Assembly (NCBI GenBank): GCA_002356515.1
Contig: AP017608.1
Span: forward strand, 16,492 to 80,491
Reading direction: 5' to 3'
Origin: Mesorhizobium loti
Lineage (GTDB): Bacteria > Pseudomonadota > Alphaproteobacteria > Rhizobiales > Rhizobiaceae
DNA: 64,000 nt
Shown here: piece by piece, positions 1-64,000 of the stretch
Layout: every line of letters starts with the position of its first letter
Position numbering within the stretch: the stretch's first letter is position 1
The notes under the pieces: generated by a model
Database searches by the model: none
The model's input: only the letters and a program-made list of their open reading frames with translations
Told to the model about the DNA's origin: nothing
Program-made: the position numbers and the translations under genes

Positions 1-1020
1 GCAACGGAATGGATCACCAATAAGCACAGGAATGATGTGGCTTTCAGTCGGCATGACCGGGATGCCCGCCTCTTTCAGCAATCCGATTAAAAGGTTCGTT
101 TGCCGGCGCAGAGCAATTCGTTCCGAATCTGAATCGCGAAGATGGCGGAGCGCAGCCAGCGCACCAGCCGCCACCGCCGGCGCAAGCGCCGTGGTGAAAA
201 TGAAACCGATCGAGAAGCTTCGTATGCTGTCAACAATGGAAGCCGGTCCGGTCACATAACCCCCCATCGAGCCGAACGCTTTACCGAGCGTCCCTTCGAT
301 GATGGTTGGACGATTCATGATGCCAAGTTCCGCGGCAATGCCGGCGCCTTTCGGACCGTACATTCCCGATGCGTGAACTTCATCCAGGAACGTCATTGCG
401 CCAAATTCGTCCGCCACGTCACAAATATCTTTGATCGGTGAAATGTCACCGTCCATTGAATATACCGATTCAAAAACAACGATCTTGGGTCTTGGAGGAT
501 TTACACTGCCCAGAAGTTCCCGCAAATGCGCAACATCGTTATGCCGGAAGACGCGCTTTTCCGCCCGGCTGTTGCGGCATCCACTGATAATCGAAGCATG
601 GTTGTGCGCGTCGGAAAATATAACTGTGTTCGGCATCAACGACGCCAATGTACTCAATGATGAATCGTTCGAGCTGAAGCCGGAAACAAAAATCAATCCT
701 GCTTCCTTATTGTGAAAATCCGCAAGCTCGCGCTCCAGCAAGACATGATAGTGGTTGGTGCCACCAATGTTTCGGGATCCACCCGATCCTGCGCCGTTGG
801 CATCGATAGCGCGCTTCATTGCCGACAGCACTTTGGGGTGCTGTCCCATGCCGAGATAATCGTTAGTGCACCAAATGGTTATCTCTTTTCGGCCGTCAGG
901 CCCATTGAGCCAGGCCTTAGGAAAGTTCCCAGACTGACGATCCACATCGGCAAATTCACGATATTCGCCGCGTCCTTTGAGTTGCTCGATTCGTTCTGCG
1001 AAATATTGGACATAGTCCAT
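1..1020 (-). CDS. hemA: 5-aminolevulinate synthase (ALAS), 3' part outside the window
   Basis: Condenses glycine and succinyl-CoA to 5-aminolevulinate, the first step of the alphaproteobacterial (Shemin) haem pathway, in the cytoplasm. The reverse strand reads open from ATG at 1020 (GGGAG seven bases upstream) to position 1, giving 340 residues; the family is about 400 long, so only the C-terminal end is missing. The N-terminus MDYVQYFAER is typical. PLP-fold motifs are visible: ESVYSMDGD near 184-192, DEVHASGMYG near 213-222, and TLGKAFG with the PLP lysine at about residue 247. The related enzymes KBL and BioF share this fold, but the N-terminus and the motif set favour ALAS. A second hemA copy elsewhere in the genome is possible. 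Confidence 0.93.
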   Translation of the reverse strand, partial: MDYVQYFAERIEQLKGRGEYREFADVDRQSGNFPKAWLNGPDGRKEITIWCTNDYLGMGQHPKVLSAMKRAIDANGAGSGGSRNIGGTNHYHVLLERELADFHNKEAGLIFVSGFSSNDSSLSTLASLMPNTVIFSDAHNHASIISGCRNSRAEKRVFRHNDVAHLRELLGSVNPPRPKIVVFESVYSMDGDISPIKDICDVADEFGAMTFLDEVHASGMYGPKGAGIAAELGIMNRPTIIEGTLGKAFGSMGGYVTGPASIVDSIRSFSIGFIFTTALAPAVAAGALAALRHLRDSDSERIALRRQTNLLIGLLKEAGIPVMPTESHIIPVLIGDPFRC

Positions 1021-1355
1021 ATCAATCTCCCGTTGGGAAACCGTTTTTCGGCGCGCCGCGTGCACACCGCCAACGCCCGTCGCATGCGTCAGCAAGCACC
1101 CAGCAAATTGGATCTTGACTTACTGGTTGATCTTGCCCGGATTCGGTTGCCATAATTAATTGAATAACAGGCCCCAAATCTCAAGTGAAAAAGTGTTACA
1201 GACTGTAAATTACTTGTCACAAAAACAAAATAAATATTTAAAATTGCATACTACCGAAATATACTTCATAAGTTATCTTGCAGATTTCTATTTACGCCGT
1301 AGACGCATAAGCGCGGAGCCATGGGCGAGCTGTAACAGAGACGAGGAGAATTCCC
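1021..1355. other. Intergenic region, AT-rich, divergent promoters of hemA and gntR-1
   Basis: No gene is visible. About 1155-1310 is strikingly AT-rich compared with the surroundings, as expected for divergent promoters. At 1264-1280 the core ATAAGTTAT matches the centre of the palindrome found at three other loci here, but its flanks do not match, so it is only a weak operator candidate for the neighbouring GntR regulator. Confidence 0.5.
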
Positions 1356-2033
1356 ATGGGCGTTATGGAGATGCAGCCCGGTGAGATGGGCAGCCTGTCC
1401 GCCCGGGTTTACAACAAGGTGCGGGAAGCCCTAATCATCGGCAATTTCACACCGGGCGATCGCCTCCTCATGCAGCATCTTGCGGAGCAGCTCGGAACCA
1501 GCATCACGCCGGTACGCGAAGCTTGTCTGCGGCTCGTCAGCGAGCAGGCACTCGAACTGCGCTCCGGCAGGTTCGTCACGGTGCCAGACCTCAGCTGCGC
1601 CCGCTACATCCAGATCAAGCTGATCCGCATGGCGCTTGAAGGGCTAGCGACAGAACACGCTACCGACCATGTTACCCCCGCCGATCTCGAACAGCTTGAG
1701 AGCTTCCGCGCCTCTTTCGTAAAAAGCGAAAAGGCCGGCAATCTCGAGGAAGCGCGATTCTCCGATCGCTCTTTCCACTTCGGCGTCTACCGCCTGTCGC
1801 GTATGCCGATGCTGGTCGGACAGATCGAAACCATGTGGGCCTCGATGGGTCCAATCCTCAACGTCTACTACCGGGAAATTCATAACGGTTATACCGGCGG
1901 GGAAGAACATGACCATCTCATCGAGGCCTTGAGGACTGGCAACAAGAAGGAAGCTCGCGAGGCGATCGAGAACGACATCAGGCGGGGCTCGCCTAGTCTT
2001 CTGCGCTATTTCGAGGAGCGCGGTTCCGACTGA
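1356..2033 (+). CDS. GntR/FadR-family transcriptional regulator (paralogue 1)
   Basis: A 225-residue repressor-type regulator with an N-terminal winged helix (about residues 10-75; the TSITPVREACLRL recognition-helix region is clear) and an all-helical FCD-type ligand domain (about 85-220) with metal- or ligand-binding histidines. The start is ATG 1356, preceded by GAGGAGA. It is closely similar along its whole length to the regulator at 12552-13235; both share LEG.LA, FHFGVYRLS.M and GPILNVYY. It converges on the SDR gene with only 13 bp between stops. The ligand is unknown; FCD regulators usually bind small organic acids or sugars. Together with its paralogue it is the natural candidate to bind the 17-bp palindromes at 3826, 13294 and 16566. 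Confidence 0.9.
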   Translation: MGVMEMQPGEMGSLSARVYNKVREALIIGNFTPGDRLLMQHLAEQLGTSITPVREACLRLVSEQALELRSGRFVTVPDLSCARYIQIKLIRMALEGLATEHATDHVTPADLEQLESFRASFVKSEKAGNLEEARFSDRSFHFGVYRLSRMPMLVGQIETMWASMGPILNVYYREIHNGYTGGEEHDHLIEALRTGNKKEAREAIENDIRRGSPSLLRYFEERGSD

Positions 2034-2046
2034 GTGCGCCCTCTAG

Positions 2047-2799
2047 CTAGGCACCATCGACCTGCGCGACGCGCGGCGTGCGCAGGCCGGCCGTTTCTCC
2101 GCCGTCTACAGTCACCACCGTGCCGTTGACATAGGTCGATTGATCCGAAAGCAACCAAGCGACGACATCCGCGACCTCTTCAGGGGCACCGAAGCGGTTG
2201 GCAGGGATCCGCAGTTCGAGCTGCTTCTTGCGTAGTGCATTGCTTATGATCTCGCCCATCATGCGCGTCTCGATCTGGCCGGGGCAGACAGCGTTGAAGC
2301 GGACCTCCTCGCCGAATTCCAGCGCGAGCGCCTGCGTCAGGCCGATGACCGCGGCCTTCGAGGCGCAGTAGGCGGCGAGCCCTTCTTCGCCCGTCTTTCC
2401 GGCAATGCTGGCGATGTTGACGACTGAACCCCTCCCGTGCCGCAAGCCTTCCAGCGCATGACGGATGAAGAAAAAGGCGCTGCGTGCATTAACAGCCATG
2501 ACCTCATCCCAATCGTCCTGGGTGGCGGAGGCGAAGGCAACGCGCTTCGACATGCCGGCATTGTTCACGAGGCCCGCGAGCCGGCCGTCGCCAAGTTCAA
2601 GCGCGCGGTCGATGACGCGGCGGCAATGGTCTTCACGGATGACGTCACCGGCGACGAACGTGACGCCGTGATTGGCCCGTTCGAGCGTCGCGCCCGCTTC
2701 TGCATCTCGGCCGGTCGCCACCACTCTGGAACCGGCAGACGCAAGTTTCTCCACGCAGGCCCGCCCTATCCCGTGCGTGGCCCCTGTTACGATGATCAT
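2047..2799 (-). CDS. SDR-family NAD(P)-dependent oxidoreductase
   Basis: A classical short-chain dehydrogenase of 250 residues, the usual length. It has the Rossmann motif TGATHGIG (5-12), NNAG (79-82) and the catalytic triad Ser131, Tyr144, Lys148 in YCASK; the C-terminal YVNGTVVTVDGGET is typical of the FabG/2-dehydro-3-deoxygluconate dehydrogenase type. It probably oxidises or reduces a hydroxyl/ketone group of the compound handled by the neighbouring catabolic genes; the substrate is not readable. A decayed paralogue on the opposite strand follows at about 3285-3833. The ATG at 2799 is the first start in frame with the Rossmann motif. Confidence 0.92.
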   Translation of the reverse strand: MIIVTGATHGIGRACVEKLASAGSRVVATGRDAEAGATLERANHGVTFVAGDVIREDHCRRVIDRALELGDGRLAGLVNNAGMSKRVAFASATQDDWDEVMAVNARSAFFFIRHALEGLRHGRGSVVNIASIAGKTGEEGLAAYCASKAAVIGLTQALALEFGEEVRFNAVCPGQIETRMMGEIISNALRKKQLELRIPANRFGAPEEVADVVAWLLSDQSTYVNGTVVTVDGGETAGLRTPRVAQVDGA

Positions 2800-2969
2800 T
2801 CCAATTCACTCCATTACGTATTGGCAACCGCACGGTTTGCGGCGGCTCGCTTCTGGGCCAATGCACCACATCAAAACGATGGAAATGATGATTAGCAACG
2901 TCGACGACGGTGCTCAAGCGCCGCGCCGTCGACAAAAACGGCTAGGTTGGCGATACTGCGCATGATGAG

Positions 2970-3175
2970 AAGGCGCGATCCGCCGCGAGTTCGATCGGCT
3001 CGAACTGTTGCTCGCCCAGATCAAGCGGATAGAGGCCGAGCGCGACGCCCTGTTGACAACCGAAGTCGCCGAAACCCCGGCAGCGACATTGACCTCAAGA
3101 CTGGTCTTGTCCTCCGGGGTCCTTGCCGCCGTAAGCGGGATATTGGAGCAGCCGCTCAAGCGGCGACGTATGTGA
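2970..3175 (+). pseudogene. IS110-family transposase fragment (tentative)
   Basis: One frame reads EFDRLELLLAQIKRIEAERD and on to a stop at 3173-3175. This resembles the conserved stretch of IS110/IS1111 transposases just before the C-terminal transposase_20 (helix-hairpin-helix) domain. Only about 65 residues remain, with no start and no DEDD catalytic domain. It lies between the intact SDR gene and the broken SDR copy, so an old insertion may have caused the rearrangement here. The family call rests on memory of the family pattern. Confidence 0.38.
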
Positions 3176-3284
3176 GCTTGATCAGGCCCGAATCTCCGAG
3201 CCGCGTCACGCAATCGGGCCCCGATGCACGTCTCATCGCCTGCGATGCGAGCGACGAAGCGGGCTGTCGACGAAGCCGCGCTGG

Positions 3285-3833
3285 ACTTTGGCCGGGGAAG
3301 ATCGACGGGCTCTTCAACAATGCACGAATGACGGGGCGGGGCGACTTCTCGTGTGCAACCCTCGACGGCTGGGAGATCATGACTGTGAATGCGCTCGGCA
3401 TTCATGTTCACATGCGTGACACTGGCACTTTGCGCGGCGCGCGGCTCCGTCGTCATGGTGTCTTCGGTTGACGGGCGAATGGGGGAGGAGGAAGGGCTTG
3501 CCATCTATTCGGCCTCGGTGATCGCCTTGGCTTATTCGCTGGCGCGGGAGATCAGCGAGGTGCGGTTCAATGCTGGCTGCCAAGTCAAGATTGCGACCCG
3601 GATGGCGGGCACGCTTGCCATTCCTGGCCGCAGGGCTCTGTTGGAAAGCCGCATACCGGTCGGTTGTAGGGAAGCCCCGAGGGTGTCCCCGAGGCCCGTT
3701 GCATGGCTGCTGTCTCCGGCCTCGTCTTTTCGTCAGGGGGATCGTGGTGCCGGCGGACGGCGGCGAAACTGGGATTGAAGACCCCTGCCCGGCTGAAACA
3801 GCATCGGCTAATGAAAGCCCTATTGACTTATAA
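3285..3833 (+). pseudogene. Decayed SDR oxidoreductase paralogue
   Basis: Three reading frames in succession carry pieces of one SDR: IDGLFNNARMTGRGDF and TLDGWEIMTVNA (about 3300-3395), then ARGSVVMVSSVDGRMGEEEGLAIYSAS through ESRIPVG (about 3435-3660), then VVPADGGETGIEDP (about 3745-3785). The Asn-Asn-Ala-Gly motif is damaged (NNAR) and the catalytic YSASK has lost its lysine, so no active enzyme can be made. It resembles the intact SDR at 2047-2799 (shared GEEGLA.Y.AS, VRFNA, VDGGETxG) and looks like a diverged duplicate, here in the orientation of the downstream transporter operon. The last frame's stop lies inside the palindromic operator at 3826-3842. Confidence 0.8.
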
Positions 3834-3842
3834 CTTATAAGT
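3826..3842. promoter_or_regulatory. 17-bp palindromic operator (perfect copy)
   Basis: ACTTATAA-C-TTATAAGT is a perfect 8-bp inverted repeat around one central base. It lies about 170 bp upstream of the ABC transporter operon. Near copies occur at 13294-13310 and 16566-16582. Size and AT-rich dyad symmetry suit a GntR/FadR dimer, and two such regulators are encoded in this window. Binding is inferred. Confidence 0.75.
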
Positions 3843-4010
3843 AGTACTGTGGCGTTGTGAATGAGCAGTAGCGCGGACGGACCCTAAGGCGCATTCGCCG
3901 AAACGGTGACTTCCACGCATCAGCAAATCTCTCTGCTCCCAAGGCAGACCGCGGAGCCGGCGAAATCGCCGGCTCCCGGACCGGGAACACACGAAAAAAT
4001 GGGGAATCAC

Positions 4011-5081
4011 ATGACCAAGAATCGCGCTTTCCACTCCATGCTCGCGGCGGCTTTCGTCACCGGCGTGGCCGTCCTGCCCAACGCCGCCCAGGCAAAGGAT
4101 TGGTGGCCCTTCAAGATCAACGCGGCCAAGGACGGCGATCTGAAAAAAGTCGAGGCACTCGATTATGTGCCGCTGGAAAAGGCCGAGAAGCCCTGGAATC
4201 TCTGCGTTTTGTTTCCGCACCTCAAGGACAGCTACTGGGTCTCGGTCGACTACGGCATCGTGGAAGAAGCAAAGCGCCTGGGTGTCAAGGTGACGGTGCT
4301 GCAGGCCGGCGGCTATGACGCGCTGCCGAAGCAGCTGTCGCAATATGACGATTGCGTCGCTTCCGGCGCCCAGGGCATCCTCGTCGCCGCCATCTCGGAA
4401 GCCGGCCTGGCGGCCAAGTTGAAGGAGGGCGACGCCAAGGGTCTTGTCCAGATCGCCGTCGCCAATCCCATCCTGGAAACTCCGATCACCGCACGCATCA
4501 CTCCCGATACCTACCAGAAGGGTTTTCAGGAGGGTGAGTACCTCAAGAAGTACCTCGGCGACAAAAAGACCACCGCGATCGGCCTGCCGGGTCCGCAGGG
4601 ATCGGGTTGGGCGGAGAGCTATATGGCGGGGTTCCGCGACAGCACCAAAACCGGCAACATCAAGCTCGTGGCCGAGCTCTACGGTGAGCCCGGCGTTCCG
4701 CAAAGCCTGCGCATCGTCGAGGACGCTTTGCAGACCTATCCGGATCTCAATGTGATCTGGGGCGGGGCAGCGGCGGCGGAAGCGGCCGTCAGTGCCGTCG
4801 CTGACGCCGGCCGCGACGACGTCGTGATCATGTCGTCGTACGAGAACCAGACGATGCTGAAGCTGGTCAAGGAAGGCAAGGTGCTTGGCTTCGCCGCCGA
4901 GTATCCGGTCATGATGGGGCGCATCAGCGTCGACCTCGCGGTGCGGGCGTTGGAAAAGAAGGACTATGAAAAAGTTCTGCTGGTCGCGCCGGGTATCGTG
5001 ACCAAGGACAACGTCGACAAGATCGACCCGACGCAGATTTTCGCGCCCGATGGGTGGAAACCCGAATTTTCGGTAAAATAG
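4011..5081 (+). CDS. TorT-like periplasmic binding protein of an ABC transporter
   Basis: A type I periplasmic binding protein of 356 residues. A Sec signal peptide is clear (MTKNRAFHSM, then a hydrophobic core ending at AAQA-KD). The mature part resembles the TorT/LsrB-like branch: WWPFKI near the N-terminus, then YWVSVDYGIVEEAKRLGV and the sugar-binding-type lobes. It presumably captures the substrate of this operon in the periplasm and delivers it to the permeases encoded downstream. ATG 4011 is chosen because GGGGA lies just before it and the signal peptide begins there; upstream in-frame starts (3906, 3999) would add non-signal residues. Ribose-type family membership is firm; the ligand is unknown. 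Confidence 0.88.
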   Translation: MTKNRAFHSMLAAAFVTGVAVLPNAAQAKDWWPFKINAAKDGDLKKVEALDYVPLEKAEKPWNLCVLFPHLKDSYWVSVDYGIVEEAKRLGVKVTVLQAGGYDALPKQLSQYDDCVASGAQGILVAAISEAGLAAKLKEGDAKGLVQIAVANPILETPITARITPDTYQKGFQEGEYLKKYLGDKKTTAIGLPGPQGSGWAESYMAGFRDSTKTGNIKLVAELYGEPGVPQSLRIVEDALQTYPDLNVIWGGAAAAEAAVSAVADAGRDDVVIMSSYENQTMLKLVKEGKVLGFAAEYPVMMGRISVDLAVRALEKKDYEKVLLVAPGIVTKDNVDKIDPTQIFAPDGWKPEFSVK

Positions 5082-5152
5082 TCACGTTTTCGATGGGCGG
5101 TGAGCCTCAGCCTCGGCCGCCGCCCTTTTTGCTTCGATGTCGGGGTGTCAAG

Positions 5153-6655
5153 ATGCTTGAACTTACGGGTATGACGAAGCGTTTCGGGGGTGTGGTCGCG
5201 CTTGATGGCGTCGATTTCACGCTGCTGAGCGGTGAAGTCCATGCCCTTCTTGGCGAAAACGGCGCCGGCAAGTCGACGCTAATCAATCTTATAGCGGGAA
5301 CGTATGGCTGGACTGAAGGCTCGTGCCGTATCGACGGCGAAACTGTTCCCGCGCTCACCCCTCAGAAATCCCGCGATGCCGGGGTCGCGGCGGTGTTCCA
5401 GGAATTCAGTCTCGTCCCCGACCTCACGGTCGAGGAGAACCTGTTTCTCGGACGCGAATTGAAAGGAGGGCTTTTCCTGAGCCGACGCGCGATGCGCGCC
5501 CGCGCTGAGGAACGCTTCCGCGAAATTGGCTTTCACGTAGAGCTGGACAGCAAGATCGAAACGCTGACCCGAGCGCAAAAGCAGATGGTGGAGATTGCCA
5601 AGGGCATGCTTTCTGATGCTAAGGTACTCATCCTCGACGAGCCGACCGCGTCGCTTACCGATGGTGAAGCGGAAAAACTGTTCGCCGCCATCGCAGGCCT
5701 TAAGGCGCGGGGCGTCGGTATCATCTATGTGTCGCACCGCATGGCGGAGATCCGTCGGCTCGCGGACCGTGTTACGGTCTTGCGAGGAGGGCGTAAGATC
5801 GACACCGTGGCCATCGCCGCAGCATCCGACGCGACGCTGATCGAGATGATGGTGGGCCAGCCGGTCGAACGACTGTATCCGTCGATTAGCCAGCGCCCCG
5901 CCGATGTCGTGCTGGCGACCAGGGGGATAGGTGTCTCCGGCACCGTATCCAATGCCTCCATCACGGTCAGGGCTGGAGAAATCGTCGGCCTGGCAGGCTT
6001 GGTTGGCTGCGGCCGCAGCGAACTTTGCCGAGCCGTGTTCGGCCTGGAGCGTGTGACGTCCGGTGAGATCGAACTCCATGGCGCGGTGGTTCGAGCGCCA
6101 GCCCCGCACAGCATGTTGCGTGCCGGACTTTGTTACTATCCAGCGGATCGCGGCGCCGAGGGACTGGCCCTCAGCCGCCCGGGCCGCGAGAATGTGACCA
6201 TGGCCGCGCTCGATGATCCGAGACTGTCCCACGGCGGACTGCTCAAGTCGTGGCGCGAGCGCCGGGCGATAGCCGCGCCGTTGAAGACACTGGGGCTGCG
6301 ACCGATGGCGCCCGAACGCGCGGCGTCGTCCTTTTCGGGAGGAAACCAGCAGAAACTCGTGCTGGCTCGCGGTCTGATGCGCCCGGTCTCGGTCCATATT
6401 TTCGATGAACCGACGGTTGGCATCGACGTCGGCGCCAAAAGCGAGGTCTACCGGCTTATGAAAAGCCTGGTGGAGAATGGCGCGGCCATTCTGCTGTCAT
6501 CGTCCGAACTGCCAGAACTCGTTCACCTGGCCAACCGCGTATATGTCATGCGCGAAGGGCGCATAGTCGCCGAACTCAAAGCCGACGGCATCACCGAGGC
6601 CACCGTGCTGCGTCACTATTTCGACGCCGAAACCGGCACCACGGAGGCGGCATGA
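5153..6655 (+). CDS. Sugar-type ABC transporter ATPase (RbsA/MglA type)
   Basis: A double-domain ATPase of 500 residues, the family length. The first domain has Walker A GENGAGKST (34-42), a signature-like region around LTRAQKQMVEIAKG and Walker B ILDEPTASL. The second domain has the usual degenerate Walker A (GLVGCGRSE), the intact signature SFSGGNQQKL and Walker B FDEPTVGIDVG. It powers uptake by the two permeases encoded next. ATG 5153 starts the conserved N-terminus MLELTGMTKRFGGV; the longer open frame from 5054 overlaps the binding-protein gene and has no family support. Its stop overlaps the next start (ATGA at 6652). Confidence 0.95.
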   Translation: MLELTGMTKRFGGVVALDGVDFTLLSGEVHALLGENGAGKSTLINLIAGTYGWTEGSCRIDGETVPALTPQKSRDAGVAAVFQEFSLVPDLTVEENLFLGRELKGGLFLSRRAMRARAEERFREIGFHVELDSKIETLTRAQKQMVEIAKGMLSDAKVLILDEPTASLTDGEAEKLFAAIAGLKARGVGIIYVSHRMAEIRRLADRVTVLRGGRKIDTVAIAAASDATLIEMMVGQPVERLYPSISQRPADVVLATRGIGVSGTVSNASITVRAGEIVGLAGLVGCGRSELCRAVFGLERVTSGEIELHGAVVRAPAPHSMLRAGLCYYPADRGAEGLALSRPGRENVTMAALDDPRLSHGGLLKSWRERRAIAAPLKTLGLRPMAPERAASSFSGGNQQKLVLARGLMRPVSVHIFDEPTVGIDVGAKSEVYRLMKSLVENGAAILLSSSELPELVHLANRVYVMREGRIVAELKADGITEATVLRHYFDAETGTTEAA

Positions 6656-7626
6656 GCCCTGACACGCTGCGGCGACGCTTTCTGGAAACCGGCGGGATCG
6701 TCATCCTGCTTCTGGTCGCGGTCGCGGGTGCGGCCGCGATCATCGAACCGCGTTTTCTGAACCGCCTGAACATCCTCAACGTCCTGCGCAATTTCTCCTT
6801 CCTGGCGGTTCCGGCGATCGGCCAGATGATCGTCATGACCACGGGTGGCTTTGATCTGTCAGTCGGCGCCACAATGGCGTTGGCGTCGGTTGTCACGGCC
6901 GCGGCGATGGCCGCGATGCCGGACGCGCATGGGGTCCAGCTGCTGGCACCGGTGGCGCTGGCTCTGGCCAGCGGCGCTTGTGTTGGCCTGGTAAACGGCA
7001 CGCTGGTGGCGCGGCTTTCCCTATCCCCTTTCATGGTGACATTGGCGTCTTTGTCGATCGTCGCCGGGATTACGCTCTACTACACCCAGGGCATCCCGAT
7101 ATATGGCGTTTCCGACGCCTTCGTCGATGCGATCGGGCGAGGGCAGGTGCTTGGCCTGCCGCCCGTCCTATTGCTTGCGCTAGCGGTGATCGCCATCGCC
7201 ATCATTCTGCAGCGCCGGACCGCGCTCGGGCGCCACTTCTACGCCGTCGGCGGCAACCTCGGCGCCGCCCGGCTGTCGGGTGTGCGGACCCACCGTGTGT
7301 TGATAACCGCCTATGTGCTCTCTGGTCTTCTAGCCGCGCTCACCGGCGTCCTGATCACCGCTCGCATCGGTTCTGGCCAGTCCACGATCGGCGGTACGCT
7401 TGGACTGGAGACGATCGCCGCGGCGGTGATCGGCGGCGTTTCATTGCGCGGCGGCTCGGGCCGTGCCGAGAACGTCGCCATGGCGGCGCTGTGCCTCTCA
7501 ATCATCGCCAATGCGATGAACCTCACGCAGATCGACAGCAAGTTCCAGACGCTGGTCCTAGGCTTGGTACTCATCGGCGCGCTGGCTTTTGACCGTTTCG
7601 TTCAGGGGAGGCGGGCCAATGTCTGA
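6652..7626 (+). CDS. ABC transporter permease (RbsC type) 1
   Basis: A 324-residue inner-membrane permease with about nine hydrophobic helices and the family motif near GGFDLSVGATMAL. The C-terminal coupling region is GRHFYAVGGNLGAARLSGVR. It is translationally coupled to the ATPase (4-bp ATGA overlap) and overlaps the second permease by 8 bp. It presumably forms a heterodimeric channel with the next gene product, as is common when two RbsC-like genes lie in one operon. Confidence 0.94.
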   Translation: MSPDTLRRRFLETGGIVILLLVAVAGAAAIIEPRFLNRLNILNVLRNFSFLAVPAIGQMIVMTTGGFDLSVGATMALASVVTAAAMAAMPDAHGVQLLAPVALALASGACVGLVNGTLVARLSLSPFMVTLASLSIVAGITLYYTQGIPIYGVSDAFVDAIGRGQVLGLPPVLLLALAVIAIAIILQRRTALGRHFYAVGGNLGAARLSGVRTHRVLITAYVLSGLLAALTGVLITARIGSGQSTIGGTLGLETIAAAVIGGVSLRGGSGRAENVAMAALCLSIIANAMNLTQIDSKFQTLVLGLVLIGALAFDRFVQGRRANV

Positions 7627-8608
7627 TCGTCCAGACATCGCGACTCCGGCCGTTCTTGACCGTGCTCGCCCGGACATCCGCCAGCTCGCGGCGCAGGCCA
7701 AGCTGCCGGGGCTCATATTCCTGGCCTTGCTGGTTCTCGGTCTGCTCGACCCGCGCATCGTCTCGAGCGGCAATCTCTGGAACATCGCGATACAGACCAG
7801 CTATCTCGCACTCTTCGCCATGGCCCAGACCATGGTGCTGCTGACGCGCGGCTTCGACCTGTCGCTTGGTTTTACCGTCTCGCTCGTCAGCGTCATATCG
7901 GCGATGGTGATGACGGGAACCGGCGATATGCCCATCCTGTGGGGAATCGCCGCCGGCCTCGGTGTCGGCCTGCTGATCGGCGGGCTAAACGGCTTCCTCA
8001 TCGCCGGTATCGGCATCAACCCCCTGGTGACGACGCTTGGCATGGCCAATATTGTGATGGCACTGGCGTCAACCGTCAGCGGGGGCTTTCCCGTGCCAGG
8101 CATTCCCGAAGCCTTCACGGACGCCTTGGCGGAGGGACGGCTGATCGGCATTCCGGTGCCTATCCTGTTCGCCGCGCTGTGTTTCGTCCTGCTGTTCCTT
8201 GTCCTGCGCTTCACCGTGTTGGGCCGCGGCCTGTACCTGATCGGCGCCAACCCTCGCGCGGCGAAGGCGGCGGGCGTTCGAACCGGACGCGTCGTTGCGA
8301 TCGACTACGTGGTCTGCTCGCTGCTGGCCGCGATTGGCGCCATGCTCCTCACCGCGCGCACGGGATCGGGCGAGCCCAATCTCGGCGGCAACCTGACTCT
8401 GGAATCGATAGCGGCGGCTGTGGTCGGTGGCGTGCGCCTCACCGGCGGCGAAGGAGGCGTCACGGCGGCTCTGCTCGGTGCCCTGTTCATCACGGTCATT
8501 TCCAACGCCATGAATCTCATGCAGGTTGACGGGTATCTGCAGCAGGTTCTTTTGGGCCTCATCATTCTGGCCAGCCTGATACTGGGCCGCGATCACAAGA
8601 AACGTTAA
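7619..8608 (+). CDS. ABC transporter permease (RbsC type) 2
   Basis: A 329-residue permease homologous to the preceding one: TRGFDLSLGFTVSL and GLYLIGANPRAAKAAGVRTGR correspond to the same conserved segments. The N-terminus is about 40 residues longer before the first helix and is hydrophilic. ATG 7619 is used because it overlaps the upstream stop (ATGTCTGA); an upstream in-frame start at 7589 lies inside the previous gene. Last gene of the uptake unit; the hydantoinase genes begin 16 bp later in the same direction, so co-transcription is likely. Confidence 0.94.
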   Translation: MSDRPDIATPAVLDRARPDIRQLAAQAKLPGLIFLALLVLGLLDPRIVSSGNLWNIAIQTSYLALFAMAQTMVLLTRGFDLSLGFTVSLVSVISAMVMTGTGDMPILWGIAAGLGVGLLIGGLNGFLIAGIGINPLVTTLGMANIVMALASTVSGGFPVPGIPEAFTDALAEGRLIGIPVPILFAALCFVLLFLVLRFTVLGRGLYLIGANPRAAKAAGVRTGRVVAIDYVVCSLLAAIGAMLLTARTGSGEPNLGGNLTLESIAAAVVGGVRLTGGEGGVTAALLGALFITVISNAMNLMQVDGYLQQVLLGLIILASLILGRDHKKR

Positions 8609-8624
8609 CAGCTCTGGACCTTAA

Positions 8625-10685
8625 ATGGCTTATCAAGTCTGCATCGATATCGGCGGAACGTTCACCGATTGCCTGGTTTCCGAGCCCGGCGGTAAAATCT
8701 CGATCTTCAAATCGCCGACGACGCCCGGCGAATTCGAGAAGGGATTCATCAATGTGCTGCACGTGGCGGCCGCTGGATACGGCCTCGATCCCTCGACGTT
8801 CATGACCGAGATCGACCTGATCGTGCATGGCTCGACCGTTTCGACCAACGCGCTTGTCGAGCGCAAAACTGTCAAGGTCGGGCTTATCCTCAACGAAGGA
8901 CACCAAGATATTCTCGTCCTGCGCGAGGGGCCGCGCAAAGGTGCATTCCAGTGGCGGCTCGACTATCCGGAGCCTTATGTTCCGCGCCACCTGACGAAGA
9001 CGGCGCGGGGCCGCGTCGATGCGCGCGGACGGGAGCTCACGCCTCTGTCGAAATCCGATGTCGAGGCGGCGATAGCCGACTTCCGGCGCTATGGGGTCGA
9101 AGCGATAGCGGTCGGTCTGCTTTGGTCCGTCGTCAATCCCATCCATGAAACGATGGCGCGCGATATCATCGCGCAGGCATGGCCGGAGATCCCGGTGACG
9201 CTTAGCCATGAAGTCAATCCGATGTCGCGCGAGTACAAGCGCATCATCGCGGCCGCTATCGACGCGTCGATCAATCCGATCGTGCGCACCTATATCGAGG
9301 ACTTGCGGCAAGCACTCTCGCAGGCTGGTTTCCAGGGCGAGCTGCTGCTCGCCAACTGCGTCGGTGGAATGATGCCCCCCGCCGAGATGCTGCGGCGGCC
9401 AATCTACAGCGTCATGTCGGGGCCGACGCTGGCGCCAATGGCCGCGCTGGCGCTGAGCGACGAGGCCAATGTCATTGTCGGCGACATGGGCGGCACCACC
9501 TTCGACGTCTCGGCTTTGCGCGACCACCAGATCATCGTGACCCCGGACAGCATGATCCACGACGACTCGCTGGGGATCGCGAAGGTCGATGTGAGATCGG
9601 TTGGCGCCGGCGGCGGGTCCATTGCCTGGGTCGACGATGGCGGCCTGCTGCGGGTCGGACCCCAAAGCGCTGGCGCGCGGCCGGGGCCGGCATGTTACGG
9701 GGCGGGAGGTACCGAGCCGACGGTCACCGATGCCAATGTCGTGCTCGGCATCATCGACCCGGACTATTTTCTCGGCGGGCGGATTAAGATCAGCCGCGAA
9801 CTGGCCGAGAAAGCGGTCGCGAGCATCGCGACGCGGCTCGGCATCCCACTGCTAGACGCGGCTTACGCCATCCAGACCACCAGCAACCACAACATGGTCG
9901 GGGCCATCGAAGAAATCACCATTCGCGAAGGCATAAACCCGCGCGACAGTTTCTTTGTCTGCGGCGGCGGTGCGACCGCCATCCATATTGCCGAGATGGC
10001 CGACATATTGGGCTTGAAACGCTACATGATCCCCCGCTTCATGGCCGGGCTAAGCGCGTTCGGCGGGTTGATCTCGGATATCACGCGCGAGGAAAGCGCG
10101 GTTTTCCTAACCTCGACCCGGCGCTTCGACGCCGCCGGCGTCTCCGACATCCTGGCGCGGTTGAAGGCGTCGGGCGAGGCATTCCTCGAACAGGCCGGCG
10201 TTGAGCCCGAGCTGCGGCGTTTCGAGTTCTCCTTTCTTGGTCGCTACGAGTACCAGTCCTGGGAAATCGAGGTCCATTTCGAGGCCGATGAGGCGCGGCT
10301 CGACGCGGCAAAACTGCCAAGTCTGGTCGAAGCGTTCCATCAGATGCACGAACGCATCTATTCGATCAGATCCGACCGCGACGTCGTCGAATTCACCAAC
10401 TGGAAGCTGCGTGCGGTGGGCAAGCGCGTTAATCAGGATACCTGGAAGGACTTCAGGCTGGCCAACCAGGCGACGGCGCCGGTCGCCAAGGCCCATCGGC
10501 CAGCTTATTTGCATGAAACCCGGCGGATGAGCTCTCTGCCCGTCTACGACATGGACCAGTTGGGCGCGGGAGCCGCGCTTGACGGCCCCTGCCTGGTGGA
10601 GGCGACGACGTTCACCGCCTTCCTCAAGGACAAGCATCGCGGGCGCGTCGACCCGCAAGGCAACATCGTCGTGACCGTCGATTGA
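8625..10685 (+). CDS. Hydantoinase/5-oxoprolinase family subunit A (HyuA-like)
   Basis: ATP-dependent cyclic-amide hydrolase subunit of 686 residues, the normal length for stand-alone HyuA. The N-terminus VCIDIGGTFTDCLV is the phosphate-binding start of the actin/sugar-kinase fold; VGDMGGTTFDVS (about 285-300) is the second phosphate motif, and GAGGGSIAW follows. Known members (N-methylhydantoinase, 5-oxoprolinase, acetone carboxylase, the lactamase OplBA of Pseudomonas) use ATP to open or carboxylate small substrates together with a HyuB subunit, here the next gene. Which cyclic amide is opened cannot be read. The start ATG 8625 follows the permease stop by 16 bp with a weak ribosome site. 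Confidence 0.93.
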   Translation: MAYQVCIDIGGTFTDCLVSEPGGKISIFKSPTTPGEFEKGFINVLHVAAAGYGLDPSTFMTEIDLIVHGSTVSTNALVERKTVKVGLILNEGHQDILVLREGPRKGAFQWRLDYPEPYVPRHLTKTARGRVDARGRELTPLSKSDVEAAIADFRRYGVEAIAVGLLWSVVNPIHETMARDIIAQAWPEIPVTLSHEVNPMSREYKRIIAAAIDASINPIVRTYIEDLRQALSQAGFQGELLLANCVGGMMPPAEMLRRPIYSVMSGPTLAPMAALALSDEANVIVGDMGGTTFDVSALRDHQIIVTPDSMIHDDSLGIAKVDVRSVGAGGGSIAWVDDGGLLRVGPQSAGARPGPACYGAGGTEPTVTDANVVLGIIDPDYFLGGRIKISRELAEKAVASIATRLGIPLLDAAYAIQTTSNHNMVGAIEEITIREGINPRDSFFVCGGGATAIHIAEMADILGLKRYMIPRFMAGLSAFGGLISDITREESAVFLTSTRRFDAAGVSDILARLKASGEAFLEQAGVEPELRRFEFSFLGRYEYQSWEIEVHFEADEARLDAAKLPSLVEAFHQMHERIYSIRSDRDVVEFTNWKLRAVGKRVNQDTWKDFRLANQATAPVAKAHRPAYLHETRRMSSLPVYDMDQLGAGAALDGPCLVEATTFTAFLKDKHRGRVDPQGNIVVTVD

Positions 10686-10716
10686 ACTCAAACCTTACCG
10701 AACAAGGCACCGTAAA

Positions 10717-12510
10717 ATGAATTCACCTGTCGTTCGCCCGGAGACGCCAACTCGCCGCGTCGATCCGTTCCTGATGTCGGTTCTCAAGAGCCGCTTCGAG
10801 GCGGTCGTGCGGGAAATGACGCTGGTCGTGATGCGGGCCAGCCGCTCAGCGGTGATCAAGAACGCCCGCGACCTGAGCTGTGCGATCCTGACCTATGATC
10901 ACCGCCTCGTTTCCACGGAGGACGCGCTGCCGATCCACGTCATGTCGATGGATCTGGCGACGCGTCCGATAACGGAGTTGTTCGACGATATCGCCGACGG
11001 CGACATCTTCCTCAACAACTGCCCATACACGGGCGGCACCCATCACGCCGACTTGATCATGGCGATGCCGATCTTTTTCGATGGCAAGCCACTGTTCTGG
11101 GCCGTGGCGCTTTCCCACCATGCCGACACTGGCGCGCCGACACCTTCGACCTATCTGCCATTCGCCAAAAACGTTTATGAGGAAGGAATCCATTTTCCTT
11201 GCGTGCGTGTGGTCGAACAGCACCGGGAGAAGCAGGACATCCTGCGCATCGGTATGATGCGCAACCGTGTTCCAGACATCTGGCTGGGTGACGTACGCGC
11301 CCAGATCGGCGCCTGCAGGACAGGTCGACGCCGTGTGCTGGAACTGCTCGAAAAATACGGTCGCGACACACTCGTGGATTTCGTCGAGGACTGGTTCGAC
11401 TACGGTGCGCGTCGCGCCATGGCTGAAATCGCCAAATTGCCGAAGGGCAAGTTCTCCTACGAGGTCCGCCATGACCCGGTCCCCGGCGTGGCTGAGGAGG
11501 GAATCCCGGTCAGGATCACCATCGACGTCGACCCCGAAGCAGGCGAAATCACGGTCGACGTGCGTGACAACATGGATAACGTGCCTGGCGGCCTCAACCT
11601 TTCGGAAAACACCTGCACAGGCTCGTGCCGCATTGGCGTCTTCAACAATCTCGATGACGGCATCCCGCACAACGAGGGTGCAAAGAGCCGGATCAAGGTG
11701 TTGATGCGGGAGGGAAGCGTGGTCGGCAAACCCCGCTACCCCGTAGGCACCTCGGTGGCGACCACCAATGTCAACGACCGGTTGATCATCGCTGGTAATT
11801 GCGTGTTCTCGACCATGGGAGAACCCTATGGCCAGGCCGAGAGCGGCTCGCACCTGCCAGCGGGGATCGGCGTGATTTCAGGCAAGGATCCATTCAAGGA
11901 TGGGCAGCCCTACGTCAACCAGGTCTTCATTGGCTACGCCGGCGGCGGAGCGCGTCACGGCTATGATGGCTGGTTGACATATTGCGGGCCGGCAAATGGC
12001 GGCCTGATCGCGCTGGATTCCGTGGAGGTGGATGAATCCATGTATCCCATCATCATTGAATCGCGCGGCGTAGTGGCGGACACGCAAGGCATTGGCGAGT
12101 TCGAGGGCGCTCCCGCCGTGGGCGGTGTCTTCTATCCCGTCGACCACGAGATGACACTGGTCTACTCGGCCGACGGCACAACCTTTCCGCCGCGTGGCGT
12201 GCTCGGCGGCGGTGACGCCAAGGCCAGTCGCAGCGCCAAGCGCGGCACGGACGGCAAGTCGGTGGAATTGCCGGCCTTCCATGAGGAGGCGTGTCGCGCC
12301 GGCGAGCGCATCGAGTTCGTCGCCTGCGGCGGCGGCGGTTATGGCGAACCGGCCAAGCGCGATGTCCGCCGTGTCGCGGCCAGCGTTGGCCGCGGCTGGC
12401 TGTCGAGCGAAGCGGCTCGCGAGTCCTACAAGGTGGCGTTGGTGCTAGACGCTGAGCAGGGCGTCTGGGTCGTCGACCAGGATGCCACCGCGCGCCTCAG
12501 GGCGGCCTGA
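10717..12510 (+). CDS. Hydantoinase/5-oxoprolinase family subunit B (HyuB-like)
   Basis: Partner of the preceding subunit, 597 residues. Recognised by the N-terminal DPFLMSVLKSRFEAVVREM and MRASRSAVIKNARDLSCAIL, by NNCPYTGGTHHADL (about 108-121), and by the glycine-rich C-terminal CGGGGYGEP that is characteristic of HyuB. It completes the ATP-dependent ring-opening enzyme with HyuA. The 31-bp gap to hyuA and shared direction support an operon from the transporter (4011) to here. It converges on gntR-2, whose stop lies about 40 bp beyond its end. Confidence 0.93.
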   Translation: MNSPVVRPETPTRRVDPFLMSVLKSRFEAVVREMTLVVMRASRSAVIKNARDLSCAILTYDHRLVSTEDALPIHVMSMDLATRPITELFDDIADGDIFLNNCPYTGGTHHADLIMAMPIFFDGKPLFWAVALSHHADTGAPTPSTYLPFAKNVYEEGIHFPCVRVVEQHREKQDILRIGMMRNRVPDIWLGDVRAQIGACRTGRRRVLELLEKYGRDTLVDFVEDWFDYGARRAMAEIAKLPKGKFSYEVRHDPVPGVAEEGIPVRITIDVDPEAGEITVDVRDNMDNVPGGLNLSENTCTGSCRIGVFNNLDDGIPHNEGAKSRIKVLMREGSVVGKPRYPVGTSVATTNVNDRLIIAGNCVFSTMGEPYGQAESGSHLPAGIGVISGKDPFKDGQPYVNQVFIGYAGGGARHGYDGWLTYCGPANGGLIALDSVEVDESMYPIIIESRGVVADTQGIGEFEGAPAVGGVFYPVDHEMTLVYSADGTTFPPRGVLGGGDAKASRSAKRGTDGKSVELPAFHEEACRAGERIEFVACGGGGYGEPAKRDVRRVAASVGRGWLSSEAARESYKVALVLDAEQGVWVVDQDATARLRAA

Positions 12511-12551
12511 GCCAGTGCGAAGAGAGTCGCCGGCATGACCGGCGGCTTCGA

Positions 12552-13235
12552 TCACGCCCGCTTGGCGGCCGCGTCCTGCACGTCGAAATGCCGCAACAGG
12601 TTCATGCCACCGCGCACGATGTCGCGTTCGATTGCCTTCCGCGCCACCTTCTTGTTGCGGGTCCGGAACGCTTCGATCAGCGTCTCGTGCTCTTCCGCGC
12701 CGATGTAGTCGTTCTCGGCCTGCAGATAATATACGTTGAGGATCGGGCCCATCGACACCCACAGGCTTTCGATTTGAGCGATCAGCATATCCATCTTGGA
12801 CAGGCGGTAGACGCCGAAGTGGAATTCACGATTGGCGCGACGGGCGCGGTCGGCATCGCCGGACGTTTCGCCGGCCACGAAATCACGATGGATCTCGACA
12901 AGCCTTTCAATATCCGCGTCCGAAACATGCTCGACGGCGAGCTCGGCCGCTAGTCCCTCGAGCGCGATACGAATGAGCCTGACCTGCCAGTAGCGCGACC
13001 GGGTCAACTCTGGAACGGTGACGAACCGCCCCGAACGCAGCTCCAGCGCCTGCTCGCTAATGAGCCTGAAGCAGGCCTCCCGCACAGGCGTTACGCTGGT
13101 GCCCAGCCGTTGCGCCAGATCTTGCATCAAGAGCCTTTCGCCCGGCCGGAAGTTGCCCGCGATGAGGGCTTCACGCAGCGAGATATAGGTTCTCGCTGAC
13201 AGACTGCCTTGCTCGATTGGCTGCATCTTGTTCAT
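12552..13235 (-). CDS. GntR/FadR-family transcriptional regulator (paralogue 2)
   Basis: 227 residues; a winged helix (TSVTPVREACFRLISEQALELRSG) and an FCD-like helical domain. A close paralogue of the regulator at 1356-2033; the two share most of the DNA-binding domain, including SLSAR.Y...REALI.GNF.PG.RLLMQ.LA, so they should recognise the same or nearly the same operator. A 14-of-17 copy of the palindrome lies 59 bp upstream of this start (13294-13310), implying autoregulation or cross-regulation. ATG 13235 fits the shared N-terminus. Confidence 0.92.
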   Translation of the reverse strand: MNKMQPIEQGSLSARTYISLREALIAGNFRPGERLLMQDLAQRLGTSVTPVREACFRLISEQALELRSGRFVTVPELTRSRYWQVRLIRIALEGLAAELAVEHVSDADIERLVEIHRDFVAGETSGDADRARRANREFHFGVYRLSKMDMLIAQIESLWVSMGPILNVYYLQAENDYIGAEEHETLIEAFRTRNKKVARKAIERDIVRGGMNLLRHFDVQDAAAKRA

Positions 13236-13293
13236 GGATCACCGCTTCAATGTTGGACCGCACCGAATCGGCAACGGATAGGGTATGAAACGA

Positions 13294-13310
13294 TCTTATA
13301 TCCTATAAGT
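13294..13310. promoter_or_regulatory. Palindromic operator, near copy, upstream of gntR-2
   Basis: TCTTATAT-C-CTATAAGT matches the perfect site at 3826-3842 at 14 of 17 positions. It lies between gntR-2 and the aminotransferase/transketolase cluster. Confidence 0.65.
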
Positions 13311-13326
13311 CGGTTTCGAAACATGG

Positions 13327-14640
13327 CTAAGAGTGGTCTCTGCTCCCAGCGGAGAGCTTGCGCAGGATCGTCTCGATGACATCCAGCGACTTCTCAACCG
13401 TCGCCCGGTCATGGCTCCCTGACAGGTAAAGACGCTTGAGCGGAAGCGGCTGGCCAATCAGCCGGTTCGCCACCATCTCCTTGCGGAATGCGAGATCGAA
13501 AACATCGTCGTTGCGCAGCAAGTCCTGGTAGTCGCGGTAAGGACCGCTGAGGAAATAGATCAGCCAGACCGAGCCAAACCCGGCGCTTTGCGCGGGCAGG
13601 CCGAGGCGATCGATAATGCCATCCAGCTCCGCCCGCATGAAAGCGCCGAGGGCAAAGAGGCGGTCATAGAAGCCTGGTTTCGACAGCTCGTCGATCGTCG
13701 CCTGCATGGCGGCGAGCGTCGACGGCGTGCCGTTGAAAGTACCGCCCATGAACACGGATCCTTCCCCGGTCCGACCAACGAGCTCCATGAGATCGCGACG
13801 ACCGGCCACTACGCCGACGGGATAGCCTGACGAGGCCGCCTTGCCGAAGGTCGCGAGATCAGGCGTGACGTCGGCGATCGACTGATAGCCGCCGAGCGCG
13901 TGGCGAAAGCCGGTGATGACCTCGTCGAAGATCAGCACGACGCCATGATCGCTGGTCAGGCGACGCAGGTCACGCAGGAAAACATCCGTCGCGATCACCG
14001 ACCCCATATTGTGAGCGATGGGCTCGATAATGATCGCCGCGACCTCGCCTGGATTGGCCTTGAGATAATCCTCGACGGCCTCGGCATCGTTGTACGGCAG
14101 CACGATGGTATGTCGGGCGGCGTCCTCAAGGATGCCGGCGCTGATTGGATCATACTTGCCGACCGCCTGCGCGTGCGACTGCACGTTCATGGCGACATAG
14201 TCGTGCCAGCCATGATAGCCGCCTTGAAACTTGATGATCCGCTTGCGACCGGTGGCGGCACGGGCAAGACGCAGGGCGTGATAGGTTGCCTCCGATCCCG
14301 AATTGCAGAAGGCGACGAGATCCGCGCAAGGGATGCAGTCGACCAGCGCCTCCGCCACCTCGATCTCCAGCCGCATCGTTCCCGCTCCGACAAGGTCGAT
14401 GTCTTCGGATACTGCCGCGATGCGTTCGCGCACCGCAGGATGACAGTGGCCAAGCACGTTGGCGCCGAAGCCGCAATGGAAGTCGGTGTACTGGTGTCCG
14501 TCGACGTCGTAGAGAAACGCACCCTGCGCCCGGGCGAAGACATGCGGCGCGCCGAGCCTGCGGCTCGGGCTGAGCAATCCGCCCGGCATCACCGCGCTGG
14601 CACGCTCGATGAGTCGGGTGATGTTATTCTGATCGGTCAT
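13327..14640 (-). CDS. Class III aminotransferase, glutamate-1-semialdehyde aminomutase-like
   Basis: A PLP enzyme of 437 residues resembling HemL: SPSRRLGAPHVFARAQGAFLYDVDGHQYTDF at the N-terminus, CNSGSEATYHALRLARA for cofactor phosphate binding, IFDEVITGFR, and the lysine in TFGKAASSGYPVGV. True GSA aminomutase makes 5-aminolevulinate in organisms that use the C5 pathway; an organism with ALA synthase does not need it, so this is more likely an aminotransferase of the catabolic locus. It follows the split transketolase in the same direction with a 36-bp gap, suggesting that a transketolase product or substrate is transaminated. Confidence 0.88.
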   Translation of the reverse strand: MTDQNNITRLIERASAVMPGGLLSPSRRLGAPHVFARAQGAFLYDVDGHQYTDFHCGFGANVLGHCHPAVRERIAAVSEDIDLVGAGTMRLEIEVAEALVDCIPCADLVAFCNSGSEATYHALRLARAATGRKRIIKFQGGYHGWHDYVAMNVQSHAQAVGKYDPISAGILEDAARHTIVLPYNDAEAVEDYLKANPGEVAAIIIEPIAHNMGSVIATDVFLRDLRRLTSDHGVVLIFDEVITGFRHALGGYQSIADVTPDLATFGKAASSGYPVGVVAGRRDLMELVGRTGEGSVFMGGTFNGTPSTLAAMQATIDELSKPGFYDRLFALGAFMRAELDGIIDRLGLPAQSAGFGSVWLIYFLSGPYRDYQDLLRNDDVFDLAFRKEMVANRLIGQPLPLKRLYLSGSHDRATVEKSLDVIETILRKLSAGSRDHS

Positions 14641-14676
14641 CTGAATGTCCGTGCATGGCTATGGTTGTCCGTCAGA

Positions 14677-15654
14677 TCAGCCAAGGGCTTCCAGGACGGT
14701 GGCCTCGATCCCCGCCGCGTCCAGACGGTAATGCTTGTAGAGATGGGTCGGCGGCGCGATGAGGCTGTATTCGTCACGGATCCCATGGCGTATCAGCCGT
14801 GCCGGGCTGCCCGCCTCCGCCAGGATTTCCGCAACCGCGCCGCCCAGACCGCCGAGGATATTGTGTTCCTCGATCGTTAGAACGAAGCGGGAGTGAGCGG
14901 CGGCCGAAAGCACTGCCTTGGTATCCAATGGCTTGATCGTATGCATGTCGATCAGCCCCACGGATTTGCCCGCCGCACGCAGCGCGCGGTAAGCCTCGCG
15001 TGAGGGATGGACCATCGAGCCGCAGGCAACGATGGTCAGGTCCGATCCTTCGCCGTGAACGATCGCCTTGCCGAACTGGAAGTCGACGCCGTCGTCATAG
15101 ACCACCGGTTCCTGGCCGCGGCCAATGCGGAAGTAGATTGGCTGCGTATGATTGACCGACGCCTTGACGGCAGCCGCCAGTTGCGGGCCGTCGGCCGGCG
15201 CGACGACCGTGAGGTCGGCGATACTTCGCATGATGGCAAGATCCTCTGTCGCATGGTGGGAGGTGCCGTAGAAGCCGAGTGAAATACCGGCATGATGACC
15301 GATCAGCCGCACCGGCAGAGCCGAATACGCGACGTCGGTTCTGATCTGTTCGCAGCACAGCAGCGCGAGGAAAGAAGCGAATGTAGCGATGAACGGCATG
15401 GCGCCTGTGCTGGCCATGCCGGCAGCAGCCGAAACCATATTCTGTTCGGAAATGCCAAATTGCGTGAAGCGTTCGGGAAAGCGCTGCGCAAACCGAACCA
15501 GCCCGTTCGAATATTGCAGGTCGGCCGTGCCCGCCAGGACGGGATGACCCTCTTCGACCAGATCAATGAGCGCGTTGGCCAGGTAACTCAGGCCAGGCGC
15601 GCGCGCGTTGATCTGGCGGTACTGCCAGGAGTTGGTATCGATCGGGCCGTTCAT
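14677..15654 (-). CDS. Transketolase, C-terminal subunit
   Basis: 325 residues carrying the pyrimidine-binding and C-terminal domains of a split transketolase. FTQFGISEQNMVSAAAGMASTG holds the catalytic glutamate of the Pyr domain; the C-terminal domain follows the SVNHTQPIYFRIGRGQ region. It forms the thiamine-diphosphate enzyme with the next upstream gene product. ATG 15654 overlaps the upstream stop (ATGA), showing translational coupling; a longer open frame from 15897 lies antisense-free but inside the other subunit gene and is not supported. Split transketolases of this type often act on specialised sugars rather than in the core pentose phosphate pathway (for example apulose 4-phosphate). 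Confidence 0.92.
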   Translation of the reverse strand: MNGPIDTNSWQYRQINARAPGLSYLANALIDLVEEGHPVLAGTADLQYSNGLVRFAQRFPERFTQFGISEQNMVSAAAGMASTGAMPFIATFASFLALLCCEQIRTDVAYSALPVRLIGHHAGISLGFYGTSHHATEDLAIMRSIADLTVVAPADGPQLAAAVKASVNHTQPIYFRIGRGQEPVVYDDGVDFQFGKAIVHGEGSDLTIVACGSMVHPSREAYRALRAAGKSVGLIDMHTIKPLDTKAVLSAAAHSRFVLTIEEHNILGGLGGAVAEILAEAGSPARLIRHGIRDEYSLIAPPTHLYKHYRLDAAGIEATVLEALG

Positions 15655-16532
15655 TGTGTTTTGCCTCCACGCTTGATCTCTTCGGCGGCCAAGGCCTCGT
15701 CCGATGGCGCGAGATAGCCCAGATGCCAGCCGGGCTCGGTTTCCATGTAGCCAACGCCCTTGCCTTTGGAGGTTTTGGCTATGATGCAGACGGGCCGGGT
15801 GCGATCTGCCTCGGCCTTCAACTGTCGCAGTAGCGTCGCGAGCGCGACGACGTCGTGCCCGTCGACCTCGTGCACCCGCCAACCGAACGCCGCCCATTTG
15901 TCGGCCAACGGCTCAATGCCGATGATGTCGTCGACCTGACCGTCGAGCTGGTATCCGTTGCGGTCGACGATGGCGATCAGATTGCCGGCCTTGTGATGGG
16001 CGGCAGACAGCGCCGCTTCCCAAACCTGGCCCTCCTGCATCTCGCCGTCGCCAAGAAGGACATAGACATCGAAGCGCCGGTCGGCGGCACGGGCGCCGAG
16101 CACCATGCCGAGACCGCCGGACAAGGCATGGCCGATCGACCCGGAGCTGAAGTCGACGCCGGGCACTTTGCGCATGTCGGGATGATCGCCGAGCGGATTG
16201 CCCAGCCGGGTGTAGCCATCGAGGACTTCCTTGGAGAAAAAGCCCCAGTCGACCAGCAGCGGGTAGAGGCCGACCGCGGCGTGTCCTTTGCCCATGAGGA
16301 AGCGGTCACGATCTGGCCATTGCGGCTCGCCGCGCTTGAGCCGCATCGCATCGTAGTAGAGCGTGGCGAATATTTCCGCGCAGGAAAACACTGACGAATA
16401 ATGGCCAACCTTGGCGATCTGGATGAGGCGCAGCGTCTCGAGCCGCACGAACTCTGCCCTGTCGCGCAACAGGGCGATCCGCTCCGCGTCGGGTGGTGAG
16501 GCGATGTTTGAAGGAGTGGGTGGGTTGGCCAT
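15651..16532 (-). CDS. Transketolase, N-terminal (ThDP-binding) subunit
   Basis: 293 residues with the ThDP/Mg motif GDGEMQEGQVWEAALSA ending in DRNGYQ, the early GHYSSVFSCAEI histidine segment and MGKGHAAVGLYPLL. It completes the split enzyme with the following gene. It is the first gene of a three-gene unit (TktN, TktC, aminotransferase) that diverges from the omega-aminotransferase at 16630; the shared promoter region carries a copy of the palindromic operator at 16566-16582. Confidence 0.93.
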   Translation of the reverse strand: MANPPTPSNIASPPDAERIALLRDRAEFVRLETLRLIQIAKVGHYSSVFSCAEIFATLYYDAMRLKRGEPQWPDRDRFLMGKGHAAVGLYPLLVDWGFFSKEVLDGYTRLGNPLGDHPDMRKVPGVDFSSGSIGHALSGGLGMVLGARAADRRFDVYVLLGDGEMQEGQVWEAALSAAHHKAGNLIAIVDRNGYQLDGQVDDIIGIEPLADKWAAFGWRVHEVDGHDVVALATLLRQLKAEADRTRPVCIIAKTSKGKGVGYMETEPGWHLGYLAPSDEALAAEEIKRGGKTQ

Positions 16533-16565
16533 TGGGCGTAACTCTCGGGATCATTTTTCTCGACA

Positions 16566-16582
16566 ACTTATAAGTTATAAGA
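16566..16582. promoter_or_regulatory. Palindromic operator, near-perfect copy, in a divergent promoter
   Basis: ACTTATAA-G-TTATAAGA has the same 8-1-8 dyad as the site at 3826, with one broken end position. It lies 34 bp from the transketolase start and 47 bp from the aminotransferase start, so one bound dimer could control both directions. Confidence 0.72.
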
Positions 16583-16629
16583 TATTCGTCGCCGAAGCAA
16601 CCGCCTATCTGGTCGCAAGGAGAATTTTG

Positions 16630-18009
16630 ATGAACAACGAATCGCGCGTGCTCGACATGGCCAGGCACTTTCATTCCCAAACGGATCCACGCCTGCATGA
16701 GGATCATGGTCCGTTGATGATCGTGGCCGGCGAAGGCGCGACCGTCACGGATGACGCGGGCAACCGCTATATCGAGGGCATGGGCGGACTTTGGTGCGCC
16801 TCGCTTGGCTTCAGCGACAGCCGGCTGGCCGACGCGGCCGACCGCCAGATGCGCAAGCTGGCTGTCTACCACACCTTCAACCACCGCTCGAATGAGCCCA
16901 CCGTCGAACTCGTCGAACAGCTTACCGCGTTGGCGCCATTCGACAACGCGCGCGTTTTTCTGGTTGGCTCCGGTTCGGAAGCCAATGACACGATGGTCAA
17001 GCTCGCCTGGTATTACCAGGCGGCGCGAGGGCGTCCCGACAAACGCAAGATTATCAGCAGGTTTGGCGCCTTCCACGGCAGTACGATCATGGGCGCGGCG
17101 CTGAGTGGTCTGCCGCACATGCACAAGTCCTTCAATCTGCCGCCACTTCCCGTCATATTCGCGGCGCGGCCGTTCCACTATCTTGATGGTCTGCCGGCCG
17201 AGGCGGAGCGTGACTACGCCACGCGCTTGGCCCAAGAACTCGAGGTCCTGATTCTAGCGGAGGGGCCCGAGACCATCGCCGCGATGATCGCCGAGCCGAT
17301 CATGGGCGCTGGCGGCGTGCTGGTGCCACCGGAGGATTATTTTCCAAAGATCCAGGCGGTGCTGCGCAAATACGACATCCTCATGCTGTCCGACGAGGTG
17401 GTCTGCGGCTTCGGACGCACCGGAAACTGGTTCGGCAGCCAGACATTTGGCATGGAACCGGACATGCTGTCGGTCGCCAAGGGGCTTTCATCCGGTCACC
17501 TGCCTATTGGCGGCGTCATTATCTCCGACAAGGTTTACCAGTGCGTCGCCGATGAGGCCCACAAGGTCGGCGTGTTCGGCCACGGTTTCACCTATTCCGG
17601 TCATCCGGTGACAGCGGCCGTCGCCGCCGAGGCGATCAAGATCTACCGCGAGATCGATCTCGTTAGTCAGGCGCGTCGTCTCGGCGATTACCTGCATGGA
17701 GCGCTCGCCGACGCGCTCGACGACCATCCGCTGGTCGGCGAGGTCCGCGGCCGCGGCTTCATCGCTGCGGTTCAGATCGTTGAGGATCGTGCCGCCCGTC
17801 GCGTCTTCGCGCCGGAACTGCGAATTGGCGCCGATGTCGAGCGGCGGTGCCGCGAGCACGGTGTCATGATCCGCAATATGGGAGACGTGCTTGCAATATG
17901 TCCGCCATATATAATCACCGAAAGCGAGATCGACGCGTTGGTCGACGGCATTCGTTCTGCGCTCGACGGCGCCGCTGCTGCGAATTCCCGGGTCGGTCGG
18001 GTGGCATGA
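16630..18009 (+). CDS. Class III omega-aminotransferase
   Basis: 459 residues, the usual length of omega-amino acid:pyruvate transaminases. Seen: GGLWCASLGFSDSRLADAA, LVGSGSEANDTMVKLAWYY (phosphate contact), EVVCGFGRTGNWFG, and SVAKGLSSGHLPIGG with the PLP lysine. It removes the amino group of an omega-amino acid or polyamine, making a semialdehyde; the dehydrogenase at 18444 could then oxidise it. ATG 16630 is chosen because it lies past the operator and starts the family N-terminus; a longer frame from 16411 overlaps the divergent transketolase gene. The stop overlaps the start of the broken amidase (ATGA). Confidence 0.92.
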   Translation: MNNESRVLDMARHFHSQTDPRLHEDHGPLMIVAGEGATVTDDAGNRYIEGMGGLWCASLGFSDSRLADAADRQMRKLAVYHTFNHRSNEPTVELVEQLTALAPFDNARVFLVGSGSEANDTMVKLAWYYQAARGRPDKRKIISRFGAFHGSTIMGAALSGLPHMHKSFNLPPLPVIFAARPFHYLDGLPAEAERDYATRLAQELEVLILAEGPETIAAMIAEPIMGAGGVLVPPEDYFPKIQAVLRKYDILMLSDEVVCGFGRTGNWFGSQTFGMEPDMLSVAKGLSSGHLPIGGVIISDKVYQCVADEAHKVGVFGHGFTYSGHPVTAAVAAEAIKIYREIDLVSQARRLGDYLHGALADALDDHPLVGEVRGRGFIAAVQIVEDRAARRVFAPELRIGADVERRCREHGVMIRNMGDVLAICPPYIITESEIDALVDGIRSALDGAAAANSRVGRVA

Positions 18010-18420
18010 AGACCGACCGCTTCACTTCAATGCATATGATCGATCAAGCGAATCTGGTGCGGGCGGGCCAGGTCAGCTCAACCGAGTTGGTCGAAGCCGC
18101 GATCGCCTGCATGAAGGCCGTCAATCTCGATCTCAATGCGGGGATCTTTGATCTGTCGGACGATGCGCGTCGCGAAATGCCGACTACGCACTGTTTGGCA
18201 GGGTAAAGCGGCGGACGCACTTGCTGAACAGGCCGAGCCGTTCGATCAGTTTCTCTTTTCGCGCGGCAGCGGCATCCTCGGGGCCGACTATATCCAAGAC
18301 CTAGTTTGTTTCATTCGGTCGGGCGTTGCGCTCTTCCTGCAACGATGCGATGGGTGGCTGACGCCGATGCTCGGCACTCCGCCGCCACCGCGAGCCGCCG
18401 CACATCGGATCGTGATCACT
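18006..18420 (+). pseudogene. Amidase-signature enzyme, internally deleted and frameshifted
   Basis: The N-terminal about 55 residues (AANLVRAGQVSSTELVEAAIACMKAVNLDLNAG in outline) are the usual beginning of an amidase-signature hydrolase, read from ATG 18006, which overlaps the aminotransferase stop. From about 18190 a different frame gives a typical amidase C-terminus, with GADYIQDL and CDGWLTPMLGTPPPP. The roughly 350 residues in between, including the Ser-Ser-Lys triad, are gone. An amide hydrolase was therefore once co-expressed with the omega-aminotransferase. Confidence 0.8.
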
Positions 18421-18443
18421 AAAAGCCGAACGGGGGCCAGACC

Positions 18444-19901
18444 ATGTTTGAGAAGACCAGCCATTTCATGCGGCAGGCCAATCTCATCAACGGCGAATGG
18501 GTGCAGGCCGACAGCGGCCAGACGGTCGACGTCAACAATCCAGCCACCGGCCTCAAGATCGGCATCGTGCCGAAATCGGGCAAGGCCGAGACCCACCGCG
18601 CCATCGACGCCGCCGCCACCGCCTTCAAGACATGGCGCAAGACCACTGCGCTCGAGCGCTCGAAGCTGCTGCGCAAGCTGCATGACGCGATGATGGACAA
18701 TCAGGACGTGCTGGCCGAATTGCTGACCATCGAGCAGGGCAAGTCATTGTTTGAATCGAAGGGCGAGATCGGCTCGGCCGCGGCCTACATCCTGTGGTTC
18801 GCCGAGGAAGGCCGTCGCACCTATGGCGACGTCGTGCCGTCGCCGTGGGCCGATCGCCGTATCCTGGTGACCAAGGAGCCGGTCGGCGTCATCGCCGCCA
18901 TCACGCCATGGAATTTTCCATCCTCGATGCTGGCCCGCAAGCTCGGCCCGGCGCTGGCCGCCGGCTGCACCGCCGTCGTCAAGCCGGCGTCGCAGACGCC
19001 TTATTCCGGCCTCGCCTGGGGCGCGCTGGCCGAGGAAGTCGGCTTCCCCAAGGGCGTCATCAATATCCTGACGGGTTCGGCCAGCGAAATCGGCGATGAG
19101 ATCTGCGCCAACCCGCTGGTGTCGAAGATCACCTTCACCGGATCGACCGAGATCGGCAAGATGCTGATCCAGAAGTCTTCGGTCACCGTCAAGAAAGTGT
19201 CGATGGAACTCGGCGGCAACGCGCCGTTCATCGTCTTCGATGATGCCGACATCGAGCGCGCCGTCGCCGGCGCCATCACCGCCAAGTATCGCAATTCAGG
19301 CCAGACCTGCGTGTGCACCAACCGCTTCCTCGTGCAGGCCGGTGTCTACGACAAGTTTGTCGAGAAGCTGGTCGCTGCCAGCAATGCCCTGAAGGTCGGC
19401 TCTGGCCTGGAAGAGGGCGTGCAGCAGGGACCGTTGATCGACGAGAAGGCCGTCGAGAAGGTCGAGGAATTCATCGCCGACGCCACGTCCAAGGGCGGCA
19501 AGGTCGTTGCCGGCGGCAAGCGCCACGCGCTTGGCGGCTCGTTCTTCCAGCCGACCGTCATCGCCAATGCCAAGCCCGACATGCGCTTCATGAAGGAAGA
19601 GATTTTTGGCCCGATCGCCCCGGTTTTCAAGTTCGAGACCGAGGAAGAGGCCATCGCGCTCGCCAATGACACAGAGTTCGGCCTTGCCGCCTATTTCTAC
19701 ACCGGCGATCTCGGTCGCGCCTTCCGGGTTATGGAAGGCCTGAAATACGGCATGGTCGGCGTCAATGAAGGCCTGATCACCACGCCGGAAGCGCCGTTCG
19801 GCGGTGTCAAGGAATCGGGCCTCGGCAAGGAAGGCGGACATCAGGGCATCGAGGATTATCTCGACACCAAATATGTTTGCATCGGCGGCCTCGGCCTCTA
19901 G
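18444..19901 (+). CDS. gabD: NAD(P)-dependent succinate-semialdehyde dehydrogenase
   Basis: 485 residues of the aldehyde dehydrogenase superfamily, GabD branch. Visible: NAD-site TPWNFPSSMLARKLGPALAAG, FTGSTEIGK, the catalytic glutamate in ELGGNAPF and the nucleophile in NSGQTCVCTNR; the C-terminus ends KYVCIGGLGL as in GabD. It oxidises succinate or glutarate semialdehyde to the dicarboxylate, feeding the TCA cycle. It fits downstream of the omega-aminotransferase: amino acid to semialdehyde to diacid. ATG 18444 follows the remnant of the amidase. Confidence 0.93.
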   Translation: MFEKTSHFMRQANLINGEWVQADSGQTVDVNNPATGLKIGIVPKSGKAETHRAIDAAATAFKTWRKTTALERSKLLRKLHDAMMDNQDVLAELLTIEQGKSLFESKGEIGSAAAYILWFAEEGRRTYGDVVPSPWADRRILVTKEPVGVIAAITPWNFPSSMLARKLGPALAAGCTAVVKPASQTPYSGLAWGALAEEVGFPKGVINILTGSASEIGDEICANPLVSKITFTGSTEIGKMLIQKSSVTVKKVSMELGGNAPFIVFDDADIERAVAGAITAKYRNSGQTCVCTNRFLVQAGVYDKFVEKLVAASNALKVGSGLEEGVQQGPLIDEKAVEKVEEFIADATSKGGKVVAGGKRHALGGSFFQPTVIANAKPDMRFMKEEIFGPIAPVFKFETEEEAIALANDTEFGLAAYFYTGDLGRAFRVMEGLKYGMVGVNEGLITTPEAPFGGVKESGLGKEGGHQGIEDYLDTKYVCIGGLGL

Positions 19902-20199
19902 CGGGGCCGACGGATGGTCATCGCTTGTCGCTTGCCTGTCGAGGTTTTCAATGGTTTGGTGTGACACAAAGGGGTCGGAACAAGAGCCGTGCGAAATCGT
20001 ACGCGGCCTTTATCAACCAAAGACAGCTACGGCTGATTTGATGATGATGCCGCCATACGGGCTTCGGCGCCTCGGACGACCCCATGCTCGAGCGCCAGGG
20101 TCAGCGCGCCGCGCGTGACCTTGGGCCATGGCTGGCCGCGCGGTCCTTTGCTCGGCGCCTACCCGACGCCGCTAGCAGCCAGCGATCGATTATCGCCAG

Positions 20200-20501
20200 T
20201 AGACCAACGGCAAGCGCAGCCAGACCGCCAACGCATTTTTGTCGCCTATGCGCGGGCGGCGCTGCAGGCGGTTGATCTTGCGGCCGAGCTGGGGCGCCGC
20301 GCCCATCACCTGCTGGCAGTGGCGCCGAAGCTGCGCGCGAAAGGGGTCGGATGCCGTCCTCGAAAAGTTGCTTTCCGACGATGCAGTCGTCGCCTCGCAA
20401 GAGTGATCGCGGGTTGCGCCGGCTGTTCGACCGACTCCCTCAAGCTTGGGGCCGTGCGCGAGCTGTCCGGCCGCCCAACCTTTGGCATCTACGGGCTGTG
20501 A
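20200..20501 (+). pseudogene. DUF1403-like C-terminal remnant with frameshifts
   Basis: Pieces in alternating frames read AYARAALQAVDLAAELGRR, LLAVAPKLRAKG, then SDAVLEKLLSDDAVV, GLRRLFDRL and VRELSGRPTFGIYGL followed by a stop at about 20501. From memory this order matches the end of DUF1403 proteins, which are found on rhizobial plasmids. At least two frameshifts separate the pieces, so the gene is dead. Function is unknown even for intact members. Confidence 0.5.
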
Positions 20502-20503
20502 AA

Positions 20504-20944
20504 ATGATGGCTGAAGCGACAGGGCGAAGAAGAAGTAAGGGCCGGTCAGATGACCATCGATCAGGCGACCGCCTGTTCGATCTCGAACAGGCCGTGGACC
20601 TGCCTCCGGTGGTGGAGACGCAGGAGCAGAAACGCCAGCCTGTCCAACCGCCAAAGAAGAGGCGGCGGTACCTATACCTTTTGATCCCGTTGGCGCTGCT
20701 TGTGGCAGGCGGAGGATACTACATCGCCGTCACCAAGGGTTGGTTCAATAAGCCGGAGCCTTTGCTCGCGCGTTTCGAGAGGCTGAAGCTGACGGACGCC
20801 GACGGCGTTGAACTGTTCGCCCTGAGCGGCGAGGCATACCGGGAAGGCGACGGCGGAATCGGCTTGCAGAATCAATCTTGCGATGGAACGGGGCAACAAG
20901 GACGCGAAGCTTCCGGTCCGAACTCCGTACGTCTCCACGAGTAA
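20504..20944 (+). pseudogene. Single-pass membrane protein ORF of unknown family, likely truncated
   Basis: From ATG 20504 the frame encodes a basic N-terminus, a proline-rich stretch, a KKRRR stop-transfer signal and one clear membrane helix (YLYLLIPLALLVAGGGYYI), then about 60 residues. The helix and its positive flank resemble membrane-fusion or secretion-adaptor N-termini, but no domain follows. The last part of the frame runs across the junction with the AraC remnant, so the true C-terminus has probably been lost. I do not recognise the family. Confidence 0.4.
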
Positions 20945-21168
20945 TATACACCCAGATCCGTCTCGACCATGCACGCCACCTGTTAGCTCGGACTGAGAAA
21001 TCGATTTCCACGATTGCGTTTGAGTGTGACTTTTGTGACGGCTCACATCTGAGCCGTGTATTTCGCGATCACTACCAGCAGACCCCCAACAATTTCGGGT
21101 CCAGAGCTTCACTCCGCTGCCCGATGCTGCTGCCAAAAGCGCTTACATTTCCGGCGGTGCCTGACAGA
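20930..21168 (+). pseudogene. AraC-family regulator, C-terminal HTH fragment
   Basis: The frame encodes IYTQIRLDHARHLLARTE, SISTIAFECDFCDGSHLSRVF and RDHYQQTPNNF, which is the second half of an AraC double helix-turn-helix domain. There is no ligand domain and the first HTH is cut. It ends at the left target duplication of the IS481 element at 21169. Confidence 0.75.
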
Positions 21169-21172
21169 CTAG

Positions 21173-22197
21173 CTGTGTAGTCCCCGAGTGTGATGGTGCA
21201 TCATCGAGCCTGAGTCGTCAGGATGAGGATGCCCTATGGCAAGTGTTCTTCACGGCAGCGCCCGCACGACGCCGCGTCTTCGAGCCGAGCTCCAAGCGTC
21301 GCAAGAGAGCACCCGGTCCCTTGCCACCCGCTATGGGCTGAACCCGAAGACAGTGGCCAAATGGCGCAAGCGGACCACGACGACCGATACGCCGATGGGT
21401 CCGAAGACCCCTAAGAGCACGGTGTTGACGCCCGCCGAGGAGGCCATTGTCGTGGCCTTCCGCCAGAAGACGCTGCTGCCGCTGGACGACGTGCTCGGTT
21501 GCCTGAGGGATACCATCCCCAACCTCAGCCGTAGCGCATTGCACCGCTGCCTCCAGCGCCATGGCGTCTCCCGGCTGCCAGTCGAGGCGGTCAAGGATCA
21601 GCGTAAGAGGTTCAAGACCTACGAGATCGGCTATGTTCATATCGACAGCTGTGAACTGCGGCATGCGGACGGCAAGCTAGTTATGTTCCTGGCGATCGAT
21701 CGTGTCTCGAAGTTCACCTATGTCGAGTTCCACGACTGTGCCGGTAAGATGGAAGGCGCGGCCTTCCTCAGGAACGTGGTCGAGGTCTTCCCATACCAGA
21801 TCCACACCGTGCTCACCGACAATGGCATGGCCTTCGCCGACCTGCCCAAGAACCGTCACGGGCCTAGCCGACGCTTCCTCGGTCCGCACATATTCGACCG
21901 GATCTGCATGGCCAATGGCATCGAGCACCGGCTGACCAAACCCTACCATCCCTGGACCAACGGTCAGGCCGAGCGGATGAACCGCACCGTCAAGGACGCC
22001 ACGGTCAAAATCTACCACTACGACGATCTGGAAAGCCTCAAGGCCCATGTCCTGACCTTCGTCACCGCCTATAACTTCGCCAAACACCTCAAGGCCCTGA
22101 CATGGAAAACACCCTATCAGGTGATCTGCGACGCGTGGACAAAGGACCCGTCAATCTTCAAAATCAACCCGCACCATCTCATTGCGGGACCACACAA
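21173..22197 (+). mobile_element. IS481-family insertion sequence, complete, CTAG target duplication
   Basis: A 1025-bp element. The left end (CTGTGTAGTCCCCGAG from 21173) and the reverse complement of the right end (TTGTGTGGTCCCGCAATG) match imperfectly over about 30 bp, down to a shared GATGGTGC. CTAG stands directly outside both ends (21169-21172 and 22198-22201), consistent with a 4-bp target duplication. It carries one transposase gene and appears intact, so it may be a recent arrival. Confidence 0.88.
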
Positions 22198-22201
22198 CTA
22201 G
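21236..22201 (+). CDS. IS481-family transposase
   Basis: 321 residues: N-terminal helix-turn-helix (QESTRSLATRYGLNPKTVAKWRKR) and an rve/integrase core, with acidic residues expected for DDE in HIDSCEL, LTDNGMAF and the NGQAERMNRTVKDA region. It cuts and pastes or copies the element. The stop codon TAG (22199-22201) is supplied by the flanking CTAG duplication, so the reading frame closes only when the element sits in a CTAG target. Confidence 0.93.
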   Translation: MASVLHGSARTTPRLRAELQASQESTRSLATRYGLNPKTVAKWRKRTTTTDTPMGPKTPKSTVLTPAEEAIVVAFRQKTLLPLDDVLGCLRDTIPNLSRSALHRCLQRHGVSRLPVEAVKDQRKRFKTYEIGYVHIDSCELRHADGKLVMFLAIDRVSKFTYVEFHDCAGKMEGAAFLRNVVEVFPYQIHTVLTDNGMAFADLPKNRHGPSRRFLGPHIFDRICMANGIEHRLTKPYHPWTNGQAERMNRTVKDATVKIYHYDDLESLKAHVLTFVTAYNFAKHLKALTWKTPYQVICDAWTKDPSIFKINPHHLIAGPHN

Positions 22202-22527
22202 CCGTCAGCGCGGCTCAATAAGTGTTTCCGGTTCTCCGGACCGGTGCTTCTATTTCGACAGCAGCATCCAGCCAGGTAGTCCTTCAGAATTGGTCGGCGA
22301 AACAGCCCGCCGGCTCTCCGGTCCTCCCCCGCCCCACAACAAGGCGGCCTCCTCATCATGCAGAGGCGAATGGACTCGCACCATTCGATGGAATTGCAGT
22401 GATTGATCGGTCCCACGCGCCAGTCATTCCGGTAGACGCGGCTCTCTTCAAGGAACATCCGCGAACTGCGGTGGTGCGTTATGGGCATACCTCTTGCGAA
22501 CTGCCCGCCGTGTGGTTCGATAAATAG
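22202..22527. other. Intergenic region, no supported gene
   Basis: An open frame (22222-22527) exists but has no ribosome site, no recognisable domain and composition like the background. I see nothing else here except the recombinase promoter region at its right edge. Confidence 0.4.
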
Positions 22528-22561
22528 CGATTGACAGTTTAAAGCGAACCGCTGACAATCG
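22528..22561 (+). promoter_or_regulatory. Recombinase promoter with overlapping inverted repeat
   Basis: TTGACA (22531-22536), 17 bp, then GACAAT (22554-22559) forms a near-consensus sigma-70-type promoter. The transcript would begin at about 22566, the A of the recombinase ATG, so the mRNA may be leaderless; no ribosome site is present. The arms CGATTGACAG and CTGACAATCG (9 of 10 complementary) form a dyad covering both promoter elements and suit binding of the recombinase itself for autorepression. Confidence 0.6.
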
Positions 22562-22565
22562 AACC

Positions 22566-23234
22566 ATGCAAAACGAACCGAAAGCCCACGCTACCTTTCT
22601 CCGGGCGTACTTACGCGCCTCGACCAAGGAGCAGGATGCTGGACGCGCCCGCGCCGACCTTGAGGCGTTCGCCAACCAGCACGGCCTGCGGATCGCCGCG
22701 ACCTACATGGAGAACGAAAGCGGCGCCCGCCTCGCCCGCCCCGAGCTGTTCCGCCTGCTGGGTGACTGCCAGCCCGGCGACATCCTGCTGACTGAGCAGG
22801 TGGACCGCCTCAGCCGCTTGAACACCGCGGATTGGGAGCGGCTGAAGGACGAGATTCGCCGGCGCCACGTCAAGGTGGTCGCCCTCGACCTCCCGACCTC
22901 GCACATGATGATGGGCGGCCGCGACGATGATTTCACCGCCCGCATGTTCGATGCCCTCAACGGGATGCTTTTGGATATGCTGGCCGCGATTGCCCGCAAG
23001 GATTATGACGACCGGCGGCGCCGCCAGGCCCAGGGCATCGCCACGGCCAAAAGCCAGGGCCGCTACAAAGGGCGTCCCGAGGATATGGCCCGCAATGCCG
23101 GCATCGTTAAGATGCTGGCCGCCAAGCAGAGCTGGAGCAGCATCATTGCCGCCACCGGCGCCTCTCGCTCCACCCTGGCGCGGCTGGCAGGACGTACCAA
23201 GGCCGAGGTAGTGGAGGGCAACCATGCCGATTAG
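22566..23234 (+). CDS. Serine recombinase (resolvase/invertase family)
   Basis: 222 residues. The resolvase N-terminal domain shows YLRASTKEQD with the catalytic serine (about residue 15), RPELFRLL, and QVDRLSRL with the conserved DR. A long E-helix follows, then a Hin-type HTH (SWSSIIAATGASRSTLARLA). It would resolve or invert DNA between short crossover sites; the dyad at 22528-22561 is a possible part of such a site. Its end overlaps the HNH gene start, so the two are likely co-transcribed. Confidence 0.92.
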   Translation: MQNEPKAHATFLRAYLRASTKEQDAGRARADLEAFANQHGLRIAATYMENESGARLARPELFRLLGDCQPGDILLTEQVDRLSRLNTADWERLKDEIRRRHVKVVALDLPTSHMMMGGRDDDFTARMFDALNGMLLDMLAAIARKDYDDRRRRQAQGIATAKSQGRYKGRPEDMARNAGIVKMLAAKQSWSSIIAATGASRSTLARLAGRTKAEVVEGNHAD

Positions 23235-23655
23235 GTCGCATCGCCGCTGGCTTTATCCCATCGACTGGCCGCAGCTGTCGGAATGGGTGCGCTTCGAGCG
23301 GGCCAAGGGCCGCTGCGAGCGCTGCGCCCGGCCGCATGGCAAAATCGTCACCCACCTGGGCGACGGCCGGTGGTGGGACGAGGACGCCGGCAGCTGGCGC
23401 GACGGCGACGGCCGGACTGTCGCAAACCTCCCTGCCCTGCCCGAATGCGTCGGCCTCACGTTGTACATCACCAAGGTGTTCATTGCGGCCGCGCACCTCA
23501 ACCACGACGCCGGCGACTGCCGGCCGAAGAATCTCCGTGCCTTTTGTCAGCGTTGCCACATGCTGCACGACAAACCGGAGCATTTGCGCCAGCGCGACCT
23601 CACCTACAAGAAACGCCGCGCATTGGGCGACCTGTTCGGCGGCCGCTACGAGTAG
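23224..23655 (+). CDS. HNH-nuclease-like protein
   Basis: 143 residues with zinc-binding cysteine pairs (CERCARPH at the front, CQRCHMLH at the back) and the HNH-type core AAHLNHDAGDCRPKNLRAFC. HNH proteins cut DNA, but the exact substrate and whether this short one is catalytic are unknown. It overlaps the recombinase by 11 bp; this pairing recurs in mobile regions, so it may take part in element movement. Confidence 0.75.
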   Translation: MPIRSHRRWLYPIDWPQLSEWVRFERAKGRCERCARPHGKIVTHLGDGRWWDEDAGSWRDGDGRTVANLPALPECVGLTLYITKVFIAAAHLNHDAGDCRPKNLRAFCQRCHMLHDKPEHLRQRDLTYKKRRALGDLFGGRYE

Positions 23656-23728
23656 CCAAATTAGAAAAAACTGGTGTCAGGTCGGATTTTATCCTACCCT
23701 ATAAATGAACAAGGAAAGAATGCCGACC

Positions 23729-24019
23729 ATGAACAACGCTGAAAAAGTCAGCGTCACCATGGCCCGCGAGCAAATGCAGGCCATCCGCGAAAGCGTCGAA
23801 TCTGGCGAGTTCGCCACCACCAGCGAGGCCATGCGCGATGCCGTACGTGTCTGGCAACGTCAGCGCGTCGAGGACGCCCAGCGGCTCGATGCCACACGCG
23901 CCCGCATCCGCCGCTCCATCGAGGACCCTCGCCCCGACTTGACCGAAAAAGAGGCGGACGCCGCGCTTGACGAGGCTATTGAGGAAATCAACAAAGAGCT
24001 CGACCGTGCGGCGTCTTAA
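23729..24019 (+). CDS. parD: ParD-type antitoxin (ribbon-helix-helix)
   Basis: 96 residues; SVTMAREQMQAIRESVESGEFATTSEAMRDAVRVWQ is the ribbon-helix-helix of ParD/CopG antitoxins, and the C-terminal DPRPDLTEKEADAALDEAIEEI is the toxin-wrapping helix. It would dimerise, repress its promoter and neutralise ParE. ATG 23729 has AAGGAAAG about ten bases upstream; starts at 23705 and 23720 are in the same frame but overlap that site. The toxin gene that overlaps its end is broken, so the antitoxin now has no functional partner here. Confidence 0.85.
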   Translation: MNNAEKVSVTMAREQMQAIRESVESGEFATTSEAMRDAVRVWQRQRVEDAQRLDATRARIRRSIEDPRPDLTEKEADAALDEAIEEINKELDRAAS

Positions 24020-24294
24020 GGTCGCATTCTGGCCTGAAGCCATTGCCGACCTTGCCGAAATTTACCGCTTAGTCGCCATACGTAAGCCAGAGCCGACACA
24101 TCGCTTTGGCTTTTGTGCGGCGCATACGCGCCCGCTGCCGCAAGACTGGCGACGCAGCCAATGGCGGCCGCCCGCGCGACGACCTGTTACCGGGCTTGCG
24201 CACCGTGCCGTTCGATACGGTACAAATCGTCAATGTGTTCTATGGTGGCCGCGACTATGAGGCTCCGTTCCGCGACCAAGAAGGCGAATCGTAG
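24006..24294 (+). pseudogene. parE: ParE toxin, frameshifted and internally deleted
   Basis: From GTG 24006 (14-bp overlap with parD) the frame gives RRLKVAFWPEAIADLAEIYRLVA, the ParE N-terminus. At about 24080 the gene shifts by one base and continues as SQSRHIALAFVRRIRARCRKTGDAANGGRPRDDLLPGLRTVPF, then jumps to DTVQIVNVFYGGRDYEAPFRDQE. Compared with intact ParE, about 20 residues before VQIV (the strand usually reading like YRV) are missing. Two independent lesions make the toxin dead. Confidence 0.82.
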
Positions 24295-24295
24295 G

Positions 24296-24382
24296 CTGCC
24301 ACACAATCCACCAAAGGGATCGCTACGCCCCTCAAAGAGGTGGAGCTGATAAAGGCCCGTTTAGAACGCATAGAGGAGTGAT
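24296..24382 (+). pseudogene. HigB/Gp49-type toxin C-terminal remnant (tentative)
   Basis: One frame reads KGIATPLKEVELIKARLERIEE and stops just before the XRE gene. This resembles the last helix of Gp49/HigB toxins (pattern TPxxExxLAKxRL), which normally sit directly upstream of an XRE antitoxin, as here. Only about 25 residues are left. Confidence 0.35.
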
Positions 24383-24385
24383 GCC

Positions 24386-24706
24386 ATGAGTGACGATGAC
24401 CTTGAAATCGTTCTGGGAAGCGGCAATATCTTGGCTGACTTTGGTGACCCCGACGCCGAAACCAAGCTGATGAAGGCCAAACTTGCGGCCAAAATCATCG
24501 GCGTGCTGGATGACCGCAAGATAAGCGGGCGGGCGGCCGGAAAAATCACCGGAGTCTCCGCAGCGGATATATCCCGCGTGCGGAACGCTGATCTGGCCAA
24601 GTTCACCCTTGACCGGCTGTTGCGCATCCACCACCGGCTCGCGCCCAGCGTAGAGAGTGAATATGACCTTCTCAACGCGACCAAAGGCGGAGAGACCCGC
24701 GTTTGA
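24386..24706 (+). CDS. XRE-family antitoxin-like regulator (HigA2 type)
   Basis: 106 residues. The N-terminal DFGDPDAETKLMKAKLAAKI and the HTH that follows (LDDRKISGRAAGKITGVSAADISRVRNADLAKFTLDRLLRI) are the pattern of the COG5606/HigA2-like XRE proteins that pair with HigB toxins. It would bind its own promoter and a toxin; the toxin upstream seems reduced to a C-terminal stub. The start ATG 24386 follows GAGGAG. Confidence 0.78.
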   Translation: MSDDDLEIVLGSGNILADFGDPDAETKLMKAKLAAKIIGVLDDRKISGRAAGKITGVSAADISRVRNADLAKFTLDRLLRIHHRLAPSVESEYDLLNATKGGETRV

Positions 24707-24769
24707 ATTGCTTAGGTTGCGGCCGAGGCCAGTAGCGAGAATATCGACAACGAAAGAAGGGGGGAAGTG

Positions 24770-24955
24770 ATGCCTCTGACCCGCGATTTCAAGGAAACCG
24801 TCAAGGCCCGCGCCGGCGCGGATGCCGGTTTTCGTGCGGCCCCTGTCACCGAAGCTGTTGAACTCCTGCTCAATGGCGAGGTGGGCACAGGAAAGCTTGT
24901 CCTCCGCGATAACATCAACGCCACCATCGAGTTCGACGACCTGACCGATCTCTAG
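24770..24955 (+). CDS. Truncated DNA-binding antitoxin-like protein
   Basis: 61 residues: LTRDFKETVKARAGADAGFRAA, AVELLLNGEVGTGKLVLRDNINATIEF. Rhizobial homologues that I recall continue for some 40 more residues (PPKSLMRM-type recognition part). Here a stop follows FDDLTDL, so the DNA-binding half is absent. GGGGGAAG precedes ATG 24770. It may still be translated but is probably not functional as a regulator. Confidence 0.6.
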   Translation: MPLTRDFKETVKARAGADAGFRAAPVTEAVELLLNGEVGTGKLVLRDNINATIEFDDLTDL

Positions 24956-25097
24956 TCGCAACCGAAACTCGCGCTCAACCCTGATCGCGCTTAGGTGTGA
25001 TTTTGCCCTCTGCCGGAACCGACCCCTTATCGTCCGGCGTGGTGTAGCGATCAGGATCTTGACACAACCAGCCGCGGCTGGGTGCCGTGGCCGGCCC

Positions 25098-25129
25098 ACA
25101 AAAAAACGCACCGTTCCTCACGATGCGTT
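25098..25129 (-). terminator. Rho-independent terminator, reverse strand
   Basis: AACGCA (25105-25110) pairs with TGCGTT (25124-25129); on the reverse strand the hairpin is followed by a run of seven T. It terminates leftward transcription and is part of the left copy of the long direct repeat. Confidence 0.6.
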
Positions 25130-25220
25130 CCGGCTTCTACCCGGTCAAAACCTAGCACCCCCACCCTGATATGGAAAGCACCCTTGGGCCTGCGACTAGC
25201 GGCCGGTTGCCACCGGCCGC

Positions 25221-25268
25221 GCGTCAGTAGTTCAATGGCAGAACAGCCAACAGCCGGCTTCTACCCGG
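25221..25268 (+). pseudogene. Broken tRNA copy
   Basis: It has the same 5' half as the tRNA gene at 35903-35976 (GCGTCAGTAG, D-arm, CCGGCTTCTACCCGG anticodon arm). AACAGCC is duplicated before the anticodon stem, and past the anticodon arm the T-arm and 3' acceptor strand are replaced by unrelated sequence. It cannot fold as a tRNA. Confidence 0.75.
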
Positions 25269-25296
25269 AATCGAGGCTTCTCGCGCGGCTCGAGAC

Positions 25297-25782
25297 TTAG
25301 CGGGTTATGACACGCATGCAGCTGTAGGTGGTGGAGGTGGTGGTATCAACCTCGCCCGTGCTGCCGCCGGTACGGTGGGTGCTGGTTTGGGTGGTGGCAC
25401 CGCTCAGAACATCAAAGCCCTTGCTGATGCAATACGCGCTGGGAGTTGAGCGGAAGGGTATGGCCCTTTCATTAAAGGTCATGGTCTCCAACTTGTAGGG
25501 CAAGGGGCCTGAGGCTGGCGGCTTGACGGCGGCGGCGAGGCAGCCTTGCCCATCGGCCCCGGCTTGGCCTGGCGCATAGAGCAAGCCCTTTTTACCGCAG
25601 AGCACAAGTTGGTCCATACGGGCGTTGGTGCCGGTGACCTGGGTTTTGAGGCTGCTGATTTGGTCGGAGAGTGCCGACCAGGTCATTTGCGTGTCCATCG
25701 GGCCAGTGGCGGCACGTTCCTGGGCAATGGCTGGTGGTGTCAGCAGCGCTGACGCTGTCAGGAGGTAGGTTAGGGATTTCAC
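25297..25782 (-). CDS. Small secreted protein of the pilin/adhesin module
   Basis: 161 residues from GTG 25782 (AGGAAA upstream). A signal peptide ends near AIAQE; a short helical stretch (WSALSDQISSLKTQVTGTNARMDQL) follows, then four cysteines in the mature part (CGKKG, GQGC, YCIS, YSCMRVITR) that could form disulphides in the periplasm or outside. It lies 87 bp downstream of the adhesin gene in the same direction. The family is not recognised; a tip or stabilising subunit of the surface structure is a guess. Confidence 0.7.
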   Translation of the reverse strand: MKSLTYLLTASALLTPPAIAQERAATGPMDTQMTWSALSDQISSLKTQVTGTNARMDQLVLCGKKGLLYAPGQAGADGQGCLAAAVKPPASGPLPYKLETMTFNERAIPFRSTPSAYCISKGFDVLSGATTQTSTHRTGGSTGEVDTTTSTTYSCMRVITR

Positions 25783-25869
25783 ATCGTGGTCTTTCCTTGG
25801 GTTTTTGGTGAGGGGCAACGTGCCGCCTTGGTGCTCCGGCAACTTCTTGCAGGGGGGCGCCCTCCTCCG

Positions 25870-28305
25870 CTACTGACGGCAGTAATAGGGTCGGCCGTTG
25901 ACCATTTTCATGGTGCCGTAGACGCCTGGGCCGCAGGTGATGGCAGGACCGTCCGCCAGCTGCAGGACGGTCGCGGAAACGGTGCCGGAGACTTCCAGTG
26001 CGGCTGCGGGAGTTACCGTCCCTATGCCGACCTTGCCGCCGAAATTGGCGGCGCCCAAATAGGTCTGGCTGACACCGAGATAGCCCCACGTGGAAGCGCC
26101 GTTGGTGAGAGAGACATAGCCGCTGGCGCCATTAGCGATGACCTGGGCTGTGCCTGAGGTAATCCGGTCGCCAGTGACGACGCTGGAGGAGGCGTCGAGA
26201 AGGTTGGTCCAGCCGCCGGTGCCGTAGCAGACCTGGAAGGCATTGCTAACGTAGCGGATGGCGCCGGGGCGGTTGGAGTCGCAGGTTTCCCCGCCGCTGC
26301 CGATGCGGAGGGTACCGGAGACGTGGAGGGTTGTTGAGGGAACGTAACCGATCATGCCGCCGATACCCATGTTGCCGCCCGTGCTAAAGTAGCCGGTGGC
26401 ATCGACGCTGAGGCGCGTGGAGCCGTTCGTGCGCAAGACCAAGCCATCGGCGCCATTTGTGCCTACGACCATGGCAGAGCCGGAGTAATCGATCATGCCG
26501 ACAGTGTTGGGCGCCCCGGCACGACCAAGGTAAATGGTGCTACTGGCCGCGCCGCCGTAGATGTGAAGGGTGGCGCTGGGGTTTTGGGTGCCGATACCAA
26601 TCTTGCCCGAGAAATAGCCATTGGTGCCGGAAATGGGGCCGGTGGTGCTGACGCCCGCGCCGAGGTAGACACCGGTAGTGGTGACTTCGACGATGTTGCC
26701 ATCGCCAAGCACCACCTGATTGGACTTGTTAGGCTGGGCGTTGTAGCCGACGCCGGTGACGTTGCTGAACGTGTTGGACACGCCGGTGTAGACGGCATAG
26801 GCACCAAGGGCGGTTACGTTGCTGCCGATGTTGTACCGTCCTGCAAGATAACCCAAGGTGGTGGCATTCACGCCCGTATTGTACTGGCCAGAATAGCCGC
26901 CTATCGTCGTGACGTTAGCTCCCGTGTTGTACTTGCCCGCGGTAATGCCCGCCGCCGTAAGGGCGTAGCCGGAGTTGTACTGCCCAGCTTCTTCACCGGC
27001 GCTTGTTACGAAGGCGCCGGTGTTGTCCTTTGCAGCGAAATACCCGATGCCCGTAAGATGGGTCTGGGTGTTGTTCTGACCAGCAAGGCCGCCAACCAGG
27101 GTGGAATAGTCCCCGCTGTTGTTCTGGCCCGCAGCATAGCCCAAGGCGGTGAGGGCGATGCCGGTGTTGTTTTGGGCAGCGCTCATGCCGACCGCAGAGA
27201 CATTGGTGCCGGAGTTGCTATATCCCGCGTTGGTGCCTACGGCTGTGACATTCGGCATGCTGTTGGACAAGGCCGCAGCATAGCCAACGGCGGTAAGGTA
27301 GTTGGCGGTGTTGTTCTGGCCTGCGGCATAGCCCAAGGCGGTGACCTGCACGCCGGTATTGTTTTTGGCAGCGCCAGAACCGATGCCGACAACGTTGGAG
27401 TTGGTGACGATATCCAGCAAGCCCCGGACGTTAAGGTTGCCGCTGGGGCTGATGATGGCGCTGGCTGTCCCGGAGATGAGGCGGTCGGTGACTGTGCTGA
27501 TGCCGGTGAGGCCGGAGCCGTTACCGACGAAATTGGTGGCGGAGATGGTGCCCGTGATGCTGACGCCCTTGCCGACATAAACGCCGCTGGTGCTTACCTC
27601 CACAACGTTGCCGTTGCCCAGCACCACTTGGTTGGATTTATCAGCGGTATAGACGGCGTAGCCCAGCAGGGTGACATTGCTGTAACTGTTGGAAACACCG
27701 GCCCAGCCCCCCAGGGCGGTGACATTGTTCCCGGTGTTGTTCTGGGCGGCGGCATGGCCCACCGCTGTGAGCGCAGCACCGGTATTATACTGCCCGGCGT
27801 AGTCGCCTAGTCCCGCGACGTTGGAGCCTGAGTTGCCGTATCCGGCCGACTTCCCAACCAATGTGACGGCGCTGCCGGTATTGGTCATCCCGGCATTGGT
27901 GCCCACAGCAACGACATTGGTGCCAGAATTGGACGCGCCGGCGTTGTTGCCGACCGCGACCACATTCGTGCCGGTCACGATTTCAAGCCTGCCGGATATG
28001 GTCAGGACACCGTTCCGGTCGATAACCGCCGCGCTTGTGCCGCTCACGATGCGATCGGTGGCTACCGTGACGCCGGTGAGGCCGGATCCGTCCCCCACAA
28101 ACGTGCCCGAAATGGTCGAGCCGCTGATGACCGGCGCGTCGGCCGGGCATCCGATGTCGCCCCGCGACGCCTCGCCATAGCAAAGCCGGTTGCCATTGAT
28201 GCCCATGGTGGCGGAGACGTTGACGACCTGGCCCCAATCCTGCGCCCACGCCGACGCCGCCAGCAGCATGGCGGCTAACATCAGCAGGCAAGAGAGGCAT
28301 TTCAT
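25870..28305 (-). CDS. Secreted adhesin/fibre protein with 16-residue beta-roll repeats
   Basis: 811 residues with a signal peptide (cleavage near SAWA-QD). Two arrays of a 16-residue repeat (pattern V-T-x-[LVI]-G-x-x-A-G-x-x-N-[TS]-G-x-x), about six units and about twelve units, are separated by near-identical linkers (NQVVLGxGNxVEV, GSGLTG, DRxxSGT). The pattern matches left-handed beta-roll heads of YadA-like adhesins and some phage fibres. The C-terminus is not a trimeric autotransporter anchor; it ends in a small domain with CGPGVYG and YYCRQ. So it may be held by the pilus or another partner rather than by its own barrel. ATG 28305 begins the signal peptide. Confidence 0.82.
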   Translation of the reverse strand: MKCLSCLLMLAAMLLAASAWAQDWGQVVNVSATMGINGNRLCYGEASRGDIGCPADAPVISGSTISGTFVGDGSGLTGVTVATDRIVSGTSAAVIDRNGVLTISGRLEIVTGTNVVAVGNNAGASNSGTNVVAVGTNAGMTNTGSAVTLVGKSAGYGNSGSNVAGLGDYAGQYNTGAALTAVGHAAAQNNTGNNVTALGGWAGVSNSYSNVTLLGYAVYTADKSNQVVLGNGNVVEVSTSGVYVGKGVSITGTISATNFVGNGSGLTGISTVTDRLISGTASAIISPSGNLNVRGLLDIVTNSNVVGIGSGAAKNNTGVQVTALGYAAGQNNTANYLTAVGYAAALSNSMPNVTAVGTNAGYSNSGTNVSAVGMSAAQNNTGIALTALGYAAGQNNSGDYSTLVGGLAGQNNTQTHLTGIGYFAAKDNTGAFVTSAGEEAGQYNSGYALTAAGITAGKYNTGANVTTIGGYSGQYNTGVNATTLGYLAGRYNIGSNVTALGAYAVYTGVSNTFSNVTGVGYNAQPNKSNQVVLGDGNIVEVTTTGVYLGAGVSTTGPISGTNGYFSGKIGIGTQNPSATLHIYGGAASSTIYLGRAGAPNTVGMIDYSGSAMVVGTNGADGLVLRTNGSTRLSVDATGYFSTGGNMGIGGMIGYVPSTTLHVSGTLRIGSGGETCDSNRPGAIRYVSNAFQVCYGTGGWTNLLDASSSVVTGDRITSGTAQVIANGASGYVSLTNGASTWGYLGVSQTYLGAANFGGKVGIGTVTPAAALEVSGTVSATVLQLADGPAITCGPGVYGTMKMVNGRPYYCRQ

Positions 28306-28801
28306 TCCGCCAATCTACCGCAACCTCAACCGCTTGGCGTCGCCAGTGCTACCAAATGGGGCAACCGCCGTTGCGACTTCGCCACTAAAGGGGCATTGTC
28401 TCAAGGCGGCGAAGCTGGCGAATTTCTGCTGGTAGGTTCCAGGTTCTCTTCGTCAGTCTCGCCGCAAGGGTTTCAGCGCGACCAGGGCCGGCGACAGCAC
28501 GGCCCGCAGCAAGCTCCCACCGTTCTCGACCTGTCAGCAAACCAGTCCACCAATTCGCCACGAAATCAGTCACCTGCCAGCCCAACTCAACCTAGGCCTG
28601 TTCAACTTCCAGACGGGTTGTCGGTACCACCTTAAGCGTATCGCCCCAAAGACTGCGCCGAAGCGCGGCGCGCTTGGCATGCACTACACCAGCGTGCCGA
28701 ACACCCCGACGTTGCATGCCGAAGCCAGAAGGGGCAGACGGCATAAAGGTCTTAGGAAAATACCTTGCTGCAAACCCGGCAGGTGCTATACAGTCTGGCA
28801 T
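28306..28801. other. Gene-free mosaic between adhesin and methyltransferase
   Basis: No supported full gene. The right part, 28593-28711, consists of two methyltransferase-derived fragments (separate entry). The left part holds only background open frames. The region also provides the divergent promoters for the adhesin and, at about 28760-28800, for the methyltransferase. Confidence 0.5.
28593..28711 (+). pseudogene. Mosaic of methyltransferase gene fragments
   Basis: 28593-28634 repeats 29389-29431 of the neighbouring MTase gene with few differences (GLFNFxTGCRxHL in both). 28662-28711 matches 52820-52868 of the MmeI-like methyltransferase gene (ALGMHYTSVPN; the DNA is nearly identical apart from third-base-type changes). 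Two unrelated methyltransferase fragments are thus joined directly in front of an intact methyltransferase. Confidence 0.65.
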
Positions 28802-29575
28802 ATGCCCATTATAGGCGCTGCATTGTTTTTGATTAATAGTAAGTTAGATCGCTTGAAGAGATATTCTTGGAGAGTCATACGAAACAATGACTTGCTGACT
28901 AACATTATCGACCGCCATAAACGGTACTTTGCGGAGGACGCCAAGACGCGCGAGCCGTTCGTTTATGACAGTTTAAGCTTTACGATTCCAACCAATGGAT
29001 TCAACCCCGCTTTTGGCAAAATAAGCCAGCCGCTTCTTAAACAAGTCCTGGACCGTGAGCCTCGTCTGGCCGAGGCCCACGTTCTGGACGCCGGTACCGG
29101 TAGTGGGTTTTACGCAGTTGCATTGTACAAACGCGGCGCCAAGAAGGTTGTCGGAACTGACATCACAGAGGAAATCATAGAGGCTGCTAAAGCAAATGCG
29201 CAGGCAAATGGCGCAAGCGGAGTGACCTTCACAAAGTGCAGCGAAGAAAACTTGTTTTCTGAATGCCAAACGAAGGACAAATTCGACATAATCATCGCAA
29301 ACTTGCCTTTCACGAACCGCCGTGTCGTTGGGAAACTCCCGGAACCTGACTTCGTTTCGAATTTCATCGGCGATGAGAAGGGCCTGTTCAACTTCCTGAC
29401 AGGTTGTCGTAAGCACCTTTCGGAAACGGGGCGATTGTATATGAGCTACGGCCGAACTGGTTTCCCGCGAGCGCTCGAGGAAGATTGCAAGGCAGCGGGA
29501 TTGAAAAGGGAGACGTTAGAGACGATCGAAGGGCGAGATGAGACCTTCTTCATCTACAAAATTACGCATCAATAG
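28802..29575 (+). CDS. Class I SAM-dependent methyltransferase
   Basis: 257 residues from ATG 28802. Motif I is VLDAGTGSGFYAVAL, motif II VVGTDITEEIIEAA, and motif IV IIANLPFTN, an NLPF variant of the N/D-PP-Y/F box used by enzymes that methylate nitrogen in nucleic acid bases or glutamine. The HemK/TrmA-like fold gives several possible targets (DNA/RNA adenine, protein glutamine). The longer frame from 28679 is rejected because it runs through the mosaic fragment upstream. The gene is visibly AT-richer than its neighbours. It runs opposite to the pilin and adhesin genes that flank it. Confidence 0.82.
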   Translation: MPIIGAALFLINSKLDRLKRYSWRVIRNNDLLTNIIDRHKRYFAEDAKTREPFVYDSLSFTIPTNGFNPAFGKISQPLLKQVLDREPRLAEAHVLDAGTGSGFYAVALYKRGAKKVVGTDITEEIIEAAKANAQANGASGVTFTKCSEENLFSECQTKDKFDIIIANLPFTNRRVVGKLPEPDFVSNFIGDEKGLFNFLTGCRKHLSETGRLYMSYGRTGFPRALEEDCKAAGLKRETLETIEGRDETFFIYKITHQ

Positions 29576-29640
29576 TGGACTGAAGGTTGCTGATAGGCAC
29601 TTCGAGCTTTTGGAGTTGGTTCAGAATGCCGATCTACGCA

Positions 29641-29665
29641 AAAGCCGCCCCGGTGGGCGGCTTTT
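29641..29665. terminator. Bidirectional rho-independent terminator
   Basis: AAAGCCGCCC-CGGT-GGGCGGCTTTT is a ten-pair GC-rich hairpin with A and T runs on either side. It separates the convergent methyltransferase and pilin genes. Confidence 0.9.
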
Positions 29666-29679
29666 CAGTCGGGTCAGGC

Positions 29680-30372
29680 TTAGTTGAGGGTGTTGGCCGC
29701 GTAGCAGAGGGTTACGAGGCTGGCAGTTGGCTGGGCGGTCGGGATGGTGGCCGCGCCGCCGAGCGTGCCGTTCAGACAGGCAGCGGTGCCGTAAACCACG
29801 CGGCCCTTGGTGGCGTCGACCGAGCCATCAATGGCCTTGTCGGCTTCCTGGGCGTCAGCCAAGGGCATGGCGGCAAACTGGACAACCATGCGCTGGTCGC
29901 TACCGACGGTGGCCATGGTGTTGGCCTGTTCGGTGATGGTACCGGTCGTGGAGCTGCCACCGCCGAAACCATGGTAAACCACGGCAGAGGTACCGGTACC
30001 AGTCACACGGAAGCCGGGCAGGATGTTACGCAGGTTGGTTTGGTCGATGTTGCTAGCCCAGCTGGCGGCGGGGATAGAGTTATTGACCAGCACTGCCATG
30101 TTGGTGCCGGGGGTACCGGCGCTGGACAGCGCGTTTTGCGGCCACACATGCTGGCCGGAATAGAACTGGCCGTTAGCGTCTTCGACCTGCTTCAATTGGG
30201 CACCGGCCTTGGTACCGCTGGAGCGATTGATGAGCTGCCAACCCACTGTGATAATCACGAGGGTGATCAGAATGGCGATAATGGCGACGATTAGGATGGT
30301 CTGGTCAATCGTATAGCCTTTGTTGGAGGTAAGGCGGCTGAAGAGGCTGTTGAAGGTGAGTTGCATAGTCAT
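29680..30372 (-). CDS. Type IV prepilin-like major pilin
   Basis: 230 residues. A 19-residue leader ends in KG, followed by YTIDQTILIVAIIAILITLVIITVGW, which is the type IV pilin N-terminal hydrophobic helix. The usual Glu at mature position 5 is Gln here, with Asp at position 4. The globular part is Gly/Thr/Ser-rich with a C-terminal cysteine pair (AACLN, LVTLCYAAN) that could form the D-region disulphide. It would be cut by a prepilin peptidase and assembled in the inner membrane; neither peptidase nor assembly ATPase is in this window, so it depends on host machinery. ATG 30372 has AAAGGAAA upstream. Confidence 0.85.
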   Translation of the reverse strand: MTMQLTFNSLFSRLTSNKGYTIDQTILIVAIIAILITLVIITVGWQLINRSSGTKAGAQLKQVEDANGQFYSGQHVWPQNALSSAGTPGTNMAVLVNNSIPAASWASNIDQTNLRNILPGFRVTGTGTSAVVYHGFGGGSSTTGTITEQANTMATVGSDQRMVVQFAAMPLADAQEADKAIDGSVDATKGRVVYGTAACLNGTLGGAATIPTAQPTASLVTLCYAANTLN

Positions 30373-30545
30373 GAGTTTCCTTTGGTGATTGGTTGGGATC
30401 TTGAAACCTATGCTACCTCGCTCCAGATGTTCTGACAGGCAGTTGGGAAATTTCTGACAGGCCGGTGTGTGATTTGTGCAATGGCCCAGTGGGTTACAGT
30501 GTCAGGCGGGGGAAGAAAATCGCAACTACGACTGGGTCTTCGTAG

Positions 30546-30989
30546 ATGATCCCCGAATCCGAGGGCGCCACCCCGTTCGGCATATTCCTCCTGGCGGATT
30601 CCTTTTTGAAGGCCGCCCGGGCCGTTGATGCCAGCCGCCGAGGCCTGACGTCAGGACCGACCAGGTTGCTTTGTTACCATGCGTGCGAGCTGTTCCTGAA
30701 ATGCTTCCTCCGGAGCGCCGGCCACGATATCGAGACACTACGAGCCCTCGGCCACAATCTGCATGACATGGCCCTCGCCGCCACGGGTGCTGGCCTGACC
30801 CTCCCTGCCAAAACTGTCCGCCAGGCAAGGACTCTGGCCGACAAGAACGACTATGTGCGCGTGCGCTACATGGTCGTTGAGAAGCCCGGAGACATCCGTC
30901 CGGAAGTCCTGCTGGCGATGACTGAAAGCATCCGCGAGAGCGTCAGGCTGGCGCTGGGCATGGATCCGTTTGGCAATCCGCACGCGTAA
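30546..30989 (+). CDS. HEPN-domain protein
   Basis: 147 residues, all-helical. RLLCYHACELFLKCFL carries an R-x4-H motif (Arg40, His45), the catalytic signature of HEPN ribonucleases, and ALGHNLHDM fits the following helix. HEPN proteins commonly act as toxins with MNT nucleotidyltransferase antitoxins, or in defence. No MNT gene lies next to it, so it is an orphan here. The start ATG 30546 has no strong ribosome site. Confidence 0.72.
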   Translation: MIPESEGATPFGIFLLADSFLKAARAVDASRRGLTSGPTRLLCYHACELFLKCFLRSAGHDIETLRALGHNLHDMALAATGAGLTLPAKTVRQARTLADKNDYVRVRYMVVEKPGDIRPEVLLAMTESIRESVRLALGMDPFGNPHA

Positions 30990-31116
30990 GCGCCCTGCCC
31001 CAGCCAACTATTTTGCGTCAGGCACCATTTTTTTCGGTCTTCCGCCCAAAGCGAATGTCGCCGGCGCCTAAATACCTGTGCCGCCACATTAGGCCGCTCA
31101 ACACAAGGAATACCCA

Positions 31117-31317
31117 ATGAACATACCACTTCTCTCCACCACGTCACTCGTCGGCCTCCATGGCCGAATCGCCTGGTGCCTCGCCCAGGATGATGCCCGC
31201 CCGATCCATGCCAGGGAGTACGGCGTGAGGGAATACGCCGATTGGCGCCTCCAAGCTGACGAATTCCAGGCCGAGCTGCACAGCCGTGGCGTGCCGTTCA
31301 GCCCGATCGCCTGGTAA
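31117..31317 (+). CDS. Small hypothetical protein
   Basis: 66 residues (MNIPLLSTTS at the start, VPFSPIAW at the end), preceded by AAGGA at proper distance. Acidic/basic mixed, no membrane segment. Not recognised. Confidence 0.5.
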   Translation: MNIPLLSTTSLVGLHGRIAWCLAQDDARPIHAREYGVREYADWRLQADEFQAELHSRGVPFSPIAW

Positions 31318-31698
31318 CCTGAACAAGCTGTCGACGGGCTAGACCCGTCGACACTTCGAGAACCTAAGCTGCTTCAGCCGATCGAGCCGGTTTGCGCGGC
31401 TTGTGACGCACAACCACGTCAACCTCCGGCAGGCTGACAGGGTTGTGCTTGTTGCCCGTGCGCTATGCCGTATGCGGTATGGCGCATTCTGGCACCTCCC
31501 GTTGGCTGCCACCCTCGCCCGGTCGCCGGCCGTTGTTGGCCGCACCTGCCGGCATCAACCGGCCGCCCGCTCCCTTCGCTGCGCTCCCGTGTTGCCGATT
31601 GACGCCTGGCCCGGCCGTTCCGGCCGGCGGTACGCGGCCCCCTGCCCTGGCCGAACCGGCGCGAACAACGCGGCGGCAAAACCAAGGGAGAACCGAAC
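31318..31698. other. Intergenic region with a repeated leader element
   Basis: No supported gene. At about 31567-31595 it holds CCGCTCCCTTCGCTGCGCTCCCGTGTTG, which recurs at about 34077-34105 upstream of another small gene. The spacing to the next ATG is about 100 bp in both cases, so it could be a shared regulatory or recombination sequence. Confidence 0.45.
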
Positions 31699-31956
31699 AT
31701 GACCACACCAACCACCATCAGCTACGAGGTCTTTATTGCTCGCATGGGCCATTACCCGGACGGCTCACAGGACCTTATCGACGCGACCGACGAACCCCTG
31801 ACCAAGCATTTTTGGTCGGTGTGGGTTATGGAGACATCCGGCGATGACATTGACGAGGTGGAAGACCACGACTTTCCGCTGGACGCCTACGCGCTGGCCA
31901 TCGCCAAGGCCTACGAGCTGGTCAAGCGCTTCAACGCCGACTTCACCGAGTTGTGA
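31699..31956 (+). CDS. Small conserved-looking hypothetical protein
   Basis: 85 residues, strongly acidic, with GGGAGA upstream of ATG 31699. The segment EDHDFPLDAYALAIAKAYELVKRFNADF looks like a folded helix pair. Not recognised; it belongs with the other small plasmid ORFs at 34182 and 34419. Confidence 0.6.
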   Translation: MTTPTTISYEVFIARMGHYPDGSQDLIDATDEPLTKHFWSVWVMETSGDDIDEVEDHDFPLDAYALAIAKAYELVKRFNADFTEL

Positions 31957-32059
31957 CGCATGTGCTTTGCATCCGCCCGTACGTCTGCCGCACCGGGCTT
32001 GGGGCCTAGTCGCGCCGCCGGCGTTCTAGGCTCCACAGGCGGGTGGCTTCAACAGCCGT

Positions 32060-33235
32060 TTACGCTGGGCCCACCGGATAAAGGCGCGGCAACCATCGCT
32101 CGACGACCTCGATCGGGAAGCCGAGCCGCAGCTTGCCCTTCGGTGAATGCGACAGAAGCAGGCCGCGGTCGAGCAATGCCGACAGCACCGACCGGGCCTG
32201 GCGCTCCTGATATCCCGTCAGAGCCTCGGCCTGGGACCTTGGAAATTCACCTGAGATGACACCTTCGCGCAACAGCGGCCAGCTGCCCTTTGGTAACCGC
32301 CGGGCGCTGATTTCTTCGTTGCACCAGATCTCCATACGGTTGAGGAGCTCGTTCGGTTCCATCAGCGTTTCCATGAACCGGACCTGGTCAAGGCAGCTTC
32401 GCAGGAAGAACGTACAAAAGCGTGATAGGCCGGACGCACTCAGGTTACCGCGGCCGTCGAGATCGCCGCGTCGGGGCTCATCCGCCGCCTGTAGAAGATC
32501 TTTGTAGGCCTGCACCTCCCTCGCCAGGCCGCGCGACACCGACCACAGTTCGGAACCCACCCCGTATTCCCTGAGAAGCGCGTGAGAAAACAGGCGCGAG
32601 ACTCGGCCATTGCCGTCCATGAACGGGTGGATCCAGACCAGTCGATGATGTGAGGCACCCACACTGATGAGCCGCTGCACCTTCGACAGGCGGGACGAGC
32701 CATAAGCTTCCGCAAAACGATTGAGCAAACGTTCGAGCGCCTCCGGCTCGGGAGCTATGTGCCGGCCAACTTTCACGTGATGTGTGCGCAAAGCGCCAGG
32801 TTCTACGCGCTCGCGCTGGTCCGATTGCGGATCCGTGACCCACAACAGGTCATCCGGGAGCCGGGCGCAAAATTCACCATGGATCCAACGGATGCCTTCG
32901 ACAGACACTACGGGGTAAGGCATTTCACCGCGATCGATGAGCGCCTGGACCTCGATATGGGCACGGGCCTCCAGCTGCAGGTTGCGCTTTTGTGGCTCCT
33001 GGGAGTAATCGCCGGCTAGCGCCCGATCGATGTCGACAGGATGGGTGTTGTGACCCTCGATGAGGTTGGAGTAGTAACAGTTCATCGAGCGGACAAGATC
33101 CCCGACCGATGCCCGCATGATCGGATTGAGGCGGCCGCCGAAAGCACTGGCGGACTCCACCAGATCGACGACCAGGTCTTCAAGGTCGCGCCCGACCTCT
33201 GGAAACATGGGCTCCATGGCGGCGATATCAGTCAT
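32060..33235 (-). CDS. Fic-domain protein with N-terminal autoinhibitory motif
   Basis: 391 residues. The catalytic loop is HPFMDGNGR (203-211), complete with His, Asp/Asn and Arg, so it can probably transfer AMP from ATP to a target protein. SNLIEG (56-61) matches the inhibitory helix motif (S/T)xxxE(G/N) of class II Fic proteins, in which the glutamate blocks ATP. A winged-helix-like C-terminal part (EALTGYQERQARSVLSALLDRGLLL) follows. The XRE gene 93 bp upstream on the same strand suggests toxin-antitoxin-like control. Confidence 0.88.
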   Translation of the reverse strand: MTDIAAMEPMFPEVGRDLEDLVVDLVESASAFGGRLNPIMRASVGDLVRSMNCYYSNLIEGHNTHPVDIDRALAGDYSQEPQKRNLQLEARAHIEVQALIDRGEMPYPVVSVEGIRWIHGEFCARLPDDLLWVTDPQSDQRERVEPGALRTHHVKVGRHIAPEPEALERLLNRFAEAYGSSRLSKVQRLISVGASHHRLVWIHPFMDGNGRVSRLFSHALLREYGVGSELWSVSRGLAREVQAYKDLLQAADEPRRGDLDGRGNLSASGLSRFCTFFLRSCLDQVRFMETLMEPNELLNRMEIWCNEEISARRLPKGSWPLLREGVISGEFPRSQAEALTGYQERQARSVLSALLDRGLLLSHSPKGKLRLGFPIEVVERWLPRLYPVGPA

Positions 33236-33328
33236 TTTTTGCCGCTTTCCTTGCCGGTTGATTCATATTCATTCCCAATAGCATAACATCAATCCCATAG
33301 GATGGGTTTGCCGCTTTTATTGCCGCTT

Positions 33329-33664
33329 TTAGCAGCAGAAATCGGCTGGCTGCGGCCACGGATTTTGCAGGAGCTCGGATTTCTCACTGGGCAACGTTTT
33401 GGCGAGAGCCCCAACGAGATCATAAATCTTAGATGCGACGGGCGCCGCAGCCCAGCTTGGCGGCGGCCGGAATCTAATCTCAACCCCCTGTCCCAATGCG
33501 GCCAGGAAATTCATCAGGCGTTCCACAGGGTATTCGCGGAAATGTCCCTTGAATAGACGCGACACTTCCGACTGATAAATGCCCAGCAAGGCCCCAGCCT
33601 TCGCCTGGGTGAGCTTTTTCACCTGTACCAGGCGGGACACTTCGGCCGCGATTTGCGCCTTCAA
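33329..33664 (-). CDS. XRE-family regulator, HigA2-like, N-terminus uncertain
   Basis: About 111 residues; KAQIAAEVSRLVQVKKLTQAKAGALLGIYQSEVSRLFKGHFREYPVERLMNFLAALGQGVEI is an XRE HTH of the COG5606 type. The only in-frame start is TTG 33664; relatives have about 20 more N-terminal residues, and the upstream sequence continues in another frame (LLARSGFE), so a frameshift or N-terminal loss is possible. It lies upstream of the Fic gene on the same strand and may regulate it. Confidence 0.68.
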   Translation of the reverse strand: MKAQIAAEVSRLVQVKKLTQAKAGALLGIYQSEVSRLFKGHFREYPVERLMNFLAALGQGVEIRFRPPPSWAAAPVASKIYDLVGALAKTLPSEKSELLQNPWPQPADFCC

Positions 33665-33735
33665 ATCCTGACCGAGCCAGCAACACTGACGATGCCGGAA
33701 GCCCTAACATCTCTTAGCCGCTGATATAATGGAGA

Positions 33736-34181
33736 TTGCCAGCAAGGCGACCTAAGGCGGCAATGTTGGCCACAGCCTTGAGAAGACCTCATGGCTCCCC
33801 TCCCCTACCTTGGCTTTGCGAACCGCGCGGACGTTTGCCGCACCGGGCATGGCGCGCCTATCAGGGCCCCGTCCTTCGCCCTGCCTGTGTAAGGAACACC
33901 TGCCGATATCCAGAGCCTACCCCTTCCACAACGAGGCCCCCGGCAGCGCGTTGTGTGGCAAATCGGGTGCCTGGTCACGTCTAGGTGTGCGGTCTCTCTC
34001 GGCGTTTCCGTTGATGGGCTGCCCGGAGTGAATGACGGTTGTTGTGGCCAGCGCGGCCGATTTGTCCCGTTCCTGCCCGCTCCTTCGCTGCGCTCCCGTG
34101 TTGGGGACAAGCCAGCCATAGGCGCCGGCCTCCTTTGGAACCGTCCTCCGGGACAGAAACCATCAACCAAAGGAAAAGACC
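33736..34181. other. Intergenic region with repeat copies
   Basis: No supported gene. TTTGCCGCACCGGGC at about 33834 resembles a copy near 31988, and the CGCTCCTTCGCTGCGCTCCCGTGTTG element at about 34080 repeats that at 31567. The area looks like a duplicated small-gene neighbourhood. Confidence 0.45.
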
Positions 34182-34409
34182 ATGAAAGACCAAAACAACA
34201 CCAAGACCAAGAAGACCGAGGCGAAAACCCCGATGTACCTCGCCTACACCGTGCGGGATGCCAAGGAAGAAGGCCAGAAGGGCTTCTGGACACGCATCGG
34301 CGCATTCTTCGCCCACGAAGACGGCGAAGGCGGCACGCTCCTCCTAGAGGCCCTGCCCCTGGACGGACGCGTCGTCCTGCGCGCCCCCAAAGTCGACGAC
34401 GGCGAGTAG
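34182..34409 (+). CDS. Small hypothetical protein of plasmid backbones
   Basis: 75 residues; lysine-rich N-terminus, then MYLAYTVRDA and GFWTRIGAFFAHEDGEGGTLLLEALPLDGRVVLR. AAAGGAAAA precedes the ATG. It is followed by the DUF2958 gene after 9 bp, so the two form an operon. The pattern (tyrosine-containing strand, FWTRIGAAF.H.DG.G) is one I associate with small plasmid proteins of unknown function. Confidence 0.72.
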   Translation: MKDQNNTKTKKTEAKTPMYLAYTVRDAKEEGQKGFWTRIGAFFAHEDGEGGTLLLEALPLDGRVVLRAPKVDDGE

Positions 34410-34418
34410 GAGGCGGCC

Positions 34419-34775
34419 ATGCAGCTCTTGACCCAAGACCTGCGGGATCAGTTGCTGGCGAATGGTCGCCAGCAGCTGCCCCTTCGCGGCACCAGAGACG
34501 AGATCGACTTCGTCCCCGTTGTCAAACTGTTCACCCCGGATGCGGGCGCGACCTGGCTCCTGACCGAGATAGACCCTGAGGACCCCGATCTTGCATTCGG
34601 CCTTTGCGACCTCGGGGTCGGCTGTCCCGAGCTAGGCAGTGTAAGCCTCGTCGAACTCGCTGCAGTGCGCGGACGCCTCGGATTGCCGGTCGAACGTGAC
34701 CTGCACTTCCGTCCCAATAAAACGCTTTCGGAATACGCCTCCGAGGCATCCCGCCATGGCGCAATCCGCACCTAG
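34419..34775 (+). CDS. DUF2958-family protein
   Basis: 118 residues with the DUF2958 marks: LTQDLRDQLLANGR, VVKLFTPDAGATWLLTEIDPEDPDLAFGLCDLGVGCPELGSVSL and the C-terminal DLHFRPNKTLSEYA. The family is common on plasmids and integrative elements; its role is unknown. GGAGG lies eight bases before ATG 34419. Confidence 0.85.
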   Translation: MQLLTQDLRDQLLANGRQQLPLRGTRDEIDFVPVVKLFTPDAGATWLLTEIDPEDPDLAFGLCDLGVGCPELGSVSLVELAAVRGRLGLPVERDLHFRPNKTLSEYASEASRHGAIRT

Positions 34776-34842
34776 CGCAACTGGAGGCCCGCGTCGTCGG
34801 GCCTCCGTCATGGTATTTCAGCGTCCGCCATTCCCGGAAATG

Positions 34843-34872
34843 AAAACGCCCCGGACTTGCGTCGGGGGCGTC
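34843..34872 (-). terminator. Rho-independent terminator for the 41-residue membrane peptide
   Basis: On the reverse strand GACGCCCC and GGGGCGTT pair around CGACGCAAGTCC and are followed by TTTTC. It lies about 20 bp after the stop at 34890. Confidence 0.65.
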
Positions 34873-34889
34873 TGAGAGGTTGGGCCGGA

Positions 34890-35015
34890 TTAGAAGCCGG
34901 CGGGGTGCATGACCGAGCAGCCCACGGCCGCGCACACGGCGAGGATGGTGATCCCGGCCAGCGTGGCCTTCATGATCAAGACAAGCTTGCTGGGATCGAA
35001 GTGAAGCGCATGCAT
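34890..35015 (-). CDS. 41-residue membrane/lipoprotein-like peptide
   Basis: ATG 35015, preceded by AAAGGAGAA at eight bases, opens a 41-residue frame: MHALHFDPSKLVLIMK, a hydrophobic stretch (ATLAGITILAVCAAVG), then CSVMHPAGF. The CAAVGC segment resembles a lipobox only loosely. The strong ribosome site and a terminator right after the stop support a real gene. It resembles the short entry-exclusion or lysis-type peptides of plasmids in build, but no function can be assigned. Confidence 0.6.
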   Translation of the reverse strand: MHALHFDPSKLVLIMKATLAGITILAVCAAVGCSVMHPAGF

Positions 35016-35072
35016 CGTCAGTTCTCCTTTCACGGAGAAACTGGTACCAAAATCTGGCTCCAATTGTCAATG

Positions 35073-35510
35073 CTATTTTTCAGCTATTCCGGCTCTCCGC
35101 TTGGATTCTCCGCCGAGATGTCCCGCCTGCAGGATTGCCGTTGCAGCATCGAGGGCCGCCCGGGCACGTGCCTCTATGTGGTCAATCAGCTTCGGCGTCG
35201 GCACAACGTTCTTGCGGCGGCCGTCATGTGGGTCGTCAACCAACGCGATAAAGCCCAGTCGCTCGGCCTCGGCCACGTATTTTTTGCAGGTGTCAAGATG
35301 ATCGGCGGGCACCAGCCTCCAGGCCTGAGAACGCGACAAAGTCTTCCCTTCCACGTGGCGGAGGTAAAGTGTCAGCAGTAGCCCGTCGATGAACCCGTGC
35401 AGCCGAAGCTCACCAACATTCCCCTGAACATCGGCGGCGCGATCGTCAAAGGTGACAATGTTGCGCCTGATCGCTTCATGGAGCTGGTCGCGGCTGTACC
35501 TGTTGGCCAT
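35073..35510 (-). CDS. Winged-helix (MarR-like) DNA-binding protein
   Basis: 145 residues from ATG 35510 (MANRYSRDQLHEAIRRN). EGKTLSRSQAWRLVPADHLDTCKKYVAEAERLGFIALVDDPHDGRRKNVVPTPKLIDHI has the winged-helix pattern, with a DPxDGRRK wing as in MarR proteins. It may control a neighbouring plasmid gene. The longer frame from 35585 has no matching ribosome site. Confidence 0.68.
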   Translation of the reverse strand: MANRYSRDQLHEAIRRNIVTFDDRAADVQGNVGELRLHGFIDGLLLTLYLRHVEGKTLSRSQAWRLVPADHLDTCKKYVAEAERLGFIALVDDPHDGRRKNVVPTPKLIDHIEARARAALDAATAILQAGHLGGESKRRAGIAEK

Positions 35511-35778
35511 TCTCGGGCCCCTTATCAAACGAAAACTTGTCATGTTTGGTAGCACAATGCACACCCGTGGCAGCACTCCTGTCAAAACATCCCACAGCTA
35601 TCGGCGGACGCCTCGCCGCGGAGGTCGCCCAAACACCCGCGAGGTTGGGAAGGAAATGCACAATGCGGTCCAGACGCTCCACGAGCGCAGGTCGCGCAAG
35701 CACAGACTTCGACAACTGATCTCGATTCTCGAGAAGTTTTCGACGCCCATCGTGTTCACTGACGTGGCCGCCAGAACG

Positions 35779-35810
35779 AAAAAAACGCATCGCCCCAAGG
35801 ACAATGCGTT
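35779..35810 (-). terminator. Rho-independent terminator, reverse strand
   Basis: AACGCAT (35784-35790) pairs with ATGCGTT (35804-35810), followed on the reverse strand by seven T. It lies in the right copy of the long repeat, at the same place as the hairpin at 25098-25129. Confidence 0.65.
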
Positions 35811-35944
35811 CCGGCTTCTACCCGGTCAAAGCCTAGCACCCCCACCCTGTTATGGAAAGCACCCTTGCCCCTGCGGCTTGCGGCCGGTTGCCGCTGCGCC
35901 GCGCGTCAGTAGTTCAATGGCAGAACAGCCGGCTTCTACCCGGA
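35779..35944. repeat. Right copy of the about 165-bp direct repeat
   Basis: Direct-repeat partner of 25098-25268. It contains the terminator hairpin, an extra CCGGCTTCTACCCGG at 35811-35825 and the 5' half of the intact tRNA gene. Both copies have the same orientation, about 10.68 kb apart. Confidence 0.9.
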
Positions 35945-35976
35945 GGATGCGGGTTCGACCCCCGTCTGGCGCTCCA
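35903..35976 (+). tRNA. tRNA with anticodon UCU (Arg), glycine-tRNA-like body
   Basis: A 74-base cloverleaf with encoded CCA. Acceptor GCGTCAG pairs with CTGGCGC (one G-U); D-stem GTTC/GAAC around AATGGCA; anticodon arm GCCGG-CTTCTAC-CCGGA with anticodon TCT; T-arm GCGGG-TTCGACC-CCCGT. The discriminator base is U, and the D-arm (TTCAATGGCAGAAC) matches bacterial glycine tRNAs rather than arginine tRNAs. So it decodes AGA by its anticodon but may be charged unusually. The pair at the base of the anticodon stem (G-A) is unpaired. Confidence 0.75.
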
Positions 35977-36184
35977 CAAGACCTTCTCCTGTCGCTGCAG
36001 CCATTGTAACCGACCGCACCTGGGCGCAAGGGCTGCTATAGGTGGAGCAGCCCACCCTCGGGTGCTAGAGCGGTCTGTGTCAGGCGGGCGGGCTAAAGAT
36101 CAAAAGGCTCGGCGCCCAGCACAATGCTGGCCAAGGAAGCAGCAAGCGACTTGCAAATCGCCCTTACTGACCCACAATCGTTCT

Positions 36185-36505
36185 GTGAAACGTCCAGCCG
36201 TCCAAGTTCGACCCGGATCCAAAGCGCTTGGTCGCAAACTGGTGGCCCAAGCGGACCACAGAGACCTGGTACGGCGTCATGCCGTGGTCTCTGACCTGAT
36301 AGCCAGGACATTGAAGGAAATGGCGAATACCGAAATCCTCGCGGGTGCCGCGGCGCCGGCGACGGCGCGCCGGCTTCATCTCGATATCCTCAACAAACGG
36401 AAGTTCCTAGCCATGCTCGAGGGTCGGCTGGTCGTACTCGGATCAGAGCTTGCGGCGCACGAGCGCGAGGAAGAAGAGCTCCTACAAAAACTCCTCACCC
36501 CGTGA
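36185..36505 (+). CDS. Hypothetical helical protein
   Basis: From GTG 36185, 106 residues; mostly helical (LVRRHAVVSDLIARTLKEMANTEILAG, ARRLHLDILNKRKFLAMLEGRLVVLGSELAAHEREEEELLQKLL), with a coiled-coil-like end. No ribosome site is clear; ATG 36319 is an alternative start within it. It converges on the partition genes. Not recognised. Confidence 0.4.
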   Translation: MKRPAVQVRPGSKALGRKLVAQADHRDLVRRHAVVSDLIARTLKEMANTEILAGAAAPATARRLHLDILNKRKFLAMLEGRLVVLGSELAAHEREEEELLQKLLTP

Positions 36506-36632
36506 TTGCTACAACCGCTGCCTGCTGGCGCTAGACCGCCAATCTCCCCTGCCCTGCCCTGAGTCTTGTGGCCGCCAAAGGGGTGGAATGTTCCAGCCCA
36601 CACTTCCGGAAGTCATGAAGTCCGGATGTCGG

Positions 36633-37025
36633 TCAGTTCCCGTCCTGTTTCCTCCTGTCACGGATCTGCTCGGGTGAAATCTCGAACCCGATGGCCTGCA
36701 GGCCCTGCAGAATGAGTGTCCTGACGGTCACGTCCTCCTCGGCCGCCCGCATATTCAGCGCTTTGGCGATCGACAAGGGCACGTAGGCCTGGATTGAGCG
36801 TTCCGGCTCGGCCGCGGCGGGTGCCGTGGCCGCCGGCTTGACAGCCTCGCGCTTGGCGCCGGTCCTTTTGGCAGTTGGGGGCGAAGCTGGCGCGCGCGAC
36901 GCGTCTTCCGGTTTCGTCTCTGGCTGCGGTTCCGTCGCTTCGACCTGCGGCATGACGACTTTGAGGGCAGCCGGCGGTGTCGCGACGGGCATCCGCTTCA
37001 TAATGGATTCAAGCTGCTTTGACAT
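36633..37025 (-). CDS. ParA partner protein (small ribbon-helix-helix-like)
   Basis: 130 residues. A long Pro/Ala/Lys-rich linker is followed by SIQAYVPLSIAKALNMRAAEEDVTVRTLILQGLQAIGFEI, the pattern of a ribbon-helix-helix DNA-binding domain. Its start (ATG 37025, GGAGG five bases upstream) overlaps the end of parA, as in many small partition operons where the second gene encodes the centromere-binding partner. Its targets are probably the TTCATGAA palindromes at 37802-38418; one half site lies just past its own stop (about 36612). Confidence 0.75.
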   Translation of the reverse strand: MSKQLESIMKRMPVATPPAALKVVMPQVEATEPQPETKPEDASRAPASPPTAKRTGAKREAVKPAATAPAAAEPERSIQAYVPLSIAKALNMRAAEEDVTVRTLILQGLQAIGFEISPEQIRDRRKQDGN

Positions 37026-37686
37026 GGGCACCTCCGACGCGTTTGGTGATTTCGGCGGCCACCTGCGCGATATCGCGGGCGGCAGCGCCGTCAGGTTCGA
37101 CGACGCTCGGCGAGAGGCCGCGCATCGAAAGTTCAGGGTAAGCCACGCGCTGTGTGACTTCGGCTGTCAGCAAGGGATAGCCCGCGGTTTCGAGCTCCTT
37201 GCGCACGTGGCGGGCGATCACGGTTCCGGGCGTCGTCATCGTCAGTACCATCAGCGCCGAGAGCGGGCGCCCTTCCCGCTCTGGCGTCTCGTTCAGCTCC
37301 TGGACCAAGTCGTACATGCCGATCGCTTCTCGGAAGTCTTCGGCGGCCGCTTTAAGCGGGATCAAAATCAAGTCGGCGCAGATCGCCGCCATGATGGTGG
37401 TCTGGTTCCGAAAACCCGCCGTGTCGACGATCACAGGGCGATGCCCCTTCGACAGGTCGAGAATGGTCTGGCGAACGGTCGCAACCTCGGGGTCGGCCAT
37501 CAGAGTAATCGCCTTCATCAGCCCGTCAGGATCATGAAACGACGAAATGCTCGCCTGTGGGTCGGCGTCGACGAGCGCCGGCTTGTGCCGCGCCGCAAGC
37601 CAATGAGCAGCCAGAGCGCGCGCCAGTGTCGACTTTCCAGCGCCACCTTTGCCGGTTGCCAGGACAATCACATGAGGTAGCGACAT
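37009..37686 (-). CDS. parA: ParA-type partition ATPase
   Basis: 225 residues. Deviant Walker A ATGKGGAGKST (about 9-19), switch segment VDADPQASIS, Walker B VIVDTAGFRN. It lacks the long N-terminal HTH of chromosomal or IncP-type ParA, so it is a short type Ib ATPase that pairs with a small partner. ATG 37686 has AAGGAG six bases upstream (an ATG at 37692 overlaps that site). It moves plasmid copies apart by cycling on the nucleoid. Confidence 0.93.
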   Translation of the reverse strand: MSLPHVIVLATGKGGAGKSTLARALAAHWLAARHKPALVDADPQASISSFHDPDGLMKAITLMADPEVATVRQTILDLSKGHRPVIVDTAGFRNQTTIMAAICADLILIPLKAAAEDFREAIGMYDLVQELNETPEREGRPLSALMVLTMTTPGTVIARHVRKELETAGYPLLTAEVTQRVAYPELSMRGLSPSVVEPDGAAARDIAQVAAEITKRVGGAHVKAA

Positions 37687-37692
37687 CCGCAT

Positions 37693-38481
37693 CTCCTTTG
37701 TTCGTGAATCTTGTATGTCTCGATATCGTGACGACAGCAGGTTAGGATTTGCTTAACTGCTGACGTCCCCAGGTCAAGACCTTCGGATATCTGTGTATCA
37801 TGACTTCATGAAGTCCGGATGTTCCGATTTATCGATCTAACGATGTCGTGTCTCCCGGATGCAACAGGTTACCGCCCTGCCCCGATTTCCTTTGCTTCGG
37901 GAAATATCCTGATTTCATGACCTCCCTATACCCTGATTTCCGGACTTCATGAAGTGCTAAGTTCGTCAGATTCGCACCTTACCACGTCCTGTTTTCAGCA
38001 GGTTCGTAAGTCCTTGCATCCGGGGATGACGAAATCCTAAGGTCCACACTATGGCGCGTCGGAAAAGGGACGGCGTGACGAAAGCTGGAGATTTCCCCAA
38101 GTCCTGATTTACGGACTTCATGAAGTGCTAAGTTCATCAGATTTGCACCTTATCACATCCGGTTTTCAGCATGTTCGTAAGTCCTTGCATCCAAGGATGA
38201 CGAAGTCCTAAGTTCAAACTTTGGCTCGGAGAGGGACGGTGACGAAAGCCGGGAGATTTTCCCAAAGTCCTGAGTTGCGGTCTTCATGAAGTCATGAAGT
38301 CCGCAGATGCGTAGCAACGGACAACCGGATTTACGGAGGACCACCATTCCACGGCTCGCGAGGTTCGAGGTGCGGAGATGAGTACAAAGGGGAGGGGACA
38401 TCCGGACTTCATGAAGTCCGGATGTCACGACCTGCACACGAACCTCTTGGCACGCCGACCGGTTCCGGACTATGCTACGGC
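37693..38481. repeat. Partition/replication repeat region with TTCATGAA palindromes
   Basis: Contains several copies of GACTTCATGAAGTC or a close variant: 37802-37815, 37943-37956, 38114-38127, 38282-38301 (two overlapping halves) and 38405-38418; a half copy lies at about 36612. Two imperfect tandem units of about 170 bp (about 37930-38100 and 38100-38280) share the palindrome, GTGCTAAGTTC, GCACCTTA, CAGC-GTTCGTAAGTCCTTGCATCC and GGGACGG blocks. It lies between the divergent parA and repA, the expected place for a centromere and autoregulatory sites. Confidence 0.82.
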
Positions 38482-39726
38482 ATGAAAACACCCACCATCG
38501 CGTTCATGTCTCGCAAGGACTTTGCTGAGCTGAGCCTGTATCAAAAAAACGATTATTTACAAGACATTACGAAGCAAGTTCTGGAGTTGCGGGGCGACGC
38601 CTATATACCGCTCACCCGCGACGCACTGAGTCGTTTACGGCGCTTCTACAGTCGCCGCAGCTTCGCCGACCTGCGCTTGGAGGAGATGGCCGACGATGCC
38701 ATGCGCGACGTCCTAGCGAAGCTCGGGGAGAATATCGTCGGCAAGGAACTCGCCAAGCTGATCGACAGCGAAATCCCACCGAGTGCCCATGCCGCCCGGA
38801 TCAAACGTCCGCCGCCGATCGACGATGACCAGCTGATGTTCTTTGTGCCGACCGTCCACGACGCACCGCTCAAGGACGAGGTCAACCTGATGGACGTGGC
38901 GCCGTTCTCGCTTAGCAAGATGAAGCGCGACGGCATTATCCGCTACGAGCTGAAGGACTGCGTCATCACGGTCGAGGGTGGCGCCGAAGTCGGCATTGCC
39001 AATGCCTACGACTACGACATCTTCCTGAACATGGTGTCGTATCTGGCCGAGGAAATGCGCCGTTACCGGGCAGCGGAGAAGGACAACCGACGCACAAGCC
39101 TGCCGTCGCAGGTCTACCGGCCGACTGCGGCTCAGATCCTCAAGTTCTGTCGGCGGGAGCGGGGAGGGAAGCAGTACGACGAGCTTGAAAAGGCACTGGA
39201 CCGCCTGCAAGCGACCCGCATCAAGATCGTCAACGTCGGCAAGGGCAGCCGCCGCGATGCCGAGAGCTTCCCTCTGATCGGCCGCTACAAGGTCGTGAGC
39301 CGCACCGCCCAGGACAGGATCGAGCAGGTCGAGATGGAAATCCCCGGCTGGGTCTACGAAGGCGTCGTGAGGCCGGACGGCAAGCCGAGCATCCTCACGC
39401 TCAATCCCGACTACTTCCTGATCGCCAAGCCGATCGCCAAGTTCATTTACCGGCTGGCGCGCAAGGCCGCCGGTCAGACCGAGGCATTCTACCGCGTCGA
39501 GGACCTTCACTACCGAAGTGGCTCCCAGCTGCCGCTGCGCAAGTTCCGGCAGACCGTTACCGAGATCGTCAACGACGCAAAGAGCGATCCGCTCCCCGAC
39601 TATGACATTTCCTTGCGCGATGGCCGCGACGGTCCGATCCTCTACATGAAGAAGCGACAGGATGGGGACGCGCCGGCCCAGTCAGAGATGATTCTTGACA
39701 ATTCCGCCGTACATCACTCCGCGTAG
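38482..39726 (+). CDS. repA: Plasmid replication initiator protein RepA
   Basis: 414 residues from ATG 38482. The middle part (DQLMFFVPTVHDAPLKDEVNLMDVAPFSLSKMKR, then ITVEGGAEVGIANAYDYDIFLNMVSYLAEEMRR) is characteristic of the RepA/RPA initiator family of alphaproteobacterial and IncP-like plasmids, followed by winged-helix segments (LKFCRRERGGKQYDELEKALDRLQATRIKIV). It binds iterons to open the origin. Iterons lie at and after its 3' end (39707-40025), the first overlapping the coding end. The upstream repeat array may also bind it. Confidence 0.9.
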   Translation: MKTPTIAFMSRKDFAELSLYQKNDYLQDITKQVLELRGDAYIPLTRDALSRLRRFYSRRSFADLRLEEMADDAMRDVLAKLGENIVGKELAKLIDSEIPPSAHAARIKRPPPIDDDQLMFFVPTVHDAPLKDEVNLMDVAPFSLSKMKRDGIIRYELKDCVITVEGGAEVGIANAYDYDIFLNMVSYLAEEMRRYRAAEKDNRRTSLPSQVYRPTAAQILKFCRRERGGKQYDELEKALDRLQATRIKIVNVGKGSRRDAESFPLIGRYKVVSRTAQDRIEQVEMEIPGWVYEGVVRPDGKPSILTLNPDYFLIAKPIAKFIYRLARKAAGQTEAFYRVEDLHYRSGSQLPLRKFRQTVTEIVNDAKSDPLPDYDISLRDGRDGPILYMKKRQDGDAPAQSEMILDNSAVHHSA

Positions 39727-40145
39727 TTTGCCAAAACCGCCGTACTTCAGTCCGCTCTACCTTGCCAAAAAAACCGTACATCGGTCCGCGCTTGCCAAAA
39801 ATGGTGTACATCGATCCGCCGTTTTTGACATTTTTGCCGTACATCAATCCGCATATCTTGACAAAAATGGCTGCTGAGAGGCCCGCGCAGACCGAGTCGG
39901 GGTGTGGATAAGTCTGGGGATGCTTCTGGGGATATGTCAAAACCGTCCGTACATCGGTGCCACCGGCGCCGTACATCGATCTGGCAAAGCCGTACATCGA
40001 TCTGTCAGCGCCGTACAACGGTGCCGGAAGTGGGGTGTAACCCATTGAGTGATAAAGCGAATTTGACCCTTAAAACCTTTCTTCTTAAAACTACATAAAA
40101 CATATCTAAAACGCACTGCGTGCCAAAATTTCAATTTTTGGATTC
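39707..40145. repeat. Vegetative origin (oriV): nine iterons, DnaA box, AT-rich stretch
   Basis: Iteron consensus CCGTACATCNNTCYG. Copies start at 39707, 39740, 39774, 39804, 39837 (spacing 30-34 bp) and 39947, 39969, 39990, 40011 (spacing 21-22 bp). A perfect DnaA box (TGTGGATAA, 39903-39911) lies between the arrays. An AT-rich stretch (about 40040-40145) follows and could be the unwinding element. The layout is typical of iteron-controlled plasmids. Confidence 0.92.
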
Positions 40146-40175
40146 GAAGAGAAGGATTTTTGGCAAGGTGGCACC

Positions 40176-40304
40176 ATGAATTGCCATTCGGCAGGGAAGG
40201 GCGTCACTCGTCGAAGCGAGGCGCAGGTCAGGGCAAAAGTGGGTTGTGAAGCATCCCAGGAACGGTTTCAGCCCGATTTGGAGCTGCTACAGGCCGCCAG
40301 CTGA
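40176..40304 (+). CDS. Short ORF downstream of oriV
   Basis: 42 residues from ATG 40176 with AAGGTGG upstream; no recognisable domain. Its stop abuts a long inverted repeat (ATTTTTGTCG at 40304-40313, CGACAAAAAT at 40334-40343) that could end transcription in both directions. Coding status is uncertain. Confidence 0.35.
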   Translation: MNCHSAGKGVTRRSEAQVRAKVGCEASQERFQPDLELLQAAS

Positions 40305-40343
40305 TTTTTGTCGCGGCCTCCGTTTATCGCCGACGACAAAAAT
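40304..40343. terminator. Long-armed inverted repeat, possible bidirectional terminator
   Basis: Ten-base arms ATTTTTGTCG and CGACAAAAAT around a 20-base loop. It lies directly after the short ORF. Confidence 0.45.
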
Positions 40344-40740
40344 TGGGGGCTCCGTCTCTATTTTAAATCTGGATTTCCTTTGGAAGAGGGAATGTCGATG
40401 TCGGCGATCCCCGGGACTTTGGCAGCTGCGGCAAAAGTCCCAATAAAGTGCATCCAGGCGATCGTACCGGTACTCCGGAAGTGGTTTTATTGGGAGAGCC
40501 CGTCCCTGCAATGCCGCCCGAGCCGTCCGGAGACGAGCTTACAGCGTTTTTTGCCGGAGGGTCGGAGCACGGCTGCTGAAGCAGCTCCAAACCGCTGCAT
40601 ATGTCCTTAGGTGAAGAGAGCCGGGAGGAGGGCAGGGGTGGACTCGGTTCGACGATCTCAAAAAAGTATGACAGTGTCGCACACCGTCTCACAAGAACAA
40701 CGAAAGCGTTTGCCATGAGAACCAGCAAACCCATTGGTGT
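40344..40740. other. Intergenic region, no supported gene
   Basis: Only background open frames without ribosome sites. I see no repeats or RNA gene in it. Confidence 0.4.
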
Positions 40741-40976
40741 GTGACGCTTGGCCGCCAGCAAAGCAGCCTCGACGCCCGCCTCGCGTCGGGAGCGTACGAT
40801 TCTGCGAGTGAAGTCATGCCGGCTGCACTACCCGCCCTCGACCGAGAGGAGCAGGCCATCACAGCCATCATGCGCGCCAAGGTGCAGGAAGCTTGGAAGA
40901 TCCGCGCCCCGATATTTCATCTGACGAGGTGTTTTGGCCGCCCGAGCGGCGCGCCAACCCTGCAATATCCCAATAA
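40741..40976 (+). pseudogene. ParD-type antitoxin remnant with frameshift
   Basis: From GTG 40741: TLGRQQSSLDARLASGAYDSASEVMPAALPALDREEQAITAIMRAKVQEA is a ParD ribbon-helix-helix (the SGAYDSASEVxxAAL pattern). At about 40895 the frame shifts, and the end reads DPRPDISSDEVFWPPERRA, the toxin-binding tail. No parE follows. It is a second, different ParD decay product in the window. Confidence 0.7.
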
Positions 40977-41387
40977 CTCGACCAGGAGCGTCGACCTGTC
41001 GGTTGCCTGACGTCAGGCAAGCCGAGGCCCTGTCCCAATAAACGCGTTGTGTCTCACGGGCGCACGTTGAGGCGCTCGTGCGTCGACGGCATGGGCGGCC
41101 CCCACTTGTCTTCTAGAGCCCCTGCAACGTGCCCAGGTTGGCCCCATGCCAGTCGCTGGCTCCTGCCATCAGCCGACACCGATAAAACGCTCCTGACGTC
41201 GCCCTAGGCGCCCAGTCGATCCCTTACGCGACGACGATGGCCAGGCCGATGACCGGCGACGATTTTGCAACATAGGTATGATTTGGGAAATCCGGCGTGG
41301 CGGCAAAACCCCACTCACTGCGACGGGCGAATGTTGATGCCAAGGGGTTAAGCAGGGCAGGTTGCCAGATTGGAAGAGCGAAGGGTA
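40977..41387. other. Intergenic region upstream of oriT-1
   Basis: No supported gene. It leads into the putative oriT at 41388 and may hold accessory nicking sites; none is evident by eye. Confidence 0.4.
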
Positions 41388-41420
41388 ATGGCGCACTTAT
41401 ACATTGCTGCGCAACATAGG
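41388..41420 (-). other. Putative oriT-1 (RSF1010/MOBQ-like nic core)
   Basis: The reverse strand reads ATAAGTGCGCCATTAC (core at 41385-41400). It resembles the TAARTGCGCCCT nic region of RSF1010-type (MOBQ) origins. A weak hairpin (TTGC-TGC-GCAA, 41404-41414) is adjacent on the correct side. It lies immediately before the relaxase gene, where oriT is usual. Confidence 0.6.
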
Positions 41421-41433
41421 TGGCGCCAAGGCC

Positions 41434-42681
41434 ATGGCGGCCGCTCGCGGGCCAACGCAGCGACAGAAAAAACAACAAGATCCGCCAAGCGTGAGTTCGT
41501 ACCATTTTTCCGTGCAGGTCATCAGTCGCTCCAACGGCCGCTCCGCAATTGCTGCGGCGGCCTATCGGTCCGGCCAGCGCCTCATCGACGAGGGGAGGGG
41601 TTCTGTCGCTGACTACAGCAGGCGCCGCGGCGTGGTTAGCGCCGAGATCCTGGCGCCGGAGGGCAGTGCCTCGTGGCTTAGTGATCGGCAAAGGCTGTGG
41701 AACGGCGTGGAGCGCATGGAGAAGCGGGCCGATGCCCAGCTGGCCCGCGAGATCAACCTTGCCCTGCCTCATGAAATTCCGGAAAGCGCGCGGCTCGATC
41801 TGGTGCGAAGGTTTGTGCGCGAGCAATTCGTGGCCTTGGGGATGGTTGCCGACGTCGCCATCCACAGGCCAGTGCCGGAAAAAGGCGATGACCCGCGTAA
41901 TCATCACGCGCACATCATGCTGACCATGCGCCAGGCTACCGCAAGCGGCCTCAGGCCGGTCAAGACACGCCAGTGGAACAGCGACAGCCAGCTGCGCCAT
42001 TGGCGCGAGCAGTGGGCGCGCTACCAGAACGCGATGTTGCGCGACCGCGCTCCGGCGCCGGTGCGGGAGGTGGACCACCGGACCCTGCCGCAGCAACGGG
42101 AAGCCGCTCGCCGGCGTGGCGATCGCGCCGCCGCGCTGGCCTTGCACCGGCTGCCGGAATTGCATGTCGGGCCGCGCGCGATGAATGCGGTGCGTCGCGG
42201 CTATGTGCCGGCAAGCCGGGATCGGGTCACGCGGGGCCGACCTGCCCGTAGGGCAGGGGTAGCCGCGCCACGGCACCGGCAGAGCCGCGTTGTTCGCTAC
42301 AGCCGGATCGACACCGGCACCCGCTTCCAGGCCAATCTCGCGCGGCTGCGGCACAATCTGGACCGGACGGACCGCGTCTTGGTGCGTTACCAGGCGCGGG
42401 CCGCTCGCCTGAGGTCGCTTCACCACGTTGCGGGGCGCAGGGCGTTGCGAACCGGGAAACGTCCGATGAAGCCTGCTTCAGTTGCTGGGCCGCGGCCGCG
42501 GCCGCGCCGGCGTTCCCAGCTCGCGGCGTTCATCCGCGAGCTTGAGCGGCTGATCGCGATGCTGTTTGGCCTGCGCGAGACGCAGCTGCAGCGTCGGCAT
42601 CGGCTCAGTCGCTCAATCGGCTTTCGTCAGACATATGACAGGAACCGGGTCCGCGGGCGAGGACGCCGGCGATCACGCTGA
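41434..42681 (+). CDS. MobA/MobL-family relaxase (relaxase 1)
   Basis: 415 residues from ATG 41434; GTG 41491 (SSYHFSVQVISRSNGRSAIAAAAYRSGQRL) would give the canonical family N-terminus, so the true start is open. Seen: the tyrosine-containing motif I region AAAAYRSG, LPHEIP, and the three-histidine motif III NHHAHIMLTMR. It nicks one strand at oriT and stays bound to the 5' end during transfer. The C-terminus is very arginine-rich, as for DNA binding. It converges on and overlaps by 9 bp the coupling-protein gene. Length is shorter than the 700-1000 residues of relaxase-helicase fusions. Confidence 0.88.
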   Translation: MAAARGPTQRQKKQQDPPSVSSYHFSVQVISRSNGRSAIAAAAYRSGQRLIDEGRGSVADYSRRRGVVSAEILAPEGSASWLSDRQRLWNGVERMEKRADAQLAREINLALPHEIPESARLDLVRRFVREQFVALGMVADVAIHRPVPEKGDDPRNHHAHIMLTMRQATASGLRPVKTRQWNSDSQLRHWREQWARYQNAMLRDRAPAPVREVDHRTLPQQREAARRRGDRAAALALHRLPELHVGPRAMNAVRRGYVPASRDRVTRGRPARRAGVAAPRHRQSRVVRYSRIDTGTRFQANLARLRHNLDRTDRVLVRYQARAARLRSLHHVAGRRALRTGKRPMKPASVAGPRPRPRRRSQLAAFIRELERLIAMLFGLRETQLQRRHRLSRSIGFRQTYDRNRVRGRGRRRSR

Positions 42682-44187
42682 CGAAGCTGGAGGGTTCTCG
42701 GGGGCCGCGTCCAACCACAGATCCCACAAACCGCGCCAGACCCGTTCCCGATAGTGACGTACCTTGCGCGCCAGGATGGGAAACGCCACGGCACCGCCCA
42801 TCATCACCAGGCAGTGGGTATGACGCATGCGCCGTATCTCGGAGGGATCGTAAAGCAGACGGCCGCTTTCGCTCTGTCCAGCCTGCTGCTGGTGGCGGAG
42901 CAGTTCGGTGCTGGCCTGCGAGGTCCCGCGCGACCGGGACATGATGGTGGTCCGGCCGATCGTTTCGGCGAGCTCCTGGGCCGTCGCGTTGTCGTTCACG
43001 TTGAACGCAACCTGGCAGCCGGATGCGGCCAGGAATGAGGACGCCGAGTCGGCGCCGTAGATGCGCCGCAGCTGACCGAGATCCTGGAGGACGAGCAGGG
43101 TGCGGGTATAAGCCCGGAGGTAGCCGATGCCTTGCTCCAAGGCATCCAGGCGCCCGAGGGCCGCAAGCTCGTCGATCAGCAGCAGGGGCTTGTGACGGGG
43201 CCGCGGCAGCGTCTTGCCGCGCACGGCTGCGGCAAGCGCGCAGCCGATCATCAGGCGCAGAAACGGCTGGTAGATCTTCAGCTTGTCCTCGGGCACCACC
43301 ACGAAAACCGAGATGACGCCGGTATGCATCTGCATCAAATCGAAATCCGAGCGGGCGGTGAGAAAGCCGCCGATGCGATCTGGCGACCAGAACTGCAGCG
43401 TTTTGGCAGTGTTCTTGATCACCGACCGGGTTTCATCGTGATCCAGGCCGGCCAGGGTGATGCGCGCTTCCTCCTCGACCAGGCCGTGACCACAACTGGC
43501 CATCAGTTCCAGCTCGTGAGCAAACCCGCTGCTGCCAAGCGTGATGATCTGGCGAACGGTCGCCAGCGTCCACAGCGGCGGCGGCCGGGTGCGAATGACA
43601 TAACCGATGATCATTGCAATCATTTGCCGGGCACTGGTGTCCCAATGGCCGTCGGCAGATTCAGGGATGACAAGCAGGTCGGCCAGTGCGGCGATGTCGT
43701 CGGCCTCGTGGTGGCTGCCGACGCGGATGAGGTCGAACGGGTTCAGGTGATGTGAAAGTTCGGGATGCTGCGCGTCAATGCGGAAAACCGGACCGAGCGT
43801 GGCCCGGAAACGTCCGGTGACGGCGAAGTTTTCGCCTTTGGGGTCGGTGCAGATGACGGAGCCCGGATGGTCGAGCAGATTGGGAATGACCAGGCCGACG
43901 CCTTTGCCGGACCCCATCGGGGCAAAGACGAGGACAGCCCCTTCGCCGCGGTGCCGGATAAAGCCGGTCCATTTCTTGGCGACGATCAGGCCGTGGCGGC
44001 GACCCCAGACGCCGGCGCGGAGGAGGTCAACGATATTCGCCCAGCGGGCCGAGCCGTGCGAGCGGAGCCGGCGTTGCAGCAGCCAGCGCATGAAGCGCCA
44101 GAGCTGCGTGCAGAGCCGCCGCAAAATCCAAAACGTACACCGCAGCGTGATGATGATCAGCCATCGGAACAAGCGGACGAAAAACAT
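42673..44187 (-). CDS. VirD4/TraG-type coupling protein (T4CP 1)
   Basis: 504 residues. A short hydrophobic N-terminus (FFVRLFRWLIIITLRCTFWILRRL) is followed by Walker A FAPMGSGKGVGLVIPN, CTDPKGEN, and Walker B LLLIDELAALGRLDAL; QDLGQLRRIYG is the usual C-terminal ATPase segment. It links the relaxase-DNA complex to a type IV secretion channel in the inner membrane. It is shorter than typical TraG (about 600) and has at most one or two membrane helices. It is convergent to relaxase 1. Confidence 0.92.
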   Translation of the reverse strand: MFFVRLFRWLIIITLRCTFWILRRLCTQLWRFMRWLLQRRLRSHGSARWANIVDLLRAGVWGRRHGLIVAKKWTGFIRHRGEGAVLVFAPMGSGKGVGLVIPNLLDHPGSVICTDPKGENFAVTGRFRATLGPVFRIDAQHPELSHHLNPFDLIRVGSHHEADDIAALADLLVIPESADGHWDTSARQMIAMIIGYVIRTRPPPLWTLATVRQIITLGSSGFAHELELMASCGHGLVEEEARITLAGLDHDETRSVIKNTAKTLQFWSPDRIGGFLTARSDFDLMQMHTGVISVFVVVPEDKLKIYQPFLRLMIGCALAAAVRGKTLPRPRHKPLLLIDELAALGRLDALEQGIGYLRAYTRTLLVLQDLGQLRRIYGADSASSFLAASGCQVAFNVNDNATAQELAETIGRTTIMSRSRGTSQASTELLRHQQQAGQSESGRLLYDPSEIRRMRHTHCLVMMGGAVAFPILARKVRHYRERVWRGLWDLWLDAAPENPPASSA

Positions 44188-44462
44188 GCCGGACGTTCGT
44201 TGCCGGAGGCGGACAGGTCAATGGCGATTGCCCACCGGAGCGGCGGCGGAAGGTGCAAAGAAGGGGGAAGCCGCCCGGTTGCGCGGCAAGGTGTAATTGT
44301 CAGACATAACCAGAAGGGGAGCGTCCACAAGCGGCATAACGACCGGAACCCAAGCAAAGCTCAAGCGAGACCACCTGCCACTGCTTTAATATTTCTGCTG
44401 CCACAATTGAATGTGACAGTATTTTTTGCTCCATGGGGCCGGGCGTTTTATCGGGGGATTCG
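44188..44462. promoter_or_regulatory. Divergent intergenic region between the two coupling-protein genes
   Basis: About 275 bp with promoter-like AT-rich stretches near 44380-44430. GGGGG precedes the start at 44463. It presumably drives both T4CP genes. Confidence 0.4.
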
Positions 44463-46760
44463 ATGAAAGACTGGCTGAAGGGTTTAGGCACCAAGCTTGT
44501 TGATGCGGGACGAGCGAAAATTGAAGATGAAAAGCAAAGGCGAGCGGAGCCACAGCTAACCGACGACGAAAAGCGGTTGTTTGGTCGCTTTTTGGATGTC
44601 CAGGAGCATTTCCACCAGATAGCAAAGGATGGCTTGCCTGAAAGGCCCCAGTCCGAGACGGCACGCAATCGACGCGAAATTCGTGCGCTCCTCACTCATC
44701 CAGCCTTCGACGCAGCAGTCCGTGACGCAGAAAAGCGGAAGAAAGAGACCCTCGAACGGGAGCGAAAGCGGCGTGAGGACGAAGCCCGTATCGCCCGGGA
44801 AAATCGCCAGCGTGAGCTGGCTGCTGATCTCGCCAGAATTGACGCCTACTACGGCAACGAGCTGAATTCGTATGAGCTGCGGCTTCAGGAAGCCTATGAC
44901 AGCCTCGACACCAAGTCGAAAGGCAATATGGCGGAATTTTTCCTGGAGGCCCGCGACGGTCAGAAAATAGGCAGTGACAACAATGCGACCAGCTTCCAAG
45001 GGATAGCCTTTGAACTCGCGTTCGACGCGACAAGAATGGCCAAATCCAAAAAGCTGTTTTCCGACGGATTGGCGAATTCCAAGCTGGTCAGAACCCTGCG
45101 CGATATCCCCGAGGGTCAACGCGCTATCATGCGACTTTCCGAAATCCTCCAGGTCCTCGGCTTAGCCACACGAATCGAGGTTTACAGTGTCGCCCTCCCA
45201 ATGCTGTGGAACGAGGGGAAAACCCAGCTCACCACGCCAAGCAATCTGTCGACACCCACGGAAAAGGCAGCCTTCAAGAAAGCGGTCACGCACCTGATCG
45301 AGACGCGGTTTGGGACGCCCGAGAGCGCTGCCGAACTGGTTCAGGGCAAATGCCGCTCTGTCCTCGATGGCAAGGGAGACTCGGAGGAGAAGGCCGTGCT
45401 CAATCGCTACCTTTACAGCGGCACCCGCTGGCTCACCTCGGACGGCATCAAGCCGCTGATTCCGAATGGTGTCACCGACAAGGCCCTGCGCCTGGGCGCT
45501 TTTGCGGACGGCAAAGAGCTGTTTTATGACCGCAACGAGAGCCTGATCACCATCGCACCACCGGGCACGGGCAAGTCGACGTCGCATGTGTTGCGCAATC
45601 TGCTTTATCTCAACGGCCCGGCCGTCGTCCTGGACATCAAGGGCGATATGTTTGCCGCCACGGCCGACTGGCGTGCGGCGCAGGTGGGCAAGGTTTACCG
45701 GTTTGCTCCCAATGACCGCGACACCTCGCTGCGCTTCAATCCGCTCGACTTCATCTCGACGGATCCCGATGAAGCTTACGAGGAATCCGAGCGCCTGGCG
45801 GAGTTGCTCACTGTGCCCGCCGAGGAGGGCGAATACTTCGACGAGCGAGCCATACAGGTCATCCGTGCCATGGTGCTTTACGTGGCGCTCACACGGACCG
45901 GCGCTGAACGCTGCATGGAATCCGTGCTGGACCTGCTCAGCGGGGTCAACAACGACCCGCTGGCCGCGGAACGCGCCGGCCAGCCAGGTGAAGAAGATGC
46001 GCCATTCAACGCACTGATCTCCGACTTGATGATGCATGAGATGCCGACCCTGCGGCGCATGGGCAGCTCGCTCAACAAGATGCCGGACAAGCAGCGGGAA
46101 GGGGTGTTTGATACGGCGCGCACCAAGCTCAAGGTCTGGGAGTCGCCGGCGATCGCGCGGCTGACGCGCGAGACGACATTCCGGCCTGCAATGTTGCGCG
46201 GCGAGCGGGCGACCCTCTACCTGTGCGTGGAGCTTGGCGACATCAAGCGATTTGCCTCGGTGCTCCGCGTGCTGCTCGGCAGCTGCATCAGCACCTTGTG
46301 CAAGGGCACGCCTGTGCCGAATGCCGAAACGGTGACCTTCTTCCTCGACGAGCTGCCGCGCCTCAAGCGCATGGATGTGGTCGAGGAGGCACTAGACGTT
46401 GGGCGCGGATTTGGCGTGCGGCTGTGGATGTTTGCGCAGAACATCGGGCAGCTCGAGACGGCTTACCCGAATGCCAAGGGGATGGTCGGCAATTGCCTCG
46501 CGCAGTGTTACATGAACCCGGATGCCGAGCGCTCGAAATGGCTTTCGAGCCATCTCGGTGTCCGGCGCGGCCTGCTCGACGGAAGCGAGCGGCCACTCGT
46601 GGAATCCTTCGACCTGACCGGGCACGACTACGCCGACAAGGTCGTGGTCATGCTCAACGGCATGGACAATGCCGTCCTCACCAAGCGTCCTTACTACGCC
46701 GACCCGGAAGCCATGCAACGCGTGCAGAAGGCTCCTGAAGTCGCGGCGTTGGCGGGCTAA
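44463..46760 (+). CDS. VirD4-like ATPase with coiled-coil N-terminus and no evident membrane anchor (T4CP 2)
   Basis: 765 residues. The first about 330 are charged and helical (residues about 75-130 form a long coiled coil rich in KRKKETLERERKRREDEAR), with no clear transmembrane segment. The ATPase core follows: Walker A APPGTGKSTSHVL, VLDIKGDMFA (TraG/VirD4-like), Walker B TFFLDELPRLKRMD, and FAQNIGQLETAYPNAKGMVGNC. The core is that of T4CPs, but the build differs from T4CP 1. It lies upstream of relaxase 2 and its oriT in the same direction, so it probably serves that relaxase. Confidence 0.85.
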   Translation: MKDWLKGLGTKLVDAGRAKIEDEKQRRAEPQLTDDEKRLFGRFLDVQEHFHQIAKDGLPERPQSETARNRREIRALLTHPAFDAAVRDAEKRKKETLERERKRREDEARIARENRQRELAADLARIDAYYGNELNSYELRLQEAYDSLDTKSKGNMAEFFLEARDGQKIGSDNNATSFQGIAFELAFDATRMAKSKKLFSDGLANSKLVRTLRDIPEGQRAIMRLSEILQVLGLATRIEVYSVALPMLWNEGKTQLTTPSNLSTPTEKAAFKKAVTHLIETRFGTPESAAELVQGKCRSVLDGKGDSEEKAVLNRYLYSGTRWLTSDGIKPLIPNGVTDKALRLGAFADGKELFYDRNESLITIAPPGTGKSTSHVLRNLLYLNGPAVVLDIKGDMFAATADWRAAQVGKVYRFAPNDRDTSLRFNPLDFISTDPDEAYEESERLAELLTVPAEEGEYFDERAIQVIRAMVLYVALTRTGAERCMESVLDLLSGVNNDPLAAERAGQPGEEDAPFNALISDLMMHEMPTLRRMGSSLNKMPDKQREGVFDTARTKLKVWESPAIARLTRETTFRPAMLRGERATLYLCVELGDIKRFASVLRVLLGSCISTLCKGTPVPNAETVTFFLDELPRLKRMDVVEEALDVGRGFGVRLWMFAQNIGQLETAYPNAKGMVGNCLAQCYMNPDAERSKWLSSHLGVRRGLLDGSERPLVESFDLTGHDYADKVVVMLNGMDNAVLTKRPYYADPEAMQRVQKAPEVAALAG

Positions 46761-46942
46761 CGGGGCCCCCAGGGCCAGGGCGCTAGCTCCCTGATGGGAG
46801 CATCGGCCTGGCCCGCGCTATCCACGCCCGTACTGTCACCAACCGGGGCAGGGGCGTGGCGTGCTCGACCCGCTTCGCTTTGGTCTTTGCTCTGCCACTC
46901 CGTTGCCTTCGATGATGGCCGGTGCTAAAGCGTGGATAGCGG

Positions 46943-46976
46943 TAGAGCGCACTTATGGGTTTGCCTTGCAAACCCG
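46943..46976 (-). other. Putative oriT-2 with adjacent hairpin (RSF1010-like layout)
   Basis: The reverse strand reads GGGTTTGC-AAG-GCAAACCC (46958-46976) followed directly by ATAAGTGCGCTCTAC (nic core at 46945-46956). An inverted repeat next to TAARTGCGCYCT is exactly the layout of RSF1010-type oriT. It sits 29 bp before the relaxase-2 start. Confidence 0.75.
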
Positions 46977-47004
46977 TGCCTCACCCCCACCCCGAGGTAA
47001 CTGC

Positions 47005-49248
47005 ATGGCCATCTATAGCCTGCGTCACCAGCCGATCGGGAAGTCCACGCAGGCGCGCCCGTTCACCTCGGCCGCGCATGTGCGCTACATCATGCGCCGT
47101 GGTGCTGTCGGCCGGATCGAAGCCGCTCGTATGCCGGCCACAAAGGGCAGGGCTGCGAGGTTCATGCAGCTTGGGGAGGAAGCGGATCGCAAGAACGCCC
47201 GCGTGGCAGACAAGCTCTTGCTGGCGTTGCCGCGCGAACTCGATGCCGAGCAGAGGGCGCAGCTCGTCCGGGACTACGCCGAGGACGTGACGCGAGGCCG
47301 TGCGCCATGGCTGGCGGCCTTCCATGACAAGGGGAAGGACGAGCAGAACCCCCACGTTCACCTGGTCGTGCGCGACCGGGATCCGACCACGGGCAAACGT
47401 GTCGCTGGACTAAGCGAAAACGGCAGCACCGAACGCTTGCGGGCTCTTTGGGAGGATCATGCGAACCGGGCTTTGGAAGGGGCAGGGCGGGCAGAGCGCA
47501 TCGACCGGCGCACGCTGAAGGCGCAGGGGATTGACCGGGCGCCAACCATTCACGAGGGGCCGAGAGCCCAGCAGATGGACAGACGCGGCGTGCAGCCGAA
47601 AAGCCAAGTCCGCAATCGGCGCAATGCGCCGGGCTCGCGTTCGCCGGCGCGGGCCGTCAACTATCCGGCCATTGATGAAGGGCGCTCACGCCCCGCCTAT
47701 AATCGGGCGCTGGGGACGCAAGAGACCGAGGCGAGTTTCTGGGCGGCCATTCATGCAGACAAGCTCAATGAGGAGATGGAGCATCTCCGCAATATCCATA
47801 ACCCGCCGGCGTCAGTGGACGTCCAGCGGCCGCTTGGCCCGCTTGGCGCCCGTCAATTCCTCGCCCTCAATCACAAGTTTCCGGATACGACCGCTCGTTT
47901 CGGCGCGCTCACGAATGCCGCGCTCGTCCCAGGCGAGCCGCCTGGCCTCGATACGCGCCAGGCCGTTTTCAAACCAGCGTCCGACGAGAAGCCAGGAAGG
48001 GAGCCGCATCAGAATGGGTCCTACCCCCTCCGGCAGGAGTTTGACCCATCGGGCAATCCTCGAAATCACCCTCAAAGCATGAATGAGAAACCATCATCTG
48101 GAAAGCAAAAAACCATGGATGACAAAGATAAACTTCTCGAAATGCACAAAAACGACCTGCTCCAGAAACAGTTTAACCACGACAAGACCGGGTCTTTGCT
48201 TGATTCGACCATGAAACGGGCTTTTCTGGACCCGGATGCTGCTATGAAAAAAATGAACCAGTACGCGGAAAAGGAAAACAGCCGGGAGGCCCTGTACGAT
48301 AAATTGGCAGACAAGAAGCAGGTTTTCGGGCGCCGTCCCGGCAGCATCCTGTCGCAGGAGGGCTATATGCCGGGCGCCGAGGCGAAACGCCGTGACGCCG
48401 ACATCGCCCGGCAGCAGCTGCCCAGCGTGCTGCGCAACGCGGACCGCAACAAGGCCGAGCTGGCAAACTCGGAAAAAGCGTACCGGGATGCGCAAGCGCG
48501 CTACCAGCCGGTTGGCGGGGGTGGCGGCCCGGGAGAGGGCCAGACGCCGCAGCCTCAGAGCCCTAATGCGGGCGGCGCGGGAGGTGGACCGCAGGGCGGC
48601 CAGACACCACCGCGGCCGAGTCCGTCAGCGCAGCCGCAAATGCCCAAGCCACAGCGGCCGCCGGAACAGAGCTCCGAAGTGCCGCCTATGCCTGGGAACG
48701 CCAATGCTCCTCGGCAGGAGGCCCGGCCGGCGCAGCACGACAAGGACCAGCAGAACAACGACGCCCGGCGGCGGATGATGGACCAGATGCCCGATCGGCG
48801 GGCCGAGGCTCCGCAGCATGCTCCCAAAATTCAACCGCAGCCGGCCGGCCTGCCTCAGCAGGTTTCCGGCGGACCTGGGATGCCGGCGATCAAGAAGACG
48901 CCAGAGCAGGGGCCGCAGCCTGCGCACCACGACAAGGACCAACAGAATAACGACGCCCGGCGGCGGATGATGGACCAGATGCGCGATCGGCGGGCCGAGG
49001 CTCCGCAGCATGCTCCCAAAATTCAACCGCAGCCGGTCGCCCAGCCTCAGCAGGCTTCCGGCGGACCTGGGACGCCAGCGAACACGAAGACGCCAGAGCA
49101 GGGGCCACAGCCCGCGCACCACGATAAGGACAAACAGAACAATGATACCCGCCGCCAGATGATGGATCAAATGCGCGACCGGCGCGCCAGGGAAAAGGAG
49201 GTTGAGAAACAGAAGGGGAAAGCCAAGGGTGTCGGGGTCGGCGAATGA
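47005..49248 (+). CDS. MobA/MobL-family relaxase 2 with Pro/Gln-rich repeated tail
   Basis: 747 residues from ATG 47005 (GAGGTAA upstream). The relaxase domain occupies about the first 200 residues: ARPFTSAAHVRYIMRR, LALPREL, and the His-triad NPHVHLVVRDRD with HxH. The middle is helical; the last about 230 residues are Pro/Gln/Gly-rich with three tandem 64-residue repeats (HDKDQQNND.RR.MMDQM.DRRA at about 578, 642 and 706). The DNA period is exactly 192 bp. Different from relaxase 1 in both domain sequence and tail. Its stop overlaps the next start (ATGA). Confidence 0.87.
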   Translation: MAIYSLRHQPIGKSTQARPFTSAAHVRYIMRRGAVGRIEAARMPATKGRAARFMQLGEEADRKNARVADKLLLALPRELDAEQRAQLVRDYAEDVTRGRAPWLAAFHDKGKDEQNPHVHLVVRDRDPTTGKRVAGLSENGSTERLRALWEDHANRALEGAGRAERIDRRTLKAQGIDRAPTIHEGPRAQQMDRRGVQPKSQVRNRRNAPGSRSPARAVNYPAIDEGRSRPAYNRALGTQETEASFWAAIHADKLNEEMEHLRNIHNPPASVDVQRPLGPLGARQFLALNHKFPDTTARFGALTNAALVPGEPPGLDTRQAVFKPASDEKPGREPHQNGSYPLRQEFDPSGNPRNHPQSMNEKPSSGKQKTMDDKDKLLEMHKNDLLQKQFNHDKTGSLLDSTMKRAFLDPDAAMKKMNQYAEKENSREALYDKLADKKQVFGRRPGSILSQEGYMPGAEAKRRDADIARQQLPSVLRNADRNKAELANSEKAYRDAQARYQPVGGGGGPGEGQTPQPQSPNAGGAGGGPQGGQTPPRPSPSAQPQMPKPQRPPEQSSEVPPMPGNANAPRQEARPAQHDKDQQNNDARRRMMDQMPDRRAEAPQHAPKIQPQPAGLPQQVSGGPGMPAIKKTPEQGPQPAHHDKDQQNNDARRRMMDQMRDRRAEAPQHAPKIQPQPVAQPQQASGGPGTPANTKTPEQGPQPAHHDKDKQNNDTRRQMMDQMRDRRAREKEVEKQKGKAKGVGVGE
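48736..49190. repeat. Three tandem 192-bp coding repeats in relaxase 2
   Basis: Repeat starts at 48736, 48928 and 49120 (spacing 192 bp each). Units one and two are full and nearly identical; unit three is partial and more diverged. The length is a multiple of three, so changes in copy number keep the frame. Confidence 0.9.
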
Positions 49249-49463
49249 CGGACGATTTATCAGTGGTGGGCGAACCGAAAGCGCAAGGCGACGCCTACCG
49301 CCTAGAGCGCATGGACAATGGTTGCGCCACACCTATTGCGATATTCTATTCCGCGGCAGAGGCATTGGCCGTCTTGAGCTGCTTGGACGACGGTTACCGC
49401 TTGATGCTCGGCGACAAGCGAGTGTGGCCTGGATCCGGCCGTCATGACGAAATTGCCGGTTAG
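49245..49463 (+). CDS. Small hypothetical protein coupled to relaxase 2
   Basis: 72 residues; ATG 49245 overlaps the relaxase stop (ATGA). Contains a CLDDGYRLMLGDKRVWPG segment typical of a small beta-rich protein. Not recognised. Translational coupling supports it being real. Confidence 0.6.
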   Translation: MTDDLSVVGEPKAQGDAYRLERMDNGCATPIAIFYSAAEALAVLSCLDDGYRLMLGDKRVWPGSGRHDEIAG

Positions 49464-49669
49464 GCACCTACGATCCGGGCACGAAAGACCGGGCTTTTTC
49501 AGCTGCGCTATGCATCTGACTGCGACAGGCTGAATTTTCTGCCTATTTCATGAGCATCCTCTCTTATGAGAGCCACGCTGCACAATATTTTCATGCGACA
49601 TTGCCACTGACGACGACCACATCGCCCGCGAGGGCGGTTGGCCCTCACCGGCCAACAAAGGAACCATCA

Positions 49670-49867
49670 ATGCCTGAAATCACGTTTGATCCCGCCGGCG
49701 GAACCATCGAGGACTATTTCAAGAATGCCGAGGTGCCGAAAACCGCCGCGTTGACGGCACGGCTCCGGAAACTGGATAACAAGGTCCCGCGCAACCCTGT
49801 GACGGTCGCCGATATCGACCGACTTATCGAGAGAACGAACGCGCACTACGCAAAACGCCGTCGCTGA
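49670..49867 (+). CDS. Small hypothetical protein
   Basis: 65 residues from ATG 49670 with AAAGGAA upstream. The helical, basic C-terminus (VPRNPVTVADIDRLIERTNAHYAKRRR) could bind nucleic acid. A terminator follows directly. Not recognised. Confidence 0.6.
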   Translation: MPEITFDPAGGTIEDYFKNAEVPKTAALTARLRKLDNKVPRNPVTVADIDRLIERTNAHYAKRRR

Positions 49868-49879
49868 GGGGGCGCGTCT

Positions 49880-49905
49880 GCCCGGCTCCGGCCGGGCTAT
49901 TTTTG
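49880..49905. terminator. Rho-independent terminator
   Basis: GCCCGGC-TCCG-GCCGGGC followed by TATTTTT ends the gene at 49670-49867. The stop of the opposing small gene overlaps its right arm. Confidence 0.8.
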
Positions 49906-50106
49906 GTTTCCACCAGGATCCAGTTTTGCCCGGATCTTGGCGATCGCCTTCATGATGGTGTCGGCGGCTTGCCGGTCCAGGGCGATGTCTAGGAGGCCTT
50001 CCGTTGTCCGGATAGAGAGGATGCCGAGGGTGCCTTTCTCGTCCGTCGCCGTGCCGACATGAATTTCGGTCGGCACGAAAGGCCGTGCCTTTTCCACACG
50101 CTTCAT
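49897..50106 (-). CDS. Small hypothetical protein
   Basis: 69 residues from ATG 50106: FVPTEIHVGTATDEKGTLGILSIRTTEGLLDIALDRQAADTIMKAIAKIRAKLDPG. It looks like a complete small alpha/beta domain. The frame extends upstream only to a TTG at 50139. Not recognised. Confidence 0.55.
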   Translation of the reverse strand: MKRVEKARPFVPTEIHVGTATDEKGTLGILSIRTTEGLLDIALDRQAADTIMKAIAKIRAKLDPGGNQK

Positions 50107-50316
50107 GGGTTTCTCGCGTCGCTGGGCGGCTTCCGACAATCACGCACCAAAGCGCTGTGTTCAAGCGAACTCTGAGCTTATGGCTTAGACAGGCCCCGTT
50201 TCTTGTCTGGGAGCGTCACCTCATCGCCGAAAATTGCCGTCCTTCCGCGATGGTTCAGCTCAAACGCCATGGCAATTTCCTTTGACAGGAAATAGGAAAA
50301 AGGTCCTACTCTTACT

Positions 50317-50571
50317 ATGCGGCCATATTGGATGAGAAGGTTAGACTACGAACTTGCGCTAGCAAAGCGCCGCCCGTGGAGAGATTGGCCAGGATGGTTC
50401 TGGTTTCACATGGTCAAACGACCCTACTATGCATACATGCTGCACCGTCGTCGGAAACTGGGAACCTATAGAGAAGGGATGCCACCCAGCGATACCGCGA
50501 CCCGCGTGCGAGGCGACATGCTGGCTGGCGCGCTGCCCGCCAAGCGCATTCCAAAAGACACGGTAAACTAG
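50317..50571 (+). CDS. Small hypothetical protein, basic and aromatic-rich
   Basis: 84 residues; YELALAKRRPWRDWPGWFWFHMVKRPYYAYMLHRRRK is rich in Trp, Tyr and Arg. AAAGGTCC lies upstream of ATG 50317. Possibly membrane-associated at its surface; not recognised. Confidence 0.5.
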   Translation: MRPYWMRRLDYELALAKRRPWRDWPGWFWFHMVKRPYYAYMLHRRRKLGTYREGMPPSDTATRVRGDMLAGALPAKRIPKDTVN

Positions 50572-50670
50572 TTCACGGGAACTCCGTTCCTAGGTTGCGT
50601 GGCACGCCATCCCGTCGCCGATCACCGGCTCCGCCACAGGAGGCGCGAGAAAACGCAGCGGTGAGCACAT

Positions 50671-50985
50671 TCAGTGCTCGTAGTGGTAGGCGGGCAGGTG
50701 CTCAGGCTGGGCCTGCAGCTCCGCAATCAGATAGGCCCGCACCTTTTCCGTGGAATTCACTTGCCGCTGGGCCAGGGCATGAAAATGGAACGCACCTTGG
50801 CGGAGATCTTCCGGTATTCCGGGAATGGTTTCCGCCTGCGTCTTGCGCAGGGTCCAGTAGGCAAGGCGCTTCCGGCACCGGATAAGTTCCTTTTCGAGCA
50901 ATTCCAGTGCCTTGCGCGTCTTGTCGCGTTGTTCCTCCGTCAGTTCGCGGATCCCGAAAACAGATCCTCTATGTACCTTGGCCAT
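50671..50985 (-). CDS. Small helical hypothetical protein
   Basis: 104 residues: ELTEEQRDKTRKALELLEKELIRCRKRLAYWTLRKTQAETIPGIPEDLRQGAFHFHALAQRQVNSTEKVRAYLIAEL. Strongly helical with one coiled coil. It is monocistronic, leftward, in a region of plasmid small ORFs. Not recognised. Confidence 0.5.
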   Translation of the reverse strand: MAKVHRGSVFGIRELTEEQRDKTRKALELLEKELIRCRKRLAYWTLRKTQAETIPGIPEDLRQGAFHFHALAQRQVNSTEKVRAYLIAELQAQPEHLPAYHYEH

Positions 50986-51060
50986 AGATTAATGATGGGG
51001 CGGCTCCCGGAATCCCGCAAGTGTCAGCTTTGGTTCAGACGTCGACCTGAGATACCTAAA

Positions 51061-51088
51061 AGACCCCGGCTAAGATAGCCGGGGTCTT
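51061..51088. terminator. Strong bidirectional terminator
   Basis: AGACCCCGGCT-AAGAT-AGCCGGGGTCT is an 11-pair hairpin followed by TTGTTTTT. It marks the end of the plasmid small-gene area. Confidence 0.88.
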
Positions 51089-51431
51089 TGTTTTTGAGGG
51101 CTCGCGAAGTGGCCGTCTGTCACAATTTCGCGGCGTAAAAGAGAGAAATCAACCAGCAAAGTCCGGTTTCCGCTCATCGGCACACCATAGTAGCCATAGA
51201 ACGCAATGATATCCTGAAGCATAGGGTCCAGGCCGTCGAAAGGCGGCAAGACGATCGCTCGCCATGCCATGCAGCAGTGACAAGCGAGATATTCGCTCAA
51301 ACCAACGATAGGATATAATTCCTAATCCGTAAATGGAGAGCGTAGCCTTCACTTTGTAGCCTCCGGCGATCAACCATTGCGGGGTCGTCCGTCAATGTCT
51401 GAAACGATCAGCTGATGCCGGTTTGGCGCCC
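51089..51431. other. Stretch without a convincing gene
   Basis: A leftward frame of 76 residues (51070-51300) runs into the terminator and has no recognisable domain or clear ribosome site; overlapping frames compete. I do not call a gene. Confidence 0.35.
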
Positions 51432-51510
51432 TTTGCCGGGGGCTGTCGGTCGTATCCCGCCTGCGGCGGCGCTATGCTGATGCTCCTACGGCCGCCCTGT
51501 TGAACCGGTC
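51432..51510. repeat. Left copy of an about 80-bp direct repeat bounding the defence island
   Basis: GCCGGGGGC-GTC-GT, CCCGCCTG-GGCGGCGCTATGCTGA-GCTCCT and GGCCGCCCTGTT-AACCGGTC recur at 61188-61268 in the same order and orientation, about 9.75 kb away. Confidence 0.85.
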
Positions 51511-51517
51511 TCGGGGT

Positions 51518-51789
51518 CGCGAACCGGTGGATACCGTTTCGCCAAGCCTGGTATCATGTTGACCGAACTCGCGCCTGCCACCATGGTGCAAACGTCCTTG
51601 CTGGCTATCATCGATCGTGAGGAGCGAGTTAGGCTGAATGCAGCGATGGACGCCGTCAATGGGCGCTTTGGCCGGAACACGCTTGTGCCGGCAGCGATGG
51701 GGCTGAAACGATCCTGGTCAACAAAGTTCGACCGGAAATCGCCGTGTTTCCCCACGCGATGGGGTGAGTTGTGTCTGGTGGCAGCTTAA
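51518..51789 (+). pseudogene. umuC: umuC 3' fragment (left)
   Basis: The frame reads RTGGYRFAKPGIMLTELAP, then RVRLNAAMDAVNGRFGRNT, then KRSWSTKFDRKSPCFPTRWGEL and a stop. This is the C-terminal (little-finger/DUF4113) end of a UmuC-type Y-family polymerase; the catalytic part is absent. It ends 146 bp before the methyltransferase operon. Confidence 0.75.
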
Positions 51790-51935
51790 CCCAGTGCTTG
51801 TTTTGTGAGCACCGGTCGTTCTTGCCCGAATGCATACATCTTGGATTTGGGGTAAATCTTGAGGGACAAAGGACAATCGCCAGTGATCAAACCGACCATC
51901 TCTTGCCCCAGCTGTCCAGTTGGAGAGCGTAGCCG

Positions 51936-54707
51936 ATGAACGCGGTTGAAATTGAACAGGCGATATCGGCCCTTGCGGACCAGCCGTTTGACCACGACGA
52001 TTTCCCATATTTGTTTCTTCAGGCCTTCGGCAACAAGGAGACCACGCTAAAACGGTTGCGCGCCGGCGCATCGAACAAATCCGACGTGGGCGGTGTTCTC
52101 CAGACCAGCAATATCCACATCGCCGTGTCGCCGGCTGGAGAGGTTGGCAGGACGCTGGCGGCCCTGAGGTCTAGTCCAGCGACGGCCAGGGCGAAGGCAA
52201 AGTTTGTGCTGGCGACCGATGGCGAGGTGTTCGAGGCCGAGGACCTGACCAGCGGGGAAACCGTCGCGTGCGCTTATCCAGACTTCCCGGACCATTTCGG
52301 ATTTTTCCTGCCACTCGCAGGCATCACCACGGTTCAGCAGATCCGTGAAAGTTCGTTCGATATACGGGCTACGGGCCGCTTGAACCGGCTTTATGTCGAG
52401 CTCTTGAAGGAGAACCCGGAGTGGGGCACCGGCGAGCGGCGGCAGGACATGAATCACTTTATGGCGCGGCTGATCTTTTGCTTCTTCGCGGAAGATACCG
52501 ATATTTTCATGCAGTCAGGCCTGTTCACGGGCACGATCGAGCGAATGAGCGCCAGGGATTCGGCCGACACCCATACGGTGATCAGCGAGTTGTTCCGGGC
52601 CATGAACACCAAGATCGGAGACAGGGGAGGCGCCAGGCTGCCCCGCTGGGCTGATGTGTTTCCTTATGTGAACGGCGGGCTTTTTTCGGGTGGCACCGAG
52701 GTGCCGCGCTTCAGCAAGATTGCGCGCTCCTACCTTCTGCATATTGGCAATCTCGACTGGACCAAGATCAACCCAGACATCTTCGGTTCGATGATCCAGG
52801 CCGTCGCGGATGATGAGGAGCGCGGTGCGCTCGGCATGCATTACACCAGCGTGCCGAACATCCTGAAGGTATTGAATCCGCTCTTCCTGGACGATTTACG
52901 GGTCCAGCTGGAGGAGGCGGCGGAAAACCCCCGGATGCTCCTGAACCTGCGCAAGCGCATGGCCAGGATTAGAGTGTTCGACCCAGCCTGCGGCTCCGGG
53001 AATTTTCTGGTCATTGCCTATAAGGAGATGCGCGAGATCGAGGCGGAAATTAACCGGCGACGTGGTGAGCCCGATTGCCGTAGCGACATCCCCCTCACCA
53101 ATTATCGCGGCATTGAACTTAGGGACTTTCCAGCCGAGATTGCGCGCCTCGCGCTCATTATCGCTGAGTATCAGTGCGATGTGCTCTATCGCGGCCAGAA
53201 AGAGGCTTTGGCCGAGTTTCTGCCGCTCGATGCCCAGAACTGGATCACCTGCGGTAACGCGTTGCGACTCGACTGGCTAAGCACCTGTCCGCCGACCGGG
53301 ACGGGCGTGAAATTGCAAGGCGACGACCTGTTCAGTACGCCGGTCGATCAGGCGCAGATCGACTTCCAGAATGAAGGGGGCGAGACATACATCTGCGGCA
53401 ATCCGCCATACTTGGGGACCAAGTACCAGACGCAGCCTCAAAAGGCCGAAATCGCCAACGTATTCAACGCCGATCCTATAAATTTTGGCAACCTGGACTA
53501 CGTCGGAGGCTGGGTCAGATTGGCCGCTGACTATATCACGCGGAGCCCGCGCTCGTCGTTTGCGCTCGTGAGCACGACGAGCCTCTTCCAGGGGGAGCAG
53601 GCAGAGATCGTCTTTTGGATCCTTCAGCGTTTCGACCTTGCAATCGCTTGGTGTCACACCGCCTTCAAGTGGGCGAACCAAGCTACGAATAATGCAGGCG
53701 TTTCGTGCTGTATCGTCGGCATCTCACGAAAGGAAGATACCGTACAAAGGGCAATCTACGACGGCGACTCTGCCCGAACTGTCTCCAATATCGGTCCTTA
53801 CTTGGTTTCGATGCCTGACGTCGTGGTCACAAAGCGAGGCTCACCGTTGTCGACGGAACTTTCTCCGATGTCATATGGGAGTATGTCTAACGACAACAAC
53901 GCGTTCACGATTTCGTTCGATGCGTATCGAGAGGCACTGCGCGCGAATCCGGATAACGGCCGTATCCTTAAATTTTCAGTAGGCGGCAACGAGTTTATAA
54001 ATGGGATCGTTCGACCTGCAATATATATAGAGCCGGAGACGAAGCTCACTGATGAGCAGGTCGCTGAGTTCTCTGGTGTATTTGACCGCGTCAAAGAATA
54101 TCGAAGCTTGAGCCCACGTGCGGCCACGAAACGACTCAGCCAAACGCCGATGTATTTTGCCGAGCGGCGGCACCGTCCCGGGAGTAAGATTTTCGTTCCG
54201 CAAATTTTGTCTGAGCGGCGACCATACATTACGGCAGGTCTACTAGATGAAGATTCGCTGGTGATCGCGCCCCATATGCAGATCACGGATAGTAGGCTTC
54301 ACAACCTCGCTATCCTCTCCAGCAAGCTTCACCTCATTTGGGTGGCCACGGTTTGCGGTAAACTTGAAACGCGGCTGCGATATTCCAATACGCTAGGCTG
54401 GAACACCTTCCCGGTTCCGACACTAACCGAAAAGAACAATGCCGACCTCAAGCGCTGCGCCGAGGACATTCTGCTGGCGCGCGAGGCGCATTTCCCGGCG
54501 ACGATCGCCGATCTCTATAACTCGGACGAAATGCCTGCTGATCTGCGCGAGGCGCACGAGCGAAATGACGAAGTGCTGGAGCGCATCTATATCGGTCGAC
54601 GGTTCCGAAACGATACCGAGCGTCTGGAAAAGCTTTTCGAGCTCTACACCAAGATGACCGCCGTGCAGGGAGCGACCAATAAACAAAGGGCAGGGGTAAG
54701 CGCGTGA
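51936..54707 (+). CDS. MmeI-like class I DNA methyltransferase
   Basis: 923 residues, the size of single-chain type IIL/MmeI-like enzymes. Motif I FDPACGSGNFLVIAY (about 349-363) and motif IV ICGNPPYLGTKYQ (NPPY, about 488-500) mark an adenine-N6 methyltransferase; ALGMHYTSVPNILKVL before motif I is typical of this family, and the last 300 residues hold the target-recognition part. In the N-terminal domain, where MmeI has a PD-(D/E)xK nuclease, the corresponding TDGEVFEAEDL lacks the lysine, so it may not cut. GGAGAG precedes ATG 51936. Its stop overlaps the helicase start (GTGA). Confidence 0.85.
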   Translation: MNAVEIEQAISALADQPFDHDDFPYLFLQAFGNKETTLKRLRAGASNKSDVGGVLQTSNIHIAVSPAGEVGRTLAALRSSPATARAKAKFVLATDGEVFEAEDLTSGETVACAYPDFPDHFGFFLPLAGITTVQQIRESSFDIRATGRLNRLYVELLKENPEWGTGERRQDMNHFMARLIFCFFAEDTDIFMQSGLFTGTIERMSARDSADTHTVISELFRAMNTKIGDRGGARLPRWADVFPYVNGGLFSGGTEVPRFSKIARSYLLHIGNLDWTKINPDIFGSMIQAVADDEERGALGMHYTSVPNILKVLNPLFLDDLRVQLEEAAENPRMLLNLRKRMARIRVFDPACGSGNFLVIAYKEMREIEAEINRRRGEPDCRSDIPLTNYRGIELRDFPAEIARLALIIAEYQCDVLYRGQKEALAEFLPLDAQNWITCGNALRLDWLSTCPPTGTGVKLQGDDLFSTPVDQAQIDFQNEGGETYICGNPPYLGTKYQTQPQKAEIANVFNADPINFGNLDYVGGWVRLAADYITRSPRSSFALVSTTSLFQGEQAEIVFWILQRFDLAIAWCHTAFKWANQATNNAGVSCCIVGISRKEDTVQRAIYDGDSARTVSNIGPYLVSMPDVVVTKRGSPLSTELSPMSYGSMSNDNNAFTISFDAYREALRANPDNGRILKFSVGGNEFINGIVRPAIYIEPETKLTDEQVAEFSGVFDRVKEYRSLSPRAATKRLSQTPMYFAERRHRPGSKIFVPQILSERRPYITAGLLDEDSLVIAPHMQITDSRLHNLAILSSKLHLIWVATVCGKLETRLRYSNTLGWNTFPVPTLTEKNNADLKRCAEDILLAREAHFPATIADLYNSDEMPADLREAHERNDEVLERIYIGRRFRNDTERLEKLFELYTKMTAVQGATNKQRAGVSA

Positions 54708-56755
54708 ACAGTGAAGTGAAATCCGTACCGTCGATCTCGGTCTCCTACGCCCACACAGGCAATTCCGCCAAGGCCAACGAATTCGGCATGCGCCCGATGC
54801 AGGAGCGCGCCTACGAAAAGCGTGGCGAACAGTACCTGCTAATCAAATCGCCGCCGGCATCGGGCAAGAGCCGGGCGCTTATGTTTATTGCCCTCGACAA
54901 GCTTCGGAACCAGGGGCTCAAGCAGGCGATCATCGTCGTGCCCGAAAAGTCCATCGGCTCAAGCTTCAACGACGAGCCGCTGACGAAATACGGCTTTTGG
55001 GCCGACTGGACCGTTGCCCCCCGATGGAACCTCTGTAACGCGCCCGGCGCCGACGGCGGCAAGATCAACGCGTTGGGCGCCTTCCTCGTCAGCAGCGATA
55101 AGGTGCTTGTATGCACCCATGCCACCTTCCGCTTCGCCGTCGATAAGTTCGGTATCGAGGCGTTTGACGACCGACTGATCGCCGTGGACGAGTTCCATCA
55201 CGTCTCGGTCCACCCCGACAACAAGCTTGGCCTGCATCTGGGGCAATTCATTGCCCGGGACCGTGTGCATATCGTGGCGATGACCGGTTCCTATTTCCGG
55301 GGCGACGCGGACGCCGTGCTGTCGCCCGAGGACGAGTCCAAATTCGATACCGTCACCTACACCTACTATGAGCAGCTGAACGGCTACCAGTACCTGAAAG
55401 AGCTCGATATCGGCTATTATTTCTATTCGGGTCCCTATTCCGACGACATATTGAAAGTGCTGGATTCCTCGGAAAAAACCATCATTCACATTCCGAACGT
55501 CAATGCGCGTGAAAGCACCAAGGATAAGATCCGCGAGGTTGAGCACATCATTGAGGAGTTGGGCGACTGGCGGGGAACGGATCCAGCAACCGGTTTCCAG
55601 CTGGTAGCGACGCCAGAGGGCCGCGTGCTGCGGATCGCCGACCTGGTCGACGACGACCCCACCAAACGGGACCGCGTTTCCGCTGCTTTGAAGGATCCGG
55701 CGCAGAAGAACAACCGGGACCATGTGGACATCATCATCGCCCTTGGGATGGCGAAAGAAGGGTTTGACTGGATTTGGTGCGAGCACGCGCTGACGGTCGG
55801 CTATCGGTCGAGCCTGACGGAGATTGTCCAGATCATCGGCCGCGCGACACGCGACGCCCCCGGCAAGACCCGTACCCGCTTCACCAATCTGATCGCAGAA
55901 CCTGATGCCTCCGAGCAGGCCGTGACCGAGGCCGTCAACGATACGCTCAAGGCCATCGCGGCAAGCCTGCTCATGGAGCAGGTGCTAGCCCCGCGTTTCT
56001 CGTTCACGCCCAAGACGCCTGCCAGTGGGCCGGCCGAGGGGTTTGACTATGGCGAGAAAGGCTATGATCCCGGTCAATGTAACGTCGGGTTTGACCGCCA
56101 GAACGGGCAGTTCCAGATCGAAATCAAGGGTCTGGTCGAACCGAAAAGCAAGGAGGCGACCCGAATCTGCAAGGAAGACCTGAACGAGGTCATTGCCTCC
56201 TTCGTCCAGGATAAGACCACAATCGAGCGGGGCCTGTTCGATGCCGAGCTGGTGCCCGAGGAGCTCACGCAGCTCCGTATGGGCAAGATCATCAAGGACA
56301 AATACCCCGAACTTGATGCCGAGGACCAGGAGGCCGTCCGTCAGCACGCCGTGGCCGCTCTTGCTCTGACGCAGAAGGCCAAAGAAATCGCCTTGAGTGC
56401 AGCCGAGCCCGCCGCCGCCGGAAACACCGCCTTCATCCAGGGTGTTCGGCAATTCGCGATGGACGTGCGCGAGCTCGACATCGACATGATTGACCGCATC
56501 AACCCGTTCAGCGAGGCTTATTCGATCCTGGCCAAGACGATGAGCGAGGAAAGCCTCAAGCAGGTTGCGGCCGTCATAGCCGCCAAGCGGGTCAACCTGT
56601 CGCTCGAGGAAGCGCGGGAGCTGGCCAGGCGAGCCCTGGCGTTCAAGCATGAGCGCGGTCGCCTGCCGTCGATCACGTCGGCCGACGCGTGGGAAAAGCG
56701 CATGGCCGAAGGCGTCGCCTTTCTCGCGCGCAAGGCCAAAGAGGCGGCGCAATGA
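54704..56755 (+). CDS. DEAD/DEAH-box superfamily 2 helicase
   Basis: 683 residues from GTG 54704 (AGGGG upstream, 4-bp overlap with the methyltransferase). Motif I SPPASGKSRA (about 48-57), motif II AVDEFHHV (a DEFH box), motif III MTGSYF, and motif VI EIVQIIGRATRDA are all present, so an active ATPase is expected. The C-terminal 230 residues are helical without a known domain. Similar helicases accompany restriction nucleases and use ATP to move along or remodel DNA. It overlaps the nuclease gene (ATGA at 56752). Confidence 0.9.
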   Translation: MNSEVKSVPSISVSYAHTGNSAKANEFGMRPMQERAYEKRGEQYLLIKSPPASGKSRALMFIALDKLRNQGLKQAIIVVPEKSIGSSFNDEPLTKYGFWADWTVAPRWNLCNAPGADGGKINALGAFLVSSDKVLVCTHATFRFAVDKFGIEAFDDRLIAVDEFHHVSVHPDNKLGLHLGQFIARDRVHIVAMTGSYFRGDADAVLSPEDESKFDTVTYTYYEQLNGYQYLKELDIGYYFYSGPYSDDILKVLDSSEKTIIHIPNVNARESTKDKIREVEHIIEELGDWRGTDPATGFQLVATPEGRVLRIADLVDDDPTKRDRVSAALKDPAQKNNRDHVDIIIALGMAKEGFDWIWCEHALTVGYRSSLTEIVQIIGRATRDAPGKTRTRFTNLIAEPDASEQAVTEAVNDTLKAIAASLLMEQVLAPRFSFTPKTPASGPAEGFDYGEKGYDPGQCNVGFDRQNGQFQIEIKGLVEPKSKEATRICKEDLNEVIASFVQDKTTIERGLFDAELVPEELTQLRMGKIIKDKYPELDAEDQEAVRQHAVAALALTQKAKEIALSAAEPAAAGNTAFIQGVRQFAMDVRELDIDMIDRINPFSEAYSILAKTMSEESLKQVAAVIAAKRVNLSLEEARELARRALAFKHERGRLPSITSADAWEKRMAEGVAFLARKAKEAAQ

Positions 56756-57930
56756 CGGCCCTTTCCGACCTTGAATTGTTGGACGCGCTCGGCGTCGACA
56801 TCGAGCAGGACAAGGCCTCCGCCCGGTCTGCCCGCGACGAACGCATCATCGCGGGGTTTGAGGAGATCCAGCGTTTCGTAGAGCAGCACGGCCGCAGTCC
56901 GCAGCATGGCGAGGGCGGCGATATTTTCGAGAGAATCTATGCTGTGCGCCTCGATCGCCTGCGCGCTCTGGAAGACTGCCGCGTTCTTTTGGAACCTCTC
57001 GACCGCCAGAGGCTGTTGTCTGCCCCTTCAGGGCATCAAGCTGCCATAGCACCCGAGGATGACCACGAATTGCTGGCCCAGCTGGGTGTAAACCTCGGAG
57101 CAATAGACGACCTCACGGACTTGCAACACGTCCGATCGACGGCCGACCGGCGAGCTGCCGAAGACATTGCCAACCGGGAGCTTTGCAAGGATTTCGAGAC
57201 GTTTAAGCCCCTGTTCGAGCAGGTGCAGAAGGACCTGGAAACAGGGCTCCGGCAGACGAAGCCGTTTGCAATGAAGGCCGAAATCCAGCCCGGCCACTTG
57301 TTCATCGTCGGTGGCCAGAAGGCCTATGTTGCTGAAATGGGGGAGATATTCTCGAACGCCCAAGGTCGCACCGATGCGCGTCTGCGCGTCATTTTCGACA
57401 ACGGTACGGAAAGCAACCTGCTGATGCGCTCGCTGCAGCGAGCCCTCCATAAAGACGATGCTGGCCGGCGCATCTCCGATCCCGTCGCTGGGCCGTTGTT
57501 CACCCAGGAAAGCGAGGACGGGGACGAGGCGAGCGGAACGATCTATGTGCTTCGCAGTCAATCCAATGATCCCGCGGTCGTTGCAAACCGTGAAATTCTG
57601 CACAAGATCGGAGTGACCGGGGGTAGTGTTGAGCGCCGCATCGCCAATGCACGGCTCGACCCGACCTTCCTCATGGCTGATGTCGAGATAGTCGCCACCT
57701 ATGAGCTCTTCAACATTTCTCGCGCCCGGCTGGAAAACGTCATCCATCGGATCTTCGGCGCTGCCCGCCTGGATATCGAAATAAAGGACCGCTTCGGCAA
57801 TCCTATCATCCCGCGAGAATGGTTCCTGGTGCCTCGCTTCGTCATCGACGAAGCCATCGAGAAAATCAGAGACGGCACGATCGCCGGCTACGCATACGAC
57901 CCGAAGACCGGCACCCTTCGAAAATCATAA
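56752..57930 (+). CDS. GIY-YIG nuclease-family protein (T5orf172-like)
   Basis: 392 residues from ATG 56752. The C-terminal part shows the GIY-YIG outline: GTIYVLRSQ (the GIY strand), HKIGVTGGSVERRI (YIG-like with the catalytic Arg region) and LENVIHRIFGAARL (the glutamate helix), as in T5orf172/MUG113-type domains. The N-terminal about 250 residues are helical and unassigned; they could contact the helicase. It is the last gene of the three-gene operon and is the most likely source of DNA cleavage for it. Confidence 0.82.
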   Translation: MTALSDLELLDALGVDIEQDKASARSARDERIIAGFEEIQRFVEQHGRSPQHGEGGDIFERIYAVRLDRLRALEDCRVLLEPLDRQRLLSAPSGHQAAIAPEDDHELLAQLGVNLGAIDDLTDLQHVRSTADRRAAEDIANRELCKDFETFKPLFEQVQKDLETGLRQTKPFAMKAEIQPGHLFIVGGQKAYVAEMGEIFSNAQGRTDARLRVIFDNGTESNLLMRSLQRALHKDDAGRRISDPVAGPLFTQESEDGDEASGTIYVLRSQSNDPAVVANREILHKIGVTGGSVERRIANARLDPTFLMADVEIVATYELFNISRARLENVIHRIFGAARLDIEIKDRFGNPIIPREWFLVPRFVIDEAIEKIRDGTIAGYAYDPKTGTLRKS

Positions 57931-57959
57931 ATCTCTAGACTGTGAGGGTCGTCCCAAAG

Positions 57960-58142
57960 CACTCTTTGCCGGATCTCCGATCCAGTGGCGGCAACGGCGC
58001 GGCGATCGGACCGCCGTGCGCTACCTATTCATTGGGAACGGCGGCTGCCGGCACAAAGCGGTCTTGGTCGACGAAGTTTGAGCGGAATTCGCCGTCTTTT
58101 ACTACTCGGTGGACAGAATTGCCAAAGGTAGGGTGCTTTTAG
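57960..58142 (+). pseudogene. umuC: umuC 3' fragment (right)
   Basis: Frame ending KRSWSTKFERNSPSFTTRWTELPKVGCF, the DUF4113-type tail of UmuC. The DNA around 58046-58120 clearly matches 51690-51765, the left umuC fragment. Only the last about 40 residues are recognisable; upstream sequence is unrelated. It separates the methyltransferase operon from the PHP-SMC gene. Confidence 0.7.
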
Positions 58143-58208
58143 TACGAACAACTTGTCAAAGCCCAGTCTAAACTACAGAGTGTGCTTTCGGGGGGAGTGC
58201 AAGCGTCG

Positions 58209-61145
58209 ATGTTGTCAAAAGGTTCTGACTGGCTGCGGTGGGAGCCGCATATCCATGCACCGGGTACTGTGCTGGAGGATCGCTACCCTGCAGACGGGTG
58301 GGAAGCCTACATCACAGCGCTCGAAAATGCCTCACCGGCAATGCGGGCAATCGGCATTACGGACTATTGCGTTACCTCGTCGTACGAGCGCGTCAAAGCG
58401 GCAAAAGACGAGGGCCGCCTGAAGCAGTGCGAGTTCCTGTTTCCCAACGTTGAACTCAGGTTGGAGATGGGCACCGTAAAAGGCCATTTCGTGAATATCC
58501 ATCTTTTGGCCAAGCCGGAAGATCCCACGCACGTTGAAGAGCTGAACCGATTTCTTCGGCACCTCAAGTTTTCGACCGCCGAAGACGCATTTTGCTGTTC
58601 GCCAGAAGACCTGATCAGGCTGGGCAAGCGGACGGATCGAACAATTACCGACGACAAAGCGGCGTTGCGTCTCGGTGTGACGCAGTTCAAGGTTTCTCGG
58701 AGCGCGCTCCAAGATGCGTTCAGGAGCATGGAGTGGGCAAGGAACAACATTATTATTGCCGTGTCGGGCAACGCCGATGGAACCTCCGGCGTCCGGGACG
58801 GGGCAGACCGCGTGGTCAGGGAAGAGATCGAAAAGATCGCCCATCTGATCTTTGCCAGCAGCACCAAACAGCGAGATTTCTGGCTCGGCCAAGGTCCAGT
58901 AGCGACTCCGCAGGAGATCCTTGAGAGTTACGGTGGCCTGAAACCTTGCCTGTGGGGAAGCGACGCCCATGAGCTATCCTTGGTCGGAAAGCCCGCCGAG
59001 GACAGGCTGTGCTGGATCAAAGGCCAAGCGAGTTTCGATGGCCTTCGACAGGCCTGCATCGATCCCGAGCGCGCCTACGTAGGCCCGACGCCACCAAGCT
59101 GGTCGTCAGAGTCACAGACGATCGACCACATCAGGATCCATGGAGCACCTTGGGTGCGGACGCCTGACATCGGGCTAAATCCGGGACTGGTGACAATCAT
59201 AGGTGCGAGGGGTTCAGGAAAAACCGCCTTGGCCGACATCATCGCCGCCGGCTGTGACGCCTATTCTGAGGATATTGACCGCCCTTCCTTCCTGGAACGT
59301 GCACAAGAGCACCTGTCAGGGGCCGAGGTGTCCGTGAAGTGGCTGAGCGGAGAAACGTCAGACGCGAAGGATCTGGAACGTCCAGGTGCCGACCGGGACA
59401 CCTTCCCACGTGTTCGCTATCTCTCCCAGCAGTTTGTCGATCGGCTCTGCTCGCCGGAAGGCATGCCCCAAATGATCCAGGAGATCGAACGGGTCATTTT
59501 CGAAGCTCACACGGATCGGGACGGAACGATCAACTTCCATGAGTTGCTGGAACTTCGCGCCCAGGGGCATCGGGAGGCCCGCTTGCGCGAAGAAACCGCC
59601 ATGAACAACATTTCCGAGCTGATCGCGGCGGAGCGGGAAAAAATTACCGCCGTAAGTGGCCTGACGAAACAGATTGCCGAGAAGGATGCGTTGATCAAGG
59701 GGTATGAGAAGGATCGCGGCATTCTTGTTCCCTCCACAACGAGCACGGTCGTCGCCCAACGGCTGCAGGATCTCCTGGCGGCCGCAGATACGGTACGGGG
59801 ATATCTCAGGCATTACGCCAAGCAGCAGGCAGGCCTTGAGAACCTCCAGAGCGACGTTGTGGATCAACGGCAGAACCGTGCTCCGCAAGCCCTTCGGGAT
59901 TTGAGGGTCGCCCATGCCGCCAGCAAACTGGACGACTCTGACTGGGAGCGCTTCATGCTCAGCTTTACCGGGGATGTCGACGGGGCCATTAAAGCCAAGG
60001 CTGCGATGTCCAACACGGCGGTCGCCCGTTGGAAAGGCGCCGTACCCAGCCTGTTGGAAAACGGGAGTTTTGTGGTCGATGGCGCTGAACTGACCAAGCT
60101 TTCGCTGGCGGTGTTGGAGGCAGAGATCGAGCGTGTGCAGAAGCTTGTCGCGGCCGACCGACAGACAGCCGAGAAACTTGCCATCAATGCCAAGCGCATC
60201 ACGGAAGAGACGGCGAAACTTGCCGTCCTCAAGGAAAAGCTGACCGATAGCGAAGGGGCTGGGGCGCGCCGGTTGCAGCTGATCGAGGATCGCAAGGACG
60301 GCTACAAAAGGGTGTTCACGGCCATTTTGGCCGAAGAGACCGTCCTGAAGGATCTCTATGCCCCATTGATGGTGAGGCTGGCCACGCAGGGTGGAACCTT
60401 GGCGAAATTGTCGTTCACCGTGTCACGCGTTGCTGACGTCAAGGCGTGGGCGGACAAGGCGGAGAAGGAATTGTTTGACCTGCGAACAGGGCCGTTCCGG
60501 GGAACCGGCAAACTCCTGAAATATGCAAACGAAGAGCTCAAAAAAGCATGGGAAACGGGCGACGTCGAGGCCATTGCGGCAGCAATGGAAGCGTTTCGTG
60601 AAAAGCATCAGGAGGAGTTGCTTGAACCTGCGCCCGATCGGACCAAGGACGCAGATGGCTTCAAAAAGTGGCTGAAACGCTTTGCACAATGGCTGTATAG
60701 CTCCGACCACATTTCGATTGAGTACGGGATCAAATATGATGGGACGGACATCAAGAAATTGTCTCCGGGCACCCGGGGCATTGTCCTGATCCTGCTCTAC
60801 CTGGCTCTGGACGACGCCGATGACAAACCTCTGGTCATCGACCAGCCCGAAGAGAACCTGGACCCCAAATCGATCTATGACGAACTGGTGCCTCTCTTCC
60901 GGGCTGCGAAGCGGAAACGTCAAGTAATCATGGTGACCCACAATGCCAATCTGGTCATCAATACGGATGCAGACCAAATCATCATTGCCAATGTTTCCGA
61001 AATGACAGGGGACGGCCTGCCGGGAATTACATACCGGTCCGGTGGACTGGACCAGGCCGATATCCGCCAAAGTGTCTGTGAGATACTGGAGGGCGGAGAG
61101 GCAGCGTTTCGAGACCGCGCCCGCAGGCTTCATATCAAGTTTTAG
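58209..61145 (+). CDS. PHP-domain/SMC-like ATPase (TrlF family)
   Basis: 978 residues from ATG 58209 (GGGGGAG upstream). The N-terminal PHP phosphoesterase domain has WEPHIHAPGT (HxH), IGITDY and WGSDAHE, the expected metal-site motifs. Walker A VTIIGARGSGKTALAD (about 335-350) follows, then a coiled-coil region (about 440-720) and the SMC/ABC-type C-terminus with LSPGTRGIVLILLYLAL (signature) and VIDQPEENLDPKSIYDEL (Walker B, D-loop), MVTHNANLV (H-loop). Such proteins are ATP-driven nucleases or DNA sensors found in defence islands. It forms a stand-alone unit behind the right umuC fragment. Confidence 0.9.
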   Translation: MLSKGSDWLRWEPHIHAPGTVLEDRYPADGWEAYITALENASPAMRAIGITDYCVTSSYERVKAAKDEGRLKQCEFLFPNVELRLEMGTVKGHFVNIHLLAKPEDPTHVEELNRFLRHLKFSTAEDAFCCSPEDLIRLGKRTDRTITDDKAALRLGVTQFKVSRSALQDAFRSMEWARNNIIIAVSGNADGTSGVRDGADRVVREEIEKIAHLIFASSTKQRDFWLGQGPVATPQEILESYGGLKPCLWGSDAHELSLVGKPAEDRLCWIKGQASFDGLRQACIDPERAYVGPTPPSWSSESQTIDHIRIHGAPWVRTPDIGLNPGLVTIIGARGSGKTALADIIAAGCDAYSEDIDRPSFLERAQEHLSGAEVSVKWLSGETSDAKDLERPGADRDTFPRVRYLSQQFVDRLCSPEGMPQMIQEIERVIFEAHTDRDGTINFHELLELRAQGHREARLREETAMNNISELIAAEREKITAVSGLTKQIAEKDALIKGYEKDRGILVPSTTSTVVAQRLQDLLAAADTVRGYLRHYAKQQAGLENLQSDVVDQRQNRAPQALRDLRVAHAASKLDDSDWERFMLSFTGDVDGAIKAKAAMSNTAVARWKGAVPSLLENGSFVVDGAELTKLSLAVLEAEIERVQKLVAADRQTAEKLAINAKRITEETAKLAVLKEKLTDSEGAGARRLQLIEDRKDGYKRVFTAILAEETVLKDLYAPLMVRLATQGGTLAKLSFTVSRVADVKAWADKAEKELFDLRTGPFRGTGKLLKYANEELKKAWETGDVEAIAAAMEAFREKHQEELLEPAPDRTKDADGFKKWLKRFAQWLYSSDHISIEYGIKYDGTDIKKLSPGTRGIVLILLYLALDDADDKPLVIDQPEENLDPKSIYDELVPLFRAAKRKRQVIMVTHNANLVINTDADQIIIANVSEMTGDGLPGITYRSGGLDQADIRQSVCEILEGGEAAFRDRARRLHIKF

Positions 61146-61187
61146 CACGATCGGCGGATTGCGACGCACGTCACTCATAAGGCACCC

Positions 61188-61268
61188 GTCGCCGGGGGCG
61201 GTCAGTCCCGCGTCCCGCCTGTGGCGGCGCTATGCTGACGCTCCTTAGGCCGCCCTGTTCAACCGGTC
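61188..61268. repeat. Right copy of the about 80-bp direct repeat
   Basis: Partner of 51432-51510. It ends in CCCTGTTCAACCGGTC, exactly where the IS66 element begins; in the left copy the sequence continues with TCGGGGTCG. Confidence 0.85.
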
Positions 61269-61348
61269 GTACGCCTACGACGAAGGCCGCCTACTGACGC
61301 GTACCTTAAGGCGTTAATGTCCGCTTAGATTAAGTGGACACTTAGCGA

Positions 61349-61852
61349 ATGAAGTATCTGGCTATGGAGCGGCCGTCGGCAGTGGAAGCGAGCACGCCTG
61401 CGGCTGTGCCGCTGCCGCCGGGTGCGGGCCGACAGCGGACGCGTCGCTCCTGGACGGTCGAGCAGAAGCTGGCGATCGTGCGTGAGGTGCAGGAGTCCGG
61501 TGATCCGGTGTCGATTGTGGCGCGGCGTCACGACATGAACGCGAACCACTTGTTCATCTGGATGAAGCAAGCCCAGCAAGGGCGATTGGGCCGAGCCAAC
61601 TCGGTGCCTGAGACCCCTCCGATCGCCTTCATTGACATGGGTGTTGTCGGTCCCAGCGTGCACGATGTAGAGCCGGAAGAGCCGGCTCCTGCGCGATCGC
61701 ACTCTGAAGTACCAGCTACGATCAGCCAAGCGGTGTCTCTCGGTGGCCGGATGGAAATCGTCGGGGCCAACGGTCGGCGTGTGATCGTCGACCGTACTGT
61801 CGACGTAAGTGTCCTGCTGCGGATCTTGCAGGGGCTGGAAATGCTGCGATGA
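61349..61852 (+). CDS. tnpA: IS66-family accessory protein TnpA
   Basis: 167 residues with the OrfA HTH region RRSWTVEQKLAIVREVQESGDPVSIVARRHDMNANHLFIWMKQ. Its end overlaps the tnpB start (ATGA at 61849), consistent with translational coupling. Needed for IS66 transposition in addition to TnpC. Confidence 0.93.
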   Translation: MKYLAMERPSAVEASTPAAVPLPPGAGRQRTRRSWTVEQKLAIVREVQESGDPVSIVARRHDMNANHLFIWMKQAQQGRLGRANSVPETPPIAFIDMGVVGPSVHDVEPEEPAPARSHSEVPATISQAVSLGGRMEIVGANGRRVIVDRTVDVSVLLRILQGLEMLR

Positions 61853-62193
61853 TCCCGACAGAAGGCGTGCGTGTGTGGTTAGCCACAGGCTACACCGACA
61901 TGAGATGTGGCTTTCCATCACTGGCGCTACGGGTGCAGGAGGTCCTCAAACATAATCCCCTTGGGGGCAACCTGTTTTGCTTCAGGGGGAAACGCGGAAA
62001 TTTGTTGAAGGTCATCTGGCATGATGGCCAAGGTGCATGTCTGTTCACAAAAAGACTCGAGCGCGGCCGCTTCATATGGCCAACAGTTGAGGGTGGAGCT
62101 GTGACAGTATCTTCTGCACAGCTGAGTTATCTCTTGTCTGGCATAGACTGGCGGAACCCTCAGGAAACGTGGCGTCCAGCTCGGGTTGGGTAG
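61849..62193 (+). CDS. tnpB: IS66-family protein TnpB
   Basis: 114 residues: GVRVWLATGYTDMRCGFPSLALRVQEVL, then GNLFCFRGKRGNLLKVIWHDGQGACLFTKRLERGRFIWP. This is the complete IS66 Orf2/TnpB (not the IS200/IS605 nuclease of the same name). Confidence 0.94.
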   Translation: MIPTEGVRVWLATGYTDMRCGFPSLALRVQEVLKHNPLGGNLFCFRGKRGNLLKVIWHDGQGACLFTKRLERGRFIWPTVEGGAVTVSSAQLSYLLSGIDWRNPQETWRPARVG

Positions 62194-62237
62194 CATTTTT
62201 TAATTGAAAATACAATGGAATGTGATTCAATCGGCGC

Positions 62238-63923
62238 ATGACTTCGAAGCCGGTTGAGCTCCCCTCGGATCTTGCCAGCGCCTACGTGGCGCTGCTGGTT
62301 GAGCGTGAGGCGTTGCAGGCTGAACGCGATGTGGCGGTCACGGATGCTGCCAGCTGGCAGGCTGAAGCCGCCAACGCGAAGGCCATGCTGTCCGACAACG
62401 AGGCGCGGATTGCGCATCTCGAGCTGCGCATCGAGAAGCTGAAACGCGAACTGTACGGGCAGCGCTCCGAGCGCACGGCGCGGCTGATCGAGCAGTTGGA
62501 ATTGGAGCTCGAAGACCTCGTCACCTCGGCGACCGAGGATGAGCTTGCCGCGCAGGCTGCGGCGGCGAAGACGCAGACGGTGCGCCCCTTCACGCGCAAG
62601 CGACCGGTGCGCAAGCCATGGCCGGATGACATCGAGCGCGAGCGCATCGTCATCGAGCCACCCAGCGCCTGCGCCTGCTGCGGCGGATCCCGGCTGTCCA
62701 AGCTGGGCGAGGATGTGACCAAGACGCTGGAAGAGATCCCGCGCCGGTTCAAGCTGATCGAGACGGTGCGCGAAAAGTTCACCTGCCGCGACTGCGAGAA
62801 GATCACCCAGCCGCCGGCGCCGTTCCATGCCACGCCGCGCGGCTTCATCGGTCCCCAACTGCTGGCGACAATCCTGTTTGACAAGTTCGGCATGCATGCT
62901 CCACTCAACCGCCAGAGCGCGCGCTTCAAGGCTGAGGGGATCGACTTGCCGGTGTCGACGCTGGCCGATCAGGTCGGCCACGGAACCTTCGCCGTCATGC
63001 CGCTCTTCCAGCTGATCGAGCGCCATGTGCTCGCGGCCGAGCGCCTTCATGGCGACGACACCACCATTCGCATCCTGGCGAAGGACAAGTGCGCGACCGG
63101 GCGCATATGGACCTATACGCGCGACGACCGTCCCTTCGCCGGGCCTGCGCCGCCGGCGGCGATCTATTACGCCTCGAGCGACCGGCGCGGCGAGCGTCCT
63201 CAGAAGCATCTGGCTGGGTACGCCGGCATCCTTCAGTGCGACTGTTACAGTGGCTTCGAGCCGCTGTTCGACCCGCAGCGGAAGGAGCAGCCGATCACGC
63301 CGGCCTTTTGCTACGCCCATGCACGGCGAGGATTCTTCGAATTGGCTGACATCGCGAAAGAGGCCCGGGATGGCAAGAAGGGCAAACCGATCTCCCCGAT
63401 CGCGCTGGAGGCGGTCAGGCGCCTCGACGCGCTGTTCGAGATCGAGCGCGCCATCAACGGCCGCAGCGCCGACGAGCGGTATGCCGTGCGGCAGGAGAAG
63501 AGCAAACCACTTCTCGACGACATGCACGCCTGGTTGCTCCGCCAGCGCGATACCCTCTCGCGCTCTTCCGAGGTCCTGAAGCCGATCAACTACATGCTCA
63601 GGCGCTGGAACGACTTCGCCCGCTTCATTGACGACGGCAGAATCTGCCTCAGCAACAACGCGGCCGAAAGAGCGCTGCGCGGTATTGCTCTGGGAAGGCG
63701 CAACTGGACCTTCGCCGGTTCCCAGCGTGGCGCCGACCGCGCCGCCGTCATGCTCACCCTCATCACCACGGCACGCCTCAACGACGTCGACCCGAAAGCC
63801 TGGCTCGCCGACATCCTTGCCCGCATTGCCGATCTTCCCGTCTCGCGTCTGCACGAACTACTGCCCTGGCAATGGAAGCTCCTGAGCCAAGCCGACAAGC
63901 CCGCCGGTCAGCAGGCCGCCTGA
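62238..63923 (+). CDS. tnpC: IS66-family transposase TnpC
   Basis: 561 residues. N-terminal coiled coil, zinc-binding cysteines (SACACCGGS, CRDCEK) and the DDE core with HGDDTTIRILA, LQCDCYSGFE and NNAAERALRGIALGRRNW. The C-terminal tnpC segment (RLNDVDPKAWLADILARIADLPVSRLHELLPWQW) is intact. Confidence 0.95.
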   Translation: MTSKPVELPSDLASAYVALLVEREALQAERDVAVTDAASWQAEAANAKAMLSDNEARIAHLELRIEKLKRELYGQRSERTARLIEQLELELEDLVTSATEDELAAQAAAAKTQTVRPFTRKRPVRKPWPDDIERERIVIEPPSACACCGGSRLSKLGEDVTKTLEEIPRRFKLIETVREKFTCRDCEKITQPPAPFHATPRGFIGPQLLATILFDKFGMHAPLNRQSARFKAEGIDLPVSTLADQVGHGTFAVMPLFQLIERHVLAAERLHGDDTTIRILAKDKCATGRIWTYTRDDRPFAGPAPPAAIYYASSDRRGERPQKHLAGYAGILQCDCYSGFEPLFDPQRKEQPITPAFCYAHARRGFFELADIAKEARDGKKGKPISPIALEAVRRLDALFEIERAINGRSADERYAVRQEKSKPLLDDMHAWLLRQRDTLSRSSEVLKPINYMLRRWNDFARFIDDGRICLSNNAAERALRGIALGRRNWTFAGSQRGADRAAVMLTLITTARLNDVDPKAWLADILARIADLPVSRLHELLPWQWKLLSQADKPAGQQAA

Positions 63924-64000
63924 CCTTCACACAACGCCATCATAGAGCCCGCCGCGCGCACGCGCATGTGCCAATCATGCGGCCTTCGCCGTATGCGTAC

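What the first reader, a model, noticed from the sequence alone, without database searches (positions are those of the whole stretch)
51432..61268. Defence island: MmeI-like methyltransferase + helicase + GIY-YIG nuclease operon, next to a PHP-SMC ATPase
Three genes overlap by 4 bp each (GTGA, ATGA) and encode an adenine-type methyltransferase, an SF2 helicase with a DEFH box and a GIY-YIG nuclease. The methyltransferase's N-terminal nuclease motif looks dead (TDGEVFEAED without lysine), while a separate nuclease and a helicase are present. This suggests that modification and restriction have been split into three polypeptides, with ATP-dependent restriction. A TrlF-like PHP-SMC ATPase follows as a likely second system. 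I cannot name an established system with exactly this composition.
Basis: partly seen in the sequence, partly recalled or inferred. Interest (0 to 1): 0.85.

Follow-up and report, generated by a model that had tools for sequence, protein, structure and literature searches.

The report
Three-gene restriction operon, dnmA-yeeB-yeeC type
A rhizobial plasmid carries a three-gene DNA-methylation-and-cutting operon of a kind already described in Bacillus and Vibrio; in the relatives examined, the methylase lacks its own scissors whenever a separate motor and nuclease are encoded beside it.

Summary
The trio is real: an MmeI-family adenine methyltransferase (51936-54707), an SF2 helicase (54704-56755) and a T5orf172/GIY-YIG nuclease (56752-57930), overlapping by 4 bp each. 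It is not new. It is the DnmA(YeeA)-YeeB-YeeC cluster, known from Bacillus subtilis and already proposed in print as Type I-like restriction-modification (RM). PADLOC-DB 2.0.0 names only the methyltransferase (as Type IIG).

The nuclease domain is dead, but the motif site is residues 53-65, not TDGEVFEAED. Among 46 relatives drawn by the methyltransferase domain alone, 15 keep the motif and none has the helicase in the stretch held. Of 29 that lost it, 28 have the helicase; the other contig ends there.

A point not found in the papers searched: the methyltransferase-helicase junction is opened in 45 of 75 close relatives, often by unrelated genes. Some of these (RhuM, YhcG/DUF1016) also occur inside Type I RM operons. 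The helicase-nuclease junction is opened in 1 of 79. The window's own copy has no cargo.

Most likely function: ATP-dependent RM with modification and restriction on separate polypeptides. Activity here is untested, and the B. subtilis cluster showed none. TrlF next door is a separate gene, rarely linked.

The parts
51936..54707 (+). DnmA/YeeA-type MmeI-family N6-adenine DNA methyltransferase (923 aa): dead MmeI_N domain, spacer, MTase (DPACGSGNFL 349-358, NPPY 489-492), TRD, C-terminal domain
   Evidence: Pfam; PADLOC PDLC03598 834 bits, residues 5-909; MmeI 5hr4 E 2.3e-120; motif positions
52092..52130 (+). site aligned to the D-x9-ExK motif of solo MmeI-like enzymes; G53, A63, S65 in place of D, E, K
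   Evidence: alignment, positions
54704..56755 (+). YeeB-type SF2 helicase/translocase (683 aa), GTG start overlapping the methyltransferase stop
56752..57930 (+). YeeC-type protein (392 aa): helical N-terminus, SH3/Tudor-like middle (weak), C-terminal T5orf172/GIY-YIG domain with conserved Y265, KIG 285-287, R296, E328
58182..61145 (+). TrlF-family AAA/SMC-like ATPase (987 aa), separate neighbouring gene
   Evidence: NCBIfam NF045780 680 bits (cut-off 350)
51425..51526 (.). R1, copy of a ~100-bp repeat that elsewhere lies 184-189 bp upstream of ardC
51545..51800 (+). 3' remnant of a DUF4113 (umuC-type, name recalled) gene
   Evidence: 81% over 251 nt to the end of a DUF4113 gene of Mesorhizobium sp. 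INR15
58056..58112 (+). short second match to the same remnant, downstream of the trio
   Evidence: 75% over 57 nt, E 7e-6
61181..61268 (.). R2, second copy of the repeat, interrupted by IS66; it continues at the contig start (C4:1-93)
61269..64000 (+). IS66 element (three genes) with an 8-bp target duplication across the contig ends
   Evidence: Pfam

Best explanation
The operon is a plasmid-borne DnmA-YeeB-YeeC restriction-modification cassette. Inferred mechanism: the methyltransferase reads a non-palindromic site through its variable TRD and methylates one adenine (the habit of MmeI and DnmA). Its former nuclease domain no longer cuts and is kept as a structural or docking domain for the restriction module. 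On an unmodified site it recruits YeeB, an ATP-driven SF2 DNA translocase, which brings the partner nuclease YeeC (GIY-YIG) to cut away from the site. Because only one strand is methylated, half of the sites of a newly replicated duplex would be unprotected, so cutting should need two convergent sites (Type III/Type ISP logic, recalled). Shown here: gene content, overlaps, motif loss, conserved active-site residues, conservation and linkage. Inferred: methylation target, docking, translocation, cutting, phage defence.
For: Motif linkage in 46 loci drawn by PF20473 alone: motif kept in 15, helicase in 0 of 15 (11 of them with more than 5 kb downstream in hand); motif lost in 29, helicase in 28 and nuclease in 26 of 29, the misses being ends of contigs or stretches; two could not be scored and have both genes. 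Helicase motifs and the GIY-YIG R296 and E328 are invariant in 14 diverse members. In 2923 pairs with helicase core identity over 0.78, the dead domain averages 0.75, the MTase domain 0.70, the TRD 0.43; its divergence tracks the helicase core (Spearman 0.57; spacer 0.52, MTase 0.20, TRD 0.00). The M-R junction carries cargo of kinds also seen in Type I RM operons. Literature: B. subtilis DnmA makes GACGm6AG (PMC7261158); dnmA and yeeB deletions in Vibrio crassostreae raise sensitivity to some phages (as told in PMC9973331).
Against: The B. subtilis trio did not restrict plasmid transformation or three phages, and its site is not depleted in phages; the authors call it a relic. I found no paper showing restriction by this trio in vitro (searches; listings and passages only). 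The docking idea is weakly supported: over all 35 trio sequences the dead domain (0.56) is no better conserved than the MTase domain (0.58; mean ratio 0.92, solo 0.97); it is ahead only in pairs of similar MTase identity (0.69 against 0.65; solo 0.58 against 0.59), and the C-terminal domain is better conserved than either in close pairs (0.82). Pairs are not independent. Motif loss and the trio mark one clade against another, possibly a single event. One of the five loci without a methyltransferase (L175) has 3.6 kb upstream and none there. The YeeC model is weak overall (pTM 0.38), with no Foldseek match at E <= 1e-3.
Confidence: 0.75

Rival explanations
1. The methyltransferase is in effect an orphan epigenetic regulator; helicase and nuclease are a relic without restriction activity, as proposed for B. 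subtilis.
For: B. subtilis deletions show no restriction or phage phenotype, and DnmA affects some promoters (PMC7261158, PMC9973331).
Against: All three window ORFs are open with catalytic residues conserved. Helicase cores average 0.81 pairwise identity over 86 loci plus the window (loci chosen as the best matches and viral contigs), with relatives of 80-82% identity in Bacillota. Gene order is kept in most loci. Vibrio deletions have a phage phenotype.
Confidence: 0.15
2. A DNA-damage or replication-linked maintenance system, in which YeeB-YeeC processes branched or R-loop DNA and the methyltransferase marks self, with phage defence secondary.
Against: Patchy distribution (6 of 61 genomes of the genus sample, own included), plasmid and viral carriage and defence-type cargo fit mobile defence better.
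Confidence: 0.07
3. The four genes including TrlF act as one system.
For: TrlF follows 251 bp downstream on the same strand, and the whole is bounded by the R repeats.
Against: TrlF (over 100 bits) lies in the fetched stretches of 1 of 123 helicase-centred loci (L157); some of those stretches are short. A second remnant match lies between the trio and TrlF.
Confidence: 0.03

Closest known systems
Bacillus subtilis DnmA(YeeA)-YeeB-YeeC (PMC7261158, PMC9973331)
   Same: Gene content and order as described there; MmeI-like methyltransferase without the nuclease motif; SF2 helicase; T5orf172/GIY-YIG protein
   Different: B. subtilis YeeB and YeeC are said to lack C-terminal stretches and show no restriction; the window copy is plasmid-borne. 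Not aligned directly here: no B. subtilis sequence was fetched (PF20473 does ring in the B. subtilis control genome).
MmeI (Type IIL/IIG, 5hr4)
   Same: Spacer, MTase, TRD and C-terminal parts align (query residues 85-910)
   Different: MmeI is one polypeptide with an active N-terminal PD-ExK nuclease (as told in PMC7261158); here it is lost and two further genes are added
Type I RM (HsdM-HsdS-HsdR)
   Same: Separate modification and motor genes, cargo genes between them
   Different: No separate HsdS; motor and nuclease on two proteins; GIY-YIG instead of a fused PD-(D/E)xK nuclease (recalled)
Type ISP (LlaGI/LlaBIII) and Type III RM (recalled)
   Same: Single-strand modification with an ATP-driven motor (inferred for the trio)
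   Different: Domains on three proteins; GIY-YIG nuclease

Membership tests
DnmA-YeeB-YeeC cluster | methyltransferase, helicase, T5orf172/GIY-YIG gene in this order and orientation | tested here: met
DnmA-YeeB-YeeC cluster | MmeI-like methyltransferase without the PD-ExK motif | tested here: met
DnmA-YeeB-YeeC cluster | m6A at a non-palindromic site made by the methyltransferase | not testable with these tools
   needs a methylome
MmeI / Type IIL | MTase and TRD domains of MmeI | tested here: met
   Pfam, 5hr4
MmeI / Type IIL | N-terminal PD-ExK nuclease motif in the same polypeptide | tested here: not met
   G53, A63, S65 against D, E, K in 15 solo relatives. The D-x9-ExK spacing is read from those relatives; MmeI's own motif is recalled, since the 5hr4 alignment starts after it
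Type I RM | HsdS specificity subunit and HsdR with its own N-terminal nuclease | tested here: not met
   no such Pfam, NCBIfam or PADLOC match in the three proteins at the thresholds used
Type I RM | ATP-dependent translocation and cutting away from the site | not testable with these tools
   biochemistry needed
DISARM | DrmMI with DrmA and DrmB (recalled) | tested here: not met
   best DrmMI match partial (82.6 bits, against 834 for the IIG model); the helicase matches no DrmA model at E <= 0.001
any PADLOC-DB 2.0.0 system | models for the helicase and the nuclease | tested here: not met
   helicase: PbeA 17 bits only; nuclease: none
TrlF family (58182-61145) | full-length NF045780 match over cut-off | tested here: met
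   680 bits against 350, residues 13-984

The most novel reading that the evidence does not exclude
DnmA-YeeB-YeeC is a distinct, widespread type of ATP-dependent restriction-modification. A dead MmeI nuclease domain has been turned into the dock for a helicase plus GIY-YIG module. The junction between the modification and restriction genes is a standing slot for guard or toxin genes (RhuM, YhcG/DUF1016, PDDEXK_4, Schlafen-like, GmrSD-like), of which RhuM and YhcG are shared with Type I operons. A member such as the window's would then be the empty-slot form.
Probability: 0.4. Interest if true: 0.6.

Novelty: new member of a known kind. Interest (0 to 1): 0.35.

Why it matters
Yet its restriction activity is disputed, and PADLOC-DB 2.0.0 matches only the methyltransferase, as Type IIG. 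The link between nuclease loss and the helicase-nuclease pair, and the cargo slot, make 'relic or active RM' directly testable with compact, open plasmid-borne copies like this one.

Full report
WHAT IS THERE. The three ORFs overlap by 4 bp each as described. Protein 1 is a full-length MmeI-family enzyme (five Pfam domains over cut-off; 5hr4 E 2.3e-120). Protein 2 is an SF2 helicase with weak Pfam matches but complete motifs. Protein 3 ends in a T5orf172/MUG113 GIY-YIG domain, as do 29 of 29 members of alignment A4. The window is the last 64 kb of an 80,491-base contig, C4, in an 8.45-Mb genome of four contigs. The contig start repeats the 8 bases next to the IS66 at the window's end, so C4 is most likely a circular plasmid cut at the IS66. 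It carries a T4SS coupling protein and a MobA/MobL relaxase over their Pfam cut-offs. The left flank matches 57 plasmid records, all of rhizobia and agrobacteria by name (Sinorhizobium 25, Mesorhizobium 16, Agrobacterium 8, Rhizobium 6, Ensifer 2).

WHAT IT IS. The helicase matches 264 plasmid records; one Acetobacter record names it YeeB. All three hits opened show methyltransferase, helicase and GIY-YIG genes in this order, one with an extra ORF between the first two. PMC7261158 and PMC9973331 (passages; outline and abstract of the second) describe the same trio in B. subtilis as dnmA-yeeB-yeeC. They credit Morgan et al. 2009 with noting MmeI homologues without the nuclease motif next to yeeB and yeeC, and with suggesting a Type I-like system. 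PMC9973331 also reports that dnmA and yeeB deletions in Vibrio crassostreae raise sensitivity to some phages, and that the B. subtilis trio does not protect.

TEST OF THE DEAD-NUCLEASE CLAIM. To avoid choosing loci by the helicase, I searched for PF20473 in 289 genomes of the class (37 with a match at E <= 1e-20) and 398 of the phylum (30 at E <= 1e-50). I fetched 46 loci: every place except the window's own, and the 21 best other places. Not analysed: three partial places (135-218 bits) and 22 weaker ones (below 124 bits). Profiles for helicase and nuclease were run over all frames. Result: motif kept in 15, helicase in 0 of 15 (four have about 1 kb or less of downstream sequence); motif lost in 29, helicase in 28, nuclease in 26 (L063 ends after the methyltransferase; the stretches of L086 and L092 end at or inside the helicase); two loci without an N-terminus have both genes. 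The window's residues at the three catalytic positions are G53, A63 and S65. This is a split between clades, so the number of independent losses is not established.

CONSERVATION. In 86 loci with all three genes plus the window, the TRD is the most variable part (0.43 in close pairs), as expected for changing specificity. In close pairs the dead domain stays at 0.75 and follows helicase divergence (Spearman 0.57), as does the spacer (0.52); the nuclease gene's two parts give 0.46 and 0.38, the C-terminal domain 0.31, the MTase domain 0.20 and the TRD 0.00. The control is mixed: over all pairs the dead domain is not better conserved than the MTase domain (0.56 and 0.58; solo 0.53 and 0.55), but in pairs with MTase identity 0.5-0.75 it is (0.69 and 0.65 in 367 pairs; solo 0.58 and 0.59 in 64 pairs). 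So there is no sign of decay of the dead domain; a role as a dock is possible and unproven. Profile comparison also finds a short shared motif in the helicase C-terminus and the nuclease N-terminus (E 1e-5, probability 82%; three control comparisons E 0.056-0.18).

CARGO SLOT. Of the five without, four have 1 kb or less upstream and one (L175) has 3.6 kb. The gap to the helicase, measured between open frames, exceeds 150 nt in 45 of 75. In 39 of these the longest non-overlapping ORFs include one of at least 80 aa on the same strand; in six they are on the other strand, though a shorter same-strand ORF exists in all 45. The gap between helicase and nuclease exceeds 150 nt in 1 of 79. In the PF20473-drawn set the figures are 13 of 30 and 0 of 28; in viral contigs 9 of 32 and 1 of 39. 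ORFs from the 54 opened loci form nine families with several members, plus singletons. I scanned 30 cargo ORFs against Pfam: 18 have no family. Of 20 scanned against PADLOC, strong matches are RhuM = PDC-S05 (L057, L133), YhcG/DUF1016 = PDC-S02 (L122), PDDEXK_4 = PDC-S26 (L066, L088), PDC-S67 (L090) and a PD-Lambda-2_B-like HTH-M78 protein (L092); two match weakly and eleven not at all. Pfam adds a Schlafen-AlbA_2 protein (L109), a GmrSD_N protein (L126), a second RhuM (L084), a reverse transcriptase (L086) and pentapeptide repeats (L060). Six plasmid relatives of the RhuM and YhcG cargo, chosen by me from two lists of 16, were opened: three lie inside Type I operons between hsdM and hsdR (one list row already showed this) and three do not. 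I did not find this slot described in the papers searched (listings, and passages of two papers), but bioRxiv and most subscription papers are not held. The window's own copy has no cargo there.

TRLF AND THE FLANKS. The fourth gene is TrlF-family. TrlF lies near the trio in 1 of 123 helicase loci, so it is a neighbour, not a part. Trio and TrlF lie between two copies of a ~100-bp repeat. The same holds for one place on the own chromosome. On C4 the second copy continues as an ardC leader for 93 bases past the IS66, but ardC itself gave no tblastn match at E <= 1.

VERDICT. An open, ordinary member of a known, poorly tested kind of RM cluster. The new points are the quantified link between nuclease loss and the trio, and the one-sided cargo slot seen in relatives.

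Noticed in passing
51425-51526, 61181-61268 and L021 1-93: A ~100-bp repeat that is the upstream leader of ardC in other Mesorhizobium plasmids (the nine best of 58 records) bounds the defence genes; ardC itself was not found on this contig.
   Followed up: partly
L008 1501-1578 (own chromosome): A fourth copy of the repeat lies between a methyltransferase ORF and a NodA-like ORF (both named by eye), so the repeat is not tied to ardC alone.
   Followed up: no
51545-51800 and 58056-58112: A 3' piece of a DUF4113 gene before the trio and a short second match after it; possible insertion scar.
   Followed up: partly
61269-64000: IS66 inserted in the repeat with an 8-bp target duplication spanning the contig ends; the contig is probably a circular plasmid of 80,491 bp.
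   Followed up: yes
relatives L057, L066, L084, L088, L109, L122, L126, L133 and others: Unrelated, often defence-type genes between methyltransferase and helicase, hardly ever between helicase and nuclease.
   Followed up: partly
L113, L119, L125, L161 against the window: Bacillota helicases are 80-82% identical to this alphaproteobacterial one, suggesting spread across phyla.
   Followed up: no
L026: In one same-genus genome the methyltransferase and helicase frames are interrupted while the nuclease matches in one piece.
   Followed up: no
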